Source: Betaproteobacteria bacterium
GTDB taxonomy: Bacteria; Pseudomonadota; Gammaproteobacteria; Burkholderiales; Thiobacillaceae
Length of the DNA: 64,000 bases
NCBI GenBank assembly: GCA_016219425.1
Contig: JACRNB010000001.1
Location: 248,001-312,000 of the forward strand
Direction: 5' to 3'
The notes under the pieces are model-generated. The model was not told where the DNA came from. It did not search any database and saw nothing but the letters and a program-made list of their open reading frames with translations. A program made the translations under genes and the position numbers. Positions 1 to 64,000 of this stretch are shown here, in pieces. The number at the start of each line of letters is the position of its first letter. Within the stretch, counting starts at the first letter, position 1.

Positions 1-1089
1 GGCAAGACCACCCTGGCTCGTTCCGTCTTTCCAGACAAGCCCTATGTCAGCCTGGAAGACGCCGACACCCGCGCCTTTGCACTGGACGACCCGCGCCGCT
101 TTCTCGGCCAGTTTCCTGATGGGGCCGTACTCGACGAAGTGCAACGCGCGCCGGAGTTGTTCTCCTATCTCCAGACCCTGGTGGACGCGGGCACCGGCAT
201 GGGCCGCTTCCTTCTCACGGGCTCTCAGCAATTCGGCCTTACGGAAAACATCACCCAATCCCTGGCGGGTCGGGTCGGATTTCTCCACCTGTTGCCCTTC
301 ACCCTGGCGGAAACCCGCGACCTCTGGGCCGCCAAATCGCTGGAAGAAGTCCTTTGGCAGGGCTTCTACCCGCCCCTGCTGGACCGGGGCATTCCACCCC
401 ACATCTGGTTTTCCGACTACCTCACCACTTATGTGGAACGGGATGTGCGCCTGGCCCTGAATATTCGTGACCTGGCTGCATTCCATCGCTTCGTGCTGAT
501 GTGCGCCGCCCGCACCGGTCAGTTGCTCAACCTTTCAGCCCTGGCCGCCGACTGCGGCATCACCCACAACACCGCCAAGGCATGGCTTTCGGTGCTTGAA
601 GCCAGCAGTCTCGTGGCCCTGCTCGCACCCTATCACCGCAACTTGGGCAAACGGCTGACCAAGACCCCCAAGCTCTATTTTCTGGATACCGGCTTCGCCG
701 CCTGGCTGGCCGGCGTGCGTGAGGCCAGGGAACTGGTGCTGGGCAACTTGCGCGGGCCGCTATTCGAGACTCTGGTGGTGGCCGAATTCATGAAATTCAA
801 ACGCAACCACCTGCGACCGGAAGAGCTGTATTTCTGGCGCGACTCGGCGGGTCACGAAATTGACCTGCTGGTGGAAGCCGGGGACCGCCTGCTCGCCGTG
901 GAATGCAAGGCCGGAAACACGGTGGCGCGTGATTGGTTTTCTGCCCTGGAGAAATTCAGTCACCTGGCCGGCAATGTGGCAGGCCTGATCGTCATGGGCG
1001 GCGATCAGGGACAGCCGCGCGGCGCGTACCCGGTCGTGTCCTGGAGGGACATAGGGGCGACGCTGACCGAGCGACTCGGCGTGGCTTGA
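1..1089 (+). CDS. ATP-binding protein, AAA_14/DUF4143 type (5' end outside window)
   Basis: The reading frame is open from base 1, so the start lies upstream of the window. The first visible residues, GKTTLAR, are the end of a Walker A P-loop, and AVLDEVQR about 40 residues later is a Walker B with the DEVQ form typical of AAA_14 ATPases. The C-terminal half has the DUF4143 pattern: a winged-helix-like part (NTAKAWLSVLEASSLVALL), then FLDTGFAAWL, and finally ELYFWRDSAGHEIDLLVE with VECKAG, which resembles a PD-(D/E)xK nuclease-like core. Proteins of this family are common in accessory DNA and of uncertain role. Its base composition is like the GC-rich backbone and unlike the AT-richer genes that follow. 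Confidence 0.85.
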   Translation, partial: GKTTLARSVFPDKPYVSLEDADTRAFALDDPRRFLGQFPDGAVLDEVQRAPELFSYLQTLVDAGTGMGRFLLTGSQQFGLTENITQSLAGRVGFLHLLPFTLAETRDLWAAKSLEEVLWQGFYPPLLDRGIPPHIWFSDYLTTYVERDVRLALNIRDLAAFHRFVLMCAARTGQLLNLSALAADCGITHNTAKAWLSVLEASSLVALLAPYHRNLGKRLTKTPKLYFLDTGFAAWLAGVREARELVLGNLRGPLFETLVVAEFMKFKRNHLRPEELYFWRDSAGHEIDLLVEAGDRLLAVECKAGNTVARDWFSALEKFSHLAGNVAGLIVMGGDQGQPRGAYPVVSWRDIGATLTERLGVA

Positions 1090-1305
1090 TTGGCTGTAAT
1101 TCGGCCTTTACTGCCGGTGGCACACGTCGCCTTCTGCGTCGGCCGTGCAGCGTCTACCTGTCGTTGCCCAGTTCAAATCGTCTGATGATAGCTTTCTCGG
1201 CAGGCAACCTATACTCGTGACCAAGATGGACCATCAGGGATGATGGGCGGCTTTAGACCAGTGGTGTCTGAAGAGCAAACCTACTTCACCTTCCATGGGG
1301 AATGC

Positions 1306-1334
1306 TTTAGTGGTGTGACACAGTCACTTATACT
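1306..1334 (+). promoter_or_regulatory. Candidate sigma70 promoter of the thymidylate synthase gene
   Basis: TTTAGT at 1306-1311 and TATACT at 1329-1334 are separated by 17 bases. Transcription would start near 1341, just ahead of the ATG at 1369. This argues against the longer open frame that begins at 1240. The match was found by eye. Confidence 0.4.
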
Positions 1335-1368
1335 ACGTGCCACTCCTTGTCTAAGACTTGAGCACATC

Positions 1369-2340
1369 ATGAAGCAGTATCTCGAGTTGGTTAGAAACGT
1401 TCTCGAAACAGGAACGCTTCAAGAAAATAGAACTGGCGTTCGTACATTCTCCACCCCCGGCGCAATGATGCGCTTTGATTTGGCAGATGGGTTTCCAGCC
1501 ATTACCACCAAGAAGCTTGCATTTAAGACCGCCATCGGGGAGATGGTTGGTTTCCTTCGTGCATATAAAAGCGCAGCAGATTTTCGTGCCCTTGGCAGCA
1601 AGGTGTGGGATCAGAACGCCAATGAGAATAAACAGTGGCTGGAAAATCCATATCGAATACAGACTGACGATCTTGGCGAAATATACGGTGTGCAGTGGCG
1701 TCAGTGGCCAGCATACAAGGTACTTCAGGCATCCAATACTGCGCAGATTAACGACGCACAACAACGTGGCTTCAAAATCATCACCCAATTTACCGAGAAC
1801 GGGATTGAGCAAGTCTTGCTTTACAAGGCCGTTGACCAGTTGCGTCAATGCCTGGATACTATTATCGCCAATCCATCGGATCGCCGAATTATTTTTCACG
1901 GATGGAATTGGGCACAGCTAGATCAGATGGCTCTTCCCCCTTGTCATCTGTTGTATCAGTTCTTGCCGAATGCGACGAGCAAAGAGATTTCGCTTTGTCT
2001 CTATATTCGCAGTAATGATTTAGGCCTTGGCGCGCCGTTTAATATTGCCGAAGGAGCTGCGTTGTTATCACTTGTTGGGAGGTTGACTGGCTACACACCT
2101 CGTTGGTTTACCTATTTCATAGGAGATGCACACATTTACGAAAACCATCAAGAAATGGTGTTGGCGCAACTAACGCGCAAACCTTACCCAAGTCCGAAAT
2201 TGATTATTTCAGATAGAGTTCCAGAATTTTCAAAAACCGGAAAATATGAACCGAACTGGCTTGAACAGATTGAGCCGTCTGACTTTAGCTTGGAAGGGTA
2301 TCAGCACCATGCTCCGCTAACGGCACCAATGGCTGTTTAA
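1369..2340 (+). CDS. thyA: Thymidylate synthase (ThyA family), long form
   Basis: Converts dUMP to dTMP using methylene-tetrahydrofolate. The folate/dUMP motif NRTGVRT lies near the N-terminus. [14 protein letters not shown] follows, then the active-site segment [11 protein letters not shown] (nucleophile Cys192) and [27 protein letters not shown] comes near the C-terminus. At 323 residues it is longer than the 264-residue E. coli enzyme, with extra sequence before the active site, nearer the long forms such as that of Lactobacillus casei. The open frame continues upstream to 1240, but those 43 residues do not resemble the family and precede the likely promoter. The gene is AT-richer than the backbone and convergent, with a 32-base gap, to the putative defence operon. 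It may therefore be a horizontally acquired or second thyA; whether the genome has another copy cannot be seen. Confidence 0.93.
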
Positions 2341-2372
2341 ACTCTGTAGGTCTAATTTAAGAAATTTTGATG

Positions 2373-3353
2373 CTAATTTGGGTACTCAAAAACAGTTGTC
2401 ATAGTTGAAGGCTTAGAATATCCCTTTTCGTTATATTCTATAGCACGAGCATAGGCAATCTGAATCCGCTCATTCTGAAGGGCTGCCATACCAACCCCAA
2501 TCGTAGATATTTTTGTATTCATCGGGCAAACTACAATGTTGTAATTATCATGCTTACTGGCTAAATCTAGTATTAGATCTCTGACACTAAGCGGATCAAC
2601 GCACGAAAAATAAAGTGTATCAACTGCCAATTGGGTTTGTTTGGTTCGCTCTACAAACTTTGATAGCTCATCAAAGAAACGCTTGTTAGTCTCATAGTGA
2701 GAAGCAGAAACAGAATTATTGGGATCGCCACACATTAGTGTCAATTGAGCCGGTTCAAACTGCTCAATTACTGCGGCAGCTCGCTCATGCTCAAACCCGG
2801 CCAGAACGATCAGATAAAGTCGCTTGGAAGGTACAAAACTTCCTGGATAGCCAAGTACAGATCGAACTTGCGAAACTCCTCTTGAGAGCCATACATGCTC
2901 AACGTCTGTATTGATACTATATTCTTCCGCACCAGTATATCCCATAAATAGTTTGCAAGATATATTGGACTGTTGAACCACTCTTAGCAGAATCAACAAT
3001 AGCTCGTGAGTGAATGTTGTTGTGTCGATGAACGCATGATGCTCTATTAATACAGCAGCCAAATAGTCTCGAATTGCCTTTGAAATAGCATCAGCAGCTG
3101 CAATAGGCGAGTCCATATCAAGCTCTATTACTGTGTGCCGATCCCCGGCCATTTCTACCATGCGAGCCAAGTTGCGGTCTACCAAAGCATTAACATCTGA
3201 ACTCTTAAAAAACAAGCAATGTGCGCTAGGAGTCAGGTTCAGTGTTTCAATAATTGAAAAACAACGACTCTCATAACTAGCCATACCAATAAAAAGCTCT
3301 ACCCCTTTCGGGAAAAGATCGGACAACTCGCGAAGTGCAACTTTCTGGTTCAT
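2373..3353 (-). CDS. Unrecognised alpha/beta protein, last gene of the putative defence operon
   Basis: I do not recognise this 326-residue protein. Its start overlaps the ATPase stop in an ATGA arrangement (ATG 3353-3351), which indicates translational coupling. The sequence alternates hydrophobic strands and helices in what looks like two lobes. One holds GVELFIGMASYESR and HHAFIDTTTFTHELLLILL; the other holds LYLIVLAGFEHERAAAVIEQF and NIVVCPMNTKISTIGVGMAAL. The last segment loosely recalls the (G)GTK signature of CARF/Rossmann-like nucleotide-sensing domains, but this is inference from a short pattern. There is no signal peptide, transmembrane segment or clear nuclease motif. By position it is a candidate sensor or effector working with the adjacent ATPase and HD protein. 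Confidence 0.75.
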   Translation of the reverse strand: MNQKVALRELSDLFPKGVELFIGMASYESRCFSIIETLNLTPSAHCLFFKSSDVNALVDRNLARMVEMAGDRHTVIELDMDSPIAAADAISKAIRDYLAAVLIEHHAFIDTTTFTHELLLILLRVVQQSNISCKLFMGYTGAEEYSINTDVEHVWLSRGVSQVRSVLGYPGSFVPSKRLYLIVLAGFEHERAAAVIEQFEPAQLTLMCGDPNNSVSASHYETNKRFFDELSKFVERTKQTQLAVDTLYFSCVDPLSVRDLILDLASKHDNYNIVVCPMNTKISTIGVGMAALQNERIQIAYARAIEYNEKGYSKPSTMTTVFEYPN

Positions 3354-5155
3354 AACTCCAGCTCCAATGACATCTGAGCATCAACCACCTTGCCAAGTCG
3401 CCCGCTCTCAAACTCACTGATAGTTCGGTTAGGATTTTGCATAGCGGTTTGAAGTAATTGGTTCGTCACAAATAGATACCCAGAAAATCCAGTTGGGTCT
3501 AATTTAAAAAGTGGTGCCAAACGCCTTGTCATAACAAACCGCCGTGTACGCCCACGACCATCTTTTGTGCCAATGGCAGCCTCATAAAGATAACCGTGAC
3601 GGACACCTAATTCCAAAATATTTAATACATCATCTGGCGGGGTCTCAGACAAAGCAATAGAAAATACTCGCCGTTCAGAGCGGTCTGACAAAAGAATAGC
3701 CTGAAAAATGCCGCCTAAAGACTGAATTAAATTTCTCAATTGCTTAAAGTGATGTGCAGAGGCGGCATCTTGATCTTCTGTTGCATCCTTTAGCAATTTA
3801 TCAAAGGCACCAAAAAATAACGTATCGGCGCTGTTTCTAACTACAGCATCTTGTATAGACGGAGATATTAACTCTATAAATATATTGCTTGCTTGAGAAG
3901 TGGAACTCAGCCTGAGTTTCATTTCTTCGCCATACATAGCAGCAGCGTTATCTAAAAAATAGCGAACAATACCTGATGAGATGTGAACAAGTTGATCAAA
4001 GCCAGCATATGAGTAGGTCCTCATCTGCTTAGCTCCCAATCCCTTAATGTAGTCTGGTCTCGCATACCGGTAGGCATCATCACCGGGTCGAAAGCCCTTA
4101 CCCTCTTTTTCCCAGTTATCCTTATGCTGGCGGGCGAGCTCATTTATTGCCTCCTCTTGTTCATTGTCCTGAGGGAAATAATCCCGCACAGAAACCTTGA
4201 CACCTTGCTCTTCCAATCTTTTTGTCACAACATCAGCAACCCATTTTGGATAGGCCGCATTGGAATGCTTTCCCGTATATATGGTCGAGATGTCAACTTC
4301 CTTGAAATCGTGAGGCGATTCTATTCGCTGCTTGGTTGTTGTTCTCCAGGTTTTATACCCGCGTTGCGTTGAAATTTTGAATGAAACCTTGTTCCCCGTT
4401 CGAAAGGACACCCAATTATTCAGCACTTGAGTTTGAATTAAACTTAGATTGTCTGCGTCATCGAGGAGCAAGTAAATCGGCTTCTTGGGCATGCACTCTA
4501 ATTGAGTAAGTTCGCATAGGAAAGGAAATAAAAAATCCCTATAGCCAACTAACGGACCTGAGTACGGTGTATAATTATCAGATATTCCAACTTTTCTCAG
4601 ATAGGAACTCAATAATCCATAAACATCATCTATTGCCAGAATGGATTGTTTAAGTACATCCTGAGAGGTTTTTGTGTCAGTGATGCCAGCAATATCTGCC
4701 CCTGCTGATAGAAGTTTATTAATCACAAATTGACTACATAGTTTTTCTATGGATCGTTTTATCAGATCGCAGCTTAATGCGTTACCAGTGTGATCTCGGA
4801 GCGACTGCAACACCTTTGATGCCACAAAAAGTGACAACGAGTGTTCTGCCAAAACTAGGCCTGCATATTGATTGCTGATCCTTTCTAAATCTGTTAGATC
4901 GAGGTCTGTGGATTTTATGGTCGCGTAGAGCCCCAGATAGGGGAGATCAACTAGCGTTTTATTCTGCGAGAGCATCAAGCAGTCAGGTGCCATTTGGCGC
5001 AACATCATGCTTTTCCCGCATCCCCGGTGACCATGAATGAACACATGGCCTGGAGCATCAATTTCAAAGTTTTCAGATAGCGGTACGAAAAGCCGATTCA
5101 TATCGGCTGCATCCATCATCTCTGGGGATGAAACGGCAAATGGGTTAGGGCTCAT
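3350..5155 (-). CDS. ORC/CDC6-like P-loop ATPase of the putative defence operon
   Basis: A 601-residue AAA+/STAND-like ATPase. The N-terminal segment SPNPFAVSSPEMMD resembles the lead-in of ORC/CDC6 proteins. Walker A is GHRGCGKS (residues 42-49), Walker B is YLLLDDADN (about 228-236) and a sensor-1-like strand SFKISTQ follows. The C-terminal third (GVRHGYLYEAAIGTKDGRG) looks like a winged helix, which would fit DNA or RNA binding. I place the start at ATG 5155: it has the ribosome site AAGGAG and overlaps the HD gene stop as ATGA. A GTG nine bases earlier (5164) is the alternative. The product probably couples ATP hydrolysis to detection of a signal; the signal is unknown. Confidence 0.85.
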   Translation of the reverse strand: MSPNPFAVSSPEMMDAADMNRLFVPLSENFEIDAPGHVFIHGHRGCGKSMMLRQMAPDCLMLSQNKTLVDLPYLGLYATIKSTDLDLTDLERISNQYAGLVLAEHSLSLFVASKVLQSLRDHTGNALSCDLIKRSIEKLCSQFVINKLLSAGADIAGITDTKTSQDVLKQSILAIDDVYGLLSSYLRKVGISDNYTPYSGPLVGYRDFLFPFLCELTQLECMPKKPIYLLLDDADNLSLIQTQVLNNWVSFRTGNKVSFKISTQRGYKTWRTTTKQRIESPHDFKEVDISTIYTGKHSNAAYPKWVADVVTKRLEEQGVKVSVRDYFPQDNEQEEAINELARQHKDNWEKEGKGFRPGDDAYRYARPDYIKGLGAKQMRTYSYAGFDQLVHISSGIVRYFLDNAAAMYGEEMKLRLSSTSQASNIFIELISPSIQDAVVRNSADTLFFGAFDKLLKDATEDQDAASAHHFKQLRNLIQSLGGIFQAILLSDRSERRVFSIALSETPPDDVLNILELGVRHGYLYEAAIGTKDGRGRTRRFVMTRRLAPLFKLDPTGFSGYLFVTNQLLQTAMQNPNRTISEFESGRLGKVVDAQMSLELEL

Positions 5156-6225
5156 TTTCCCCACTCCTTTTTTGCCATATCAATGCCAGTAATAGCAGCC
5201 ACGTCATCTTCCTTCCTCCAGTCAGCCGGAAGCTCAGGATAGCCCTTATCTTTTATAGTAAATGACTTGCGTTCAAGTGCTATGTTTTGGTCAATTCCAT
5301 CAGCCGATTTGATTTTTGTAAAATACATTGATACTTCGATACGATCCGTTTGCATTGAGTGCAGCAGGAAGCGATTGCAGTATACGCGCTCGTGGTTTAG
5401 CTTATCGAGACGATCCATGACATCATCAATTAAATATTTCTCTGTGTTACCATTTTCGTCTTGGGGAATTTTGTATTTTTTAGAAAGCAGGTCAACATCA
5501 AAATCAAACTGAAGTTTGAAAGATTTGTTCAATCTGTCAGGTTTTGCTCCCACTATACATTTAGCATAATGATGGAAAAGCTCGCTCTCAGGCGGAAGAT
5601 TGCCTTGATTTACATGGTGAAGTGAAGCACGTGATCGGTGTTCGCAAATTTCATCTGCGAATCTGACTATCGCCGCAACCAATCTGGGCCTTGCATCTGC
5701 ACCACCAACTAGAGTGGTATCTAACAGAGCACCAATGGTATCTTTATCGTTATCAGAAACTGTGCGTCCACCATGTGCCTGAGCAATATCCGCAATCAAG
5801 CGATGTTCGGCCGAATCTTTTGCAATATCACCACCGTATTCCTTCAAAATAGGGAAGGCCTTTCGCGCGTGATTATCACGACCATCAATGTTGCCAGCGT
5901 CATGAACTCGAATTGCACATAGCAACAAATAAAGCTCATATGGATTCAGTGAGGCATCTTTTTGATCGAAGGTGCCCTCAATAAGATAGCCTGCATATCT
6001 GACCACTTCATCAAAATGAAGCTCACCATGATCTGTAAAAAACCCAGGTGATCTTGATAAACTAGAGAGCCCAGCATTTATGTAACGATAAACATAGGTT
6101 TGCAAGCTATGCACCAAGGATGTGTATCTATCCCAATATTTAACATGTTGATCAGCAAATTCGCCTTTTCTGTTACTGGCGAATTCCTCAAGCCTCAGTT
6201 CTAATGGGAGCCAATGGTCACTCAT
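5152..6225 (-). CDS. HD-domain phosphohydrolase, conflict-system (HD-CE-like) type
   Basis: A 357-residue protein with the metal-binding pattern of HD phosphohydrolases: His66/His70 (TDHGELHFDE), the His108-Asp109 doublet in LLCAIRVHDAGN, His119, His151 (AQAHGG) and Asp191-Glu192 (RFADEICEHRSRA). The long helical lead-in and the distal FADEICEH segment resemble the HD-CE family described in bacterial conflict systems; that assignment is from memory of the family. HD enzymes cleave phosphate esters of nucleotides such as dNTPs, cyclic nucleotides or ppGpp. The substrate here is unknown. It sits 32 bases after the methyltransferase gene and shares a 4-base stop/start overlap with the ATPase gene. 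Confidence 0.85.
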   Translation of the reverse strand: MSDHWLPLELRLEEFASNRKGEFADQHVKYWDRYTSLVHSLQTYVYRYINAGLSSLSRSPGFFTDHGELHFDEVVRYAGYLIEGTFDQKDASLNPYELYLLLCAIRVHDAGNIDGRDNHARKAFPILKEYGGDIAKDSAEHRLIADIAQAHGGRTVSDNDKDTIGALLDTTLVGGADARPRLVAAIVRFADEICEHRSRASLHHVNQGNLPPESELFHHYAKCIVGAKPDRLNKSFKLQFDFDVDLLSKKYKIPQDENGNTEKYLIDDVMDRLDKLNHERVYCNRFLLHSMQTDRIEVSMYFTKIKSADGIDQNIALERKSFTIKDKGYPELPADWRKEDDVAAITGIDMAKKEWGK

Positions 6226-6257
6226 GGTCTAAATATCTTCCATATTCTTTAATGTTC

Positions 6258-7313
6258 TCATCCATGCTCAACGATGGCTTGAAACACAGCTTTTGCTAGT
6301 AGCGGAGGCACAAGATTGCCAACTTGCTGCTGCTGGAAACCGATGGAGCCAGTGAACCTGAACGAATCTGGGATTGATTGTAAACGAGCTGCTTCCCGTA
6401 CTGACAAACCACGATCCTTCCACGGATGAACCAGCATATTTTTCCGGAAGTTTCCAATCACGACAGAGGGCTCATCCTCTTTGAGTCGCCTATAAATACC
6501 CGTGTGGCATCTGGAAACATCGGCATAATTTTTCATCAACCTTTGGGGGATGTCTTCCCAGTTGCCGCCTTGTGGGATGTAGCCATATCGCTTAACAATA
6601 TGCGGCGCGTTATTGGTCACCACATTATTTCCACACTGCTCCAGTTTTTTTCGCATTAACTTGGCATAAGCGGATTCTGCCGCCCTTGAGTATTCTGTTA
6701 TATCCGGCGCATCACCATTATCCAACTCAGGTAAATCAGAAATTGCATCTTTTACAGTACGATATTTTTTCACTGTTGGCTTCGGCTTTCCGATTTCGAT
6801 TCCGTGCAATGAACCAATGATGAATAAGCGATTCCTTTTTTGTGGCACGCCGAAATCAGCCGAGTTCAGTACAAAATGGTGTGTAGTATATCCTAATATT
6901 TTGAACCCATCCAAGACGGCATCAAGAAAATAGCCGTTCTCTGTTTCGATTAAGCCTTTTACATTTTCAAAAACAACCCAGTCAGGTCGCACCTCTTTGA
7001 CAAGCCTCACATACTCCATGTAGAGCCAGTTGTTGGCATTGAGCAGGTCGCGATTTTTCTGGTTCGAGGTTGAGAAACCTTGGCACGGGGGGCCCCCAAA
7101 AATAACCGAGGGTTGTTTCTTGTCAAACCCTTTGAAGTGCTTAGCCTTTACGGTGCGGATATCCTCGTTTAGCAGGATAGTGTGTTTGTGGTTAAGCGTG
7201 AACGTGGCGGCGGCGTGCTTGTCCAGCTCGACGGCATAGCGGACATTAATCCCGCTCATAGTCGCACCGATAGACATCCCCCCCGCACCGCTGAATAAAT
7301 CAATTGCCTGCAT
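6258..7313 (-). CDS. dcm: DNA (cytosine-5-)-methyltransferase
   Basis: A 351-residue C5-methylcytosine methyltransferase that transfers methyl from S-adenosylmethionine to cytosine in a target DNA site. Motifs are in canonical order: I DLFSGAGGMSIG at the N-terminus, IV GGPPCQGFS (catalytic Cys77), VI ENVKG, VIII QKRNRLFIIG, a short target-recognition region, and X QVGNLVPPLLAKAV. I choose ATG 7313 because GGAGAGG lies just upstream and a likely promoter (7361-7389) would be transcribed into it. The open frame runs on to 7379, but that start would precede the -10 box. No restriction endonuclease gene adjoins it. The next three genes on the same strand are HD phosphohydrolase, ATPase and an unknown protein, so methylation may mark self DNA for that system or the enzyme may be solitary. 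Confidence 0.95.
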   Translation of the reverse strand: MQAIDLFSGAGGMSIGATMSGINVRYAVELDKHAAATFTLNHKHTILLNEDIRTVKAKHFKGFDKKQPSVIFGGPPCQGFSTSNQKNRDLLNANNWLYMEYVRLVKEVRPDWVVFENVKGLIETENGYFLDAVLDGFKILGYTTHHFVLNSADFGVPQKRNRLFIIGSLHGIEIGKPKPTVKKYRTVKDAISDLPELDNGDAPDITEYSRAAESAYAKLMRKKLEQCGNNVVTNNAPHIVKRYGYIPQGGNWEDIPQRLMKNYADVSRCHTGIYRRLKEDEPSVVIGNFRKNMLVHPWKDRGLSVREAARLQSIPDSFRFTGSIGFQQQQVGNLVPPLLAKAVFQAIVEHG

Positions 7314-7316
7314 TCC

Positions 7317-7352
7317 CACCCTCTCCTCGCGCGGGAACACCCTCTCCTCGCG
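7317..7352 (-). repeat. 15-bp direct repeat in the methyltransferase leader
   Basis: CACCCTCTCCTCGCG occurs perfectly twice, at 7317-7331 and 7338-7352 (period 21). The copy nearer the gene carries the Shine-Dalgarno sequence on the minus strand, so the transcript would contain two ribosome-site-like segments. Confidence 0.7.
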
Positions 7353-7360
7353 AGGGTAGG

Positions 7361-7389
7361 GTATCACGAACATACTCACCCTGCTTCAA
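7361..7389 (-). promoter_or_regulatory. Candidate promoter of the dcm-HD-ATPase-unknown operon
   Basis: Read on the minus strand, TTGAAG (7389-7384) and TGATAC (7366-7361) are separated by 17 bases. Transcription would start near 7354, giving a leader of about 40 bases to the ATG at 7313. Confidence 0.4.
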
Positions 7390-7396
7390 CCATAAG

Positions 7397-7412
7397 ATAA
7401 CCAATTGGTTAT
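7397..7412. promoter_or_regulatory. 16-bp perfect palindrome upstream of the operon, operator candidate
   Basis: ATAACCAATTGGTTAT is its own reverse complement. It lies immediately upstream of the candidate -35 box, where a dimeric regulator would bind. No regulator gene is visible in the island, so the binding protein is unknown; self-binding by the methyltransferase is one possibility. Confidence 0.5.
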
Positions 7413-7545
7413 TCGACGTCCCCCCGGTTTTCAGTAGCACTTGGGTTTAGAGTCTGTGGTTGATGTGTCTGATTTCCCAGCCAGGTGCTGGGCGAAGGCT
7501 GAGGGGGTCTAACCGCCCAACGCTTTCCACGGTCCATGAAGCTAA

Positions 7546-8767
7546 GGAGCCGCTGAACAAATGCTGATTACAGAGCGGCCGATGATACTGAAGCGCGAAG
7601 TGAACGCGATCGCGCGCGGTGAAGCGCGCAATTCGCCCTTGGGATATCGAGATCGGCGGTTTATAGGCCCCATTTCTGCCCCTTTATCGCCCAGCGGACG
7701 CAACTTGGGCATGAGGCACCAACAGCCATCACCGCGCCAGCACCAGCACCAGATTGGCCAAATCAAACAGGGTCAGGAGTTGCTGGCTGTTCTTGGTCAA
7801 CCCCCGGTACCGAGTCTTCCTGTGCTTGAATAGGTCTTTTACGACATGGAAGGGATGTTCCACCTTGGCTCGGATGCGCGCCTTGGCGTACTCGATCTTC
7901 TCCAGCAACGCACCCATCGGGGTGTTGGGCAAGGCTTTACGTTTGCCTAGTCGCATCGCGACATGCCAGGTGACCGCCGTGTCCTGGTTCTCCGATCGCT
8001 TGCCCACCCCCTGGTCGCCGGCATCGGCAAAGACGTCCGTTTCTTTACCGTGTAGCAAGGCATGCGCCTGCGTGACGTCGTTGACGTTGTCCGGCGTGGT
8101 GACCACGGTGCGGATGAGGACCGATTCGGCGTCGACACCAATGTGCGCCTTCATGCCGAAGTACCACTGGTTGCCCTTCTGGGTCTGATGCATCTCGGGG
8201 TCGCGTTCGCCGTCATGATTCTTGGTGGAACTGGGCGCGGCAATGATCGTGGCGTCGACGATGGTGCCTTCCCTGAGCATCAACCCCATCTCGGCCAGAT
8301 GGGTGTTGATGGCGGTAAAGATGGCCTGAGTGAGGTTGTGCGCTTCGAACAGACGTCGGAAGCGCAGCAGTGTGGTGGCGTCGGGGGCCGTCTCGCGCGC
8401 CAGATCGATCCCAACGAAGTGGCGGATGGCCTGGCTATAGTAGATGGCATCTTCGGTGCCTTCGTCAGAGAGGCCGAAACATTGCTGGGCGATGTACATG
8501 CGCAGCATGCGCTCCACGCCGATCGGCGGGCGACCCCGGCCTTCCCCCTTGGGGTAGGCCGGTTCCACCGCCGCCACCAGCGCCGCCCACGGTGTCACCG
8601 CTTCGATCTCGTCCAGGAAGCGGTCGCGTTCGCTTCTTCTTGGCGGCGTATTCCAGTTCAGAAAACTCGCTTGCACAGGCTTCCTTCTCTTGAATCTCGT
8701 CGGGAAAATTCTCTCAGCTCCGCCCGTCTCTGCGGGGCTCGGGGGCGGGGATTAAATCAGCGGCTCC
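7546..8767 (-). mobile_element. Complete IS5-family insertion sequence (1222 bp)
   Basis: The ends are inverted repeats: GGAGCCGCTGA at 7546-7556 and its complement TCAGCGGCTCC at 8757-8767 (11 perfect bases, 14 of 17 overall). Both ends are flanked by CTAA (7542-7545 and 8768-8771), a YTAR target duplication as expected for IS5-family elements. The element holds one transposase gene on the minus strand. Intact ends, target duplication and open frame suggest a recent, possibly active insertion. It lies between the AT-rich island and the kdp operon. Confidence 0.9.
7729..8676 (-). CDS. IS5-family DDE transposase
   Basis: A 315-residue transposase. The N-terminal DUF772-like region contains GRPPIGVERMLRMYIAQQ and FGLSDEGTEDAIYYSQAIRHF. 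The catalytic core shows the first Asp in EGTIVDATIIAAPSS, the second in TDVFADAGDQG, and the C-terminal YAKARIRAKVEHPFHVVKDLF with the catalytic Glu. The start is GTG at 8676 with AAGGAAG just upstream. The gene is full length. The 183 bases between its stop and the left inverted repeat contain no convincing gene. Confidence 0.93.
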   Translation of the reverse strand: MQASFLNWNTPPRRSERDRFLDEIEAVTPWAALVAAVEPAYPKGEGRGRPPIGVERMLRMYIAQQCFGLSDEGTEDAIYYSQAIRHFVGIDLARETAPDATTLLRFRRLFEAHNLTQAIFTAINTHLAEMGLMLREGTIVDATIIAAPSSTKNHDGERDPEMHQTQKGNQWYFGMKAHIGVDAESVLIRTVVTTPDNVNDVTQAHALLHGKETDVFADAGDQGVGKRSENQDTAVTWHVAMRLGKRKALPNTPMGALLEKIEYAKARIRAKVEHPFHVVKDLFKHRKTRYRGLTKNSQQLLTLFDLANLVLVLAR

Positions 8768-8771
8768 CTAA

Positions 8772-8966
8772 CGTTCGCGGCATTGAAATTACCAATGACA
8801 GGTAGCCGTCGTATTGCCGCCCGATAAGCTTGCGGGTCGAACGACAGCTATGGCCGATTATCTGCCAGTCACCAAGCCAAACGAATTTGCCCCCACAACA
8901 ACGAAACCTGCGCTGGGCGGCTCCCTCGACCTCGCCTCACCTTCCGCTCAATGAAACGCCCGACAT
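8772..8966. other. Gap between IS element and kdpC: no gene seen
   Basis: About 195 bases between the right target duplication and the kdpC stop. I find no coding frame, RNA gene or terminator. kdpDE, the usual genes downstream of kdpC, do not begin here. Confidence 0.6.
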
Positions 8967-9542
8967 TCAACGTCCCCCCGCATCCAGCGCCAGGTTCAGC
9001 GCCAACACGTTGACCCTGGGCTCGCCCAGGACACCCAACTGGCGATCTTCGGTGTGTCTGGTCACCAAGGCGCGCACGGCAGCGGCATCGAGGCCGCGGG
9101 AGCGGGCGACGCGACCGGCTTGGTATTCCGCCGCCGCCGGGCTGATGTGGGGGTCGAGGCCGCTGGCGGAGGTGGTGACCAGATCCACGGGGATGGGGGC
9201 GGTGTTGTCGGGGTCGGCGGCTTTCAGGGCCGCGATGCGGGATTTCACGGCGTCCGCCAGGGCGGGGTTCAGGGGGCCCAGGTTGGAGCCGCTGGATGCC
9301 GCCGCGTTGTAGGGCATGGGCCCCGTGGCCGAGGGGCGGCCCCAGAAGTACTTCGGGTCGGTGAAGGGTTGGCCGATGAGTTCCGAGCCGACTACCTTGC
9401 CGTCCCGCTCGATCAGGCTGCCGTTGGCCTGGTGCGGGAAGACGCCTTGGGCGATGCCGGTAACGATCAGCGGGTAGAGGCCGCCGGTGATCACGGTGAG
9501 CAGGGCCAGCAGAGCCAGGGCAGGTTTGAGTTCTTTCAGCAT
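8967..9542 (-). CDS. kdpC: Potassium-transporting ATPase subunit KdpC
   Basis: A 191-residue subunit of the KdpFABC high-affinity K+ pump in the inner membrane, where KdpC stabilises the complex and affects ATP affinity. One N-terminal membrane helix ([20 protein letters not shown]) is followed by the periplasmic domain with the family segments [31 protein letters not shown] and [14 protein letters not shown] 9542 is chosen over the longer frame because AAAGGAG precedes it and the length then matches E. coli KdpC (190). It is the last gene of the kdp operon in the window and is separated from kdpB by 125 bases holding a repeat-like inverted repeat. Confidence 0.95.
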
Positions 9543-9576
9543 GGTGAGTGCTCCTTTGGGAGTAGCTGATTTATTC

Positions 9577-9643
9577 GTCACCCCGGCGAAGGCCAGGGTC
9601 CAGTTCGTTGAGTCGCCTGGATTCCGGCTTTCGCCGGAATGAC
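9577..9643. repeat. REP-like imperfect inverted repeat in the kdpB-kdpC gap
   Basis: Two 27-base arms, 9577-9603 and 9617-9643, are complementary at 21 of 27 positions. The right arm also forms its own hairpin (ATTCCGGC TTTC GCCGGAAT). Sequences of the form GTCATTCCGGCGAAAGCCGG are dispersed in many proteobacterial genomes. Here the element sits inside an operon and could affect kdpC expression or mRNA stability. Confidence 0.75.
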
Positions 9644-9667
9644 GGACCGGGTTTGTTTAGCGCTTCC

Positions 9668-11743
<2,076 letters not shown>

Positions 11744-11753
11744 GAGGGGTTCC

Positions 11754-13499
11754 TTATTTCACGCCGATCATCTGCAAGTGCTCCACCACCGGCCCCAGGG
11801 CCAGGGCGGGCACGAAGGTGAGGGCGCCGACGACGATCACCGTGCCGATCAGGAGCAGCACGAACAGGGGGGTGTGGGTGGGCAGGGTGCCCGCCGAGAC
11901 GGGGATGATCTTTTTGGCGGCCAGCGAGCCGGCGATGGCCAGCACCGGAATGGCCACCCAGTAGCGCGCCATGAGCATGGCCAGCCCCAGCAGGCCGTTG
12001 TAGAAGGGGGTGTTGGCGGCGAGTCCGGCGAAGGCGCTGCCGTTGTTGTTGCCGGCGGAGGAGAAGGCGTACAGCGCCTCCGAGAAGCCATGCGCGCCGG
12101 GGTTGAACAGGCCCGCCCGGCCCGCCTCCAGAGCCACCGCCAGGGCCGTACCCGCCAGCGCCGCCAGGGGCGGGGCCAGGATGGCGATGGCGGCCATCTT
12201 CATCTCGAAGGCCTCGATCTTCTTGCCCAGGTATTCCGGGGTGCGGCCAATCATCAGGCCGGCGATGAACACCCCCACCAGGGCGAACACGATCATGCCG
12301 TAGAGCCCGGAACCGACGCCGCCGAAGATCACCTCGCCCAGTTGCATCAAGCCCAGGGGAACCAGGCCGCCCAGGGGGGTGAAGGAGTCGTGCATGGCAT
12401 TCACCGAGCCGTTGGAGGCGGCGGTGGTGGCGGTGGCCCAGAGGGCGGAGTTGACGATGCCGAAGCGGGTCTCCTTGCCTTCCATGTTGCCGCCGGCCTG
12501 GAGGTCGCTGGCCTGGGTGGACAGCCCCAGCCGCTCGAACAGCGGGTTGCCCGATTGTTCGGCCCCCACGCACACCGCCAGCAGGACCGTGAACACCAGG
12601 GTCATGGCGGTCAGGATCGCCGTCCCCTGGCGCAGGTCGCCGACAAAGCGGCCAAAGGTGACGCACAGGGCCGCCGGGATGAGCAGGATGGCGAGCATCT
12701 CCAGAAGGTTGGAAACCGGCGTGGGGTTTTCCAGCGGGTGGGCGGAGTTGACGTTGAAGAAGCCGCCGCCGTTGGTCCCAAGCTGCTTGATGGCGACCTG
12801 CGAGGCCACGGGGCCCACGGCGATGGTCTGGCTGGTGGTCTGGCCGGTGGCGGCGTCGGCGGGCTGCACCAGCGCCGCATCCACATGGGGCGAGAAGGTC
12901 TGCACCACGCCCTGGCTCACCAGGGCCAGGGACAGGAGCAACGACAGGGGCAGGAGGATGTAGAGGACGGAACGGGTCATGTCCACCCAGAAATTGCCCA
13001 CGCCACCGGACTCCCTGCGGGTGAAGCCACGCATCAGGGCGACCAGGACGGCCATGCCCGAGGCGGCGGAGAGGAAGTTCTGCACCGTCATGCCCAGCAT
13101 CTGGGTCAGGTAACTCAGGGTGGTTTCGCCGCCGTAGCTCTGCCAGTTGGTGTTGGTGGCAAAGCTCACCGCCGCGTTGAAGGCCAGATCGACGCTGGCA
13201 TTGCCCAGCCCTTCTGGATTAAGCGGCAGCCCGGCCTGAAGCCTGAGCAGGGCGTAGACCGCGGCAAACCCCAGCAGGTTGAAGGCCAGCAGGGCGAAGG
13301 CGTAGCGGGTCCAGGGCATGTCGTCGTCGGCGCGCACGCCGCACAGCCGGTACAGGCCGTGTTCCAGGGGGCGCATCCAGCGGGCGAAGCCGGGCAGTTC
13401 ATCCCGGTACACCCGCGCCATGTAAAGCCCCAGCGGCCAGGCCAGCCCCAGCAGGGTGACGAGGTAGAGGGCGAGTTGGAAATAGCCGTTGCCGCTCAT
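11754..13499 (-). CDS. kdpA: Potassium-transporting ATPase subunit KdpA
   Basis: A 581-residue K+-binding channel-like subunit of KdpFABC, with repeated membrane helices and pore loops including [28 protein letters not shown], and [13 protein letters not shown] set the start at ATG 13499: the upstream 61 codons of the open frame are arginine- and proline-rich shadow sequence of kdpF, and the start then overlaps the kdpF stop (TCATGA) with GGAGG just before it. Its length is close to the 557 residues of E. coli KdpA. Confidence 0.96.
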
Positions 13500-13588
13500 G
13501 AGAAGTCCTCCGGAAAGAACAGGACGGCCAGCAGGTAGACGAAGACGCCTGCGGCGGCGAGGAGCGCGATGAGGTGGAGCGTGTTCAT
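13496..13588 (-). CDS. kdpF: KdpF small membrane subunit
   Basis: A 30-residue protein that is almost entirely one membrane helix (LIALLAAAGVFVYLLAVLFF). KdpF is a small lipid-like stabiliser of the KdpABC complex, about 29 residues in E. coli. It overlaps both neighbours: its stop with the kdpA ATG and its ATG with the stop of the preceding small ORF. Size, hydrophobicity and position all fit. Confidence 0.85.
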   Translation of the reverse strand: MNTLHLIALLAAAGVFVYLLAVLFFPEDFS

Positions 13589-13677
13589 CCGCGCCTCCGG
13601 TTTTGCTCGAAGGCCAGCGCGAGGGCTGCGCAGAGAAGGAAGAAGCCCGTGGTGAGGGCGAGGGGGATGAGGTCCAT
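13585..13677 (-). CDS. Small one-helix membrane protein at the head of the kdp operon
   Basis: A 30-residue ORF beginning at ATG 13677 with the Shine-Dalgarno AGGAG six bases upstream. It ends in a GGATGA overlap with kdpF. The product has one membrane helix (LALTTGFFLLCAALALAF) and a basic tail, EQNRRRG. From memory, similar unnamed small proteins of the form MDxxxxxLTxxFF recur before kdpF in other proteobacteria. Its role is unknown; it may be an accessory to the Kdp complex or a leader peptide coupling translation to kdpF. Confidence 0.65.
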   Translation of the reverse strand: MDLIPLALTTGFFLLCAALALAFEQNRRRG

Positions 13678-13720
13678 GACATCTCCTGGGTGGGGATGCC
13701 CGGACTGTAGTGACGCGCGG

Positions 13721-13770
13721 GTAAAGGCCGGGCTAAGACCGGCGGGGCAGGGTGCTAAGAAGGCGTAAAG
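13721..13770 (-). promoter_or_regulatory. Cluster of OmpR-type half-site candidates upstream of the kdp operon
   Basis: Four short elements lie in the 100-base gap: GTAAAG at 13721, CTAAG at 13733, CTAAG at 13755 and GTAAAG at 13765. On the minus strand these read CTTTAC and CTTAG, similar in type to direct-repeat sites of OmpR-family regulators such as KdpE. No kdpE gene lies in the window; the assignment is inference. Confidence 0.3.
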
Positions 13771-13777
13771 GGGGAAG

Positions 13778-15154
13778 TCAGAACGGCAGCGCCGCCTCCG
13801 GGGCTGCGCCCAGGATGACGCGGCGGAAGTCGCTCTGGATGCGCGCCAGGGCCGCTTCCGTGTCCGCCTCGAAGCGCAGCACGATCACCGGGGTGGTGTT
13901 GGAACCGCGCATGAGCCCGAAGCCGTCGGCGTATTCGACGCGCAGGCCGTCGATGGTGAGCACTTCCTGCGCGCCGTCGAAGCGGGCGGTGGCGCGCAGA
14001 TGGTCGATCAGGCGGTGCGGCTCGCCTTCATTCATCTTGATATGCAGTTCCGGGGTGCTGACGGAGTCCGGCAGGGCGTTGAGCACCGCGCCGGGGTCGG
14101 CGTGGGCGGAGAGGATCTCCAGCAGGCGCGCGCCGGCATAGAGGCCGTCGTCGAAGCCGTACCAGCGCTCCTGGAAGAAGACATGGCCGCTCATCTCGCC
14201 CGCCAGGGCGGCTCCGGTCTCCCGCATCTTGGCCTTGACCAGGGAGTGGCCAGTCTTCCACAGCAGGGGCTCGCCGCCGTGGTTGCGTATCCAGGCGTAC
14301 AGGTTCCGGGTGGATTTGACGTCGAAGATGATCTGCGCGCCGGGTTGCCGCGCGAGCACGTCGGCGGCGAACAGCATGAGCTGGCGGTCGGGGTAGATGA
14401 TGGCGCCATCCTTGGTCACCACGCCCAGACGGTCGCCATCGCCGTCGAAGGCCAGGCCCAGTTCGGCGTCGCTGGTCTTCAGGCGGGCGATCAGGTCGGC
14501 CAGGTTCTTGGGCACGGAGGGGTCGGGGTGGTGGTTGGGAAAGGTTCCATCCACCTCGCAGAACATCTCCTCCACCGCGCAGCCCATGGCGCGATAGAGC
14601 GCGGGGGCGTAGGCGCCGGCGACGCCGTTGCCGGCATCGACGAGGATCTTCATGCCGCGCCGGGGACGAACGTCGGAGGCGATGCGGTCGATGTACTCCC
14701 GGGCGATGTCGTAGGTGCGGTAGGCGCCGTCGCCGCTGGCGTAGTCGTCCGTCTCGATGCGCCGGAGCAGGGCCTGGATGGCGTCGCCCGCCAGGGTCTC
14801 GCCCGCGAGCACCATCTTGAGACCGTTGTAGTCGGGCGGGTTGTGCGAGCCGGTGACCATGACGGCGCAGCCGGCCTTCAGGTGATAGGCGCCGAAGTAG
14901 GTCATGGGCGTGGCCACCAGCCCCAGGTCGATGACGTTCATGCCGGCGGCGCGCAGGCCGCGCGCCAGGGCGGCGGCGAGGGTCGGGCCGGAGAGGCGGC
15001 CATCACGTCCGATCACGATGTCGGTCTGCTGCCGGGCGCGGGCCTCGGAACCCAGGGCGCGACCGATGCGTTCGACGCCATCCTCGGTCAGGGTTTTGCC
15101 GACGATGCCGCGGATGTCGTAGGCCTTGAAGATCTCTGCGGGGATGGTGGACAT
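13778..15154 (-). CDS. algC: Phosphomannomutase/phosphoglucomutase (AlgC type)
   Basis: A 458-residue alpha-D-phosphohexomutase that interconverts mannose or glucose 1- and 6-phosphates for LPS and exopolysaccharide precursors. The phosphoserine loop is TGSHNP (Ser103), the Mg-binding loop is DGDGDR (237-242) and the sugar-specificity loop is GEMSGH (319-324). The phosphate-binding RGSNTTP lies near the end. Length and motifs match AlgC of Pseudomonas (463). The start ATG is the natural one for the family (EIFKAYDIRGI). It is the last gene before the kdp operon on this strand, separated by 100 bases. Confidence 0.93.
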   Translation of the reverse strand: MSTIPAEIFKAYDIRGIVGKTLTEDGVERIGRALGSEARARQQTDIVIGRDGRLSGPTLAAALARGLRAAGMNVIDLGLVATPMTYFGAYHLKAGCAVMVTGSHNPPDYNGLKMVLAGETLAGDAIQALLRRIETDDYASGDGAYRTYDIAREYIDRIASDVRPRRGMKILVDAGNGVAGAYAPALYRAMGCAVEEMFCEVDGTFPNHHPDPSVPKNLADLIARLKTSDAELGLAFDGDGDRLGVVTKDGAIIYPDRQLMLFAADVLARQPGAQIIFDVKSTRNLYAWIRNHGGEPLLWKTGHSLVKAKMRETGAALAGEMSGHVFFQERWYGFDDGLYAGARLLEILSAHADPGAVLNALPDSVSTPELHIKMNEGEPHRLIDHLRATARFDGAQEVLTIDGLRVEYADGFGLMRGSNTTPVIVLRFEADTEAALARIQSDFRRVILGAAPEAALPF

Positions 15155-15230
15155 GGGGGCTCGGTGCGGGCTGGAAAGGGCGGATTATTCCAGACCTCCC
15201 GCCACGTCACTCTGGTTCGAACGGGCAAAA

Positions 15231-15257
15231 AAAGCGGCGCCAGTAAACCGGCGCCGC
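15231..15257 (-). terminator. Rho-independent terminator on the minus strand
   Basis: Read on the minus strand, GCGGCGCC and GGCGCCGC form an 8-bp perfect stem with an 8-base loop, followed by seven U. A second hairpin (ACCGCC/GGCGGT, about 15267-15284) lies just upstream. No minus-strand gene ends here. It may therefore terminate an unannotated small RNA or act as an attenuator in a long phosphomannomutase leader. Confidence 0.65.
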
Positions 15258-15321
15258 GGAAAACCGCCATTGCGGCGGTCAGGGAGGTGACCGAATTCTA
15301 GTCTTGGGGAGGTTGAGCGAA

Positions 15322-15339
15322 ATAGGTAGTTTTACCTAT
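15322..15339. promoter_or_regulatory. Palindrome ATAGGTA-N4-TACCTAT, operator candidate
   Basis: Perfect 7-bp arms flank GTTT. Each arm fits the NarL heptamer consensus TACYYMT, but the arrangement is not the usual 7-2-7 tail-to-tail form. It lies 53 bases upstream of the FNR-type box of hemN. Confidence 0.35.
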
Positions 15340-15391
15340 ATTTGCCCGCGGAAGCCGCGTGGCTATTGGGTTGTAGGGCTATTCCCACAGG

Positions 15392-15405
15392 TTGATGGCC
15401 ATCAT
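15392..15405 (+). promoter_or_regulatory. FNR/Anr-type box upstream of hemN
   Basis: TTGAT-GGCC-ATCAT matches the TTGAT-N4-ATCAA consensus at 9 of 10 positions. TACAAT at 15427-15432 would serve as -10, which places the box centre near -41, the class II activator position. Oxygen-independent hemN genes are classical FNR/Anr targets. Confidence 0.6.
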
Positions 15406-15461
15406 GGCGCGGGGGGGGTTCGGTTCTACAATGCGCCCGGTCTTCATCGTGCGCCTTCTCC

Positions 15462-16832
15462 ATGTCCGACCTTACCGTCCTGCTCGAAAAGTACAGCAAA
15501 CCCGGCCCGCGCTATACCTCGTACCCCACCGCGCCCTATTTCCACACGGGTTTTGGCGAAGCGGACTGGCTGGAAGAGTTGCGCCTGACCTACGACACCG
15601 ACCGGGAACTGTCGCTCTATATCCACATCCCCTTCTGCGACACGCTTTGTTACTACTGCGGTTGCAACATGGTGGCCACCGGGCACTACGAGAAGGCGGA
15701 GGAATACCTGACCTATCTGGAACAGGAGCTGGACCGGGTGGCGAAACTCACCCGTCCGGGCCGCCTGGTGCGGCAACTGCACTGGGGCGGCGGCACCCCC
15801 ACCTATCTCAAGCCTGCCGACATCCGCCGCGTCATGGGCATGATCCGTGATCGCTTCACCCTCGCCCCGGACGCCGAGATGGGCTGCGAGGCGGACCCGC
15901 GCGAACTCACCCGCGCCCACCTGGAGGCCCTGCGCGAAGGCGGCTTCAACCGCCTCTCCCTGGGGGTGCAGGATCTGGACGAAACCGTGCAGAAGGCGGT
16001 CAACCGCGTGCAGCCGCGCGAGTTGATCGAACAGGTCTACGCCTGGGCGCGCGAACTGGGCTTCCATAGCATCAACATGGACCTCATCGTCGGCCTGCCG
16101 CACCAGAACGTGGAGAGCTTCGCCCGCACCCTGGACGTGGTCACCGCCTGGGCGCCGGATCGTTTCGCCATCTTTGCCTACGCCCATGTGCCGTGGATGA
16201 AGAAGCACCAGAAGCTCATCAACGAGAGCGACCTGCCCAGCTTCGCCACCCGCCTGGAACTGCAAGACCTGATCCACCGGCGTCTGGACGCCGCCGGCTA
16301 CCTCAACATCGGCATGGACCACTACGCCAAGCCCACGGACGAGATGGTGCTGGCCCAGCGCACCAAGACCCTGTGGCGCAACTTCCAGGGCTACACCACG
16401 CACAAGGACTGCGACATCTACGCCTTCGGCGCCTCCAGCATCAGCCAGACGCTGGATTGTTATATGCAGAACGAGAAGAAGCTGGGTCGTTACCAGCAAC
16501 TGGCGGGCGCTGGCCATCTGCCGGTGGAACGCGGCCTGCGCCTGACCCCGGAGGACCACCTCCGGCGCGAGGCCATCACCCGCGTCATGTGCGATCTGGA
16601 GATGGACATGCCCGCCTTCGGCCAGGAGATGGGTATCGACTTCGCCGCCCATTTCGCCGACGCCCTGGCCGAACTGCCGGCCCTGGCGGCGGACGGACTG
16701 GTGGAATTGACAGCGGAGAAGATCGTCGTCACCGACCTGGGGCGGCTGTTCCTGCGCAACATCGCGATGTGCTTCGACAGCTATCTCAAGCAGCCCAGCG
16801 AGGGCGGGCCGAGGTATTCGCGCACGGCGTAG
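15462..16832 (+). CDS. hemN: Oxygen-independent coproporphyrinogen III dehydrogenase (radical SAM)
   Basis: A 456-residue radical SAM enzyme that converts coproporphyrinogen III to protoporphyrinogen IX without oxygen, for haem synthesis. The 4Fe-4S/SAM cluster motif is C59-DTL-C63-YY-C66 followed by G-C68, the CxxxCxxCxC form specific to true HemN. The N-terminal PRYTSYPTAPYF, the SAM-binding HWGGGTPTYL and the C-terminal HemN domain are present. Length matches E. coli HemN (457). No good Shine-Dalgarno sequence precedes the ATG. The FNR-type box upstream implies low-oxygen induction, consistent with the cbb3 oxidase elsewhere in the window. Confidence 0.96.
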   Translation: MSDLTVLLEKYSKPGPRYTSYPTAPYFHTGFGEADWLEELRLTYDTDRELSLYIHIPFCDTLCYYCGCNMVATGHYEKAEEYLTYLEQELDRVAKLTRPGRLVRQLHWGGGTPTYLKPADIRRVMGMIRDRFTLAPDAEMGCEADPRELTRAHLEALREGGFNRLSLGVQDLDETVQKAVNRVQPRELIEQVYAWARELGFHSINMDLIVGLPHQNVESFARTLDVVTAWAPDRFAIFAYAHVPWMKKHQKLINESDLPSFATRLELQDLIHRRLDAAGYLNIGMDHYAKPTDEMVLAQRTKTLWRNFQGYTTHKDCDIYAFGASSISQTLDCYMQNEKKLGRYQQLAGAGHLPVERGLRLTPEDHLRREAITRVMCDLEMDMPAFGQEMGIDFAAHFADALAELPALAADGLVELTAEKIVVTDLGRLFLRNIAMCFDSYLKQPSEGGPRYSRTA

Positions 16833-16888
16833 ACGTCATGTGCATATACGTTCGCAGTTGTTTGAATTGACAAATATTTTCGTGGCGG

Positions 16889-16904
16889 CGGCGAGGATGT
16901 TGCT
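16889..16904 (+). promoter_or_regulatory. Possible sigma54 (-24/-12) promoter for the PEP-CTERM gene
   Basis: CGGCGAGGATGTTGCT has GG and GC with the exact 10-base spacing of RpoN promoters, and TTGCT at -12 is canonical; the -24 part is weak (CGGCGAG instead of TGGCACG). It overlaps a 10-bp hairpin (arms 16888-16897 and 16911-16920), which may instead be the hemN transcript end. RpoN control of PEP-CTERM genes is known in Zoogloea. Confidence 0.3.
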
Positions 16905-16965
16905 GTACCGTCCTCGCCGCGACTGACGTGTTGGAGGCCGCACAAAAACTAAGGAGGCATATGCC

Positions 16966-17685
16966 ATGCAGAAGAATGTCTTGTGTTTGATCCTATCGAT
17001 GTGTCTTGTTTTGCCGGGTGCGGTACAAGCCGGCTTGATTAACCGCGGTGGTGGCATGATTTACGACAATGTGCTCGACGTCACATGGCTGCAGGATGCC
17101 AATTACGCCATGACCAGCGGGTATGACGCGGATGGCCGTATGAACTGGATGCAGGCGCAAGTATGGGCGGCGAATCTAGTGTATGGAGGCTATGACGATT
17201 GGCGTTTACCGACGATGGTGGATACGGGCGCGAGTGGATGTGACGCTGCCAACAGTGGCACCGATTGTGGCTCAAACGTGCAGACGGTGAGCGGCTCTAC
17301 GGTGTACAGCGAGATGGCGCACATGTACTTCAATAATTTGGGTTTGAAGTCTTACTACTCCCCCTCGGGCACTATCCAAGCGGACTCTGGCATCTTTGGT
17401 AATGGCGTCATGGGTGGACAGAACAACGTAGGGCTGGTCCAGAACTTACAGTCCTACTCGTACTGGACCAATGTGGAGTACGCGCCCGATACCAATTTCG
17501 CGTGGGATTTTGACATGGATGAGGGTGGTCAAGACCCGCCTAGCAAGGGCAATGGTCTCTATGTCTGGGCTGTTCGCAGCGGTGATGTTGCCGGTGTGCC
17601 TTTAGGCAACGTGCCGACGCCCACGACATTGTTGCTGATGGGGTTAGGGCTGGCTGGGCTGGGTGTTGTGCGGCGGCTTAGGTGA
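16966..17685 (+). CDS. Exported DUF1566-like protein with PEP-CTERM sorting signal
   Basis: A 239-residue exported protein. An N-terminal signal peptide (VLCLILSMCLVLPGAVQA) is followed by a DUF1566/Lcl-like region: GMIYDNVLDVTWLQDANYA, a WMQAQVWAANL segment, YDDWRLPTM and YSYWTNVEYA. The C-terminus is a PEP-CTERM-type tail: VPTPTTLLLMG, a short hydrophobic helix and the basic end RRLR. Such proteins are processed by an exosortase and are linked to exopolysaccharide or floc formation in betaproteobacteria. The start has AAGGAGG eleven bases upstream. Codon use is less GC-biased than in its neighbours. No exosortase gene is in the window. Confidence 0.88.
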   Translation: MQKNVLCLILSMCLVLPGAVQAGLINRGGGMIYDNVLDVTWLQDANYAMTSGYDADGRMNWMQAQVWAANLVYGGYDDWRLPTMVDTGASGCDAANSGTDCGSNVQTVSGSTVYSEMAHMYFNNLGLKSYYSPSGTIQADSGIFGNGVMGGQNNVGLVQNLQSYSYWTNVEYAPDTNFAWDFDMDEGGQDPPSKGNGLYVWAVRSGDVAGVPLGNVPTPTTLLLMGLGLAGLGVVRRLR

Positions 17686-17820
17686 TTGTGATTGCGGGGG
17701 AGGATCGCCGACATCCAGAAGAATTGTTCACGCCTTCTGTTTGCCCCCGCCTTAAGAGGGTGCAGGTGATTGATGGGCTTGATATTTTTTTAGCCTGACG
17801 CTTAGGCAAGGTGCATGGTT

Positions 17821-17846
17821 GGGGGGGTATGTTCAGCCGGGGGGGG
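17821..17846 (+). repeat. Two poly-G tracts (G7 and G8) ahead of chaA
   Basis: Seven G at 17821-17827 and eight G at 17839-17846 lie 35-60 bases before the chaA ATG. An ATG at 17815 reads through both tracts in frame with chaA. Homopolymers of this length can vary by slipped-strand replication. Confidence 0.6.
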
Positions 17847-17880
17847 CGAACACATTCCTCCCTGTTTTGCCTTCTTTCTC

Positions 17881-18957
17881 ATGAAATACCTAAAACACGA
17901 ACTCCCCCTTCTCTTCGCCCTCGTCATCCTCGCCGCCGGTCTGGCGCTGGAGCACAGCGCCGTTCATCAAGGCGGTCTGCCGCTTTGGGGGCTGTTGGGG
18001 GTGATCCTGGTTGCCGTCATGGCCGTGGCCCTGCGCATCAGCCACCACGCCGAGGTGCTGGCCATCCGCCTGGGCGAGCCCTACGGCACCCTGATCCTCA
18101 CCCTGGCGGCGGTGTCGGTGGAGGTGGTGATCCTGGTGGTGCTGCTGCAAGGCGCGCCCAACCCCACCCTGGCGCGGGATACGGTGTTCGCCGCCGTGAT
18201 GCTGGACATCAACGGCATCCTGGGCTTGGCCGCCATCGTCGGCGGTCTCAAGCACGGCTCCACGCCCTACAACCTGGATTCCGCCAACTCCTTCATCGCC
18301 ATGCTGCTGGTGGCCATCGGCATCGGCATGTTCCTGCCGGATTTCGTGCCGGATGCCCAGTGGCAGGCCTATTCCCTCTTCTCGGTAGCGGTGATGGCGC
18401 TCATGTACGCCGGCTTCCTGCGCTTGCAGACGGTGGAGCACCGCACCTTTTTCGAGCACAGCGCCGGCCTGGATGAAGAGGCGCACGACACCGGCCATAG
18501 CCCGAACTCGCTTCATGTCGGCGTGATGCTGGGGGCTATCGTCCTGGTGGGCCTGCTCTCCGAGGTGCTGTCGGCGCTGCTGGATGCCGGTCTGGCGGGC
18601 AGCGGCCTGCCCAAGTCCATCCCCGCCGTGTTGGTGGCGCTGATCTCCGCCAGCCCGGAGATCCTCACCGCCTTGCGCGCGGCCCAGGCCAACCGTATGC
18701 AGACCACGGTGAACATCGCCCTGGGGGCGTCGCTGGCCACAGTGTTGCTGACCCTGCCGGTGATCGAAGGTCTTGCCCTGTTCAGCGGCGAGCGCATCGT
18801 CATGGCGCTGACGCCCATGCAGGGCGGCCTGTTGCTGCTCACCCTGCTGGCGGTGATGAACAACCTGCACGACGGCGAGACCAACGCCATCGAGGGCATC
18901 AGCCATTTCGCCCTGTTCGCGGCCTTCGTGGCGTTGGTGGCGCTGGGCTTGCTGTAG
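17881..18957 (+). CDS. chaA: Calcium/sodium:proton antiporter, ChaA type
   Basis: A 358-residue inner-membrane cation/H+ antiporter with about eleven membrane helices. The family signature GEPYGTLILTLAAVSVEV lies near residue 62 and the matching second half has LVALISASPEILTALRAA, the paired acidic motifs of CaCA exchangers. A His/Asp-rich cytoplasmic loop (HSAGLDEEAHDTGH) separates the halves. It should export Ca2+, Na+ or K+ and aid alkaline or salt tolerance. I choose ATG 17881, giving MKYLKHELP as in relatives (E. coli 366 residues). The frame continues upstream to 17815 through two poly-G tracts, so a variable extension cannot be excluded. The mRNA end has a GC hairpin at 18957-18973 without a U-run. 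Confidence 0.88.
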   Translation: MKYLKHELPLLFALVILAAGLALEHSAVHQGGLPLWGLLGVILVAVMAVALRISHHAEVLAIRLGEPYGTLILTLAAVSVEVVILVVLLQGAPNPTLARDTVFAAVMLDINGILGLAAIVGGLKHGSTPYNLDSANSFIAMLLVAIGIGMFLPDFVPDAQWQAYSLFSVAVMALMYAGFLRLQTVEHRTFFEHSAGLDEEAHDTGHSPNSLHVGVMLGAIVLVGLLSEVLSALLDAGLAGSGLPKSIPAVLVALISASPEILTALRAAQANRMQTTVNIALGASLATVLLTLPVIEGLALFSGERIVMALTPMQGGLLLLTLLAVMNNLHDGETNAIEGISHFALFAAFVALVALGLL

Positions 18958-19162
18958 GCGGGTTCCACCCGCCGGGCGGGGTGGGGCCGCGTGATAAACT
19001 CGCGCCCGTCTCCGCGTGGCCTTTCTCTCAATCTCTGCGCCCGTGGAGCATGTCGTACCGACATGAAATCAAGCCGGATCGTTCTTAATCAATGGGTTGC
19101 CGACACTTGGGTGGATGGGTTGCCTGGTACATATCTTGTTAGCTAGTTGAAGGAATCGTTTG

Positions 19163-20449
19163 ATGACTGCCAATGTGGAAACCCTGGACGGCCTGAATCG
19201 CCGCCTGACCCTTAACCTGAATGCCGCCGAGATCGAAGCCGAGATCGGCAAGCGGCTTGCTCAGGTGTCGCGCAATGTACGCATCGACGGCTTCCGCCCC
19301 GGCAAGGCCCCCAGGCAGATGGTGGCGGCCCGCTACGGTCACGAGATTCGTGGCGAAGTGATGGGCGAAGCCCTGCAAAAGGCCTTTGGCAGCACCGTCG
19401 ACGAGCTGAAGTTGCCGGTGGCCGGCTATCCCCGCTACGAGATGGCCGAAGGCGGCGCTTTTACCGCCACCTTCGAGGTGTTCCCGGAGATCCAGCCCGG
19501 TGATGTGAGCCAGATTCAAGTGACCCGCCCGGTGGTGGACGTGACGGACGCCGATGTGGATCGCACCCTGGAGGTGTTGAAGAAGCAGCGCGTGCAGTAC
19601 CACGCCGTGGAGCGCGTTTCCCAGACCGGCGACCGGGTGCATGTGGATTACGAAGGCCGTATCGGCGGCGAGGCCTTCCCCGGTGGCGAGGCCAAGGACT
19701 TTCCCGTGATTCTGGGCGAAGGCCGCACCCTGCCGGCCTTTGAGGGCGCGCTCTCCGGCATGGCGCCGGGCGAGGCCAAGACCTTTGATGTGACCTTCCC
19801 GGACGATTATTTCGCCAAGGAACTGGCGGGCAAGACCGCCACGTTCAGCGCCACGGTGAAGTCCGTGCATGAGCCCCGTTTTCCGGACATGGACGATGAC
19901 TTCGCCCGTAGCCTGGGGGTGAATGAAGGCGGTGTGGTGCGGTTGCGGGAAGAGGTGGGCAGCAATCTGGCGCGCGAGGCCAAGCGCCGCGTCGCCGCTC
20001 GGGTGAAGGAGCAGGTGCTGAACGGTCTGCTGGCCGGGGCGCAGTTCGATGTGCCTTCCAGCATGGTGGCGATGGAGCGCCGCGCGCTGCTGGAAAAGGC
20101 GGTGAGCGATCTCAAGGAGCGCGGCCTCAAGGAGGCGGATATCAAGCTGACCGAGGAGATCTTCGATCCCCAGGCCAAGCGCCGTGTGGCTCTGGGTCTG
20201 CTGATGGACGCCCTGGTCACCGCCCATGGCATCCAGGCCGGCGAAGAGCAGGTGCGCGCCCTGGTGGATGAGTTCGCCCAGAGCTATGAAGACCCCACCG
20301 AGGTGGTGTCCTGGTACTACCAGGACGCCAGCCGTCTGAACGAGGCTCGCACCCTGGTGCTGGAAGAGAATCTGGTGAACTGGGCGCTGGAACGCGCCCA
20401 GGTGACCGATGCGCCGATCACGCTGGAACAACTGATGGGGAATCATTGA
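19163..20449 (+). CDS. tig: Trigger factor
   Basis: A 428-residue ribosome-associated chaperone and peptidyl-prolyl isomerase. The N-terminal ribosome-binding domain holds the signature GFRPGKAP (near residue 41). The FKBP-type PPIase domain follows at about residues 160-245 ([20 protein letters not shown], then [20 protein letters not shown]). The C-terminal helical chaperone domain completes it. Length matches E. coli (432). ATG 19163 has AAGGAA upstream; a TTG one codon earlier is the alternative. The stop overlaps the clpP start as TGATG, so tig and clpP are translationally coupled. Confidence 0.97.
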
Positions 20450-21072
20450 TGAGCCGTTGGACCATGGAGCCTTCCGACCTGGGTGTCATCCCCATGGTCG
20501 TCGAGCAGAGCGGACGCGGTGAGCGCGCCTATGACATCTACTCCCGCCTGCTCAAGGAGCGCGTCGTGTTCCTGGTGGGGCCGGTGAACGATGTCAGCGC
20601 CAATCTGGTGGTGGCCCAGTTGTTGTTCCTGGAGTCGGAGAACCCGGACAAGGACATCTTTCTGTACATCAACTCCCCCGGCGGCTCCATCACCGCCGGC
20701 ATGGGCATCTACGACACCATGCGTTTCATCAAGCCGGACGTGTCCACCCTGTGCGTGGGCCAGGCGGCCAGCATGGGCGCCTTCCTGCTCTCCGCCGGGA
20801 CCAAGGGCAAGCGCCATGTGCTGCCCAACTCCCGCGTCATGATCCATCAGCCTCTGGGCGGTTTTCAGGGCCAGGCCACGGATATCGAGATCCACGCCAA
20901 GGAGATCCTGTACCTGAAGGCCAAACTCAATGGCCTGCTGGCGGAACACACGGGCCAGCCCATCGAGACCATCGAGCGGGATACGGATCGGGACAACTTC
21001 ATGAGCGCGGAAGCTGCTGTGGCTTATGGGCTGGCGGACAAGGTGTTGAGCAAGCGCGGCGATCCGGCGTGA
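20449..21072 (+). CDS. clpP: ATP-dependent Clp protease proteolytic subunit
   Basis: A 207-residue serine protease that forms the tetradecameric ClpP chamber. The catalytic triad is visible: Ser108 in GQAASMGAF, His133 in MIHQPLGG and Asp182 in [12 protein letters not shown]. The glycine-rich INSPGGS oxyanion segment is at about 75-80. The start overlaps the tig stop. It partners with ClpX, encoded 65 bases downstream. Confidence 0.98.
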
Positions 21073-21137
21073 CGGGCTTAGTAGTTGACTGAAATAATCG
21101 GGTAATATTCGGTTCAGGTTGAAACAGGGGTAGGCAA

Positions 21138-22394
21138 ATGGCGGACCGCGACGAAAAACTGTTGTATTGCTCCTTCTGCGGCAAGAGCCAGCATGAGGTG
21201 AAGAAGCTGATTGCCGGTCCTTCGGTGTTCGTCTGCGACGAGTGCGTGGACCTGTGCAATGACATCATCCGCGAGGATGTGCAGAAGGACACCACCAAGG
21301 AGAGCGGCGACCGCCTGCCCACGCCCATGGAGATCCGCGACGTGCTGGACCAGTACGTGATCGGCCAGGGCATGGCCAAGAAGGCGCTGGCGGTCGCGGT
21401 GTACAACCACTACAAGCGCCTGCGCCACCCCGGCGGCGCCAAGGACGACGATGTGGAGTTGTCCAAGAGCAACATCCTGCTCATCGGCCCCACCGGTTCC
21501 GGCAAGACGTTGCTGGCCCAGACCCTGGCGCGCCTGCTCAACGTGCCCTTCGTGATGTCCGATGCGACCACCCTGACCGAGGCCGGTTATGTCGGCGAGG
21601 ACGTCGAGAACATCATCCAGAAGCTCTTGCAGAAGTGCGACTACGACGTGGAAAAGGCCAAGAACGGCATTGTCTACATCGACGAGATCGACAAGATCTC
21701 GCGTCGCTCCGAGAACCCTTCCATTACCCGCGACGTGTCCGGCGAAGGTGTGCAGCAGGCCCTGCTCAAGCTGATCGAGGGCACTGTGGCTTCCATCCCT
21801 CCCCAGGGCGGGCGCAAGCACCCGAACCAGGAATATGTGCAGGTGGATACCTCCAACATCCTGTTCATCGTCGGCGGCGCATTCAGCGGCCTGGAAAAGG
21901 TGATCCGCAACCGCACCGAGAAGTCCGGCATCGGCTTCGGCGCCGAGGTGAAGTCCAAGGACAACCGCAAGGACGTGGGCGAGGTGTTCCGCCTGGTGGA
22001 GCCGGAAGACCTCATCAAGTACGGCCTGATCCCCGAGTTCGTCGGTCGCCTGCCGGTGATCGCCACTCTGGAAGAGCTGGATGTGCCGGCCCTGATGAAG
22101 ATCCTCACCGAGCCCAGGAACGCCATCACCAAGCAGTTCCAGAAACTGTTCCAGATGGAAAACGTGGACCTGGAATTCCGCGATGAGGCCCTCACCGCCA
22201 TCGCCGAACGGGCGATCAAGCGCAAGACCGGCGCGCGCGGTCTGCGCTCCATCATCGAACACGCCCTGCTGGACCTCATGTTCGACATCCCCGGCATGAA
22301 GAACGTCACCAAGGTGGTGGTGGACGAGAAGTCCGTCAGCGGCGACAGCAAGCCCCTGTTGATCTACGCCGAACCGGCCAAGGCCGCCGGCTGA
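21138..22394 (+). CDS. clpX: ATP-dependent Clp protease ATP-binding subunit ClpX
   Basis: A 418-residue AAA+ unfoldase that delivers substrates to ClpP. The N-terminal zinc domain has Cys11, Cys14, Cys33 and Cys36. Walker A is GPTGSGKT (117-124), Walker B is IDEIDK (181-186), the pore loop is YVGEDVE and the IGF loop for ClpP docking is [10 protein letters not shown]. Length is close to E. coli ClpX (424). TTGACT upstream (21085-21090) may mark a separate promoter, but no well-spaced -10 follows. Confidence 0.98.
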
Positions 22395-22411
22395 TTCATC
22401 CCTGCGCCCGG

Positions 22412-22440
22412 CTTGAAATACCGCCGGGCGTCGCCAAGTA
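22412..22440 (+). promoter_or_regulatory. Sigma32 heat-shock promoter candidate for lon
   Basis: CTTGAAA at 22412-22418 is a perfect -35 for sigma32. CGCCAAGTA at 22432-22440 follows after 13 bases and resembles the CCCCATnT -10. Transcription would begin near 22447, 30 bases before the lon ATG. Confidence 0.5.
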
Positions 22441-22476
22441 CCCAGCCCATGGGGGCCTGATGCCCCGGAGAGCGCC

Positions 22477-24885
22477 ATGAGCCAGACCCGTTTTACTGAA
22501 CCCGTCACCCTGCCCCTGCTGCCCCTGCGCGACGTGGTGGTTTTCCCGCACATGGTCATCCCCCTGTTCGTGGGGCGGCCCAAGTCGATCAAGGCGCTGG
22601 AAACGGCCATGGAGGCCGGCAAGCACATCCTGCTGGTGGCGCAGACTTCCGCCGCCAAGGATGAGCCCAGCTTCACCGACCTCTATCAGGTCGGCGCCGT
22701 GGCCAGCATCCTGCAAATGCTCAAGCTGCCTGATGGCACCGTGAAGGTGCTGGTGGAAGGCAACCAGCGCGTGAGCGTGGACGAATACATCGACGAGGGC
22801 AGCTACTACACCGGTCGCGCCCGTCCCCTGCCCGAGACCGGCGTGGACAACGCCGAGATCGAGGCCATGCGCCGCGCCCTGCTGTCCCAGTTCGACAACT
22901 ATGTGAAGCTGAACAAGAAGATCCCGCCCGAGATCCTGGCCTCCCTGGCCGGCATCGACGACGCCGGTCGCCTCACCGACACCATCGCCGCCCACCTGCC
23001 GCTCAAGCTGGAACAGAAGCAGGCGATCCTGGAGATGGCGGACCTGAAGGCGCGTCTGGATCACCTGATGGGCTTCATGGAGACCGAGATCGACATCCTC
23101 CAGGTGGAAAAGCGCATCCGTGGCCGGGTCAAGCGCCAGATGGAGAAGAGCCAGCGCGAGTACTACCTGAACGAACAGGTCAAGGCGATCCAGAAGGAAC
23201 TGGGCGACGGCGAAGAGAGCGCCGAGCTGGACGAGCTGGAAAAGAAGATCAAGGCCGCGCACATGCCCAAGGAGGCCCTGAAGAAGGCCGAGGCGGAGTT
23301 GAAGAAGCTCAAGATGATGTCGCCCATGTCGGCGGAAGCGACTGTGGTGCGCACCTACATCGACACCCTGGTCAACCTGCCCTGGCGCAAGAAGTCCAAG
23401 ATCAGCAAGAACCTCCCCGCCGCCCAGGAGATCCTGGACAGCGACCACTACGGCCTGGAGAAGGTGAAGGAACGCATCGTCGAATACCTCGCCGTGCAGC
23501 AGCGCGTGGAAAAGCTCAAGGGCCCCATCCTCTGCCTGGTGGGGCCGCCCGGCGTGGGCAAGACCTCCCTGGGCCAGTCCATCGCCCGCGCCACCGGACG
23601 CAAGTTCGTGCGCATGGCTCTGGGCGGGGTGCGCGACGAAGCCGAGATTCGCGGCCATCGCCGCACCTACATCGGCTCCCTGCCGGGCAAGGTGCTGCAA
23701 AGCCTGACCAAGGTCGGCGTCAAGAACCCACTGTTCCTGCTGGATGAGGTGGACAAGCTGGGCCAGGACTTCCGCGGCGATCCTTCCTCCGCCCTGCTGG
23801 AGGTGCTGGACCCGGAACAGAACCACACCTTCCAGGACCATTACGTCGAGGTGGATTACGACCTCTCCGACGTCATGTTCGTGGCCACCGCCAACTCCAT
23901 GAATATCCCCGGTCCCCTGCTGGACCGCATGGAAGTGATCCGCCTGTCCGGCTACACCGAGGACGAGAAGGTCAACATCGCCCAGCGCTACCTGCTGCCG
24001 AAGCAGATGAAGAACAACGGCCTCAAGGACGAAGAACTCTCCGTCTCCGAGACCGCGCTGCGCGACATCCTGCGCTACTACACCCGCGAATCCGGCGTGC
24101 GCGGGCTGGAGCGCGAGATTTCCAAGATCTGCCGCAAGGCCGTCACCGCCCAGGCGTTGAAGAAGGCCAAAGGCAAGATCAGCGTCACCCCCAAGAACCT
24201 GGACAAGTATCTGGGCGTGCGCCGCTACAGCTACGGCATCGCCGAAAAGGCGAATCAGGTCGGTCAGGTCACCGGTCTGGCCTGGACCGAGGTGGGCGGC
24301 GAGCTGCTCACCATCGAGGCCAGCCTGATGCCCGGCAAGGGCGTCATCACCCGCACCGGCCAGCTGGGTGACGTGATGAAGGAATCCATCGAAGCGGCCC
24401 GCACCGTGGTGCGCAGCCGCGCCCGCTCCCTGGGCATCCTCGCCGACGCCTTCGAGAAGCAGGACATGCACATCCACATGCCGGAGGGCGCCACGCCCAA
24501 GGACGGTCCTTCCGCCGGTATCGCCATCACCACGGCCATGGTCTCGGTCCATACCGGCATCCCGGTGCGTTGTGATGTCGCCATGACCGGCGAGATCACC
24601 TTGCGAGGCGAGGTGCTGCCCATTGGCGGTCTCAAGGAAAAGCTTCTGGCGGCGCATCGCGGCGGCATCAAGAAGGTGTTGATCCCCGAGGACAACGTCA
24701 AGGATCTGGCCGAGATTCCGGACAACATCAAGAACCGCCTCGAAATCCAGCCGGTGAAGTGGGTCGAGCAGGTGCTGGAGGCGGCGTTGGAACGGGTGCC
24801 GGAGCCTCTTGCAGAACCCCTGGAAACGGCTGCGCCCGCTCCGGCGGCAGCCGCGACGGACGCGGTTGTCATCACCAAGCATTGA
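22477..24885 (+). CDS. lon: ATP-dependent Lon protease
   Basis: An 802-residue AAA+ serine protease that degrades misfolded and regulatory proteins. The N-terminal LON substrate domain starts [13 protein letters not shown]. Walker A is GPPGVGKT (356-363) and Walker B lies in FLLDEVDK. The Ser-Lys dyad is Ser679 in PKDGPSAG and Lys722 in GGLKEKLL, the same numbers as in E. coli. The last 25 residues are an Ala/Pro-rich tail. A sigma32-like promoter precedes it and hup follows after 12 bases, the usual order. Confidence 0.98.
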
Positions 24886-24897
24886 GAGGGAATTTGC

Positions 24898-25170
24898 ATG
24901 AACAAATCCGAACTGATTGACGCCATCGCCGAATCCGCCGACCTCTCCAAGGCCGCCGCCGCGCGCGCCCTGGACGGCGCCATGGATGCCATCAAGAAAG
25001 CCCTGAAAAAGGGCGACACAGTGACCCTGGTCGGTTTTGGCAGCTTCTATGTGGGCAAGCGCGCCGCACGCGCTGGCCGCAACCCGCGCACTGGGGCTGC
25101 TCTCAAGATCAAGGCAGCAAAAATTCCCAAGTTTCGGGCTGGCAAAACGCTAAAGGATTCCGTAAACTAG
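24898..25170 (+). CDS. hupB: DNA-binding protein HU
   Basis: A 90-residue nucleoid protein that bends DNA non-specifically as a dimer. The family pattern is complete: [12 protein letters not shown], the core [12 protein letters not shown] and the DNA-clasping arm [11 protein letters not shown] with the Pro that intercalates, ending in [19 protein letters not shown] lies seven bases before the ATG. It lies directly after lon and directly before two tRNA genes. Confidence 0.97.
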
Positions 25171-25184
25171 CGGACTTTATGGCG

Positions 25185-25260
25185 GGGTGCTTAGCTCAGT
25201 TGGTAGAGCGTCGCCCTTACAAGGCGAATGTCGGCGGTTCGACCCCGTCAGCACCCACCA
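25185..25260 (+). tRNA. tRNA-Val (anticodon TAC)
   Basis: The 76-base cloverleaf has acceptor stem GGGTGCT/AGCACCC, D-arm TTAGCTCAGTTGGTAGAGC, anticodon stem-loop GTCGCCCTTACAAGGCGA with TAC, T-arm GGCGGTTCGACCCCGTC and an encoded CCA end. TGGCAA-N17-TAAACT at 25140-25168 could be its promoter, inside the end of hupB; read-through from lon-hup is also possible. Confidence 0.95.
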
Positions 25261-25304
25261 GCCGATCAAGCAGTAGAAGAAAGAAGCAGTTAGTGACCAG
25301 TTTT

Positions 25305-25381
25305 GGAGTGGTAGTTCAGTTGGTTAGAATACCGGCCTGTCACGCCGGGGGTCGCGGGTTCGAGTCCCGTCCACTCCGCCA
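25305..25381 (+). tRNA. tRNA-Asp (anticodon GTC)
   Basis: The 77-base cloverleaf has acceptor stem GGAGTGG/CCACTCC, the D-arm TAGTTCAGTTGGTTAGAATA, anticodon loop CTGTCAC with GTC, T-loop TTCGAGT and an encoded CCA end. It lies 44 bases after tRNA-Val and just before a strong terminator, so the two tRNAs form one unit. Confidence 0.96.
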
Positions 25382-25390
25382 ACACCTCAA

Positions 25391-25417
25391 AGGCGAACGC
25401 AAGTTCGCCTTTTTTTT
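25391..25417 (+). terminator. Rho-independent terminator after tRNA-Asp
   Basis: AGGCGAAC-GCAA-GTTCGCCT forms a perfect 8-bp stem with a GCAA tetraloop, followed by seven T. Confidence 0.92.
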
Positions 25418-25448
25418 CGCCCTGTTTGCCTGAACGGAAGTTGTCGCC

Positions 25449-27320
25449 ATGCTGCTGGAAGCCATACGAAATCGCGCACAGTCCTGGATCGCCAAGGTCA
25501 TCCTCGGTTTGATGACCATCCCATTCGCCTTCTGGGGGATCGATTCCTATTTTTCCTCCGGGGGAAAGGGAAAGCCGGCGGCAACTCTGGGCTCCGGCGA
25601 GATCAGTGAGCGCGAATTCCTTCGCGCCGTGAAGGATCAGCGGGAGGCTCTGGGCGGCAAGGTGGACGAGAAGGCCTTGCGCAAGCAGGTCATGGATCAG
25701 ATGGTCAACACGCGACTGCTTGCGGATGCGGCTCAGAAGGCGGGCTTCGGCGTGTTTGCGAGCCAGATCGAGGGCATGTTGGGCGGCGCTCAGGCGTTTC
25801 AGGAGAACGGCAAGTTTTCCCAGGCCAGACTGGACGCCTGGCTGCGTTCCCGCGGCATGAGTCAGGGCGAGCTGATGCAACTCATCACCCAGGACATCCT
25901 GCTCAATCAGGTGCAGGCGGGGTATGGCGAAGGCGCCGTGCTGGCGCGCCCGAGCGTGGATCTGATGGCGCGTCTGCTGGGGCAGCAGCGCGAGGTGAAC
26001 GAGGTTCTGTTCGAGGCCAAGGCCTACTTGAAGTCCGTACGCGTGGACGACAAGGCGGTAGAGGCTGAATACAACGCCCACAAGGCGGATTACGCCACCC
26101 CTGCCATGGTCAAGCTGCAATACGCCGTCCTGTCCGAGGCGGGCCTTGGGGCTTCCATCCAGGTCAGCGATGAGCAGGCGAAGAAATACTTTGAAAGCAA
26201 TGCCGCCCGATATCAAGAGCCGGACAAGCGCCGCGCCAGTCACATCCTGATCAAGGTGGAGCCGGGCGCAAATGCCCAGGCCAAAGAAGCGGCGCGGCAA
26301 AAGGCGGAGCAATTACTGGCGGAAGTGCGCAAAGCCCCGGCGCGATTTGCCGACCTGGCGCGCCAGAACTCCCAGGACCCCGGTTCCGCTGCGAACGGCG
26401 GCGACCTGGGCGCATTCACCCGCGACATGATGGTCAAGCCCTTTGCCGATACCGTATTCGGCATGAAGGCCGGAGACATGGCCGGGCCCGTGGAAACCCA
26501 GTTCGGCTATCACCTGATCCGGCTTGATGGCGTCATGCCCGGCGCCAGGATGGGGTTTGAAGTGGTCAAGGCGGACATCCTGCAGGACTTGAAGCGTCAG
26601 GAGGCGCAACGTCGATTTATCGAATCCGCCGAGCGTTTCAGCAATCTGGTCTACGAGCAGCCCGAGAGTCTGGCCCCTGCCGCGAAGGAATTCGGCCTGA
26701 AGCTGGAAGAAAGCGGCTGGATCACCAAGACCCCCGCCCAGGGCGGCGTTCTCGCCAACCCGCGCCTGCTGGAACAGGTGTTTGCCCAGGACAGCGTGAC
26801 CAAGCGCCAGAATGTGGAGGCGGTGGAAGTGGCCCCCAACACCCTGCTGGCGGCCCGGGTGATCGACTATCGCGCCGCCGGGCAGCGCCCTCTGGCCGAG
26901 GTCGCCGGCGAGATCAAACAGCGTCTGGCCCTGGCTCTGGCCGCCAGGCAGGCGGTGGAAGCCGGGCGCAAGGCCTTGGAGGCGATGAAGGCGGGTCAGA
27001 GCGTCGCCGGCCTGTCCGCCCCCATCCCGGTTTCCCGCATGCGCGCCCAGAATCTGCCCCAGCCTGCGGTCAAGGCCATATTCCGCGCAGACGTGAACAA
27101 GCTGCCTGCCTATGTGGGGGCCGAGACCCCGGATGGATACCGCGCCTACCGCATCAACCGCGTCACCGACAGCCCCGCCGATCCGCGTCAGGCCGAGTCC
27201 ATGCGCGTCGATCTGCGTCGTTTGCAGGCCCAGGAAGAGTTGCGCGCCTACATGGAAGACCTGAAGTCCGGCGCCAAGGTGGTGATCGAACCTGCCATGC
27301 TGGAAGCTCGCGCCGAGTAA
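25449..27320 (+). CDS. ppiD: Peptidyl-prolyl isomerase / periplasmic chaperone PpiD
   Basis: A 623-residue chaperone anchored to the inner membrane and facing the periplasm. One N-terminal membrane helix (AKVILGLMTIPFAFWGI) follows the basic start MLLEAIRNRAQSW. A SurA-like N-terminal helical domain covers about residues 50-200. A parvulin domain begins around residue 260 (RRASHILIKVEPG, then GGDLGAFTRDMMVKPFADTVF and FGYHLIRLDG). The C-terminal half resembles the second helical region of PpiD. Length matches E. coli PpiD (623). It follows the lon-hup-tRNA block, as is usual in this group. Confidence 0.94.
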   Translation: MLLEAIRNRAQSWIAKVILGLMTIPFAFWGIDSYFSSGGKGKPAATLGSGEISEREFLRAVKDQREALGGKVDEKALRKQVMDQMVNTRLLADAAQKAGFGVFASQIEGMLGGAQAFQENGKFSQARLDAWLRSRGMSQGELMQLITQDILLNQVQAGYGEGAVLARPSVDLMARLLGQQREVNEVLFEAKAYLKSVRVDDKAVEAEYNAHKADYATPAMVKLQYAVLSEAGLGASIQVSDEQAKKYFESNAARYQEPDKRRASHILIKVEPGANAQAKEAARQKAEQLLAEVRKAPARFADLARQNSQDPGSAANGGDLGAFTRDMMVKPFADTVFGMKAGDMAGPVETQFGYHLIRLDGVMPGARMGFEVVKADILQDLKRQEAQRRFIESAERFSNLVYEQPESLAPAAKEFGLKLEESGWITKTPAQGGVLANPRLLEQVFAQDSVTKRQNVEAVEVAPNTLLAARVIDYRAAGQRPLAEVAGEIKQRLALALAARQAVEAGRKALEAMKAGQSVAGLSAPIPVSRMRAQNLPQPAVKAIFRADVNKLPAYVGAETPDGYRAYRINRVTDSPADPRQAESMRVDLRRLQAQEELRAYMEDLKSGAKVVIEPAMLEARAE

Positions 27321-27344
27321 GCAGCGCCCCGGCGCAAGGCGAAA

Positions 27345-27369
27345 AAAAGGCCGGAGATTCCGGCCTTTT
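27345..27369. terminator. Bidirectional rho-independent terminator between ppiD and fabI
   Basis: AAAAGGCCGG-AGATT-CCGGCCTTTT forms a 10-bp stem with A- and T-runs on opposite sides, so it can stop transcription from both convergent genes. Confidence 0.9.
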
Positions 27370-27388
27370 CCATGGGGGCAAGGAGGAT

Positions 27389-28174
27389 TTAATCGTCTAC
27401 CGCCAGCCCCGCCGTGCAATTGAAGCCGGAGTCCACATAGGTGATCTCGCCGGTGATGCCGGAGGCCAGATCCGACAGCAGGAAGGCGGAGGGATGGCCC
27501 ACCTCTTCGATGGTCACGTTGCGGCGCAGCGGCGAGTGGGCCTCGCCCCAGGCCAGCAGTTTGCTGAAATCGGCGATGCCGGCGGCAGCCAGGGTCTTGA
27601 TGGGGCCGGCGGAGATGCCGTTGACGCGGATGCCCTTGGGGCCCAGGGCGGCGGCCATGTAGCTCACGCTGGCTTCCAGACTGGCCTTGGCCAGGCCCAT
27701 GACGTTGTAGTGCGGCACATAACGCACCGCGCCCAGGTAGGTCAGGGTGAGCAGGGAGGCCTTGCGGCCTTCCATCATGGGTAGCGCGGCCTTGGCCAGG
27801 GCGGTAAAGGAATAGCTGGAGATGTCGTGGGCGATGCGGAAGTTTTCCCGGTTCACGAAATCCAGATAGTTACCGTTGAGGGCTTCCTTGGGAGAGAAGG
27901 CGATGGAGTGGACCAAACCGTCCAGGCCGTCCCAGTGCTTGCCCAGTTCCACGAACAGGTTGGCGATTTCTTCATCACTGGCCACGTCGCAGGGGAACAC
28001 GGGGCCGCCGAAATCGGCAGCCAGACCGGCGACCCGGTCCCGCACTTTCTCGCCCTGATAGGTGAAGGCGAGTTCCGCGCCATGCTCGTGGCAGGCCTTG
28101 GCGATGCCGTAGGCGATGGATCGGTTGCTGATCATCCCTGTTATCAGAATCTTCTTGCCGTCGAGAAAACCCAT
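27389..28174 (-). CDS. fabI: Enoyl-[acyl-carrier-protein] reductase [NADH] FabI
   Basis: A 261-residue short-chain-dehydrogenase-type enoyl reductase that performs the last step of the fatty-acid elongation cycle. The N-terminal [20 protein letters not shown] is the NADH-binding motif. [16 protein letters not shown] and the catalytic Tyr-x6-Lys of [14 protein letters not shown] are present. [18 protein letters not shown] is the flexible substrate loop targeted by triclosan in relatives. Length matches E. coli FabI (262). It is convergent with ppiD and separated from it by a bidirectional terminator. Confidence 0.97.
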
Positions 28175-28244
28175 CTCCCGCTACTCCAATGTCAGAAACG
28201 GCGCGAATTATAACTTCCGCGTCCTGCGCCTGAACGCCCGGCTG

Positions 28245-28832
28245 TCAGCTATTCAGGTCCTGGGCCAGGGCCTGCCGGGTTTCCTGCGCCAGGGGCGTGC
28301 GCGCCCGATAGGCGGGGTGGTCGATGCACAGGCTGATGACACAGGCGTTGTCCTTGAAGGTGCGGCGGGCTTCTGCGGGCAGTTCGAAGCGCAGGAAATG
28401 CACCGCCGAGGTCTTCTCCTCGTTGGCGCGCGCCATGTCCTCGTCGGCGATGGCGGTGATGGGCGGGAACCCGGCCACTTCCAGCGTCACCTGATGTTCG
28501 ATGCCTCGCAACGCCCGCAGGCGTTCCGCGCGCAGGTTCGCGTCCGGGTACTCGATCATCATCGTCGCCTTGAGGTTGCCGCCGTCGGGGATCAGCGGGT
28601 TGTAGGCGTCCAGTTCGCCCTGAATGCCCGCCGGTTCAAAGGTGCGTTCGATGCGCAGCATCTCCTGCACCTGATAGCGGATGGTCTGCTCATCCTCGAA
28701 CTGGAGGGTGACGTGCTCCCCCACCGGCACATTGCGGCGCTGTTTATACGGGATGACCGCGGCGCGGAAGGCGGGCCGGCGGCGGGCGTATTCCTCCAGG
28801 CTCCAGAGGGTTTCGGGGGTGAGTTTGGTCAT
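28245..28832 (-). CDS. DUF3501 family protein
   Basis: A 195-residue cytoplasmic protein of a family without assigned function. The conserved start [20 protein letters not shown] leads to [28 protein letters not shown] and a C-terminal [10 protein letters not shown] segment. ATG 28832 is chosen because it begins two bases after the Fe-S oxidoreductase stop. The open frame upstream of it lies inside that gene and is a shadow. In many proteobacteria this gene follows a rubrerythrin and a heterodisulfide-reductase-like Fe-S protein, as here, so the three probably act together, likely in peroxide or redox stress. Confidence 0.88.
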
Positions 28833-28834
28833 GG

Positions 28835-30196
28835 TCAGATTCCGTACGCGCGGCGCAGCAGGGTGAGGGGATGGGCCAGTTCCGGGGCCGGCCCGCCCAG
28901 GTTGGCGATGCCCTGGGCGATGTGATGGCCGCCCAGGGGACAGTCGGACGAGATGAAGTCCGGCTGGATCTCGCTCATGCGCTTGAACACGGGCTTGCCG
29001 ATCTTCATGGCCATGGCGTGAAACGCCTTCTTCACGCCGAAGGTTCCGGCGTGGCCGGAGCAGCGTTCCGTGGTCTCCACCTTCGCGCCCGGCAGCAGCC
29101 TCAGCATCTCTTCGGTCTTGCGTCCGATGTTCTGCACCCGGCCATGGCAGGGAATGTGGTAGGCGATGGTCCCCAGAGCGTGTTTGAAGTCGGTCTTGAG
29201 CAGGCCGTCCCGGTGGCGCGCCACGAAATACTCGAAGGGATCCCACATGGCCGTCTGCACCGCCTTCACATCCTCATCGTCGGGGTACATCAGGGGCAGT
29301 TCCTGCTTGTACATGAGGGTGCAGGAGGGCGTCGGGGTCAAGATCGCATACCCCGAGCGCGCCAGGGCCGCGAGGCGGGGGATGTTGACCTCTTTCAACG
29401 CCGCGACGCCGTCCAGGTCGCCCTGTTCCAGCTTGGGCATGCCGCAGCACGCCTCTTTGTCCAGCAGTCGCCAGGGGATGCCGTTGTGTCCCAGCACCGC
29501 CGCCAGATCGAGGCCGATGCCCGGCTCGTTGTATTGGATGAAGCAGGTGGCGTAGAGCGCCACCTTGCCCGGCGTGCGCGCGCCGTCCACCACCGGCGCG
29601 CTATCGTCGTCGCGGTCGCCCCGCGCCTGCTGGCGGAAGGTGCGGGGGGCGAATTGCGGCAGCCACGCCTGCGCATCCACCCCCAGCGCCGCCTCCAGGG
29701 CGCGACGCATGGGCCTGGCGCGGTTCACCGCATTGATCGCCCGCGTCACTACCGGGATGCCGGCGAACAGCCCGGTCCTGTCGGTGGAAGAAAGAATGGC
29801 ATCGCGCAGCTTCCCCCCGCCCCGTTTGCGCCCCACCGCCTTGGCCCGCAGCATCAGGTGGGGAAAATCCAGGTTCCACTCGTGCGGCGGCACATAGGGG
29901 CACTTGGTCATGTAGCACAGGTCGCACAGGTAGCACTGCTCCACCACCTTGCTGAACTCCGCCTTGTCCACGCCATCCAGCTCCAGGGTCGGGCTGGCGT
30001 CCACCAGGTCGAACAGGGCGGGAAAGGCCCCGCACAGGCTCACGCAGCGGCGGCAGCCGTGGCAGATGTCGAACACCCGCGAAAGCTCCGCCTCCAGCGC
30101 CGCCTCGTCCCAGAAGGTCGGATGCTTCCAGTCCAGAGGGCGGCGGGCGGGCGCCTCCAGGCTGCCTTCACGGACATGGTTGGCGATGGAGCCCAT
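28835..30196 (-). CDS. Fe-S oxidoreductase, heterodisulfide reductase/GlpC-like
   Basis: A 453-residue protein with two N-terminal 4Fe-4S ferredoxin-type motifs, [11 protein letters not shown] (near residue 43) and [13 protein letters not shown] (near 89), then two CCG-type cysteine-rich domains ([11 protein letters not shown] and CSGHAGTFG with [12 protein letters not shown]). This is the architecture of GlpC and HdrD-like electron-transfer subunits. It begins 8 bases after the rubrerythrin stop and ends two bases before DUF3501. It may pass electrons to the rubrerythrin di-iron centre; that is inference from conserved neighbourhood. Confidence 0.92.
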
Positions 30197-30204
30197 GGCG
30201 ACCG

Positions 30205-30624
30205 TTACGAGCCAAGACTGTCCAGGGTCTTCTGGAACTTGTTGGCGTGGCTGCGCTCCGCCTTGGCCAGGGTCTCGAACCAGTCGGCCACCTCGTCGAA
30301 GCCCTCATCCCGTGCGGTCTTGGCCATGCCGGGGTACATGTCGGTGTATTCGTGGGTCTCACCGGCCACGGCGGCCCGGAGGTTGTCCGGCGTGGGGCCG
30401 ATGGGCAGTCCGGTGGCGGGGTCGCCGCACTGCTCCAGGTATTCCAGATGGCCGTGGGCGTGGCCCGTCTCGCCCTCGGCGGTGGAACGGAACACCACCG
30501 CCACATCGTTGTAGCCCTCGATGTCGGCCTTGGCGGCGAAGTAGAGATAACGCCGGTTGGCCTGCGATTCGCCGGCAAACGCGGCCTTGAGATTGCCTTC
30601 GGTCTGGCTGCCTTTCAGTTGCAT
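30205..30624 (-). CDS. Rubrerythrin-like di-iron protein without rubredoxin domain
   Basis: A 139-residue ferritin-like four-helix protein. Metal-ligand segments are [39 protein letters not shown] and [10 protein letters not shown]. The C-terminal rubredoxin domain of classical rubrerythrin is missing, as in many proteobacterial forms. It reduces peroxide using electrons from a partner, here probably the downstream Fe-S protein. ATG 30624 is chosen for the AGGAGG six bases upstream; the longer frame adds 35 residues without family resemblance. It is divergent from the TpsB gene. Confidence 0.92.
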
Positions 30625-30826
30625 AACGGCCTCCTGTGAGGTGAGTGAGGGGTGTCGCCCGAAAGATGGGACCGACAGGCTCAGCGTAGGAAGGCCTTCG
30701 AATGCTTTGAAGTTGGATGTTTCAATCACCGCGATAGCGGCGGGCTATCAGGGTTGGCGCACCCGGAAAGCCGCTAAACTCCGCGCGGCGTCGCAGCAGC
30801 GGCAAGGCAACGTGTCAGGAATTGGG

Positions 30827-32590
30827 GTGCGAACGAACTTCCAGGAAAACAGGCAGAGCAAGAGCAGGGTCTACGCCGTGCTGCGCCGGCTATTGCCCGG
30901 CCTGGGCCTGGCCTGGTGCGGCGTTTTTTCGTTCGCCCTGGCCCAGACCGCTCCGGACGCCGGGCGCTTGCAGCGTGAGCTGGAGGCCAGCCAGAGAGAG
31001 CCGGAACGGGTGAAGAAATCCCCCGCCCCCTTCACCCTTCCCCTGGATGCCAAGCCCCTGGCTGAGCAGGAAGACGCCCCTCGCATCCTGGTGAAAAGCT
31101 TTCGTGTGAGCGGCAATCTGGCCGTGCCCGCCGCCGACCTGGGCGAACGCCTGCGTCCCTGGGTTGGGCGGGAGTTGAGCATGGCCAACCTCATGCAGGC
31201 GGTCCAGGACGTCACCCAGATCTACCGTGATCGCGGCTACATCCTGGCGCGGGCCTACCTGCCCTCGCAGGAGGTGAACGACGGCGTGATCGAGATCGCC
31301 GTACTCGAAGGGCGTCTCGACCGTGTCGTGGTGCAGCCCCAGGACGAGGTGCGCATCCGCGATGACGTGCTGGTGGAGACCATTCGCAACGCCCTGCCCG
31401 AGCAAGGCCAGATCCGGGTGGACGACCTGGATCATGGCCTGCGCATCCTCAACGACCTGCCGGGGCTGGATGTGCGATCCCTGCTTGTGCCGGGCGAGGA
31501 CGTGGGCACCACCGCGATCCACCTGGAAGTGGAAGAGGGGCCGCTCATATCCGGCCTGGCCGGGGTGGACAATCAGGGCGGGCGCTACACGGGGTCGGCC
31601 ACCGGCTACGCCTCCTTCGATCTCAATGACCCCTCCGGACGGGGAGACCAGGGCTCCCTGCGTTTCGCCCAGTCTTCCGGGCTGCGTTACGCCCGCATCG
31701 GCTATCTGGTTCCTGTGGGGCGCTCCGGACTGAAACTGGGCCTGGCCCACGCGCACACCCGCTACCGCCTGTGCTGCGAGTTCCAGAGCCTGGACGCCAC
31801 CGGCAAGGCCGCCACCACCAGCGCCGGGCTGACGCTGGCCCTGCACCGCAGCCGTCCCGCCCACCTCAGCGCCAGCCTCAACCTGAATGCCAAGAAGTTC
31901 CTCAACCGCACGGGCGCCGGCGTCAGCAGCGACAAGACCCTGAACAGCCTGGATCTGGGCCTGGATGGCGCCTTGTTTCAAGGCGAACTGAGAAATACCC
32001 AGAGCCGATTCCGCGCCAGCGTCACCCTGGGTCGGGTCAATCTGGACGGCTGGCAGCCGGATCGGGATGCGGATCGGACCACGGCTCGTACCCACGGCGA
32101 TTTCGCCAAGGCGGACTGGCATCTGTCGCATCTGCGACCCTTGGGTGCGGTGGACCTGTTTGCCGCCTTCTCCGGCCAACTGGCGTCGAAAAACCTGGAC
32201 TCGGCGGAGAAGTTCTCACTCGGCGGCGCTCGCGGTGTGCGCGCCTACCCGCTGGGAGAGGCCACGGGGGACGAGGGTTGGCTGCTCAACCTGGAACTGC
32301 GCAAGCCGCTGGGGCCGGACTGGCAGGTCAGCACCTTCATCGACCATGGCCGCATCCGCCTGCACAAGGAGACCTGGCCGGGATGGCAGACCAGCTCGGA
32401 CACCCCGCCGCCCGGTTACGCCCTGTCCGGCTACGGCCTGGCCGTGGCGCGGCAGACCTCCGGCCTGCTGTTGCGGGGCTCCCTCGCCAACCGTATGGGG
32501 AGCAATCCGGGGCGTGACGCCAACGGCAAGGACTCCGACGGCACGGCGAAAAACCTGCGCCTTTGGATGGAACTCCAGGCCACTTTCTGA
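30827..32590 (+). CDS. Two-partner secretion outer-membrane pore (TpsB, ShlB/FhaC/HecB family)
   Basis: A protein of about 587 residues that secretes the neighbouring TpsA across the outer membrane. After a signal peptide (LLPGLGLAWCGVFSFALAQ) and a Gln/Arg/Glu-rich linker come POTRA domains (ILVKSFRVSGNLAVP, then YRDRGYILARAYLPSQEV). A FhaC-type beta-barrel follows. The conserved barrel motif is LGGARGVRAYPLGEA, matching the VRGY motif of the family. There is no in-frame ATG near the signal peptide. GTG 30827 is preceded by AGGA at six bases; GTG 30812 and GTG 30878 are alternatives. It is divergent from rubrerythrin and 365 bases upstream of tpsA. Confidence 0.92.
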   Translation: MRTNFQENRQSKSRVYAVLRRLLPGLGLAWCGVFSFALAQTAPDAGRLQRELEASQREPERVKKSPAPFTLPLDAKPLAEQEDAPRILVKSFRVSGNLAVPAADLGERLRPWVGRELSMANLMQAVQDVTQIYRDRGYILARAYLPSQEVNDGVIEIAVLEGRLDRVVVQPQDEVRIRDDVLVETIRNALPEQGQIRVDDLDHGLRILNDLPGLDVRSLLVPGEDVGTTAIHLEVEEGPLISGLAGVDNQGGRYTGSATGYASFDLNDPSGRGDQGSLRFAQSSGLRYARIGYLVPVGRSGLKLGLAHAHTRYRLCCEFQSLDATGKAATTSAGLTLALHRSRPAHLSASLNLNAKKFLNRTGAGVSSDKTLNSLDLGLDGALFQGELRNTQSRFRASVTLGRVNLDGWQPDRDADRTTARTHGDFAKADWHLSHLRPLGAVDLFAAFSGQLASKNLDSAEKFSLGGARGVRAYPLGEATGDEGWLLNLELRKPLGPDWQVSTFIDHGRIRLHKETWPGWQTSSDTPPPGYALSGYGLAVARQTSGLLLRGSLANRMGSNPGRDANGKDSDGTAKNLRLWMELQATF

Positions 32591-32955
32591 AGCGGAATTC
32601 CCGCTTTCGTTTCCCTTCGTGTTTCCCCTGCGTTCCCCTGAAAAAACATCTTGTTAGGTCATCCCCTACGGGTTTTTACGCGTTGAAAACCCATCATCGC
32701 CGGCGTCACGCCAACACCTCCCCCCGCTCGTTCTGACCCCGTTTCCACGCTTCTGCGCCGCTGTGATGCAGCTCCTTGAGTGCGCATGCGCCCCAGAGCA
32801 CAGTGAAACCGATAGAAACAGCACAAAAGTATCGTTTCTATCATTTTGTTTCATTTAAATTTGTTGTGGCCCGTGAATTGCAAAGTACCCCTATACCGGG
32901 TCGTGTCATGACCCGATCCCCGAATTGAGCGTTACCCCAAGGAGCAGGAACCCAG
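32591..32955. other. Intergenic region between tpsB and tpsA
   Basis: No gene is seen in these 365 bases. A weak hairpin (AAGCGG/CCGCTT) follows the tpsB stop. An AT-rich stretch with a 9-bp inverted repeat lies at 32811-32842. CGGGTC-N7-GACCCG forms another short inverted repeat near 32898. Two similar elements, CCCCTACGGG and CCCCTATACCGGG, lie near 32665 and 32888. Together they suggest separate, regulated transcription of tpsA. Confidence 0.5.
32811..32842. promoter_or_regulatory. Inverted repeat GATAGAAAC-N14-GTTTCTATC, operator candidate
   Basis: Perfect 9-bp arms at 32811-32819 and 32834-32842 sit at the edge of the only AT-rich segment upstream of tpsA. Arm starts are 23 bases apart, so the two arms would lie on nearly the same face of the helix. 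Confidence 0.4.
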
Positions 32956-35900
32956 ATGTCAGCAACCCGACCAGACCGGTGTGACGCAAGGGGCGCAAGC
33001 CCCGATGCCGCCGCCCTGTCCGGCCCCCTTCCGCGGATACCCCGTACCGGCCTGCGCGGGCTGGCGGAAGGATTGTTGCTGTCCGCTCTGTTCGTGTGCG
33101 CGCTATTCGCGTACGCGCCTGCGCGAGCGCTGGACCCCGCCGCCCTGCCCACCGGCGGCAGCGTCGCCGCCGGCAGCGCCGACCTGAGCCAGTCCGGCGC
33201 GCGGCTGGACGTGAACCAGTCCAGCGACCGCGCCGTGATCAACTGGTCCAGCTTCAACATCGGCTCCCAGGCCCAGGTCAACTTCCACCAGCCCTCCGCC
33301 GCCTCCGTCGCGCTGAACCGGGTGCAGGCGGGCGGCGGCGTCTCCAGCATCTACGGCAAGCTCACCGCCAACGGCCAGATCTTCCTCATCAACCCCAGCG
33401 GCGTGCTGTTCGCCCCCGGCGCCCAGGTGGACGTGGGCGGTCTGGTGGCCTCCAGCCTGGACCTCGGCGATGCCGACTTCATGGCGGGCCGTCACCACTT
33501 CTCGGGCTCCAGCCAGGCGGGCGCGGTGCGCAACCAGGGCAGCCTGATTGCCCGTCCCGGCGGCTATGTCGTGCTGACGGCGCCCCAGGTCATCAACGAC
33601 GGCGTGATCTCCGCCGAGGCCGGCATGGTCGCCCTGGCCGCCGGCGAACGGGTGCGGCTGGACATCTCCGGCGACAACCTCATCAACGTCTCCGTGGACA
33701 AGGCCGCGCTGCGCGCCCTGGCGGAGAACAACGGCCTGATCCGCGCCCACGGCGGCACGGCCCTCCTGACCGCCCGTTCCGCCGACGAACTGGTCGCCAC
33801 CGTGGTCAACAACACCGGCGTGGTCGAGGCCCGCTCCATCTCCAGCCGCAACGGCGTCATCCGCCTGGATGGCGGGGAGCAGGGCATCGTGCGCACCTCG
33901 GGTCGGCTCGATGTCTCCGGGCATGGCGCGGGTGAAACCGGCGGACGTATCGGCGTGTTCGGGCGCAAGGTCGGGGTCATGGCCCAGGCGCAACTGGACG
34001 CCTCGGGCGATGCCGGGGGCGGCGCCATCCTGGTGGGCGGCGCGTTCCAGGGCGGCGGCGTCGAGCCCGCGGCGGAAACGGCCTATGTGGACGCCCAGGC
34101 CAGCCTGAACGCGGACGCCATGCGCCAGGGCGACGGCGGCGAGGTGGTGGTGTGGGCCGACGGCCAGACCCGCTACTACGGCGCGATTTCCGCCCGCGGC
34201 GGCGCAGAAGGCGGCAACGGCGGCGCGGTCGAGGTCTCCGGCAAGCGCAACCTGGACTTCTCCGGTCGCATCGACGTCGGCGCGGAGCGGGGCGCGGGCG
34301 GCACGGTGCTGCTGGACCCGGAAAACATCACCCTCAACACCACGGTGCAGCCTTCGCCCGTCAACAACGCCAACGGCACGCCGGACATCGCCTTCGCCGA
34401 TGCCCCCGTGGGCGGCGACAGCGTGGTGCAGATCAGCGATGTCGTCGGCTATTCCGAGTTGTTCCTCCAGGCCAACAACAACCTCACCGTGGCCAACGTC
34501 GTCACCATGGGCGCGGGCAAAAGCGTCCGCCTGGAAGCGAAGAACGACCTCACGGTGAACACCGGGGCCGCCATCACCGTCAGCGGGGCCGGCAGCCTCA
34601 CCCTCAAGGCGGATGCAGACGTCAGCGGCGCGGGCAACCTCGCCCTGAATGCCGCCCTGGCCTCCCAGTCCGGCGGCATCACGCTCTCCGGCGCCAACAT
34701 CACCGGCGCCGCCGCCGCCACCCTCACCTCCACCGGCGCCGCCAACCAGGCGGGCGGCCACATCAACGTGAGCGCCAGCGGCAACCTCAGCCTGGCGGGC
34801 GCGATCGTGGCCAATGGCGGCACAGCCACTACCAACAACCACGGCCAATCCGGCGGCAACGTCAATCTCAGCGGTACAAGCATCACCACGGCGGCCATCA
34901 CCAGCACCGGCGGCTTCGGCAATGGCTCCGGCTTCAATGGCGGCAACGCCGGGGCCATCAACGTGACCGGCGCCGGGGCCGTATCCCTGGGCGCGCTCAC
35001 CGCCAACGGCGGCGCGGCGGGCACGGGCAATGCCGCCGGCGGCAGCAGCGGCGCCATCACCGTCACCACCAGCAGCGGCAACCTCAGCACCGGCGCGCTG
35101 ACCTCGCGCACCGGCAACGCCGCCGGCACGGGCGCCGCGGGGACGGCCAACCTCATCCAGATCAGCAACACCTCGGCGACGGGCAGCCTCAGCACGGGGG
35201 CCATCGACACCCGCGGCAACAACAAATCCCACGGCGGCGCGGTGAGCCTGAGCGGCAACGGCGCGGTGACGGTCACCGGCACGATCATGACCTCCGGCGG
35301 CGCAGCCCTGGGCACGATGGCCGGGACCAACGCTGGCAACCTCACCCTGAGCGGCCAGAACCGCACCATCACCGGCGCCGTCACCGCCGCCGGCGGCACG
35401 GCGCTGGGCACGAACCAGAATGCCGGTTCCGGCGGCGTCATCACCCTCAGCGGCGACGGCACCCTCACCACCTCCACCCTCTCCACCACGCGGGGGTCCG
35501 CCACCGGGACCGGCGCGGGCGGCGCGGCGGGGTCCATCAGCGCCACCGGCAGCGTGGTCACGCTGGGGGCCATCACCACCACGGGCGGTTACAACAGCGC
35601 GGGCAGCGCGGTCACCGCCACCGCCAGCGGCGGCCTGCTCACGGTGGGCGCCATCACCACCGGCGGCGGCGCGGGCAACAGCGGCGTAGCGGGCAGCGCC
35701 GCCGGCAACGTCACCCTGAACGGAGCAAGCATCAACGGCACGACGATCACCGCCAGCGGCGGCGCAGGCGCAGGCACGAACCAGAACGGCGGCGCAGCGG
35801 GCGCGGTGCAGGTCACCAGCGCCGGCACGATCACCCTCACCAACCTCACGGCCAGCACCGGCAACGCCACCGGCACGGGCGCAGGCGGCGCGGCAGGCAG

Positions 35901-38900
35901 CCTCACGGTCACCGGCAACATCGTCAACCTGGGCGCGCTCACCACCCAAGGCGGCTTCAACGGCGCGGGCGGCAACATCAGCGCCAGCGCCAGCGGCGGC
36001 CTGCTCACGGTGAGCACGATCAACAGCAGCGGCGGCAACGCCAACGCCAGCGCCAACGGCAGCAACGCCGGAAACATCACCCTCACCGGCATCGGCCTCA
36101 GCAAAGCCATCCCCACCGCAAGCATCACCGCCAACGGCAGCGCCGGCTCCACCAGCGGCACGAACACCTCGGGCGGCAACGGCGGCGCGATCAACATCAC
36201 CAGCACGGGCGCGATCAGCCTGGGCGACATCGCCGCCAGCGGCGGCGCAGCCGGCATCGGCAACGGCAACGGCGGCGCCAGCGGCGCCCTCACCGTCACC
36301 ACCAACAACGGCGACCTCACCCTGGGCGCACTCACGGCGCGAGCCGGAGCCGGCATCGGCACAGGCGCAGGCGGCACGGCCAACGCCATGCAAATCAGCA
36401 ACACCTCCGCGACAGGCAGCCTCAGCGTGGGCGCGCTCAACACCTCCGGCAACAACAAAGCGGACGGCGGCGCGATCACCCTCACGGGCAACGGAGCAGT
36501 CACGGCCAGCAGCACCATCACCACCAACGCCGGCGCAGCGCTGGGGACCATGGCCGGACGCAACGCCGGCAACCTCACCCTCAGCGGCCTCAACCGCACG
36601 ATCAGCGGCGCGATCACCGCCAGCGGCGGCGCAGGCGGCGGCACGAACCAAGCCGGCGGACGCGCGGGCGTAATCAGCCTCACCGGCGCAGGCACGCTCA
36701 CCACGGCAGGCATCACCGCCTCGGCGGGAGCCGCCACCGGCACGGGCGACGGCGGCGCAGCGGGCTCCATCACCGCGCGCGGCAGCGTGGTCACGCTGGG
36801 CGCACTCTCCAGCGCAGGCGGCAGCAACGCCCACGGCGGCGCCATCACCGCCACCGCCACGGACGGCCTGCTCACGCTGGGAACCCTCACCGCCAACGGC
36901 GGCGCGGGCCTCAGCGGCCACGCCGGCGGCCACGCCGGCCACATCACCCTGAACGGCGCAAACCTCAGCGGCACGACGATCACCGCCAGCGGCGGCGCAG
37001 GCCTGGGCACAGACCAGAACGGCGGCAACGCCGGCGTAGTGCAAGTCACCAGCGCCGGCACGATCACCCTCACCAACCTCACGGCCAGCACCGGCAACGC
37101 CACCGGCACGGGCGCAGGCGGCGCAGCGGGCAGCCTCACGGTCACCGGCAACATCGTCAACCTGGGCGCGCTCACCACCCAAGGCGGCCTCAACGGCGCG
37201 GGCGGCAACATCACCGCCACCGCCAGCGGCGGCCTGCTCACGGTCGGAGCCCTCACCACCGGCGGCGGCGCGGGCAACAGCGGCGTAGCCGGCAGCGCCG
37301 CCGGCAACGTCACCCTGAACGGAGCAAGCCTCAACGGCACGACGATCACCGCCAGCGGCGGCGCAGGCGCAGGCACGAACCAGAACGGCGGCGCAGCGGG
37401 CGCGGTGCAGGTCACCAGCGCCGGCACGATCACCCTGACCAACCTCACCGCCAGCACCGGCAACGCCACCGGCACGGGCGCGGGCGGCGCGGCGGGCAGC
37501 CTCACGGTCACCGGCAACATCGTCAACCTGGGCGCGCTCACCACCCAAGGCGGCTTCAACGGCGCGGGCGGCAACATCAGCGCCAGCGCCAGCGGCGGCC
37601 TGCTCACGGTGGGGGCCGTGTCCAGCGGCGGCGGTGCGGCCAACAGCGGCGCTTCCGGCAGTCATGCCGGGGGCATCACCTTGTCTGGCGCAGGCGTTAC
37701 CGCTACCGCACTGAGCGCCAGCGGCAGCGCCGGTAATGGTGCGAACACTTCGGGCGGAAATGGCGCGGCCATCGCGGTGAGCGGCGGCGGCAATCTTTCC
37801 GTGGCGGCGATCACCAGCGCGGGCGGCAATGCCGGGGCCACGGGTGACGGGAATGGCGGCAATGCCGGCGCGGTGACTCTGGATGCGGGCGGCGGCGCTC
37901 CCGTCATCACCCTGGCCGGCGGCATCAATGCCAGCGGCGGTGCGCGCACCGGGACGGGTACGGCGGGCAACGGCGCGAAGATCTGGCTGAAGGATGCGGT
38001 CACTCTCAGCGCCGCCGCTACCCTGTCTTCCAACGGCGGCGTCGGGGGCGGGGCCGGGGGCGACATCCAGTTGGACGGGACGCTGAATGACAACGCGGCG
38101 GGCGCCCACGCCTTTGTCGCCAATGCCGGCACGGGCTCGGTTGCGTTCAACGGCGCGGTGGGGAATGCGACGCGGCTGGCTTCCATGACCGCTACCGGTA
38201 ACGTGATCCGGGCGGGCAACATCTGGACTTCCGGGGCGCAGTCCTATACCGGTGCGTTGCAACTGGGCGGTTCGCTGGTGACGACCGGTACGGCGGGCAA
38301 TGACGCCATCTCCTTCGCCGGCGGCGATGTGACGCTGACCAGCAATTCTTCCCTGGTGACGGCGGGCGGGACGGGGGACAACCTGGCCATCAACCGGGCG
38401 ATTCTGGGGGGCGGGTACAACCTGCATCTGAACGCCGGGGCGTTGGGGAATATCACCCAGGCCGCTGCCATTACCGGGGTGAACGGGTTGAAGATCAGCG
38501 GCAGCGGCGCGGGTACGGTGATGCTGACCAACACGGGTAATGATGTCGCCACCCTGGCGGTGGCCCGCAACGGGGCGAGCGGAACCTTCTATTACACCGA
38601 TGGCAACGCCCTCAGCATTGGCGCGGTGGAGACGACCTACGGCGTGGACGCGGGTTCCGGCATGGTGGACATCCGCACCGTGAGCGGTGATCTGACCCTG
38701 GCAGCTGCGCCGGGCGGGGCGGTCAATGCGGTGAAGACCTCCAACACCGGCGGCAGCGCGATCACCCTGGCGGCGGCCACTGCCAATGGGGCTTGCGCGC
38801 CGGGCGCTTGCGCGACGGGGAATTTCATCAACAACAGCGGCCTGGGTGCGGCCAGCCTGTCCAGCGGGGGCGGCTGGCGGGTGTATTCGACGACGGTGGC

Positions 38901-40323
38901 GGATACGGTGAAGGGCGGTTTGATCCAGGACGCCAACAACAAGCGCTACAACACCGATGACGTGAATGCCGGGGCCGCGGATGGCGTGACCACGGGTGCG
39001 GGGACGAGCAATACCGGCAAGCGTTATTTCTACCGTGAACGCCCGGTGCTGCTTTCCGCGAGTGGCGGCAATTCTTCCAGCGTGTACGGCGATGCCGTGG
39101 CGCTGAATGCGGCGACTCTGGGGGTGGATGGCGATACCGGGCTGCTCTCGGGCAGCGGCAGTTATGGGCTGACTTCCACGGCGACGTCTTCTTCGTCGGT
39201 GGGTTCGTATGCCGTGGGGTACGGCATCGGCGGCGGCTATTCCGCTTCCGCCCTGGCTACCGCGCTGGGGTACAACACGGCACTGACCGGGTCCACCGGC
39301 GTGACCCACTCCATTACCGCGCGCCCGGTGACGGTAACGGCGGACGACAAGTTGCGGGTGTATGGCGACGCCAACCCGGCCCTGACCTACACGGTGGCGG
39401 CGGACGGCGTGGGCGCATCCCGTGGTCTGGTGGGCGCGGACGCGCTGAACGGTGCGCTGGCGACCTCCGCCACGACGGGCAGCAATGTGGGGACGTATGG
39501 CATCACCCAGGGCGCGCTGGCGAACGGCAACTACCAGATCAGCTTCAACAACGGCGTGATGACGGTGAGCGCGCGCCCGGTGACGGTAACGGCGGACGAC
39601 AAGTCGCGGGTATATGGCGACGCTAACCCGGCCCTGACCTACACGGTGGCGGCGGACGGCGTGGGGACGAGCCGCGGCCTGGTGGGCGCGGACGCGCTGA
39701 ACGGTGCGCTGGCGACCTCCGCCACGGCGGGCAGCAATGTGGGGACGTATGACATCACCCAGGGCGCGCTGTCTCATGGCAACTATCTGGTCCGCTTCAA
39801 CAATGGGGTGATGACGGTGAGCAAGGCGCCGTTGACGATTTCCGCTGCGGCCCAGAGCAAGGTGGAAGGCCAGTCGGACCCGGCCCTGACCTACGCGGCG
39901 TCCGGTTTGCGTAATGGCGATTTGATGAGCGGCGCCCTGGTCCGCGATGCCGGCGAGTCCGCCGTCACCGGCCCCTATGCCATCCGCCAGGGCAGCCTGG
40001 GCGCGGGCAACAACTATCTGGTGAGTTTCAGCGGCAGCCATCTGACCATTACGCCGCTGCCCGCAGCGCCTGCCGCGCCTGCCGTGGCAGTGGACAACAG
40101 TCTGGAAGAGGTCATCCATGTGGTGCAGACCTTTACCACTCCGTCCGCTACGACCGTCGCCAGCGTGGTTTCCTCCGACAGCGTCCTGAACGCCCTGCCG
40201 GCTACGGCAACCGGCGGCGTGACGGATGCCGTGGCCGGCATTCGTCAGGTGAACGAGTTGATCAGCGTGGTGAAGGGCGGCGTGAAACGCATCGGCAACA
40301 ACGATTCGGAAGAGCGGCGCTAA
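32956..40323 (+). CDS. Large filamentous-haemagglutinin-like exoprotein (TpsA) with MBG repeats
   Basis: A 2455-residue secreted or surface adhesin. The signal peptide ends LFVCALFAYAPARA near residue 58. The TPS secretion domain covers about 60-330 (DVNQSSDRAVINWSSFNIG, FLINPSGVLFAPGAQV near 147). A very long Gly/Ala/Thr/Asn/Ser-rich beta-helix region follows, built of about 122-residue units inside a 411-residue higher-order duplication (from about residue 661). Near 2122-2290 are two MBG-type 84-residue repeats (RPVTVTADDKxRVYGDANPA) plus a degenerate third, then a short C-terminal tail. AAGGAG precedes the ATG. The neighbouring TpsB is its secretion pore. Likely roles are adhesion, aggregation or biofilm; no toxin domain is visible at the C-terminus. 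Confidence 0.92.
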   Translation: MSATRPDRCDARGASPDAAALSGPLPRIPRTGLRGLAEGLLLSALFVCALFAYAPARALDPAALPTGGSVAAGSADLSQSGARLDVNQSSDRAVINWSSFNIGSQAQVNFHQPSAASVALNRVQAGGGVSSIYGKLTANGQIFLINPSGVLFAPGAQVDVGGLVASSLDLGDADFMAGRHHFSGSSQAGAVRNQGSLIARPGGYVVLTAPQVINDGVISAEAGMVALAAGERVRLDISGDNLINVSVDKAALRALAENNGLIRAHGGTALLTARSADELVATVVNNTGVVEARSISSRNGVIRLDGGEQGIVRTSGRLDVSGHGAGETGGRIGVFGRKVGVMAQAQLDASGDAGGGAILVGGAFQGGGVEPAAETAYVDAQASLNADAMRQGDGGEVVVWADGQTRYYGAISARGGAEGGNGGAVEVSGKRNLDFSGRIDVGAERGAGGTVLLDPENITLNTTVQPSPVNNANGTPDIAFADAPVGGDSVVQISDVVGYSELFLQANNNLTVANVVTMGAGKSVRLEAKNDLTVNTGAAITVSGAGSLTLKADADVSGAGNLALNAALASQSGGITLSGANITGAAAATLTSTGAANQAGGHINVSASGNLSLAGAIVANGGTATTNNHGQSGGNVNLSGTSITTAAITSTGGFGNGSGFNGGNAGAINVTGAGAVSLGALTANGGAAGTGNAAGGSSGAITVTTSSGNLSTGALTSRTGNAAGTGAAGTANLIQISNTSATGSLSTGAIDTRGNNKSHGGAVSLSGNGAVTVTGTIMTSGGAALGTMAGTNAGNLTLSGQNRTITGAVTAAGGTALGTNQNAGSGGVITLSGDGTLTTSTLSTTRGSATGTGAGGAAGSISATGSVVTLGAITTTGGYNSAGSAVTATASGGLLTVGAITTGGGAGNSGVAGSAAGNVTLNGASINGTTITASGGAGAGTNQNGGAAGAVQVTSAGTITLTNLTASTGNATGTGAGGAAGSLTVTGNIVNLGALTTQGGFNGAGGNISASASGGLLTVSTINSSGGNANASANGSNAGNITLTGIGLSKAIPTASITANGSAGSTSGTNTSGGNGGAINITSTGAISLGDIAASGGAAGIGNGNGGASGALTVTTNNGDLTLGALTARAGAGIGTGAGGTANAMQISNTSATGSLSVGALNTSGNNKADGGAITLTGNGAVTASSTITTNAGAALGTMAGRNAGNLTLSGLNRTISGAITASGGAGGGTNQAGGRAGVISLTGAGTLTTAGITASAGAATGTGDGGAAGSITARGSVVTLGALSSAGGSNAHGGAITATATDGLLTLGTLTANGGAGLSGHAGGHAGHITLNGANLSGTTITASGGAGLGTDQNGGNAGVVQVTSAGTITLTNLTASTGNATGTGAGGAAGSLTVTGNIVNLGALTTQGGLNGAGGNITATASGGLLTVGALTTGGGAGNSGVAGSAAGNVTLNGASLNGTTITASGGAGAGTNQNGGAAGAVQVTSAGTITLTNLTASTGNATGTGAGGAAGSLTVTGNIVNLGALTTQGGFNGAGGNISASASGGLLTVGAVSSGGGAANSGASGSHAGGITLSGAGVTATALSASGSAGNGANTSGGNGAAIAVSGGGNLSVAAITSAGGNAGATGDGNGGNAGAVTLDAGGGAPVITLAGGINASGGARTGTGTAGNGAKIWLKDAVTLSAAATLSSNGGVGGGAGGDIQLDGTLNDNAAGAHAFVANAGTGSVAFNGAVGNATRLASMTATGNVIRAGNIWTSGAQSYTGALQLGGSLVTTGTAGNDAISFAGGDVTLTSNSSLVTAGGTGDNLAINRAILGGGYNLHLNAGALGNITQAAAITGVNGLKISGSGAGTVMLTNTGNDVATLAVARNGASGTFYYTDGNALSIGAVETTYGVDAGSGMVDIRTVSGDLTLAAAPGGAVNAVKTSNTGGSAITLAAATANGACAPGACATGNFINNSGLGAASLSSGGGWRVYSTTVADTVKGGLIQDANNKRYNTDDVNAGAADGVTTGAGTSNTGKRYFYRERPVLLSASGGNSSSVYGDAVALNAATLGVDGDTGLLSGSGSYGLTSTATSSSSVGSYAVGYGIGGGYSASALATALGYNTALTGSTGVTHSITARPVTVTADDKLRVYGDANPALTYTVAADGVGASRGLVGADALNGALATSATTGSNVGTYGITQGALANGNYQISFNNGVMTVSARPVTVTADDKSRVYGDANPALTYTVAADGVGTSRGLVGADALNGALATSATAGSNVGTYDITQGALSHGNYLVRFNNGVMTVSKAPLTISAAAQSKVEGQSDPALTYAASGLRNGDLMSGALVRDAGESAVTGPYAIRQGSLGAGNNYLVSFSGSHLTITPLPAAPAAPAVAVDNSLEEVIHVVQTFTTPSATTVASVVSSDSVLNALPATATGGVTDAVAGIRQVNELISVVKGGVKRIGNNDSEERR
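34936..37617 (+). repeat. 1,233-bp higher-order tandem duplication inside tpsA
   Basis: Corresponding points lie exactly 1,233 bases (411 codons) apart: ISNTSATGSL at 35161 and 36394, and GGCACGACG at 35737 and 36970. A third copy of the last unit follows at +366 bases (122 codons); the segment 35636-36012 recurs nearly identically at 37235-37611. The sharp identity with no length change suggests recent duplication or gene conversion. Confidence 0.85.
39321..39824 (+). repeat. Tandem 252-bp MBG-domain repeats in tpsA
   Basis: GCGCCCGGTG starts copies at 39321 and 39573, an exact 252-base (84-codon) period. The copies are nearly identical; a third, diverged copy follows from about 39825. Confidence 0.85.
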
Positions 40324-40357
40324 GAGCAGATTTCATCTTGGCCGCCGGGCGCGTTCC

Positions 40358-40363
40358 TATAAT
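40358..40363 (+). promoter_or_regulatory. Candidate -10 box of the decarboxylase gene
   Basis: A perfect TATAAT lies 24 bases before the ATG. No convincing -35 is seen at the right spacing. Confidence 0.35.
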
Positions 40364-40386
40364 CCGCGCCTTCTTTCCTTCTCCTG

Positions 40387-42642
40387 ATGGATCTGCTCAT
40401 GCGCTTCCGTTTCCCCGTCGTCATCATCGACGAAGACTTCCGTTCCGAGAACGCGTCGGGCCTGGGTATCCGCACGCTGGCGACGGCCATCGAGAAGGAG
40501 GGGGCCGAGGTGCTGGGGGTGACCAGCTACGGCGATCTGTCTTCCTTCGCGCAGCAGCAGGCGCGGGCTTCGGCCTTCATCCTGTCGATCGACGATGAGG
40601 AACTGTCCGGCTCGCCCGAGGAGGCGCAGGAGGCGCTGGCGAAGCTGCGCGATTTCGTCGAGGAGGTGCGCTTCCGCAATGAAGAGATCCCGATCTTTCT
40701 GCACGGCGAAACGCGCACCGCGCGCCATATCCCGAACGACATCCTGCGCGAGCTGAACGGCTTCATCCATATGCTGGAGGACACGCCGGAGTTCCTGGCG
40801 CGTTACATCATGCGCGAGGCAAAGGCGTATCTGGATTCGCTGGTGCCGCCGTTCTTCCGCGCGCTGACGCATTACGCGGCGGACGGTTCGTATTCCTGGC
40901 ATTGCCCCGGCCATTCCGGCGGCGTGGCGTTTCTGAAGTCGCCGGTGGGGCAGATGTTCCACCAGTTCTTCGGCGAGAACATGCTGCGCGCGGATGTGTG
41001 CAATGCGGTGGATGAGCTGGGCCAGTTGCTGGATCACACCGGGCCGGTGGGGGCGTCAGAGCGCAATGCGGCGCGCATCTTCAATTGCGATCACCTGTTC
41101 TTCGTCACCAACGGCACCAGTTCTTCCAACAAGATGGTGTGGCATGCCACCGTGGCGCCGGGGGATATCGTGGTGGTGGACCGCAACTGCCATAAGTCCA
41201 TCCTCCACTCGATCATCATGACCGGGGCCATCCCCATCTTCCTGACGCCCACGCGCAATCACTACGGCATCATCGGCCCCATCCCCCTGGATGAGTTCCG
41301 CCCGGAGACCATCCAGAAGAAGATCGCCGCGCACCCGTTTGCGCGCAACGTGAAGAGCAAGCCGCGCATCCTCACCATCACCCAGTCCACCTACGACGGC
41401 ATTCTCTACAACGTGGACATGATCAAGGAACTGCTGGGCGACACCATCGACACCCTGCATTTCGATGAGGCCTGGCTGCCGCATGCGACCTTCCACGACT
41501 TCTATCGGGGCATGCACGCCATCGGCAAGGAGCGCCCGCGCGCCAAGGACGCGCTGGTGTTCGCAACCCAGTCCACCCACAAGCTGCTGGCGGGTTTGAG
41601 CCAGGCGTCGCAGATCCTGGTGCAGGATTCAGAGCTGCGGAAGCTGGACTTCCACCGCTTCAACGAGGCGTATCTGATGCATACGTCCACCTCGCCGCAG
41701 TATTCGATCATCGCTTCGTGCGATATCGCGGCGGCGATGATGGAGCCGCCCGGCGGCACCGCCCTGGTGGAGGAGTCCATCGCCGAGGCGCTGGATTTCC
41801 GCCGCGCCATGCGCAAGGTGGATGCGGAGTGGGGCGCGGATTGGTGGTTCAAGGTGTGGGGGCCGGACTATCTGGCCGATGAGGGCATCGGCGAGCGCGA
41901 GGATTGGGTGATCAAGGACGGCGAGCGCTGGCATGGCTTCGGCAAGCTCGCCCCCGGTTTCAATATGCTGGACCCGATCAAGGCCACCATCATCACCCCG
42001 GGCCTGGATGTGGACGGGGACTTCGCCGAGTGGGGCATCCCGGCGGCCATCGTCACCAAGTATCTGGCCGAGCATGGCGTGATCGTCGAGAAGACCGGGC
42101 TGTATTCCTTTTTCATCATGTTCACCATCGGCATCACCAAGGGGCGTTGGAACACGCTGGTGACGGCGTTGCAGCAGTTCAAGGACGATTACGACAAGAA
42201 TCAGCCGCTCTGGCGCGTGCTGCCGGAGTTCGTGGAGAAGCACTCGCGCTACGAGAAGATCGGCTTGAAGGATCTGTGCGTGCAGATCCACGGGTATTAC
42301 TCGAACAACGATGTGGCGCGCCTGACTACCGAGATGTACCTGTCCGAGATGGCCCCGGCCATGCGTCCGACCGACGCCTTCGCCAAGATGGCGCACCGCG
42401 AGATCGAACGGGTGGAGATCGACAAGCTGGAAGGCCGCGTCACCTCCATCCTGCTGACGCCCTATCCGCCGGGCATCCCGCTGCTGATTCCGGGCGAGCA
42501 GTTCAACGCCACCATCGTGCGCTACCTGCAATTCACGCGCGAGTTCAACGAACGCTTCCCCGGCTTCGAAACCGATGTGCACGGCTTGGTGGAGGAAGTG
42601 GACGGCGGCGTTACCCGGTACTTTGTGGATTGCGTGGCTTGA
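40387..42642 (+). CDS. Arginine/lysine/ornithine decarboxylase (PLP fold type I)
   Basis: A 751-residue decarboxylase of the Orn/Lys/Arg major class. An N-terminal receiver-like wing domain (FPVVIIDEDF, near residues 9-130) is followed by the PLP domain: SWHCPGHSGGVAF, TNGTSSSNKMVWHA, the Asp-containing LHFDEAWLPHA and the Schiff-base lysine in ATQSTHKLLAGLSQAS. The C-terminal domain ends PLLIPGEQFN with a final TRYFVDCV. Length and layout match AdiA/CadA/SpeC relatives (about 715-756). Which amino acid is used cannot be read from these motifs; in betaproteobacteria such genes are often assigned to arginine. Polyamine supply or acid resistance is the likely role. ATG 40399 is a possible alternative start. 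Confidence 0.92.
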   Translation: MDLLMRFRFPVVIIDEDFRSENASGLGIRTLATAIEKEGAEVLGVTSYGDLSSFAQQQARASAFILSIDDEELSGSPEEAQEALAKLRDFVEEVRFRNEEIPIFLHGETRTARHIPNDILRELNGFIHMLEDTPEFLARYIMREAKAYLDSLVPPFFRALTHYAADGSYSWHCPGHSGGVAFLKSPVGQMFHQFFGENMLRADVCNAVDELGQLLDHTGPVGASERNAARIFNCDHLFFVTNGTSSSNKMVWHATVAPGDIVVVDRNCHKSILHSIIMTGAIPIFLTPTRNHYGIIGPIPLDEFRPETIQKKIAAHPFARNVKSKPRILTITQSTYDGILYNVDMIKELLGDTIDTLHFDEAWLPHATFHDFYRGMHAIGKERPRAKDALVFATQSTHKLLAGLSQASQILVQDSELRKLDFHRFNEAYLMHTSTSPQYSIIASCDIAAAMMEPPGGTALVEESIAEALDFRRAMRKVDAEWGADWWFKVWGPDYLADEGIGEREDWVIKDGERWHGFGKLAPGFNMLDPIKATIITPGLDVDGDFAEWGIPAAIVTKYLAEHGVIVEKTGLYSFFIMFTIGITKGRWNTLVTALQQFKDDYDKNQPLWRVLPEFVEKHSRYEKIGLKDLCVQIHGYYSNNDVARLTTEMYLSEMAPAMRPTDAFAKMAHREIERVEIDKLEGRVTSILLTPYPPGIPLLIPGEQFNATIVRYLQFTREFNERFPGFETDVHGLVEEVDGGVTRYFVDCVA

Positions 42643-42690
42643 TCAGCATTCTGGCCGCTTTGCAAGCAAAACCATGATGGCGTTCCGGCC

Positions 42691-42720
42691 TTGCGACACC
42701 CTGTCGCAGGGCACTACAAT
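42691..42720 (+). promoter_or_regulatory. cco operon promoter with a RegA/RoxR-like palindrome in its spacer
   Basis: TTGCGA (42691-42696) and TACAAT (42715-42720) are 18 bases apart. TGCGACA-CCC-TGTCGCA (42692-42708) is a perfect 7-bp inverted repeat overlapping the -35 and spacer. It fits the RegA/PrrA/RoxR consensus GNGRCRTTNNGNCGC except for the central TT. That redox system controls cbb3 oxidase in Rhodobacter and Pseudomonas. No good FNR box is seen here. Confidence 0.45.
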
Positions 42721-42801
42721 CCGCCGTCTTTTCGAGTCTGGCGAAGGGGTTTTTCGCGCCGGATGAGGCTGTAACACATGGCAGTAACCTCAGGAGGCTT
42801 C

Positions 42802-44247
42802 ATGTCAGCGAACGCAGTGTCCGCCCACGAGCAGTACGACTACGAGATTGTCAAAAAATTCACCATCATGGCCATCGTCTGGGCCGTGGTAGGCATGTTG
42901 GCCGGTGTGTACATCGCCTCTGAACTGGCTTGGCCCGTGCTCAACTTTGACAGCCCGTATCTCTCGTTTGGCCGTATCCGCCCCATCCATACCGGCGCGG
43001 TGATCTTCGGCTTCGGCGGTTCCGCCCTGTTCGCCACCTCGTATTACATGGTGCAGCGCACCTGCCAGACCCGATTGTTCGCCCCCGGTCTGGTGACGTT
43101 CACCTTCTGGGCCTGGCAGGCCATCATCGTCCTGGCCGCCACTTCCTATGTGCTGGGCTACAGCCAGGGTCGTGAGTACGCCGAGATGGAATGGCCCATC
43201 GACATCCTGATCGAGATCACCTGGGTGTGTTACATGATCGTGTACATCGGCACCCTGATGATGCGCAAACAGGCGCACATCTACGTCGCCAACTGGTTCT
43301 ACCTGTCCTTCATCCTCGCCACCGCGCTGCTGCACACCTTCAACAACATCGCCATCCCGGTGGACCTGTTCACGCTCAAGTCCTACAGCCTGTTCGCCGG
43401 CGCGCAGGACGCGATGACCCAGTGGTGGTACGGCCACAACGCCGTGGGCTTCTTCCTTACCGCCGCCTTCCTGGGGATGATGTACTACTTCGTGCCCAAG
43501 CACTCCGGTCGTCCGATCTACTCCTACCGTCTCTCCATCGTTCACTTCTGGGCGCTGTCGTTCATGTACATGTGGGTGGGCACCCATCACCTGCACTGGA
43601 CCGCGCTGCCGGACTGGGCCTCCACCCTCGGCGCCACCTTCTCCATCATGCTGTTGCTGCCGTCCTGGGGTGGCATGATCAACGGCATCATGACCCTGTC
43701 CGGCGCCTGGGATAAGTTGCGTACCGACCCGATCATGCGTTTCATGATCGTGGCCCTGTCCTTCTACGGCATGTCCACCTTCGAAGGCCCGCTGATGTCC
43801 CTGAAGGACGTGAACGCGCTCTCCCACTACACCGACTGGACCGTGGGCCATGTGCACTCCGGCGCGCTGGGCTGGGTGGCGATGATCTCCTTCGGCGCGC
43901 TGTACCACATGATTCCGCGCCTCTGGAAAACCGAGATGTACAGCGTCAAGCTGATCAACATCCACTTCTGGCTGGCCACCATCGGCGTGTTGCTCTACAT
44001 CACCGCGATGTGGATCTCCGGCATCTCCCAGGGTCTGATGTGGCGCGCCTTTGATGACTTCGGCAACCTCCAGTACTCCTTTGTCGAGTCGGTTGCCGCC
44101 ATGCATCCGTTCTATGTCATGCGCGCCATCGGCGGGTTGTTCTACCTCGTCGGCATGTGCGTCATGGCTTACAACGCCTATATGACCATCCGCCAGGGTG
44201 TGCGCGCCGCCCAGACGGAAAGCGCCGTCGCAACCGCCGCCGCCTGA
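42802..44247 (+). CDS. ccoN: Cytochrome c oxidase cbb3-type subunit I
   Basis: A 481-residue catalytic subunit with about twelve membrane helices, binding low-spin haem b and the haem b3-CuB centre where O2 is reduced. Histidine-bearing segments are [54 protein letters not shown] and [22 protein letters not shown] 42802 is chosen because AGGAGG lies six bases upstream; the frame extends eight codons further. It begins the ccoNOQP operon for the high-affinity terminal oxidase used at low oxygen. Confidence 0.98.
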
Positions 44248-44264
44248 TCCAAGCGAGGACAACC

Positions 44265-45011
44265 ATGTTCAAGAACTTCAAGCACGAACAACTGGAAACC
44301 AACGCGGGCCTGCTGCTGGTTTTCACCATGATCGCCATCAGCGTCGGTGGTCTGGTCGAGATCGCCCCCCTGTTCTTCATCAAGGACACGGTGGAGGACG
44401 TGCCTGGCGTGCGCCCCTACACCCCGCTGGAGATGCGCGGTCGCGACATCTATGTGCGCGAGGGCTGCTATACCTGCCACTCCCAGATGATCCGTCCCTT
44501 CCGCGACGAGCAGTTGCGCTACGGCCACTACTCCCTGGCCGCCGAGTCCAAGTACGACCACCCCTTCCAGTGGGGCTCCAAGCGCACCGGCCCGGATCTG
44601 GCCCGCGTGGGCGGCAAGTACTCCAACGAATGGCACGTCCAGCACTTGGTTCAGCCCAAGTCCGTGGTGCCCGAGTCCGTCATGCCCAACTACCCCTGGC
44701 TCATGACGGACAAACTGGATACCTCCGACATCAGCGCCCGCATGCGCGCCTTGCGCGTCACCGGCGTGCCCTACTCCGCCAACCAGGAGGAGTACGACCG
44801 CAACGTCAAGCAGTTCGGCGAACCGGTGGCCAAGACCCTGCATATCCCCGATGCCCAGAAACAACTGCTGGCTCAGGCTCAGGAGGGCAACTTCGACGGC
44901 GACCGCACCAGCGTGTCCGAGATGGACGCCTTGGTGGCCTATCTGCAAGTCCTTGGCACCATGGTGGACTTCAGCAAGATCAAGCCCGAAGACCTGGTGA
45001 AGTTCCGCTGA
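44265..45011 (+). CDS. ccoO: Cytochrome c oxidase cbb3-type subunit II (mono-haem)
   Basis: A 248-residue membrane-anchored cytochrome c of the cbb3 oxidase. One N-terminal helix ([19 protein letters not shown]) precedes the haem-binding [15 protein letters not shown]. The distal part contains [13 protein letters not shown] with the axial methionine. ATG 44265 follows GCGAGGA and matches the family start [11 protein letters not shown]. The stop overlaps ccoQ as TGATG. Confidence 0.97.
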
Positions 45012-45199
45012 TGGAATGGTTGCAATGGTTCGGCGACCCGCAGAACAGCAAACCGCTCGGTCTGGTGATTTTCTTCGTGACCTTCTGCCTCATCGTCCTC
45101 TGGACGTACGGCAGCAAGAAGCGAAGCAGGAAGCTGGAAGAGCACAAGAACATTCCTTTTCTTGACGACGACGAAATGAAGGACAAGACCCATGGCTGA
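45011..45199 (+). CDS. ccoQ: cbb3-type oxidase small subunit CcoQ
   Basis: A 62-residue protein with one membrane helix (LGLVIFFVTFCLIVLWTYG) and a basic then acidic cytoplasmic tail (SKKRSRKLEEHKNIPFLDD). CcoQ stabilises the oxidase complex. It overlaps ccoO by one base at the start and ccoP by eight bases at the end, the normal order ccoNOQP. Confidence 0.92.
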   Translation: MEWLQWFGDPQNSKPLGLVIFFVTFCLIVLWTYGSKKRSRKLEEHKNIPFLDDDEMKDKTHG

Positions 45200-46121
45200 C
45201 ACCTCGCAAAGCCAAGCCTCCTCGACCGGGGTTCAAACCACCGGCCATGTTTGGGATGGCGACCTTCAGGAATACAACAACCCGCTGCCCAACTGGTGGA
45301 TTTGGGGCCTCTACGCCACCATCGCCTGGGCTCTGGCCTATTGGGTCTGGTTCCCGTCCTGGCCGGTCGGCAAGGGATTCCTGCCCGGCGTCGGCAGCGT
45401 CACTTATGTGAACGCCCAGGGCCAGGAAGAGTCCTGGCATTGGAACACCCGTTCCAAGTTGCTGAAGGAGATGCAGGAAGGTCTCCAGGCGCAGAAGCCC
45501 TACTACGACAAGCTGATGACCTCCGCTCCGGAGAAAATCGCCAAGGATCCCGAACTCAACAGCTTTGTCATCTCCGCCGGCAAGACCGCCTTCGCCGACA
45601 ACTGCGCGGGTTGCCACCAGACCGGCGGCGCCGGCAAGGTCGGGTTCTTCCCCAACCTGACGGATGATGATTGGCTCTATGGCGGCAGCTTCGACAAGAT
45701 TCAGGAGTCCATCACCAAGGGGCGTCGTGGGTACATGCCCCCCTTCGGCGAGGCTCTGCCCGCGGAACAGATTGATGCGCTGGCCAACTATGTCGCTTCC
45801 CTCTCCGGCATCAAGGGCGATGCGGCCAAGGCGGCGACCGGCAAGGAATTGTTCAATTCCCATTCGGGCGCCTGTTTCTACTGCCACGGTGATCAAGCCA
45901 AGGGCCGTAAAGACATCGGTTCCGCCAACCTGACCGATAAGGTCTGGCTGTGGGCCGATGTTCCTGCTGCCGGTGACGACGCTGCCAAAGTGGCAGCCAT
46001 TCGCAAGGTCATCGCATCTGGTTTGAACAAGGGTGTGATGCCAGTCTGGGAGGGGCGTCTCAAGCCCGAACAGATCAGGTTGCTCACCATCTATGTTCAT
46101 GAGTTGGGCGGCGGCAAGTAA
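45192..46121 (+). CDS. ccoP: Cytochrome c oxidase cbb3-type subunit III (di-haem)
   Basis: A 309-residue di-haem cytochrome c that feeds electrons to CcoN. After the family start GHVWDGDLQEYNNPLPNWW comes one membrane helix, a periplasmic linker and two cytochrome c domains with CAGCH (near residue 140) and CFYCH (near 229); axial methionines are in RGYMPPFG and KGVMPVW. The ATG lies inside ccoQ. A strong terminator follows the stop. Confidence 0.97.
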   Translation: MADTSQSQASSTGVQTTGHVWDGDLQEYNNPLPNWWIWGLYATIAWALAYWVWFPSWPVGKGFLPGVGSVTYVNAQGQEESWHWNTRSKLLKEMQEGLQAQKPYYDKLMTSAPEKIAKDPELNSFVISAGKTAFADNCAGCHQTGGAGKVGFFPNLTDDDWLYGGSFDKIQESITKGRRGYMPPFGEALPAEQIDALANYVASLSGIKGDAAKAATGKELFNSHSGACFYCHGDQAKGRKDIGSANLTDKVWLWADVPAAGDDAAKVAAIRKVIASGLNKGVMPVWEGRLKPEQIRLLTIYVHELGGGK

Positions 46122-46142
46122 GGCGCGTCATGTTTCCTGAGG

Positions 46143-46165
46143 AACCCCGGTTCGCCGGGGTTTTT
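46143..46165 (+). terminator. Rho-independent terminator after ccoP
   Basis: AACCCCGG-TTCG-CCGGGGTT forms a perfect 8-bp stem with a stable UUCG loop, followed by a T-run. It separates ccoNOQP from ccoG, so ccoG needs read-through or its own promoter. Confidence 0.93.
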
Positions 46166-46200
46166 CATTTTTTTTGATCAGCAGACCCAGAAGGCAAGTC

Positions 46201-47616
46201 GTGGAAACCGAAGACAAGGATCTCTATTTCAAACGGATTCCGGTGATCCCCCGTTCCATCAAGGGATCTTTCCGACGTTTCAAGTCGGGGTTGTTGTGGC
46301 TCAGTTTTGCGGTCTATTTCCTCCTTCCCTGGATGCCTTGGGAACGTGCTGGAGCGCCCTCCCAGGCGGTGATGTTTGATATCCCTGGGCGGCGCTATCT
46401 GATCTTCGGTCTGACGGTCTACCCCCAGGACATCTTCTGGCTGTCCTTGCTGTTGTTCATCGCCGCCGTCCTGCTGTTTTTCGTTACCGCCCTGCTGGGG
46501 CGCGCCTTTTGTGGCTACTTCTGTTTCCAGACGCTCTGGACCGACGCCTTCATGCTTTTGGAGCGTCTGTTTCAGGGAGAGCGTCCCGCGCGCTTGCGGC
46601 TGTTTCGCGAGCCCTGGAGCAACAGGGAAAAGCTCATCAAGGTGGGGGTTACCCGGATAGCCTGGGGCGTGTTGTCCTTCTGGACCGCGCTGACCTTCGT
46701 TTTGTACTTCGGTTACGCCCCCGATCTCCTGGTCTCCATCTTCACCCTCCAGGCGCCTGCCGCGGCCTACATCACCACCCTGGCATTGACCGTTTCCACC
46801 TATCTCTCCGCCGGGGTGTTGCGCGAGCACGTCTGCACCTTCATTTGTCCCTATGGCCGTTTCCAGAGCGCCATGTACGAGCCGGATACGCTCACCGCCC
46901 ATTACGACCGCCGGCGCGGCGAGGGAGAAAGCGGGCGCGCCGCTGCGCGCAGCGGTTTGCGCACGAGGGAGGAGCGCAGTCAGGCCGGCCACGGCGACTG
47001 CATTGACTGCGGCCTGTGCGTCCAGGTCTGTCCCGTCGGCATCGACATCCGTAACGGCCTGCAATACAGGTGCATCTCCTGTGGCCTGTGCGTGGATGCC
47101 TGCAACACCATCATGGACAAGATGGGCTGGCCGCGCGGACTGGTGCGTTACGACTCGGAGACCAATCTGGCCAAGCCCGTGCCGGGGCCGGTGAAGATGC
47201 AATGGAAGAGCCTGAAGGTTATCGGTTACGGCATTTCGTTGATTCTGATGACGGCGTATCTGTTCTATGACATCCAGCATCGGGCCACGTTTGAACACAG
47301 CATCCAGCAGGTGCGCCAGCCTTTGTTCGTGGTGATGTCGGACGGCAGCATCCGCAACCGTTATCAGATCCGTCTGACCAATCTTTCCGGCCTGGAAGAA
47401 ACCTACAACCTTTCCGCGCGGGGTCTGCCGGAGGGGGCATTGGATCTGGGCAGCTTCCAGTCGGTGCCGGTACGCAACGGCAAGAGCGTCATCATCCAGG
47501 CCAGCGTCAAACTCTCCCCCGAGGCTGCGGCGCATACCGACCATTTCGAGTTCGTGATCCGTAACGGCAAGGGCGACGAAGTGGTTGATCCGGCTCGATT
47601 CTTCACCAGGCACTGA
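46201..47616 (+). CDS. ccoG: cbb3 oxidase assembly ferredoxin CcoG (FixG/RdxA family)
   Basis: A 471-residue polyferredoxin in the inner membrane, needed for cbb3 oxidase biogenesis as a Cu(II) reductase in relatives. Several membrane helices include cysteine pairs FCGYFCF and CTFICPYGRFQSAM. Two 4Fe-4S motifs follow: CIDCGLCVQVCPVGIDIRNG and CISCGLCVDACN. A C-terminal Ig-like domain (PLFVVMSDGSIRNRYQIRL) ends it. I choose GTG 46201 (VETEDKDLYFKRIPV) with AAGG upstream; a TTG at 46174 is the alternative. Confidence 0.95.
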   Translation: METEDKDLYFKRIPVIPRSIKGSFRRFKSGLLWLSFAVYFLLPWMPWERAGAPSQAVMFDIPGRRYLIFGLTVYPQDIFWLSLLLFIAAVLLFFVTALLGRAFCGYFCFQTLWTDAFMLLERLFQGERPARLRLFREPWSNREKLIKVGVTRIAWGVLSFWTALTFVLYFGYAPDLLVSIFTLQAPAAAYITTLALTVSTYLSAGVLREHVCTFICPYGRFQSAMYEPDTLTAHYDRRRGEGESGRAAARSGLRTREERSQAGHGDCIDCGLCVQVCPVGIDIRNGLQYRCISCGLCVDACNTIMDKMGWPRGLVRYDSETNLAKPVPGPVKMQWKSLKVIGYGISLILMTAYLFYDIQHRATFEHSIQQVRQPLFVVMSDGSIRNRYQIRLTNLSGLEETYNLSARGLPEGALDLGSFQSVPVRNGKSVIIQASVKLSPEAAAHTDHFEFVIRNGKGDEVVDPARFFTRH

Positions 47617-47617
47617 T

Positions 47618-48394
47618 ATGAACCTGCTCATCACCATCTTTGGCGGCATGCTGTTGACCGCCCTTCTCTACGGCCTGGGTCGCAAATTGCGGTTGTCCAA
47701 TTTCTGGGCCGCGGTGACCGCAGCCGCCCTGCCCAGTTTTTCTTATGTGATCTATGCCGTCTCCCACTGGTCCGGCCTGGATGTGCTCACCATGCACGTC
47801 ATCGCCTTCCCCACTGTGGCGGTGTTGCTGTTCCAGTTGTACGGCGACAAGGGCGGTCAGTTCCAGGGGGTGCATTGGGCGCCCAAGCTCATGATTGCGT
47901 TCTTCGTGCTGCTTACCATCGTGTTCGGCGGCTTTGTCTACATTGCCGGCCAGGGTTTGCCCCCAGCCCTGGCGCGGATGCTGCTGCCCGGGATTGAAGG
48001 AAAGAACATCCACACCGGTTTCTCCGGCGTTGTGGCGCATGGAGAAGAGGCGGCCAAGGGTATAGGCCATCATCTGCGCATGGAGCACACGCTGTCCAAG
48101 CTGGGCTGGAAGCTGGAAGTGTCCGGACTGGACGCCCTGCGTACCGGCGAGGTCCGCCCGGTGCGTCTGAACATCAGCACGACTCAGGGAGAGCCGGTGC
48201 GAGGCGTGAATGCCCGATTGGGGCTTGGACGTCCAGGCCAAACCCCGCAGTACACCCATCCCCTCAAAGAGTCCGGAACAGGAGATTACCGCGCTCAGAT
48301 CGCCCTGGCGGCGGGGGGCGCATGGCTCGCCACCCTGATCCTGGAGCAGGGCGAAGAGCGCATCGTATTGGAGCGCAGGGTCGGAGGAGAGTAG
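47618..48394 (+). CDS. Membrane protein with FixH-like C-terminal domain
   Basis: A 258-residue protein. The N-terminal half has about three membrane helices (LLITIFGGMLLTALLYGLG, LPSFSYVIYAVSHWSGL, LMIAFFVLLTIVFGGFVYI). The soluble C-terminal part (about 150-258) has a FixH-like beta-sandwich pattern: VRPVRLNISTTQGEPVRGV, then ESGTGDYRAQIALAAGGAW and TLILEQGEERIVLERRV. FixH-type proteins act in copper insertion into cbb3 oxidase. The position one base after the ccoG stop supports this. The N-terminal extension is unlike classical FixH, so the role is inferred from position and the distal domain. Confidence 0.75.
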   Translation: MNLLITIFGGMLLTALLYGLGRKLRLSNFWAAVTAAALPSFSYVIYAVSHWSGLDVLTMHVIAFPTVAVLLFQLYGDKGGQFQGVHWAPKLMIAFFVLLTIVFGGFVYIAGQGLPPALARMLLPGIEGKNIHTGFSGVVAHGEEAAKGIGHHLRMEHTLSKLGWKLEVSGLDALRTGEVRPVRLNISTTQGEPVRGVNARLGLGRPGQTPQYTHPLKESGTGDYRAQIALAAGGAWLATLILEQGEERIVLERRVGGE

Positions 48395-48415
48395 CCGCCA
48401 GGGCTGCAACCTGCG

Positions 48416-48457
48416 TATAATCCGCAAGTTTTCTCGATGGGCCTCGGCCCATTTTTT
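48416..48457 (+). promoter_or_regulatory. rimP-nusA-infB leader: -10 box followed by a terminator-like hairpin
   Basis: TATAAT at 48416-48421 would start transcription near 48428. ATGGGC-CTCG-GCCCAT at 48437-48452 forms a hairpin followed by a T-run, and the rimP ATG comes five bases later with no Shine-Dalgarno sequence. The hairpin may end transcripts from the cco side or act as an attenuator of the nusA operon. Confidence 0.5.
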
Positions 48458-48461
48458 ATTT

Positions 48462-48911
48462 ATGGACTTGCATACGCTGATTGAACCCACGCTCGTCGGG
48501 ATGGGATACGAGCTGGTCGCCCTGGAACGGGTCGGCAGGGGGTTGTTGCGCCTGTATATCGACCAGCCGGACGGCATCACGGTGGAAGACTGCGCGCGGG
48601 TGAGCAATCAGTTGACGCGGCTGTTCATGGTCGAGAACGTGGATTACGACCGCCTGGAGGTTTCCTCCCCCGGGCTGGATCGGCCCTTGGTGAAGCCGGC
48701 GGATTTCGTTCGCTTCACGGGCGAGCGCGCCAAGATTCAACTGCATGCGCCCTTGGATGGGCGCAAGCGTTTCGTTGGCGTACTGCGCGGGCTGGAACAA
48801 GAGACAGTGCAATTGGAAATGGATGGCGTTCTGGTGGCGATTCCCCTTGCCGAGGTGGATTCCGCGCGGTTGGCGCCGGACTTTGAGGGTATGACCCGGA
48901 GAAAGCGATGA
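48462..48911 (+). CDS. rimP: Ribosome maturation factor RimP
   Basis: A 149-residue protein for 30S subunit assembly. The conserved segments [33 protein letters not shown] and [12 protein letters not shown] are present, with the SH3-like C-terminal domain after residue 85. Length is close to E. coli RimP (150). No ribosome site precedes the ATG, which lies at the end of a T-run. The stop overlaps the nusA start by four bases. Confidence 0.96.
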
Positions 48912-50389
48912 GTCGGGAAATTTTGTTGCTCGCCGATGCCTTGGCGCGTGAAAAGAATGTGGAACCGGAAGTGGTGTTCGGCGCGATTGAGGCGGCCCTG
49001 GCGCATGCCACGCGCAAGCACCATGGCGAGGACATCGACGTGCGCGTCGAGATCGACCGTCGCAACGGTGACTACAGCGCCTTCCGTCGCTGGGAGGTGC
49101 TGCCTGACGAAGCCGGTCTGGAAGCTCCAGATCGCCAGTATCTGCACTTCGAGGCTCTGGAAATTGATCCGGAGGCCCAGGTGGGCGGCTTCATTGAAGA
49201 GCCCATCGAAGCGGTGGACTTCGGGCGCATCGGCGCCCAGGCCGCCAAGCAGGTGATCCTGCAAAAGATTCGTGATGCCGAGCGGGAACAGGTGCTGGAT
49301 GACTTCCTGGCCCGCAACGAGACCCTGGTCACCGGCACCGTCAAGCGCATGGAGCGCGGCAGCGCCGTGGTCGAGTCGGGGCGCATCGAAGGCCGTCTGG
49401 AAAAAGACCAGATGATCCCGAAGGAAAACCTGCGCATGGGCGACCGGGTGCGCGCCTACCTGATGCGGGTGGAACGCGGCGGACGCGGTCCCCAGTTGAT
49501 TCTTTCCCGTACCGCGCCCCAGTTCATCATGGAGCTGTTCCGTCTGGAAGTGCCCGAGGTGGAAGAGGGCATCGTCGAGATCAAGGCCGCTGCGCGTGAT
49601 CCCGGCATCCGCGCCAAGATTGCGGTGAAGTCGAACGACCCCCGCGTCGATCCCCAGGGCACCTGCATCGGCGTGCGCGGCTCTCGCGTCACCGCCGTCA
49701 CCAATGAACTCAACGGCGAGCGCGTGGATATCGTCCTGTGGTCGCCGGACCCGGCCCAGTTCGTGATCAACGCCCTGGCTCCTGCCGAAGTCACCAGCAT
49801 CGTGGTGGACGAAGATAAGCACGCCATGGACGTGGTGGTGGAGCCGGAACAGATGGACGTGGCGATCGGACGCCACGGCCAGAACGTGCGTCTCGCCTCG
49901 GAGATGACGGGCTGGACCGTCAACCTGCTGTCCGTGGATGAAGCCGAACAAAAGCACCAGCAGGAGTCCGCCGGCCTGATCCAGATGTTCATGGTCAAGC
50001 TGGATCTGGACGAAGACGTGGCCCAGGTGCTGGTGGAAGAAGGCTTTACCAGTCTGGAGGAAGTGGCCTATGTGCCCCTGGCCGAGATGCTGGAGATCGA
50101 GGTGTTCGACGAGGACACCGTCAATGAATTGCGTTCCCGCGCACGGGATGCACTCCTGACCGATGCGATCCGGGGCGAAGAAGCGGTCGAGACCGCCGCC
50201 GCCGACCTGATGAGCGTGGATGGCATGGATGAAGGCACTGCGGCGCAACTCACTTCCAAGGGCGTGCAGAACGCAGTGGATCTGGCGGACCTGGCGGTGG
50301 ATGAACTGGTGGAACTCACGGGTATGGACGAGGAGCGCGCCAAGGCGCTCATCATGACCGCCCGTGCGCCGCTGCTGTCGGGTGAATGA
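48908..50389 (+). CDS. nusA: Transcription termination/antitermination factor NusA
   Basis: A 493-residue RNA-polymerase-binding factor that modulates pausing, termination and antitermination. The N-terminal domain (residues 1-125) is followed by S1 ([15 protein letters not shown]), two KH domains ([17 protein letters not shown] and [16 protein letters not shown]) and two acidic helix-hairpin-helix AR repeats at the C-terminus, as in E. coli (495). The ATG overlaps the rimP stop. Confidence 0.97.
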
Positions 50390-50400
50390 GCGGGGATGAC

Positions 50401-53100
50401 ATGAACGTCGAACAATTTGCCGCCGAACTGAAGGTCGAGCCAGACCAGTTGGTGAAGCAGCTACAGGCTGCGGGCGTATCAGTAAACAGCGCCGGGGATG
50501 CCCTTTCCGATGCGGATAAATCCCGCCTGCTGGATTACCTGCGTGGAAAGCACGGCACCCGCGACCCCAAGGCCAAGATCACCCTGACGCGCAAGCAGAC
50601 TGGCGAAATCAAGACTGCCGACAGTTCCGGACGCACGCGCACCGTGCAAGTGGAGGTGCGCAAGAAGCGCGTACTGGTCAAGCGCGAGGAAGCGCCCGTT
50701 GAAGCGCCCGCCCCGCTGGAGGCGCCCGCCGCGCCGGTGGCCGAACTCCCGCCCGAGCCGCCCGTGGTCGAGATCTCTGCACCGGAACCGGAAGCGGTGA
50801 TCCCGGTTGAACTCCCCCCCGTCGTGGAAGTTGCGCCGGAAGCGCCTCCCGTGGCGGAACCGGAACCGGAGCCGGAACCTCAGCCCGAACCTGCGGAGCC
50901 GGCCAAGCCTGCCGCCCCCGTCGAAATCAAGCCGGCCATCCGTCCCAGCATCCTCTCCGCTGCCGAACGCGAGGCCCGCGCCAAGGAGGCGGAACGTAGC
51001 GCCGCCCTGCGCACTCGTCAGGAGGCTGAACTGAAGGCCAAGCTGGAGCGCGAAGCTGCGCGCCGCGCGGCGGAAGAGGCGGCCAAGGCCAAGGCCGCCG
51101 CCCCCGCTGCACCGGCGACCCCGGCGGCCCCCGAAGTGAAGCCGGCGGTGAAACCCTCGGTCAAGCCCAAGACCGACAAGGCCGGCGAGAAGGGCGCCAA
51201 GAAGGGCCGCGAGGAAGAGGCCCCCGCCAAGCGCGCCGGCCTCAAGACCCGCGGCGCTGTGGACGGCGATGGCTGGCGCTCCAAGAAGGGACGCCACAAG
51301 AGCGACCACGAGCCGGCATTCGTCGCCCCGGTCGAACCGGTGGTGCGCGAAGTGCTGGTGCCGGAAACCATCTCGGTGGCCGATCTGGCCCACAAGATGT
51401 CGGTGAAGGCCGCCGAGGTGATCAAGGCCCTGATGAAGATGGGCTCCATGGTCACCATCAACCAGGTGCTGGACCAGGACACCGCCATGATCGTGGTGGA
51501 AGAACTGGGCCATATCGCCAAGCCCGCCCCCACCGACACCCCCGAGTCCTACCTGGAAGACAGCGACGAGCACAAGGAAGCGGAACTCCTGCCGCGCGCG
51601 CCCGTGGTCACCGTCATGGGCCACGTCGACCACGGCAAGACCTCCCTGCTGGACCGCATCCGCGCTGCCAAGGTGGCGGCGGGCGAGGCCGGCGGCATCA
51701 CCCAGCACATCGGCGCGTACCACGTCGAGACCGCCCGCGGCATGATCACCTTCCTCGACACCCCCGGTCACGAGGCCTTCACGGCCATGCGCGCCCGCGG
51801 CGCCAAGGCCACCGACATCGTCGTGCTGGTGGTGGCGGCGGATGACGGCGTCATGCCGCAGACGCGGGAAGCCATCCACCACGCCAAGGCCGGCAACGTG
51901 CCCATCGTCGTGGCGGTGAACAAGATCGACAAACCCGGCGCCAACCCGGAAAAGATTCGCCAGGAAGTCTCCAACGAAGGCGTCGCACCCGAAGAATGGG
52001 GCGGCGAGGCCCAGTTCGTGGACGTCTCCGCCAAGACCGGCCACGGCATCGACAATCTGTTGGAGGCCATCCTCCTGCAAGCGGAAGTGCTGGACCTCAA
52101 GGCCCCGATTGATGCCCCGGCCAAGGGTCTGGTCATCGAATCCCGTCTCGACAAGGGGCGCGGCCCGGTGGCCACCATCCTGATCCAGTCCGGCACCCTG
52201 AAACGCGGCGACATCCTGCTCGCGGGCACCGCCTTCGGTCGTGTGCGCGCCATGCTGGACGAGAACGGAAAGCCCATCGACGCCGCCGGACCCGCCATCC
52301 CGGTGGAAATCCAGGGTCTGTCCGATGTGCCGGGTGCAGGCGAGGACGTGTTGGTGCTGCCGGACGAGCGCAAGGCGCGCGAGATCGCACTGTTCCGTCA
52401 AGGCAAGTTCCGCGACGTGAAGCTGGCCAAGCAGCAGGCCGCCAAGCTCGAAAGCATGTTCGACCAGATGGGCGAGGGCGAGGTGAAGTCCCTGGCCCTG
52501 ATCCTCAAGGCCGACGTGCAGGGCTCCTACGAAGGTCTGTCCCACGCTCTGGGCAAGCTCTCCACCGCCGAGGTCAAGGTCAACATCATTCACTCCGCAG
52601 TGGGCGGCATCACCGAGTCCGACGTCAACCTGGCGCTCGCCTCCAAGGCCGTCATCATCGGCTTCAACGTGCGCGCCGATGCGCAGTCGCGCAAGCTGGC
52701 CGAGAGCGCGGGCGTGGATATCCGCTACTACAACATCATCTACGAGGCCGTGGATGAGGTGAAAGCGGCTCTGGGCGGCCTGCTCTCTCCGGAGAAGAAG
52801 GAAAACGTCCTGGGTCTGGCCGAGATCCGCCAGGTCTTCCGCATCACCAAGGTGGGCGCTGTGGCCGGTTGTATGGTTCTGGACGGCATCATCCGCCGCA
52901 ACAACGCCCGCGTGCGTCTGCTGCGCGACAACGTGGTGGTCTTCGACGGCGAACTGGATGCGCTCAAGCGCTTCAAGGACGACGTCAAAGAGGTCAAGGA
53001 AAGCTTCGAGTGCGGCCTCTCGTTCAAGAACTTCAACGACATCGTGGAAGGCGACCAGATCGAGTGTTACGAGGTCGTCGAGGTCGCGCGGACGTTGTAA
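50401..53100 (+). CDS. infB: Translation initiation factor IF-2
   Basis: An 899-residue GTPase that places fMet-tRNA on the ribosome. An IF2_N domain (1-50) is followed by a Pro/Glu/Ala-rich and then Lys/Ala-rich flexible linker (about 90-300) and a second IF2_N. The G domain has G1 GHVDHGKT (407-414), G3 DTPGHEAF and G4 NKID. Domains II-IV follow, ending in the C-terminal fMet-tRNA-binding barrel ([16 protein letters not shown]). ATG 50386 overlaps the nusA stop and is an equally possible start five codons earlier. Confidence 0.97.
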
Positions 53101-53112
53101 ACAAGCCGGAAC

Positions 53113-53129
53113 CCTCCCCCTTGAGGGGG
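53113..53129. repeat. GC hairpin in the infB-rbfA gap
   Basis: CTCCCCCTTGAGGGGG can fold as CCCCC-TTGA-GGGGG in the 53 bases between infB and rbfA. There is no T-run, so it is more likely a processing or repeat-type hairpin than a terminator. Confidence 0.4.
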
Positions 53130-53153
53130 GCGGGGCTTAACGAGCATCAACCT

Positions 53154-53525
53154 GTGAACAACCGCAACCGCCGCCTCGCCGAACTCATTCGCCACGAACT
53201 GGCCAGCATCCTCCAGCGCGAGATGAAAGACCCGCGCGTGAGCAGCGTCAGCTTCACCGCCGTGGATGTCAGCCCTGACCTGGAACACGCCAAGGTCTGG
53301 TTCACCGCCTACGCCGGCAAACCGGAAGATGCGTTGCAGGGCCTCTCCCGCGCCTCCGGCTTTCTGCGTACCGAGTTGGCCCAGCGCATCAAGATGCGCA
53401 TCGTCCCCAAGCTCACCTTCCAGTACGACGCTTCCATTGAGCGCGGCGCGCATCTGTCCAAGCTCATCGACGATGCCGTGGAAGAAGATCGCCACCACCA
53501 GCAGGATGATGAAACGCAAGATTGA
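53154..53525 (+). CDS. rbfA: 30S ribosome-binding factor RbfA
   Basis: A 123-residue KH-type factor needed for 16S rRNA maturation. The family signature is complete: RRLAELIRHELASILQREMK, DPRVSSVSFTAVDVSPDLEH, AKVWFTAY, then LRTELAQRIKMRIVPKLTF. The best start is GTG 53154; no ATG is available in frame at the right place. The end overlaps the truB start by 17 bases. Confidence 0.95.
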   Translation: MNNRNRRLAELIRHELASILQREMKDPRVSSVSFTAVDVSPDLEHAKVWFTAYAGKPEDALQGLSRASGFLRTELAQRIKMRIVPKLTFQYDASIERGAHLSKLIDDAVEEDRHHQQDDETQD

Positions 53526-54396
53526 CGGCGTCCTGTTGCTGGACAAGCCCGTCGGTCTCACCTCCAACAGTGCGTTGCAGAAGGCCAAGCGGCTGTTTAA
53601 TGCCGCCAAGGCGGGTCACACCGGCACCCTGGACCCCTTCGCCACCGGCCTGCTGCCCCTGTGCCTGGGCGAGGCCACCAAGTTCTCGCAATTCCTGCTC
53701 GACGCCGACAAGGTCTATCTGGCCGAGGTGAAGCTGGGTATACGCACCAGCAGCGGCGATACCGAGGGCGACATCATCGCCACCCGTCCGGTCTCCCTGG
53801 ACGAGGCCGCCCTGCGCCAGGCCCTGCAAGGCTTCATGGGCGAGATCGAACAGATTCCCCCCATGCACTCCGCCCTCAAGCACCAGGGCCGCCCGCTTTA
53901 TGAATATGCCCGCAAAGGGGTGGAGATCGAGCGCAAGCCGCGCCGGGTCGTGGTGCATGAACTCACCCTGGAAGGCCTGGGCGGCGATACCTGCACCCTG
54001 CGCGTCCATTGCGGCAAGGGGTTTTATGTTCGCGCCCTGGCGGACGATCTGGGTGAAGTCCTGGGCTGCGGCGCGCATCTGTACGGCCTGCGCCGTACTG
54101 GCGTCGGTCCCTTCGACATCTCCCAGGCCTGGACGCCGGAGCAGTTGACCGCGATGGCGGATCTGGACCGAGACCACTGTCTCCAGCCTGCCGACATCCT
54201 CCTGCGCCACCTGCCGGAGATGAAGTTGGACGTGGAATCCGCCTGGCAGATCACCCATGGTCAGCCGCTGTGGTTCCCCAAGTTGGCGGTGGGAGACGGT
54301 TTTCGCCTCTACGCCCCGGACGGGGCCTTGCTCGGGGTGGCGGAGGTTAACGAGGATGGCAAGCTGGCGCCGAAGCGGCTGGTGGCGGGGACATAA
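53509..54396 (+). CDS. truB: tRNA pseudouridine(55) synthase TruB
   Basis: A 295-residue enzyme that makes pseudouridine 55 in the T-loop of tRNAs. The start KIDGVLLLDKPVGLTSN is followed by the catalytic-Asp motif GHTGTLDPFATGLLPLCLG. Further motifs are PPMHSALKHQGRPLYEYAR and the distal HCGKGFYVRALADDLGE. Two adjacent ATGs (53506, 53509) can serve as start, both inside the end of rbfA. It ends the rimP-nusA-infB-rbfA-truB operon and is convergent to trpD. Confidence 0.96.
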   Translation: MKRKIDGVLLLDKPVGLTSNSALQKAKRLFNAAKAGHTGTLDPFATGLLPLCLGEATKFSQFLLDADKVYLAEVKLGIRTSSGDTEGDIIATRPVSLDEAALRQALQGFMGEIEQIPPMHSALKHQGRPLYEYARKGVEIERKPRRVVVHELTLEGLGGDTCTLRVHCGKGFYVRALADDLGEVLGCGAHLYGLRRTGVGPFDISQAWTPEQLTAMADLDRDHCLQPADILLRHLPEMKLDVESAWQITHGQPLWFPKLAVGDGFRLYAPDGALLGVAEVNEDGKLAPKRLVAGT

Positions 54397-54469
54397 GCGT
54401 CCGGCGTCGCAGTGCGGCTGTATCGCATCGCCCGGCGTGGCCGGGGGCCCCTACGGCGGGTGCAGCGGC

Positions 54470-55477
54470 TTACGAAAACGCCGCCAGTTGCTCCAGCTTG
54501 GCCCGTGCAGCTCCCGACCCGATGGCGTCGAGCGCGAGTTGCACCCCCGCCCCGAGCCCGTCGGCAACGCCCGAGACATACAGCGCTGCACCGGCATTGA
54601 GGGCGACGATGTCGCGCTCGTGATTGGGCGCGCCGGAGAGTGAAAGCAGGAGGCGCGCCTTGGCGCTTTCCTTGTCGACCCGGAAATGGCTGGTCTCGCA
54701 GCGATCCAGGCCGAATTGCTCCGGGGTGACGGTGTATTCGTGGATTTCCCCGCCTCTTAACTCCGCCACATAGGTCTCCCCCGCGAGCGAGATCTCGTCC
54801 AGCCCGTCGGCGGAATGCACCACCATCACATGCCGGCTGCCCAGTTCGCGCAGGACTTCCGCCAGGGTGCGCGTGAGTTCGCGCGAGAACACGCCCATGA
54901 CCTGGCTGGGCGCACCCGCCGGGTTGGTCATCGGCCCCAGCAGGTTGAACAGGGTGCGCACGCCCAGTTCCCGGCGCACAGGGGCGGCATGTTTCATCGC
55001 CGTGTGGTGGTTGGGCGCGAACATGAAACCGACGCCGACATGTTTAACCGCCTCCGCCACCCGTTCCGGCGTCAGGTTCACATTGACGCCCAGGGCCTCC
55101 AGCACGTCTGCGCTGCCGGAGGACGAAGACACCGAACGTCCGCCGTGCTTGGCCACATGCGCGCCCGCCGCCGCAGCCACGAAGGCGGCGGCGGTGGAGA
55201 TGTTGAAGGTATGCGCGCCATCGCCGCCGGTGCCGCAGGTATCGACCAGGTTGGGCGCGTCGGCGAGCGGCACCTTGACGGAAAGCTCTCGCATCACCGT
55301 GGCCGCAGCGGCGAGTTCGGTCACGCTTTCCCCCTTGCAACGCAGGGCGATGATCGCCCCGGCGATCTGCGCGGGGCTCAACTCGCCGGTCATGATGGCG
55401 CGCATCAGGGCGAGCATGTCCTCGCGTTCCAGGTTCTGGCGTGCGATCAGTGTGTTGAGCAGGGCGGAATAGTTCAT
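54470..55477 (-). CDS. trpD: Anthranilate phosphoribosyltransferase
   Basis: A 335-residue enzyme of tryptophan synthesis that joins anthranilate to PRPP. The PRPP-binding [15 protein letters not shown], the [21 protein letters not shown] segment and [22 protein letters not shown] are all present, with [14 protein letters not shown] near residue 220. ATG 55477 overlaps the trpG stop by four bases; the longer open frame beyond it is a shadow of trpG. The gene ends in a short gap facing truB; trpC is not seen here. Confidence 0.97.
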
Positions 55478-56046
55478 GCGCGGCGCTCCGAGAGAAAGTT
55501 CTTCAGCAAGGCGTGGCCATGTTCGGTGAGGATGGATTCGGGATGGAACTGCACACCCTCCACCGCCAGGGTCTTGTGGCGCACTCCCATGATCTCGCCA
55601 TCCGCGGTCCAGGCGGTGATCTCCAGGCAGTCGGGGAGGGTCTCCCGCTCGATCACCAGGGAGTGGTAGCGGGTGGCGGTGAAGGGGTCGGGCAGGCCCC
55701 GGAACACCCCCTGGCCGGCGTGATGGATGGGGGAGGTCTTGCCGTGCATGAGTTGCTTGGCATGGATGATGCGCCCGCCAAAGGCCTGACCGATGCTCTG
55801 GTGCCCCAGGCACACCCCCAGCAACGGCGTCTTGCCGGCGAACTCCTGGATCAGGGGCACGGAGATGCCCGCCTCGGTGGGGGTGCAGGGGCCGGGGGAG
55901 ATGACGATGCGGTCTGGCTTCAGGGCGGCCACGCCGGCCACATCGATCTCGTCGTTGCGGTACACCCGCACGTCCTCGCCCAGCTCCCCGAAGTACTGCA
56001 CGAGGTTGTAGGTGAAGGAGTCGTAGTTATCGAGCATCAAAAGCAT
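55474..56046 (-). CDS. trpG: Anthranilate synthase glutamine amidotransferase component
   Basis: A 190-residue class I amidotransferase (also able to serve PabB in many bacteria). The nucleophile is Cys79 in [17 protein letters not shown], with the His/Glu of the triad in [14 protein letters not shown]. The N-terminal [19 protein letters not shown] and the oxyanion segment [11 protein letters not shown] are canonical. It overlaps trpD downstream. Upstream lies rfbD, not trpE, with 39 bases between; a GGATAATG in that gap could be a -10. Confidence 0.97.
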
Positions 56047-56085
56047 GGGAGTCCAATCGCAGTAGGTCTTGCCGGGTGGCCGGCA

Positions 56086-56979
56086 TTATCCATCGCTCGC
56101 CGCTGCCAGACACGCCTCCAGCGCCTCTTCCCAGGGAGGCAGGCGCAGACCGAACACCCGCTCCAGCTTGTCGCAGTCCAGGCGGGAGTTTTGGGGCCTG
56201 CGGGCGGCGGTGGGATATGCGGACGCGGGGATGGGGATCAGTTGCGCCATCGGAGAAGCGGTCATGCGCTTTCGGATCGCCGCAGCGAAGCCGTGCCAGG
56301 AGGTCTCTCCGGCGTTGACCATGTGGTACACGCCCCAAGGTTCGGGCCGGTCTGCACCCCGTGCGGGAGAGTGGACCTGGCCCAGCATCTGGGCGGTGGC
56401 ATCGGCGAGGTGGCGACTCCAGGTCGGCGCGCCGATCTGGTCCGCCACGATCCGGAGTTCCTCCCGCTCCGGCAGCAGGCGTTGCATCGTGGTCAGGAAG
56501 TTGCGGCCCCGTGCGCCATAGACCCAGGACGTACGCAGGATGAGGTGGCGGCAGCCGCTGGCGAGTATGGCCTCGTCGCCCTCCAGCTTGGTGCGTCCGT
56601 AGACGTTCAGGGGTGAGGCGGCGGCGTCCTCGCGCCAGGGGCGCAGGCCGTGGCCGTCATACACATAGTCGGTGGAGTAGTGCGCCAGCAGCGCGCCCCC
56701 GCGCCGGGCTTCCTCCGCCAGAACCGCCGGGGCGTGGGCGTTGAGGGCGCGGGCGGCTTCCGGTGACGCCTCCGCGTCATCCACTTGGGTCCAGGCGGCG
56801 GCGTTGACGATGAGGCGCGGACGCAGGGCGCGCACGGTTTCGCGCAGGACGGGCAAGTCCGCTACATCGAGTTGGCTCCGCGCCGGGGCAACCACCTCGC
56901 CCAGGCAGGCCAGGCTGCGCGCCAGCTCCCAACCCGTCTGGCCGCGGGCGCCGGTGAGCAGGATCACCGGGCGGGTCAC
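56086..56979 (-). CDS. rfbD: dTDP-4-dehydrorhamnose reductase
   Basis: A 297-residue short-chain reductase for the last step of dTDP-L-rhamnose synthesis, used in LPS O-antigen or exopolysaccharide. The Rossmann motif is ILLTGARGQTGWELARSL. NAAAWTQVDDAE, the catalytic YSTDYVYDG and Tyr-x3-Lys NVYGRTKLEGDEA are present, followed by ILRTSWVYGARGRNF. The GTG start at 56979 overlaps the rfbC stop (GTGA). Bases upstream of this GTG belong to rfbC. Confidence 0.95.
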   Translation of the reverse strand: MTRPVILLTGARGQTGWELARSLACLGEVVAPARSQLDVADLPVLRETVRALRPRLIVNAAAWTQVDDAEASPEAARALNAHAPAVLAEEARRGGALLAHYSTDYVYDGHGLRPWREDAAASPLNVYGRTKLEGDEAILASGCRHLILRTSWVYGARGRNFLTTMQRLLPEREELRIVADQIGAPTWSRHLADATAQMLGQVHSPARGADRPEPWGVYHMVNAGETSWHGFAAAIRKRMTASPMAQLIPIPASAYPTAARRPQNSRLDCDKLERVFGLRLPPWEEALEACLAAASDG

Positions 56980-57512
56980 GGATAGCTCTCCGCGCCCGTC
57001 AGATCGGGCCAGCGCTGATCGCGCGCAGACAGGAGGGGCAGACCTTCCAGGGGCCAGGGGATGTCCAACGCATCCCAGCGCACCCCCCGTTCGGATTCCG
57101 GGTCGTAGGGGGCGGTGACCTTGTATTGAAATTCGACGTCTGGCGTGAGGCAGAGAAAGCCATGCCCGAAACCGGGGGGAATCCACAGCAGGCGATGGTT
57201 CTGCGCGGAGAGTTCCACGGCGGTCCAGCGCCCGAAGTGCGGAGAGGAACGGCGCATGTCCAGCGCCACGTCGTAGGCCGCGCCGCGAGTCACCCGCACC
57301 AGCTTCCCCTGGGGGTGGCGCAATTGGTAGTGGATGCCCCGTAATACCCCCTGAGTGGAGCGGGAGTGGTTGTCCTGGACAAAATCAATATCCAGTCCCA
57401 GAGACAGAAAGGTGCGGCGGTTCCAGGATTCCATGAACCAGCCGCGTTCGTCGCCGTGTACGTCCGGCTCCAGCAGCAGAACCTCGGGCAGGGAGGTGGG
57501 AGTTGACTTCAA
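56976..57512 (-). CDS. rfbC: dTDP-4-dehydrorhamnose 3,5-epimerase
   Basis: A 178-residue cupin-fold epimerase of the dTDP-L-rhamnose pathway. The signature FVQDNHSRSTQGVLRGIHYQ (with the catalytic His), the strand GKLVRVTRGAAYDVALD, and IPPGFGHGFLCL with VEFQYKVTAPYDPESERGV are all present. It overlaps rfbD. rfbA and rfbB, normally upstream, are not in the window; the 186-base gap to the rhodanese gene on the other strand holds no gene. Confidence 0.96.
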   Translation of the reverse strand: MKSTPTSLPEVLLLEPDVHGDERGWFMESWNRRTFLSLGLDIDFVQDNHSRSTQGVLRGIHYQLRHPQGKLVRVTRGAAYDVALDMRRSSPHFGRWTAVELSAQNHRLLWIPPGFGHGFLCLTPDVEFQYKVTAPYDPESERGVRWDALDIPWPLEGLPLLSARDQRWPDLTGAESYP

Positions 57513-57624
57513 TTCTCGATCCAGTCATCGGGGCGGTGTGGGAAGGTATCAGAAACGCCCTCATTTCCGCTCCTCGCAACGGATCGTGTCCAGCGGCGAA
57601 GGAGAAGCTAACTTGTTGTAGCCA

Positions 57625-57656
57625 TTGAAAAAAACGATGAACGAAGGTACATTAGG
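57625..57656 (+). promoter_or_regulatory. Sigma70 promoter of the rhodanese gene
   Basis: TTGAAA (57625-57630), 17 bases, then TACATT (57648-57653), within the 11-mer GGTACATTAGG (57646-57656) that recurs in the tusA promoter. Confidence 0.6.
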
Positions 57657-57698
57657 CAGTTCTTATATTTGGACCGATCAGGAGAGACTGTGTTTGGC

Positions 57699-58016
57699 AT
57701 GTACAACATCAAGGAAATGGATGTGGATGCCTTGGCCTCGACCAAGGAAGGCATCCATCTCATCGACGTTCGCACCGAAGGCGAAGTGGCGCGGGGCGTG
57801 ATCAATGGGGCGATCCATATCCCGCTGCACCTGCTGCCGCTACGCAGCAATGAAATTCCTCAGGACCGTCCGGTGGTGATCTATTGCAACTCCGGCGCCC
57901 GCTCGGCCCAGGCGTGCGCCTTCATGTCCGCCAAGGGATTCAACAACATGCACAACCTGGCCGGCGGAATCATGGCCTGGGCGCGTGCAGGCAAGCCGCT
58001 TTCTTCCTTGTCCTGA
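57699..58016 (+). CDS. Single-domain rhodanese (sulfurtransferase)
   Basis: A 105-residue rhodanese-like protein that carries sulfane sulfur on Cys63 in the active loop YCNSGARSAQAC. The fold markers HLIDVRTEGEVARGVINGAIHIP and NLAGGIMAWARAGKPL are complete. ATG 57699 is 12 bases after AGGAGAG; GTG 57690 in the same frame has better spacing and is a real alternative. It heads a rhodanese-tusA-dsrE2 cluster, known from sulfur oxidisers as a cytoplasmic sulfur relay. Confidence 0.92.
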   Translation: MYNIKEMDVDALASTKEGIHLIDVRTEGEVARGVINGAIHIPLHLLPLRSNEIPQDRPVVIYCNSGARSAQACAFMSAKGFNNMHNLAGGIMAWARAGKPLSSLS

Positions 58017-58052
58017 GTCAACTGCCTACTGTGAATCAGGCATAAGGCTGCG

Positions 58053-58084
58053 TTGCAATGTGTGGGTAACGCGGGTACATTAGG
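58053..58084 (+). promoter_or_regulatory. Sigma70 promoter of tusA
   Basis: TTGCAA (58053-58058), 17 bases, then TACATT (58076-58081), inside GGTACATTAGG (58074-58084), identical to the 11-mer in the rhodanese promoter. An AT hairpin TTAGCA-TT-TGCTAA with a T-run (58095-58114) follows in the leader. Confidence 0.6.
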
Positions 58085-58126
58085 TCGGCTTTTTTTAGCA
58101 TTTGCTAATTTTTTGAAGGAGCAACC

Positions 58127-58354
58127 ATGGATTTTGATAAAGAGCTTGATGCGCGTGGTCTGAACTGCCCTCTGCCCATCCTGCGCACCAAGAAAACCCT
58201 CAACGAAATGACCTCTGGCCAGGTTTTGAAGGTCATCGCAACCGACCCCGGTTCTGTCAAGGACTTCGCCGCCTTTGCCAAGCAAACCGGTAACGAGTTG
58301 CTGTCCTCTGCCGAAGCGGGCAACGAGTACACCTTCTTCATCAAGAAGAAGTAA
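58127..58354 (+). CDS. tusA: TusA-family sulfur carrier protein
   Basis: A 75-residue sulfur carrier. The conserved LDARGLNCPLPILRTKKTL has the CPxP motif with sulfur-bearing Cys14; the rest (SGQVLKVIATDPGSVKDF) fits the two-layer fold. GAAGGAG precedes the ATG by seven bases. In sulfur-oxidising bacteria the TusA of this cluster passes persulfide between rhodanese, DsrE-type proteins and the oxidation machinery; in others it serves tRNA thiolation. Confidence 0.92.
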   Translation: MDFDKELDARGLNCPLPILRTKKTLNEMTSGQVLKVIATDPGSVKDFAAFAKQTGNELLSSAEAGNEYTFFIKKK

Positions 58355-58403
58355 TCCCGCGCAGGTGCGTGGTTTACTCACGTTTACATCGAGAGGTTGA
58401 TTG

Positions 58404-58916
58404 ATGGACGAGCAAAAGAAGCTGGCGATCATCGCGACCAAGGGCACTCTGGACTGGGCTTATCCTCCCTTCATCCTGGCGTCCACGGCATCTGCGCTGG
58501 GGTATGAAACCCAGATTTTCTTCACCTTCTATGGCCTGCAAATGCTGCGCAAGGATCTGTCCTGCCTCAAGGTCAGCCCCCTGGGCAACCCCGGCATGCC
58601 GATGAAGATGCCGTTCGGCCCCAAGTGGTTCAAGGATATCAACTGGAACATCCCGAACGCCGTGCAAAGTTTGGTGCCCGGGTACGAGTCGCTGGCTACT
58701 GTGCTGATGAAGCAGACCATTGCAAACAACGGAGTGGCGACCATTCCCGAGTTGCGCGGACTGTGTCAGGAAGCGGAAGTCAAGTTCATCGCCTGTCAGA
58801 TGACGGTGGAGTTGTTCGGTTTCGAGCACAGCGACTTTATTGATGGTGTCGAGTATGGTGGCGCCGCCACCTTCTTCGAGTTTGCGGGCGAGACGGACAT
58901 CTGTCTGTTCATCTAG
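58404..58916 (+). CDS. DsrE/DsrF-like sulfur-transfer protein (DsrE2 type)
   Basis: A 170-residue DsrE-superfamily protein. The N-terminal [19 protein letters not shown] and the Cys-containing [15 protein letters not shown] (Cys131) match the DsrE2/DsrE-like group; Cys121 precedes it by ten residues. The segment [19 protein letters not shown] is hydrophobic and may attach to the membrane. ATG 58404 follows GAGAGG; a TTG one codon earlier is in frame. Together with the rhodanese and TusA it forms the conserved rhd-tusA-dsrE2 set. Confidence 0.9.
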
Positions 58917-58935
58917 TTCTGCCGCACACCGAAAG

Positions 58936-58957
58936 GCCGCCGCAAGGCGGCTTTTTT
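58936..58957 (+). terminator. Rho-independent terminator after dsrE2
   Basis: GCCGCC-GCAA-GGCGGC followed by six T. Confidence 0.92.
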
Positions 58958-59073
58958 ATGTCTGTTGTCGATGGTTGATATGGGTTTGCTTGGAAAAGCC
59001 GGTGAATTCAAGTACGATGCGCGGCTTTTCCGTATATGCCCCGGTGGGGCAGCAGGCACAAAGGACAGTACCC

Positions 59074-59322
59074 ATGGTGACCATTCGTCTTGCTCGCGGC
59101 GGCTCCAAGAAGCGCCCCTTCTACAACATCGTGGTAGCGGACTCCCGCAATCGCCGCGACGGTCGCTTCATTGAGCGCATCGGTTTTTACAACCCCGTGG
59201 CGACCGGCAATGCCGAGACTCTGCGTTTCGATCAGGCCCGTCTGAACTACTGGCAGGGCGTTGGCGCGCAGTTGTCCGAGACCGTTAACCGGATCGTTCG
59301 TGGCGCAAAACCCGCCGTCTGA
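59074..59322 (+). CDS. rpsP: Small ribosomal subunit protein bS16
   Basis: An 82-residue 30S protein. The start [20 protein letters not shown], then [20 protein letters not shown], is diagnostic. AAGGA lies nine bases before the ATG. It begins the rpsP-rimM-trmD-rplS operon. Confidence 0.98.
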
Positions 59323-59824
59323 CGAGCGGGTGGTGATGGGGCGCATCGTCGCCCCGTATGCGGTCAAGGGTTGGGTCAGGATTCACCCCTTTACCGAGTA
59401 TCTCGACAGTCTGCTTGACTACGACGTCTGGTGGTTGGGGAAGCCCGGCGCCTGGCGCGAGTTCAGGATGGTGGATGGCAAGGTTCACGGCCAGTACCTC
59501 CTGGCGGAACTTGATGGCGTAGGCGACAGAACGGCTGCCGAGGCCTTGCAGGGTCTGGAAATCGCGGTCAAGCGCGATGAGTTTCCGGAGATCGAGGCGG
59601 ACGAATACTACTGGGACGACCTGATCGGCCTGGAGGTGGTGAACGCCGAGGGCGTGGTTCTGGGCAAGGTGCAGGGTCTGCTGGAGACCGGCGCGCACGA
59701 CGTGCTCAAGGTCATGGGCGAGCGGGAACGCCTGATCCCGTTTGTCGAGGCCTATGTGCGCGAGGTGGACAAGGCAGCCCGGCGCATCCAGGTGGACTGG
59801 GGTGCGGACTGGGATCTGGATTGA
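59300..59824 (+). CDS. rimM: Ribosome maturation factor RimM
   Basis: A 16S-rRNA-processing protein of about 174 residues. The N-terminal RimM domain starts [21 protein letters not shown] and the PRC-barrel holds [28 protein letters not shown] and [13 protein letters not shown]. The start is uncertain: GTG 59300 overlaps the rpsP end by 23 bases, while GTG 59330 and ATG 59336 also fit the family N-terminus. Confidence 0.93.
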
Positions 59825-59841
59825 GCGGGAAGGGACGTGGA

Positions 59842-60594
59842 ATGACGCCCGGTTACCACGTCATCACGTTGTTTCCGGAGATGTTTGCGGCGCTGACCGG
59901 GTCCGGGGTGAGCGGGCGGGCGATCCGCAACGAGTTGTGCAGGGTGAGGTTCTGGGATCCCCGGGACTTCACCCTGGACAATTACCGCACGGTGGACGAC
60001 CGGCCCTTTGGCGGCGGCCCCGGCATGGTGATGTTGGCGGAGCCGCTGGACCTGGCGCTGACGGCGGTGAAGACCGTGTTGCGGCGCGAAGGCGTAAAGC
60101 AGCCCAGGTTGATTCACCTCTCGCCTCAGGGGCGTCGTCTGGATCAGCGCCTGGTGGAGCAACTGGCGGCGGAGCCGGCCCTGGTGTTGCTGGCCGGGCG
60201 TTATGAAGGCATCGACGAGCGCCTGTTTGCGCGTCATGCGATTGAAGAGATTTCGGTTGGCGACTACGTCCTTTCGGGCGGTGAATTGCCGGCCATGGTG
60301 GTGTTGGATGCGGTGATCCGCCAGTTGCCCGGAGCATTGGGGCACGCGGATTCGGCCAAGGAAGATTCCTTTGCCGACGGTCTGCTCGATTGCCCGCACT
60401 ACACGCGGCCCGAGACCTACCTGGGGCTGGACGCGCCGGCGGTGCTGAAGAGCGGCGACCATGCCGCCATCGCGCGCTGGCGTTTGCGGCAGTCGCTGCA
60501 ACGCACCCGGGCGCGGCGACCGGACTTGCTGGAAGGGCGGACCTTGTCCGCGCTGGAACTGGAATTGCTCGACGCGCCCGACGGCGTGTCGTGA
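59842..60594 (+). CDS. trmD: tRNA (guanosine(37)-N1)-methyltransferase
   Basis: A 250-residue SPOUT methyltransferase that makes m1G37 in tRNA and prevents frameshifting. The N-terminal [12 protein letters not shown], the Gly-rich [12 protein letters not shown] and the trefoil-knot SAM site [13 protein letters not shown] with [16 protein letters not shown] are intact; the distal DCPHYTRPE is the conserved substrate-binding piece. ATG 59842 follows GGGACGTGGA. Confidence 0.97.
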
Positions 60595-60680
60595 AGTACG
60601 CCCCGCCTGGCGGGATGTTAGAAACGGCGGCATGTAACCCCGGTTACCTCTGGCGCCCACATTCGTTAAGGAAGACGAAG

Positions 60681-61058
60681 ATGAACCTGATCGAACAGTT
60701 GGAAATGGAAGAAATGGCCCGCCTGATGGCTGGCAGAACCCTCCCCTCGTTTGCCCCCGGCGACACCGTCGTGGTGCAGGTGAAGGTCAAGGAAGGCGCG
60801 CGCGAGCGTCTTCAGGCCTACGAAGGCGTGGTCATCGCCAAGCGCAACCGCGGCCTCAACTCCGCGTTTACCGTGCGCAAGATCTCCGCCGGCGAAGGCG
60901 TTGAGCGCACCTTCCAGACCTACTCCCCGCTGGTGGCCGGCATCGAAGTGAAGCGCCGCGGCGACGTGCGCCGCGCCAAGCTCTACTACCTGCGCGAGCG
61001 TTCCGGCAAGTCCGCCCGCATCAAGGAAAAGCTGGACTTCCACAAGCGCGCGAAATAA
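60681..61058 (+). CDS. rplS: Large ribosomal subunit protein bL19
   Basis: A 125-residue 50S protein at the subunit interface. The start [11 protein letters not shown], then [16 protein letters not shown] and [19 protein letters not shown], is diagnostic. AAGGAAG precedes the ATG. The 86-base gap after trmD contains short inverted repeats only. A very strong terminator follows. Confidence 0.98.
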
Positions 61059-61071
61059 TCCTCCGCACGCT

Positions 61072-61101
61072 GCGAAAGGCCGCCGCAAGGCGGCCTTTCG
61101 C
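61072..61101 (+). terminator. Terminator hairpin after rplS
   Basis: GCGAAAGGCCGCC-GCAA-GGCGGCCTTTCGC forms a perfect 13-bp stem. The A-run and T-run are inside the stem, so it can act on both strands. Confidence 0.9.
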
Positions 61102-61162
61102 ATGATGCGGCGGCGCACGATGGCCGGATAATCCGGCGCACACCATCCCCCAGGAGTCCCCC

Positions 61163-61792
61163 ATGCTGCCCACGCCCGAGGCCGTCATCGGCCAGTTCGA
61201 CAAGGCTTTGCGCACCGTGTTTGCATCCGCCGCCACGCGCCGTCCCTACCCCGACGCCGGCCTGCCCGAGGCCGACATGAACGAGGCGGAGAAGCGCCAC
61301 GCGGCAGGTCTGATGCGCATCAACCATAGCGGCGAGGTCTGCGCCCAGGCGCTCTACGCCGGTCAGGCCCTCACTGCGCGCAACCCGGAAGCGGCCCGCG
61401 CCCTGATCGAGGCCTCGGACGAAGAGACCGAGCACCTGGCCTGGTGCGAGAAGCGTCTCGACGAACTGGGCAGCCGCAAGAGTCTGCTCAACCCGCTCTG
61501 GTATGCAGGCTCCTTCGCCCTCGGGGCGATGGCGGGCGCGCTGGGCGACAAGTGGAACCTGGGTTTTCTCGCCGAGACCGAGCGCCAGGTGGAAGGCCAC
61601 CTCAACAGCCATCTCGACCTGCTGCCGCCGCAGGACGCAAAAAGTCGCGCCGTGGTGGAGCAGATGAAGCAGGACGAGGTGCGCCACGCCGAGACCGCCG
61701 TCGCCTACGGTGGCGCGCCCCTGCCCGCGCCGGTGCGCGTGGCGATGCGGATGACCTCCAAGGTCTTGACCCGCCTGGCGTACCGCGTCTGA
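61163..61792 (+). CDS. coq7: 2-polyprenyl-3-methyl-6-methoxy-1,4-benzoquinone monooxygenase (Coq7)
   Basis: A 209-residue di-iron hydroxylase of ubiquinone synthesis. Metal-ligand segments are [39 protein letters not shown] and [21 protein letters not shown] lies seven bases before the ATG. Its presence shows a ubiquinone-based aerobic chain. Its stop overlaps the next gene by one base. Confidence 0.95.
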
Positions 61793-62103
61793 TGGCCTTC
61801 GCGGACAACCTCGCGGCCCTGCCCGCCGCCGATCTCCTGGCCCGGATCGAACTGACCCGCGCGGACGGCGTGGTGGAAACCATCGAGAACCGCCCCGGCA
61901 GCGCCGGATCGGTGCGCCTCTATGCCTGGCTCGCCCGCCAGTACGGCGGCATTGATGCCGCCGCCGCAGAAGAGGGGCTGCGCCTGTACGCCGAGCACAC
62001 GCTCGACGCGCGCCAGCATCCCGGCAAGCACCCCAACATCGACCGCCTGCTTGGCGTGCTCGCCTCCGGGCGCGTCTGGCAGGTCCGGCTGGAAGAAGCT
62101 TGA
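61792..62103 (+). CDS. DUF2322 family protein
   Basis: A 103-residue protein of unknown function. The family-like pattern is FADNLAALPAADLLARIEL, then VETIENRPGSAGSVRLYAWL, YGGIDAAAAEEGLRLYAEHT and HPGKHPNIDRLLGVL. The start overlaps the coq7 stop (TGATG), so the two are translationally coupled. The DUF2322 assignment is from memory of the family. No membrane segment or metal motif beyond HPGKHPN is seen. Confidence 0.8.
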   Translation: MAFADNLAALPAADLLARIELTRADGVVETIENRPGSAGSVRLYAWLARQYGGIDAAAAEEGLRLYAEHTLDARQHPGKHPNIDRLLGVLASGRVWQVRLEEA

Positions 62104-62106
62104 CCT

Positions 62107-62154
62107 TGTAGGGCGGGATGCATCCCGCCAGGGCCGATTGAAGCCGGCCCTACA
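62107..62154. repeat. Nested palindromic repeat element (REP-like)
   Basis: Outer arms TGTAGGGC (62107-62114) and GCCCTACA (62147-62154) enclose the perfect palindrome GGCGGGATGCATCCCGCC (62112-62129) and GGGCCG/CGGCCC (62131-62150). Elements beginning TGTAGGGCGGG are dispersed in many proteobacteria. Confidence 0.7.
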
Positions 62155-62195
62155 TGAAAACCTGTCCAACCGTAGCAAACGAGGAGCAGACGAAC

Positions 62196-63500
62196 ATGGG
62201 CATCGGGCGGCGGGAATTCCTGTTGGCGGGGACGCTGGGCGCGCTGGGGATGGGTACGGCGCCCGTGATCGCCGGGGCGCGACCGCGCATCGTCGTGGTG
62301 GGCGCGGGGTATGGCGGCGCCACCTTCGCGCGCTACATGAAGTTGTGGTCGCCCCAGGTCGAGGTGACCCTGATCGAACCCAACACGCGTTTCACCTCCT
62401 GCCCCATGTCCAACACCGTGATCGGCGGGCTCAACCGGCTGGAGGACATCACCTTCCCCTACCGCTACGTCCAGGCCGGCGTGGACCGCTTCGTGCAGGA
62501 CCGGGTCACCGGCATCGACGCCGCGCGGCGCAGCGTCACCACGGCCACGGGCCGCACCTTTCCGTATGACCGTCTGGTGCTCGCCGCAGGCATCGAACTG
62601 ATGCACGAGCGCATCCAGGGGTACGACCGCGTCGCGCAGGAACGCATCAAACACGCCTGGCAGGCCGGCCCCGAGCAGACCGGCGTGCTGCGCCGGCAAC
62701 TGGAGGCCATGCCGGACGGCGGCGTCTTCGTCCTGGCCATCCCCACGGCCCCCCTGCGCTGCCCGCCCGCGCCCTACGAGCGCGTGTGCCTGGTGGCCAA
62801 CTACCTCAAGCGCGCCAAGCCGCGCAGCAAGATCATCGTGCTCGACGGCAACCCCGACATCCTTTCCAAAAAAGAGCTGTTCCTCGCCGCCTGGAAAAAA
62901 CACTACGGCTACGGCACGGACAACAGCCTGATCGACTACCGCCCCAACAACGCGGCCAGCGCCGTGGACGCCAAGGCGATGCGGGTCAGCACCGAGTTTG
63001 AAGACGTAACGGGGGCTGTGATCAACCTGGTGCCGCCCATGCGCGCCGCCGCCATCACCGGCCTGACCGGCGCGCGCACCGGCGACAACGGCATGTGGTG
63101 CCCGGTGGACTACCCCAGCCTGGAATCCACGGTCGTCCCCAACGTGCACATCCTGGGCGACTCCATCCTCTCCAACCTGTCGAAGGCGGCGGCGCTCGCC
63201 AACAACAGCGGCAAGTTGTGCGCCTACGCCCTGGGCGAGATCTTCGCGGGGCGTCCGCCCGACCCCCTGCCGGTGATCGCCAGCACCTGCTACTCCGCCA
63301 GCACCGAACGCACCGCATTCCACGTCGCCACCGTGTTCCGCTACGACCCGGCCAGCAAGGGGATGGAGGTGCAGCCCGGCAGCGGCGTATCGGCGCAGGA
63401 AAACGAAGCGGATTTCCGTTACATGCGCGGCTGGGCGCACAACATCTGGGCCGATACCCTGGGTCTGCCGCCCGGATACCGCTTCACCAACCGGGTGTGA
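62196..63500 (+). CDS. fccB: Sulfide dehydrogenase flavoprotein (flavocytochrome c FccB / SoxF type)
   Basis: A 434-residue periplasmic FAD protein that oxidises sulfide to sulfane sulfur and passes electrons to cytochrome c. A Tat signal (GRREFLLAGTLGALGMG) is followed by the FAD Rossmann motif IVVVGAGYGGATFARYMK. FTSCPMSNTVIGG, VHILGDSILSNLSKAAALAN and the C-terminal FCSD-binding STCYSASTERTAFHVATVF follow. ATG 62196 has GAGGAG ten bases upstream; the longer frame to 62154 runs into a repeat element. No FccA cytochrome gene adjoins it, so it may use a distant or soluble cytochrome. Confidence 0.9.
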   Translation: MGIGRREFLLAGTLGALGMGTAPVIAGARPRIVVVGAGYGGATFARYMKLWSPQVEVTLIEPNTRFTSCPMSNTVIGGLNRLEDITFPYRYVQAGVDRFVQDRVTGIDAARRSVTTATGRTFPYDRLVLAAGIELMHERIQGYDRVAQERIKHAWQAGPEQTGVLRRQLEAMPDGGVFVLAIPTAPLRCPPAPYERVCLVANYLKRAKPRSKIIVLDGNPDILSKKELFLAAWKKHYGYGTDNSLIDYRPNNAASAVDAKAMRVSTEFEDVTGAVINLVPPMRAAAITGLTGARTGDNGMWCPVDYPSLESTVVPNVHILGDSILSNLSKAAALANNSGKLCAYALGEIFAGRPPDPLPVIASTCYSASTERTAFHVATVFRYDPASKGMEVQPGSGVSAQENEADFRYMRGWAHNIWADTLGLPPGYRFTNRV

Positions 63501-63503
63501 ACT

Positions 63504-64000
63504 TCACCCGGCAGCGCCGAACCAGAACGGCGTGCTCTTGCCCAGAAACTCGTCAAAACGCATGTAATGCGTACCGTCGCACGAGAAGGTCAGGCTGATC
63601 ATGCCGTTGAACAGATTGATCGACGACATGCGCAGGTAGATGTTCTCGTCCGCCATGCGTAGCGCGCGCAGGGTGTCGAGGATGCGCACCACCTCCTCCT
63701 GCGGAACCAGGGCGTCCGCCGGATAAGGGCGCGCCGGGTACACCAGGCAGATGTCCGGGTCGCCCAGGGCGTCCTGGTCGAGGATGCGGTAACGGTAGGG
63801 GTCGTCCAGCGTCCAGATCGTGGCCTGGCTGCTGGAGAAGTGGATCACGCACTGGAACACGCCGCGGTGCGTCAGCAGCTCCTCCAGGATCGAGAGGGAC
63901 TGCTCCAGGCTGCGGTCCATCGGGCTTTCGACGCGGCACTGGTCGAACACCGTGCCGCGAATCGCCGGATCCCCCTTCACCTGACGCCAGTGCCCCGGCT
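63504..64000 (-). CDS. Hypothetical protein (5' end outside window)
   Basis: The minus-strand frame is open to the window edge. A GTG at 63980 is possible, but the residues before it (GHWRQ) look coding. About 165 residues are visible: a helical SPMDRSLEQSLSILEELL segment, then alternating strands (FQCVIHFSSSQATIWTLDD, DICLVYPARPYP) and the C-terminal FNGMISLTFSCDG. I do not recognise it. It is convergent to fccB with three bases between the stops. Confidence 0.65.
   Translation of the reverse strand, partial: PGHWRQVKGDPAIRGTVFDQCRVESPMDRSLEQSLSILEELLTHRGVFQCVIHFSSSQATIWTLDDPYRYRILDQDALGDPDICLVYPARPYPADALVPQEEVVRILDTLRALRMADENIYLRMSSINLFNGMISLTFSCDGTHYMRFDEFLGKSTPFWFGAAG

What the first reader, a model, noticed from the sequence alone, without database searches (positions are those of the whole stretch)
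2373..7412. Candidate undescribed defence system: 5mC methyltransferase + HD phosphohydrolase + ORC/CDC6-like ATPase + unknown alpha/beta protein
Four minus-strand genes share one likely promoter; the last three are coupled by 4-base ATGA overlaps. The gene types (self-marking methylase, nucleotide-cleaving HD enzyme, P-loop sensor ATPase, unknown partner) are those of modular anti-phage systems. The locus is AT-richer than the backbone and sits beside an insertion sequence. I cannot match the set to a named system.
Basis: partly seen in the sequence, partly recalled or inferred. Interest (0 to 1): 0.82.

Follow-up and report, generated by a model that had tools for sequence, protein, structure and literature searches.

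The report
Mobile phage-defence set with thymidylate synthase
Five neighbouring genes (a DNA-marking enzyme, a predicted nucleotide-destroying enzyme, an ATP-driven protein, a signal-sensor-like protein and a spare copy of the enzyme that makes the DNA building block dTMP) look like a mobile bacterial immune system in which the role of the dTMP-making enzyme is a puzzle that can be tested.

Summary
The four-gene operon is real and recurs: C5-MTase, HD, ORC-like ATPase and CARF proteins occur together in beta- and alphaproteobacteria, a Bacteroidota plasmid and IMG/VR contigs. A fifth gene was left out: the convergent thyA at 1369-2340. It shares the island's low GC, is a second copy in this genome, and belongs to a divergent ThyA type that travels with the module. 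A thymidylate synthase lies at the module's 3' end in 8 of 17 loci whose 3' side could be read: ThyA in three, the unrelated ThyX in five. Plasmid ThyX copies also adjoin sister systems in which PRTase-CE or a calcineurin-like phosphoesterase stands in place of HD. Best reading (inferred): a nucleotide-targeting immune system in which the MTase spares self DNA and the synthase spares or re-supplies dTMP. No activity was tested; nine of the 17 loci lack the synthase, and it might be a passenger of defence hot spots. New variant of a known kind, with an unexplained recurrent partner.

The parts
6258..7379 (-). C5-cytosine DNA methyltransferase; probable start ATG at 7313
   Evidence: PF00145 5.1e-65; Type II MTase models; start from relatives and DNA similarity
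5152..6225 (-). HD-CE predicted phosphohydrolase; His66, His70, His108-Asp109, His119, His151, Asp191 invariant in 15 relatives
   Evidence: PF24391 2.3e-24; alignment A4; model pLDDT 83.6; weak fold matches to PPX/GppA, PDE, SAMHD1, YfbR
3350..5155 (-). ORC-CDC6-like AAA+ ATPase
   Evidence: PF24389 4e-98; Walker A GxRGxGKS
2373..3353 (-). CARF6 tandem-CARF protein, predicted nucleotide sensor
   Evidence: PDLC01917 3e-75; model pLDDT 92.5; fold matches to Cam1, Csm6, Can2
1369..2340 (+). Divergent ThyA-type thymidylate synthase, extra copy, converging on the operon (ORF opens at 1240; relatives start at the Met at 1369)
   Evidence: PF00303 6.7e-85; second copy in genome; 84-89% identical to L006/L100 copies, 42-45% to nine native ThyA; GC 46.6%
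7729..8676 (-). DDE transposase (DDE_Tnp_1, DUF772) of the neighbouring insertion sequence; not part of the system

Best explanation
The locus is a mobile immune system of the kind ORC-CDC6-like ATPase + CARF6 + nucleotide-targeting effector, here in its HD-CE form. Proposed working: the ATPase and the tandem-CARF protein form the sensing and switching unit, watching DNA and/or a nucleotide signal that changes during phage infection. When it fires, the HD enzyme hydrolyses nucleotides, so that phage replication stops and the cell may stall. The methyltransferase marks self DNA so that the unit stays off. The thymidylate synthase, ThyA or the unrelated ThyX, is a second safeguard that keeps up or restores dTMP and so offsets leaky or post-infection depletion. 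Shown here: gene set, conservation, mobility, fold assignments, and recurrence of the synthase as two unrelated enzyme families. Inferred: every functional step.
For: Family matches; CARF fold; co-occurrence: HD, ATPase and CARF queries each return the same 4 of 72,556 plasmid records, and MTase+HD+ATPase+CARF are together in 16 of the 20 distinct loci. Synthase at the 3' end in 8 of 17 readable loci, ThyA or ThyX, convergent in 5 and co-directional in 3. Window and L006 align as one block from inside thyA to the MTase start; window and L100 align only over MTase and exactly over thyA, with an exchanged core between. ThyX also adjoins ORC+CARF6 systems with PRTase-CE or a calcineurin-like enzyme in 5 of 11 plasmid regions looked at. 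The fold and family of HD fit phosphate-ester hydrolysis. A synthase domain occurs in one protective system of DefensePredictor (PMC13092281, section 5 and passages).
Against: Nine of 17 readable HD-type loci lack a synthase, and 4 of 13 control loci carry ATPase+CARF6 without one, so it is not required. 3 of 11 plasmid synthase regions border a different candidate system and 3 of 11 border neither. HD fold matches are weak (none at E <= 0.001) and do not separate nucleotide hydrolase from nuclease. Glu after His119, present in 8 of 9 aligned relatives, is Ala in the window. In CARF fold search KaiC chains rank above CARF ones, with rmsd near 20. No phage or enzyme assay exists here.
Confidence: 0.45

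Rival explanations
1. The synthase is a passenger. Spare thyA/thyX genes sit in hot spots or plasmid islands where defence cassettes gather, and the four-gene defence system works without it.
For: 9 of 17 readable loci have none. In rhizobial plasmids thyX lies in islands near RHE_PE00001-type and integrase genes with varied cargo, including a PDC-M65 pair in L140. In five HD-type loci it is convergent, not in the operon.
Against: Co-directional, abutting or overlapping placement in L089, L092 and L094, and in L143 and L119 beside the MTase; two unrelated synthase families; 0 of 13 control loci have one; MTase and ThyA stay together while the core is exchanged.
Confidence: 0.3
2. Restriction-like system: the ATPase loads on unmethylated DNA, the HD protein is a metal-dependent DNA nuclease, CARF regulates it, and the synthase is unrelated cargo.
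For: A self-marking type of MTase heads most operons; HD proteins can be DNases (recalled, Cas3); ORC-clade ATPases load on DNA and accompany restriction functions (PMC10853773 passages); several invariant His/Asp residues could hold two metals (inference).
Against: Pfam places the HD protein in HD-CE, and no DNase-type HD structure was among the 50 best fold matches shown. Sister systems use PRTase-CE or a calcineurin-like enzyme in the same slot, of which PRTase is hard to picture as a DNase.
Confidence: 0.15
3. Variant of the best reading: dT or dU nucleotides are the signal itself. The synthase sets their level and so holds the CARF/ATPase unit off until phage enzymes disturb it.
For: Clover's HD dGTPase CloA is activated by raised dTTP and held off by p3diT (PMC12265719, abstract and opening text seen); CARF-like fold and conserved residues.
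Against: No link by sequence or gene content to Clover was found; CARF ligands known to me are cyclic oligoadenylates (recalled); ligand pocket not examined in the model.
Confidence: 0.2

Closest known systems
HD-CE / PRTase-CE / ORC-CDC6-like conflict families (PF24391, PF24390, PF24389; recalled as from Nicastro et al. 2023, which is not held)
   Same: Same effector and ATPase families by Pfam
   Different: Whether that paper lists this CARF6 + MTase + thymidylate synthase set could not be checked
CARF6 proteins of PADLOC
   Same: PDLC01917 3e-75 for the window protein; tandem CARF-like fold
   Different: Here in an operon with HD-CE, ORC-like ATPase and MTase; no type III CRISPR link shown
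Clover (CloA dGTPase + CloB nucleotidyltransferase; PMC12265719, abstract and opening text seen)
   Same: HD-superfamily enzyme proposed as nucleotide-pool effector; thymidine nucleotides in play
   Different: No nucleotidyltransferase among the listed matches of the four proteins; ORC ATPase, CARF and MTase instead
Type II restriction-modification
   Same: C5-MTase at the head of the operon
   Different: No endonuclease family matched among the four proteins
DefensePredictor system with a thymidylate-synthase domain (PMC13092281, section 5 and passages)
   Same: Synthase domain in a protective system
   Different: The main text has no 'CARF' or 'HD domain'; its gene content was not seen, as figures are not held

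Membership tests
HD-CE (PF24391) | Match over the curated cut-off | tested here: met
   87 bits against 27
HD-CE (PF24391) | Degrades nucleotides | not testable with these tools
   Weak fold matches only
ORC-CDC6-like (PF24389) | Match over the curated cut-off, Walker A present | tested here: met
   330 bits against 27; GxRGxGKS
CARF6 | Profile match and CARF-like fold | tested here: met
   PDLC01917 3e-75; Cam1, Csm6, Can2 at probability 0.99-1.00 among fold matches that KaiC heads
CARF6 | Binds a cyclic oligonucleotide | not testable with these tools
   No ligand data
Type III CRISPR ancillary CARF effector | Cas10 cyclase in the same cell | tested here: inconclusive
   PF22335: G000 best 34.8 bits in a 564-aa frame, G109 103.7 bits, none in G419 or in 3 of 4 plasmids; the model also rings in E. 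coli
Type II restriction-modification | Endonuclease beside the MTase | tested here: not met
   None of the four proteins matched an endonuclease family among the matches listed (for the MTase only the best 25 of 65 PADLOC rows were shown)
Clover | CloB nucleotidyltransferase beside the HD enzyme | tested here: not met
   No nucleotidyltransferase among listed matches of the four proteins
Thymidylate synthase ThyA (PF00303) | Profile match and catalytic residues | tested here: met
   284.9 bits; PPCH, RSND, PFNI and GDAHIY motifs kept in the alignment (which residues are catalytic is recalled)

The most novel reading that the evidence does not exclude
Thymidylate synthase is a working part of a class of nucleotide-targeting immune systems built on an ORC-CDC6-like ATPase and a tandem-CARF sensor. 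Effector (HD-CE, PRTase-CE, calcineurin-like), self-marking methyltransferase (C5, N6/N4 or none) and synthase (ThyA or ThyX) are interchangeable modules, and dTMP supply acts as antidote or as the off-signal of the sensor.
Probability: 0.5. Interest if true: 0.8.

Novelty: new variant of a known kind. Interest (0 to 1): 0.62.

Why it matters
A defence that depletes nucleotides must spare its host. If a dedicated thymidylate synthase does that here, these systems carry a metabolic antidote, and the recruitment of two unrelated enzymes with the same reaction would point to the metabolite at stake, dTMP. This can be tested by removing one gene and adding thymidine. It would also give CARF6 proteins outside CRISPR a concrete setting.

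Tried and rejected
Role of the synthase tied to 5-methylcytosine (for example repair of deaminated bases): set aside, because ThyX also accompanies N6/N4-type MTase systems and one region without an MTase gene in the operon. Native housekeeping thyA next door by accident: rejected for G000 and G862, which each have a second, canonical thyA. In the Sideroxydans MAG the module type is the only ThyA found, beside folA, so replacement of a native gene is possible there, but the MAG's completeness was not given. Cas10 as source of a CARF ligand: inconclusive. Sequence searches of solved structures with HD, ATPase and the fourth protein gave nothing useful. A viral scan with the window CARF alone found no relative. 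Phage records: one truncated record only. Most weak hits of PF24389, PF24391 and the HD alignment below the strong ones were short P-loop or HD-motif matches; some served as controls, the rest were dropped. Literature: searches showed no paper that ties a thymidylate synthase to a CARF/HD-CE system, but 72, 92 and 129 listed only 20 of 437, 12 of 209 and 12 of 267 papers, and three papers that I expected to describe the families are not held.
Full report
What is there. The island is 43.7% GC against 65.0% for 8800-64000, with a DDE transposase at 7729-8676. The promoter claim is not borne out by a consensus scan, which is weak evidence either way. The MTase probably starts at 7313, not at the GTG at 7379.

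What the proteins are. HD protein: PF24391 HD-CE, 2.3e-24. ATPase: PF24389 ORC-CDC6-like, 4e-98. MTase: PF00145, 5.1e-65. The fourth protein is CARF6, PDLC01917, 3e-75. Its AlphaFold2 model (pLDDT 92.5) has two alpha/beta halves. In the fold search KaiC chains rank first, with rmsd near 20, and CARF domains of Cam1, Csm6 and Can2 follow at E 9e-5 to 9e-4 and probability 0.99-1.00. The HD model (pLDDT 83.6) gives only weak matches, none at E <= 0.001: exopolyphosphatase/GppA first, then phosphodiesterases, SAMHD1 and YfbR.

Recurrence. Counting duplicate contigs once, 20 distinct loci of this type came in. All four genes are together in 16: window, L006, L044, L045, L046, L047/L063, L050, L089, L090, L091, L092, L094, L100, L123, L130, L131. 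L136 is cut at its 5' end. L007 has the core with other MTases and ends 0.5 kb past CARF. L084 shows ATPase and CARF only. L048 is cut inside the ATPase. The system is rare: strong HD hits in 3 of 399 genomes of the order (5 of 399 at E <= 0.001) and 3 of 398 of the phylum (14 of 398 at E <= 0.001); CARF hits in 4 of 369 of the class, two of them strong. In plasmids, HD, ATPase and CARF queries each return the same 4 of 72,556 records, one of them Bacteroidota.

The fifth gene. The convergent thyA at 1369-2340 is an extra copy: the genome's canonical thyA is on another contig (434 against 284 bits). Module ThyA of window, L006 and L100 are 84-89% identical to each other and 42-45% to the nine native ThyA aligned. 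Window and L006 align as one block from 1419, inside thyA, to 7314 (70.8%). Window and L100 align only over the MTase (6290-7313, 76.1%) and over thyA (1369-2340, 76.3%, exactly the gene), while HD, ATPase and CARF are 28, 27 and 24% identical. In the core tree L100 falls with L131 and L130 (FastTree support 0.967 and 1.0), in the MTase tree with L006 and the window (0.999). So the core was exchanged between a conserved MTase and a conserved ThyA.

Counting the synthase. Of 17 loci with a readable 3' side found without the synthase as query, 8 have it at that end: ThyA in window, L006, L100; ThyX in L045, L046, L089, L092, L094. It is convergent in the first five and co-directional in L089, L092 and L094, abutting or overlapping the gene before it in L089 and L094 and 20 nt after it in L092. 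Nine do not have it: L044, L047, L050, L090, L091, L123, L130, L131, L136 (for the L047 plasmid the whole record). Three could not be read (L007, L084, L048). In L090 and L091 only 2.2 and 1.4 kb are readable past CARF. Related loci share history, so the eight are not independent; on the core tree they fall in several separate places (window+L006, L100, L045/L046, L089, L092+L094). Control: 13 loci of 15.7-20 kb drawn in by other ATPase, HD or CARF hits contain no synthase (L051 and L052 are near-identical). Four of the 13 (L049, L051, L052, L060) carry ATPase plus CARF6 without a synthase, so it is not universal.

Reverse test. With module ThyA and ThyX as queries, 96 and 225 plasmid records match. 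I looked at 11 regions among the best hits not already known, and left out near-duplicates and lower hits. Five carry ORC-CDC6-like plus CARF6: L119, L141, L143 and L146 with PRTase-CE, and L145 with a calcineurin-like phosphoesterase. Their MTase is of N6/N4 type by Pfam in L141 and L119, annotated only as a DNA methyltransferase in L143, a partial Type II MTase match in L146, and not seen in the L145 operon. Three regions have a two-gene candidate next to thyX; only the L140 proteins were scanned (PDC-M65A/B), and L142 and L144 resemble it by gene size. Three have neither (L139, L147, L148). This sample leans to rhizobial plasmid islands.

Reading. Three effector types share this ATPase/CARF unit and a synthase; HD-CE, PRTase-CE and a calcineurin type were, as I recall, proposed as nucleotide-targeting effectors by Nicastro et al. 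2023, which is not held. ThyA and ThyX are unrelated enzymes that share the reaction dUMP to dTMP (established knowledge). The simplest common role for the synthase is to protect or reset the thymidylate pool, or to set a dT-nucleotide signal. The MTase suits self-marking. None of this has been tested at the bench. The chief rival is that spare synthase genes are residents of defence hot spots.

Context in print. A thymidylate-synthase domain is named among newly validated defence domains by DefensePredictor (PMC13092281; section 5 and passages read); its main text holds neither 'CARF' nor 'HD domain' and its figures are not held. Clover (PMC12265719; abstract and opening text seen) ties an HD dGTPase to dTTP. 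The passages seen of PMC12839542, PMC10853773 and PMC7824862 do not describe this gene set. The searches named under Tried and rejected showed no paper that does; the library lacks most subscription journals.

Noticed in passing
L094:8369-15094 and L123:4937-10465: Two contigs 83-87% identical on both sides carry different forms of the system in the same slot: HD-ORC-CARF-MT-thyX in L094; Vsr, MT-HD-ORC-CARF and no thyX in L123. The flanks look like prophage tail genes by eye; Pfam gave no support for that.
   Followed up: partly
L102 (G531:C11), Sideroxydans MAG: The only ThyA found in this MAG is the module type, with the operon sitting between it and folA; no ThyX.
   Followed up: partly
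L140:8968-13327: A plasmid thyX is followed by the PADLOC candidate pair PDC-M65A/B; similar gene sizes follow thyX in L142 and L144.
   Followed up: partly
L089:1761-6557: Minus-strand genes beside the system look like BREX BrxC/BrxB/BrxA by eye; not tested.
   Followed up: no
L089:13722-14171 and L123:4917-5441: Vsr mismatch endonuclease genes border two of the systems, as is usual for C5-MTases.
   Followed up: no
L048:118-6961: A gut phage-record scaffold carries HD and a cut ATPase of this type after three large genes that look like other defence genes by eye; not tested.
   Followed up: no
L092:15546-16874: A protein kinase gene (PF00069) follows thyX on the same strand.
   Followed up: no
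window 5152-6225, residue 120: The Glu after His119 in 8 of 9 aligned HD proteins is Ala in the window copy.
   Followed up: no
window 7313-7379: Upstream of the likely MTase start lies a short near-repeat (cgcgaggagagggtg twice).
   Followed up: no
window 139-1089 and 8967-13682: Neighbours of the island: a DUF4143/AAA_14 ATPase and what look like kdpC, kdpB and kdpA by eye.
   Followed up: no
G001:C7 and G001:C27: Another genome of the genus has two canonical-type ThyA genes.
   Followed up: no
G109: This genome (96% complete) carries the four-gene system but gave only a weak ThyA hit and no ThyX.
   Followed up: no
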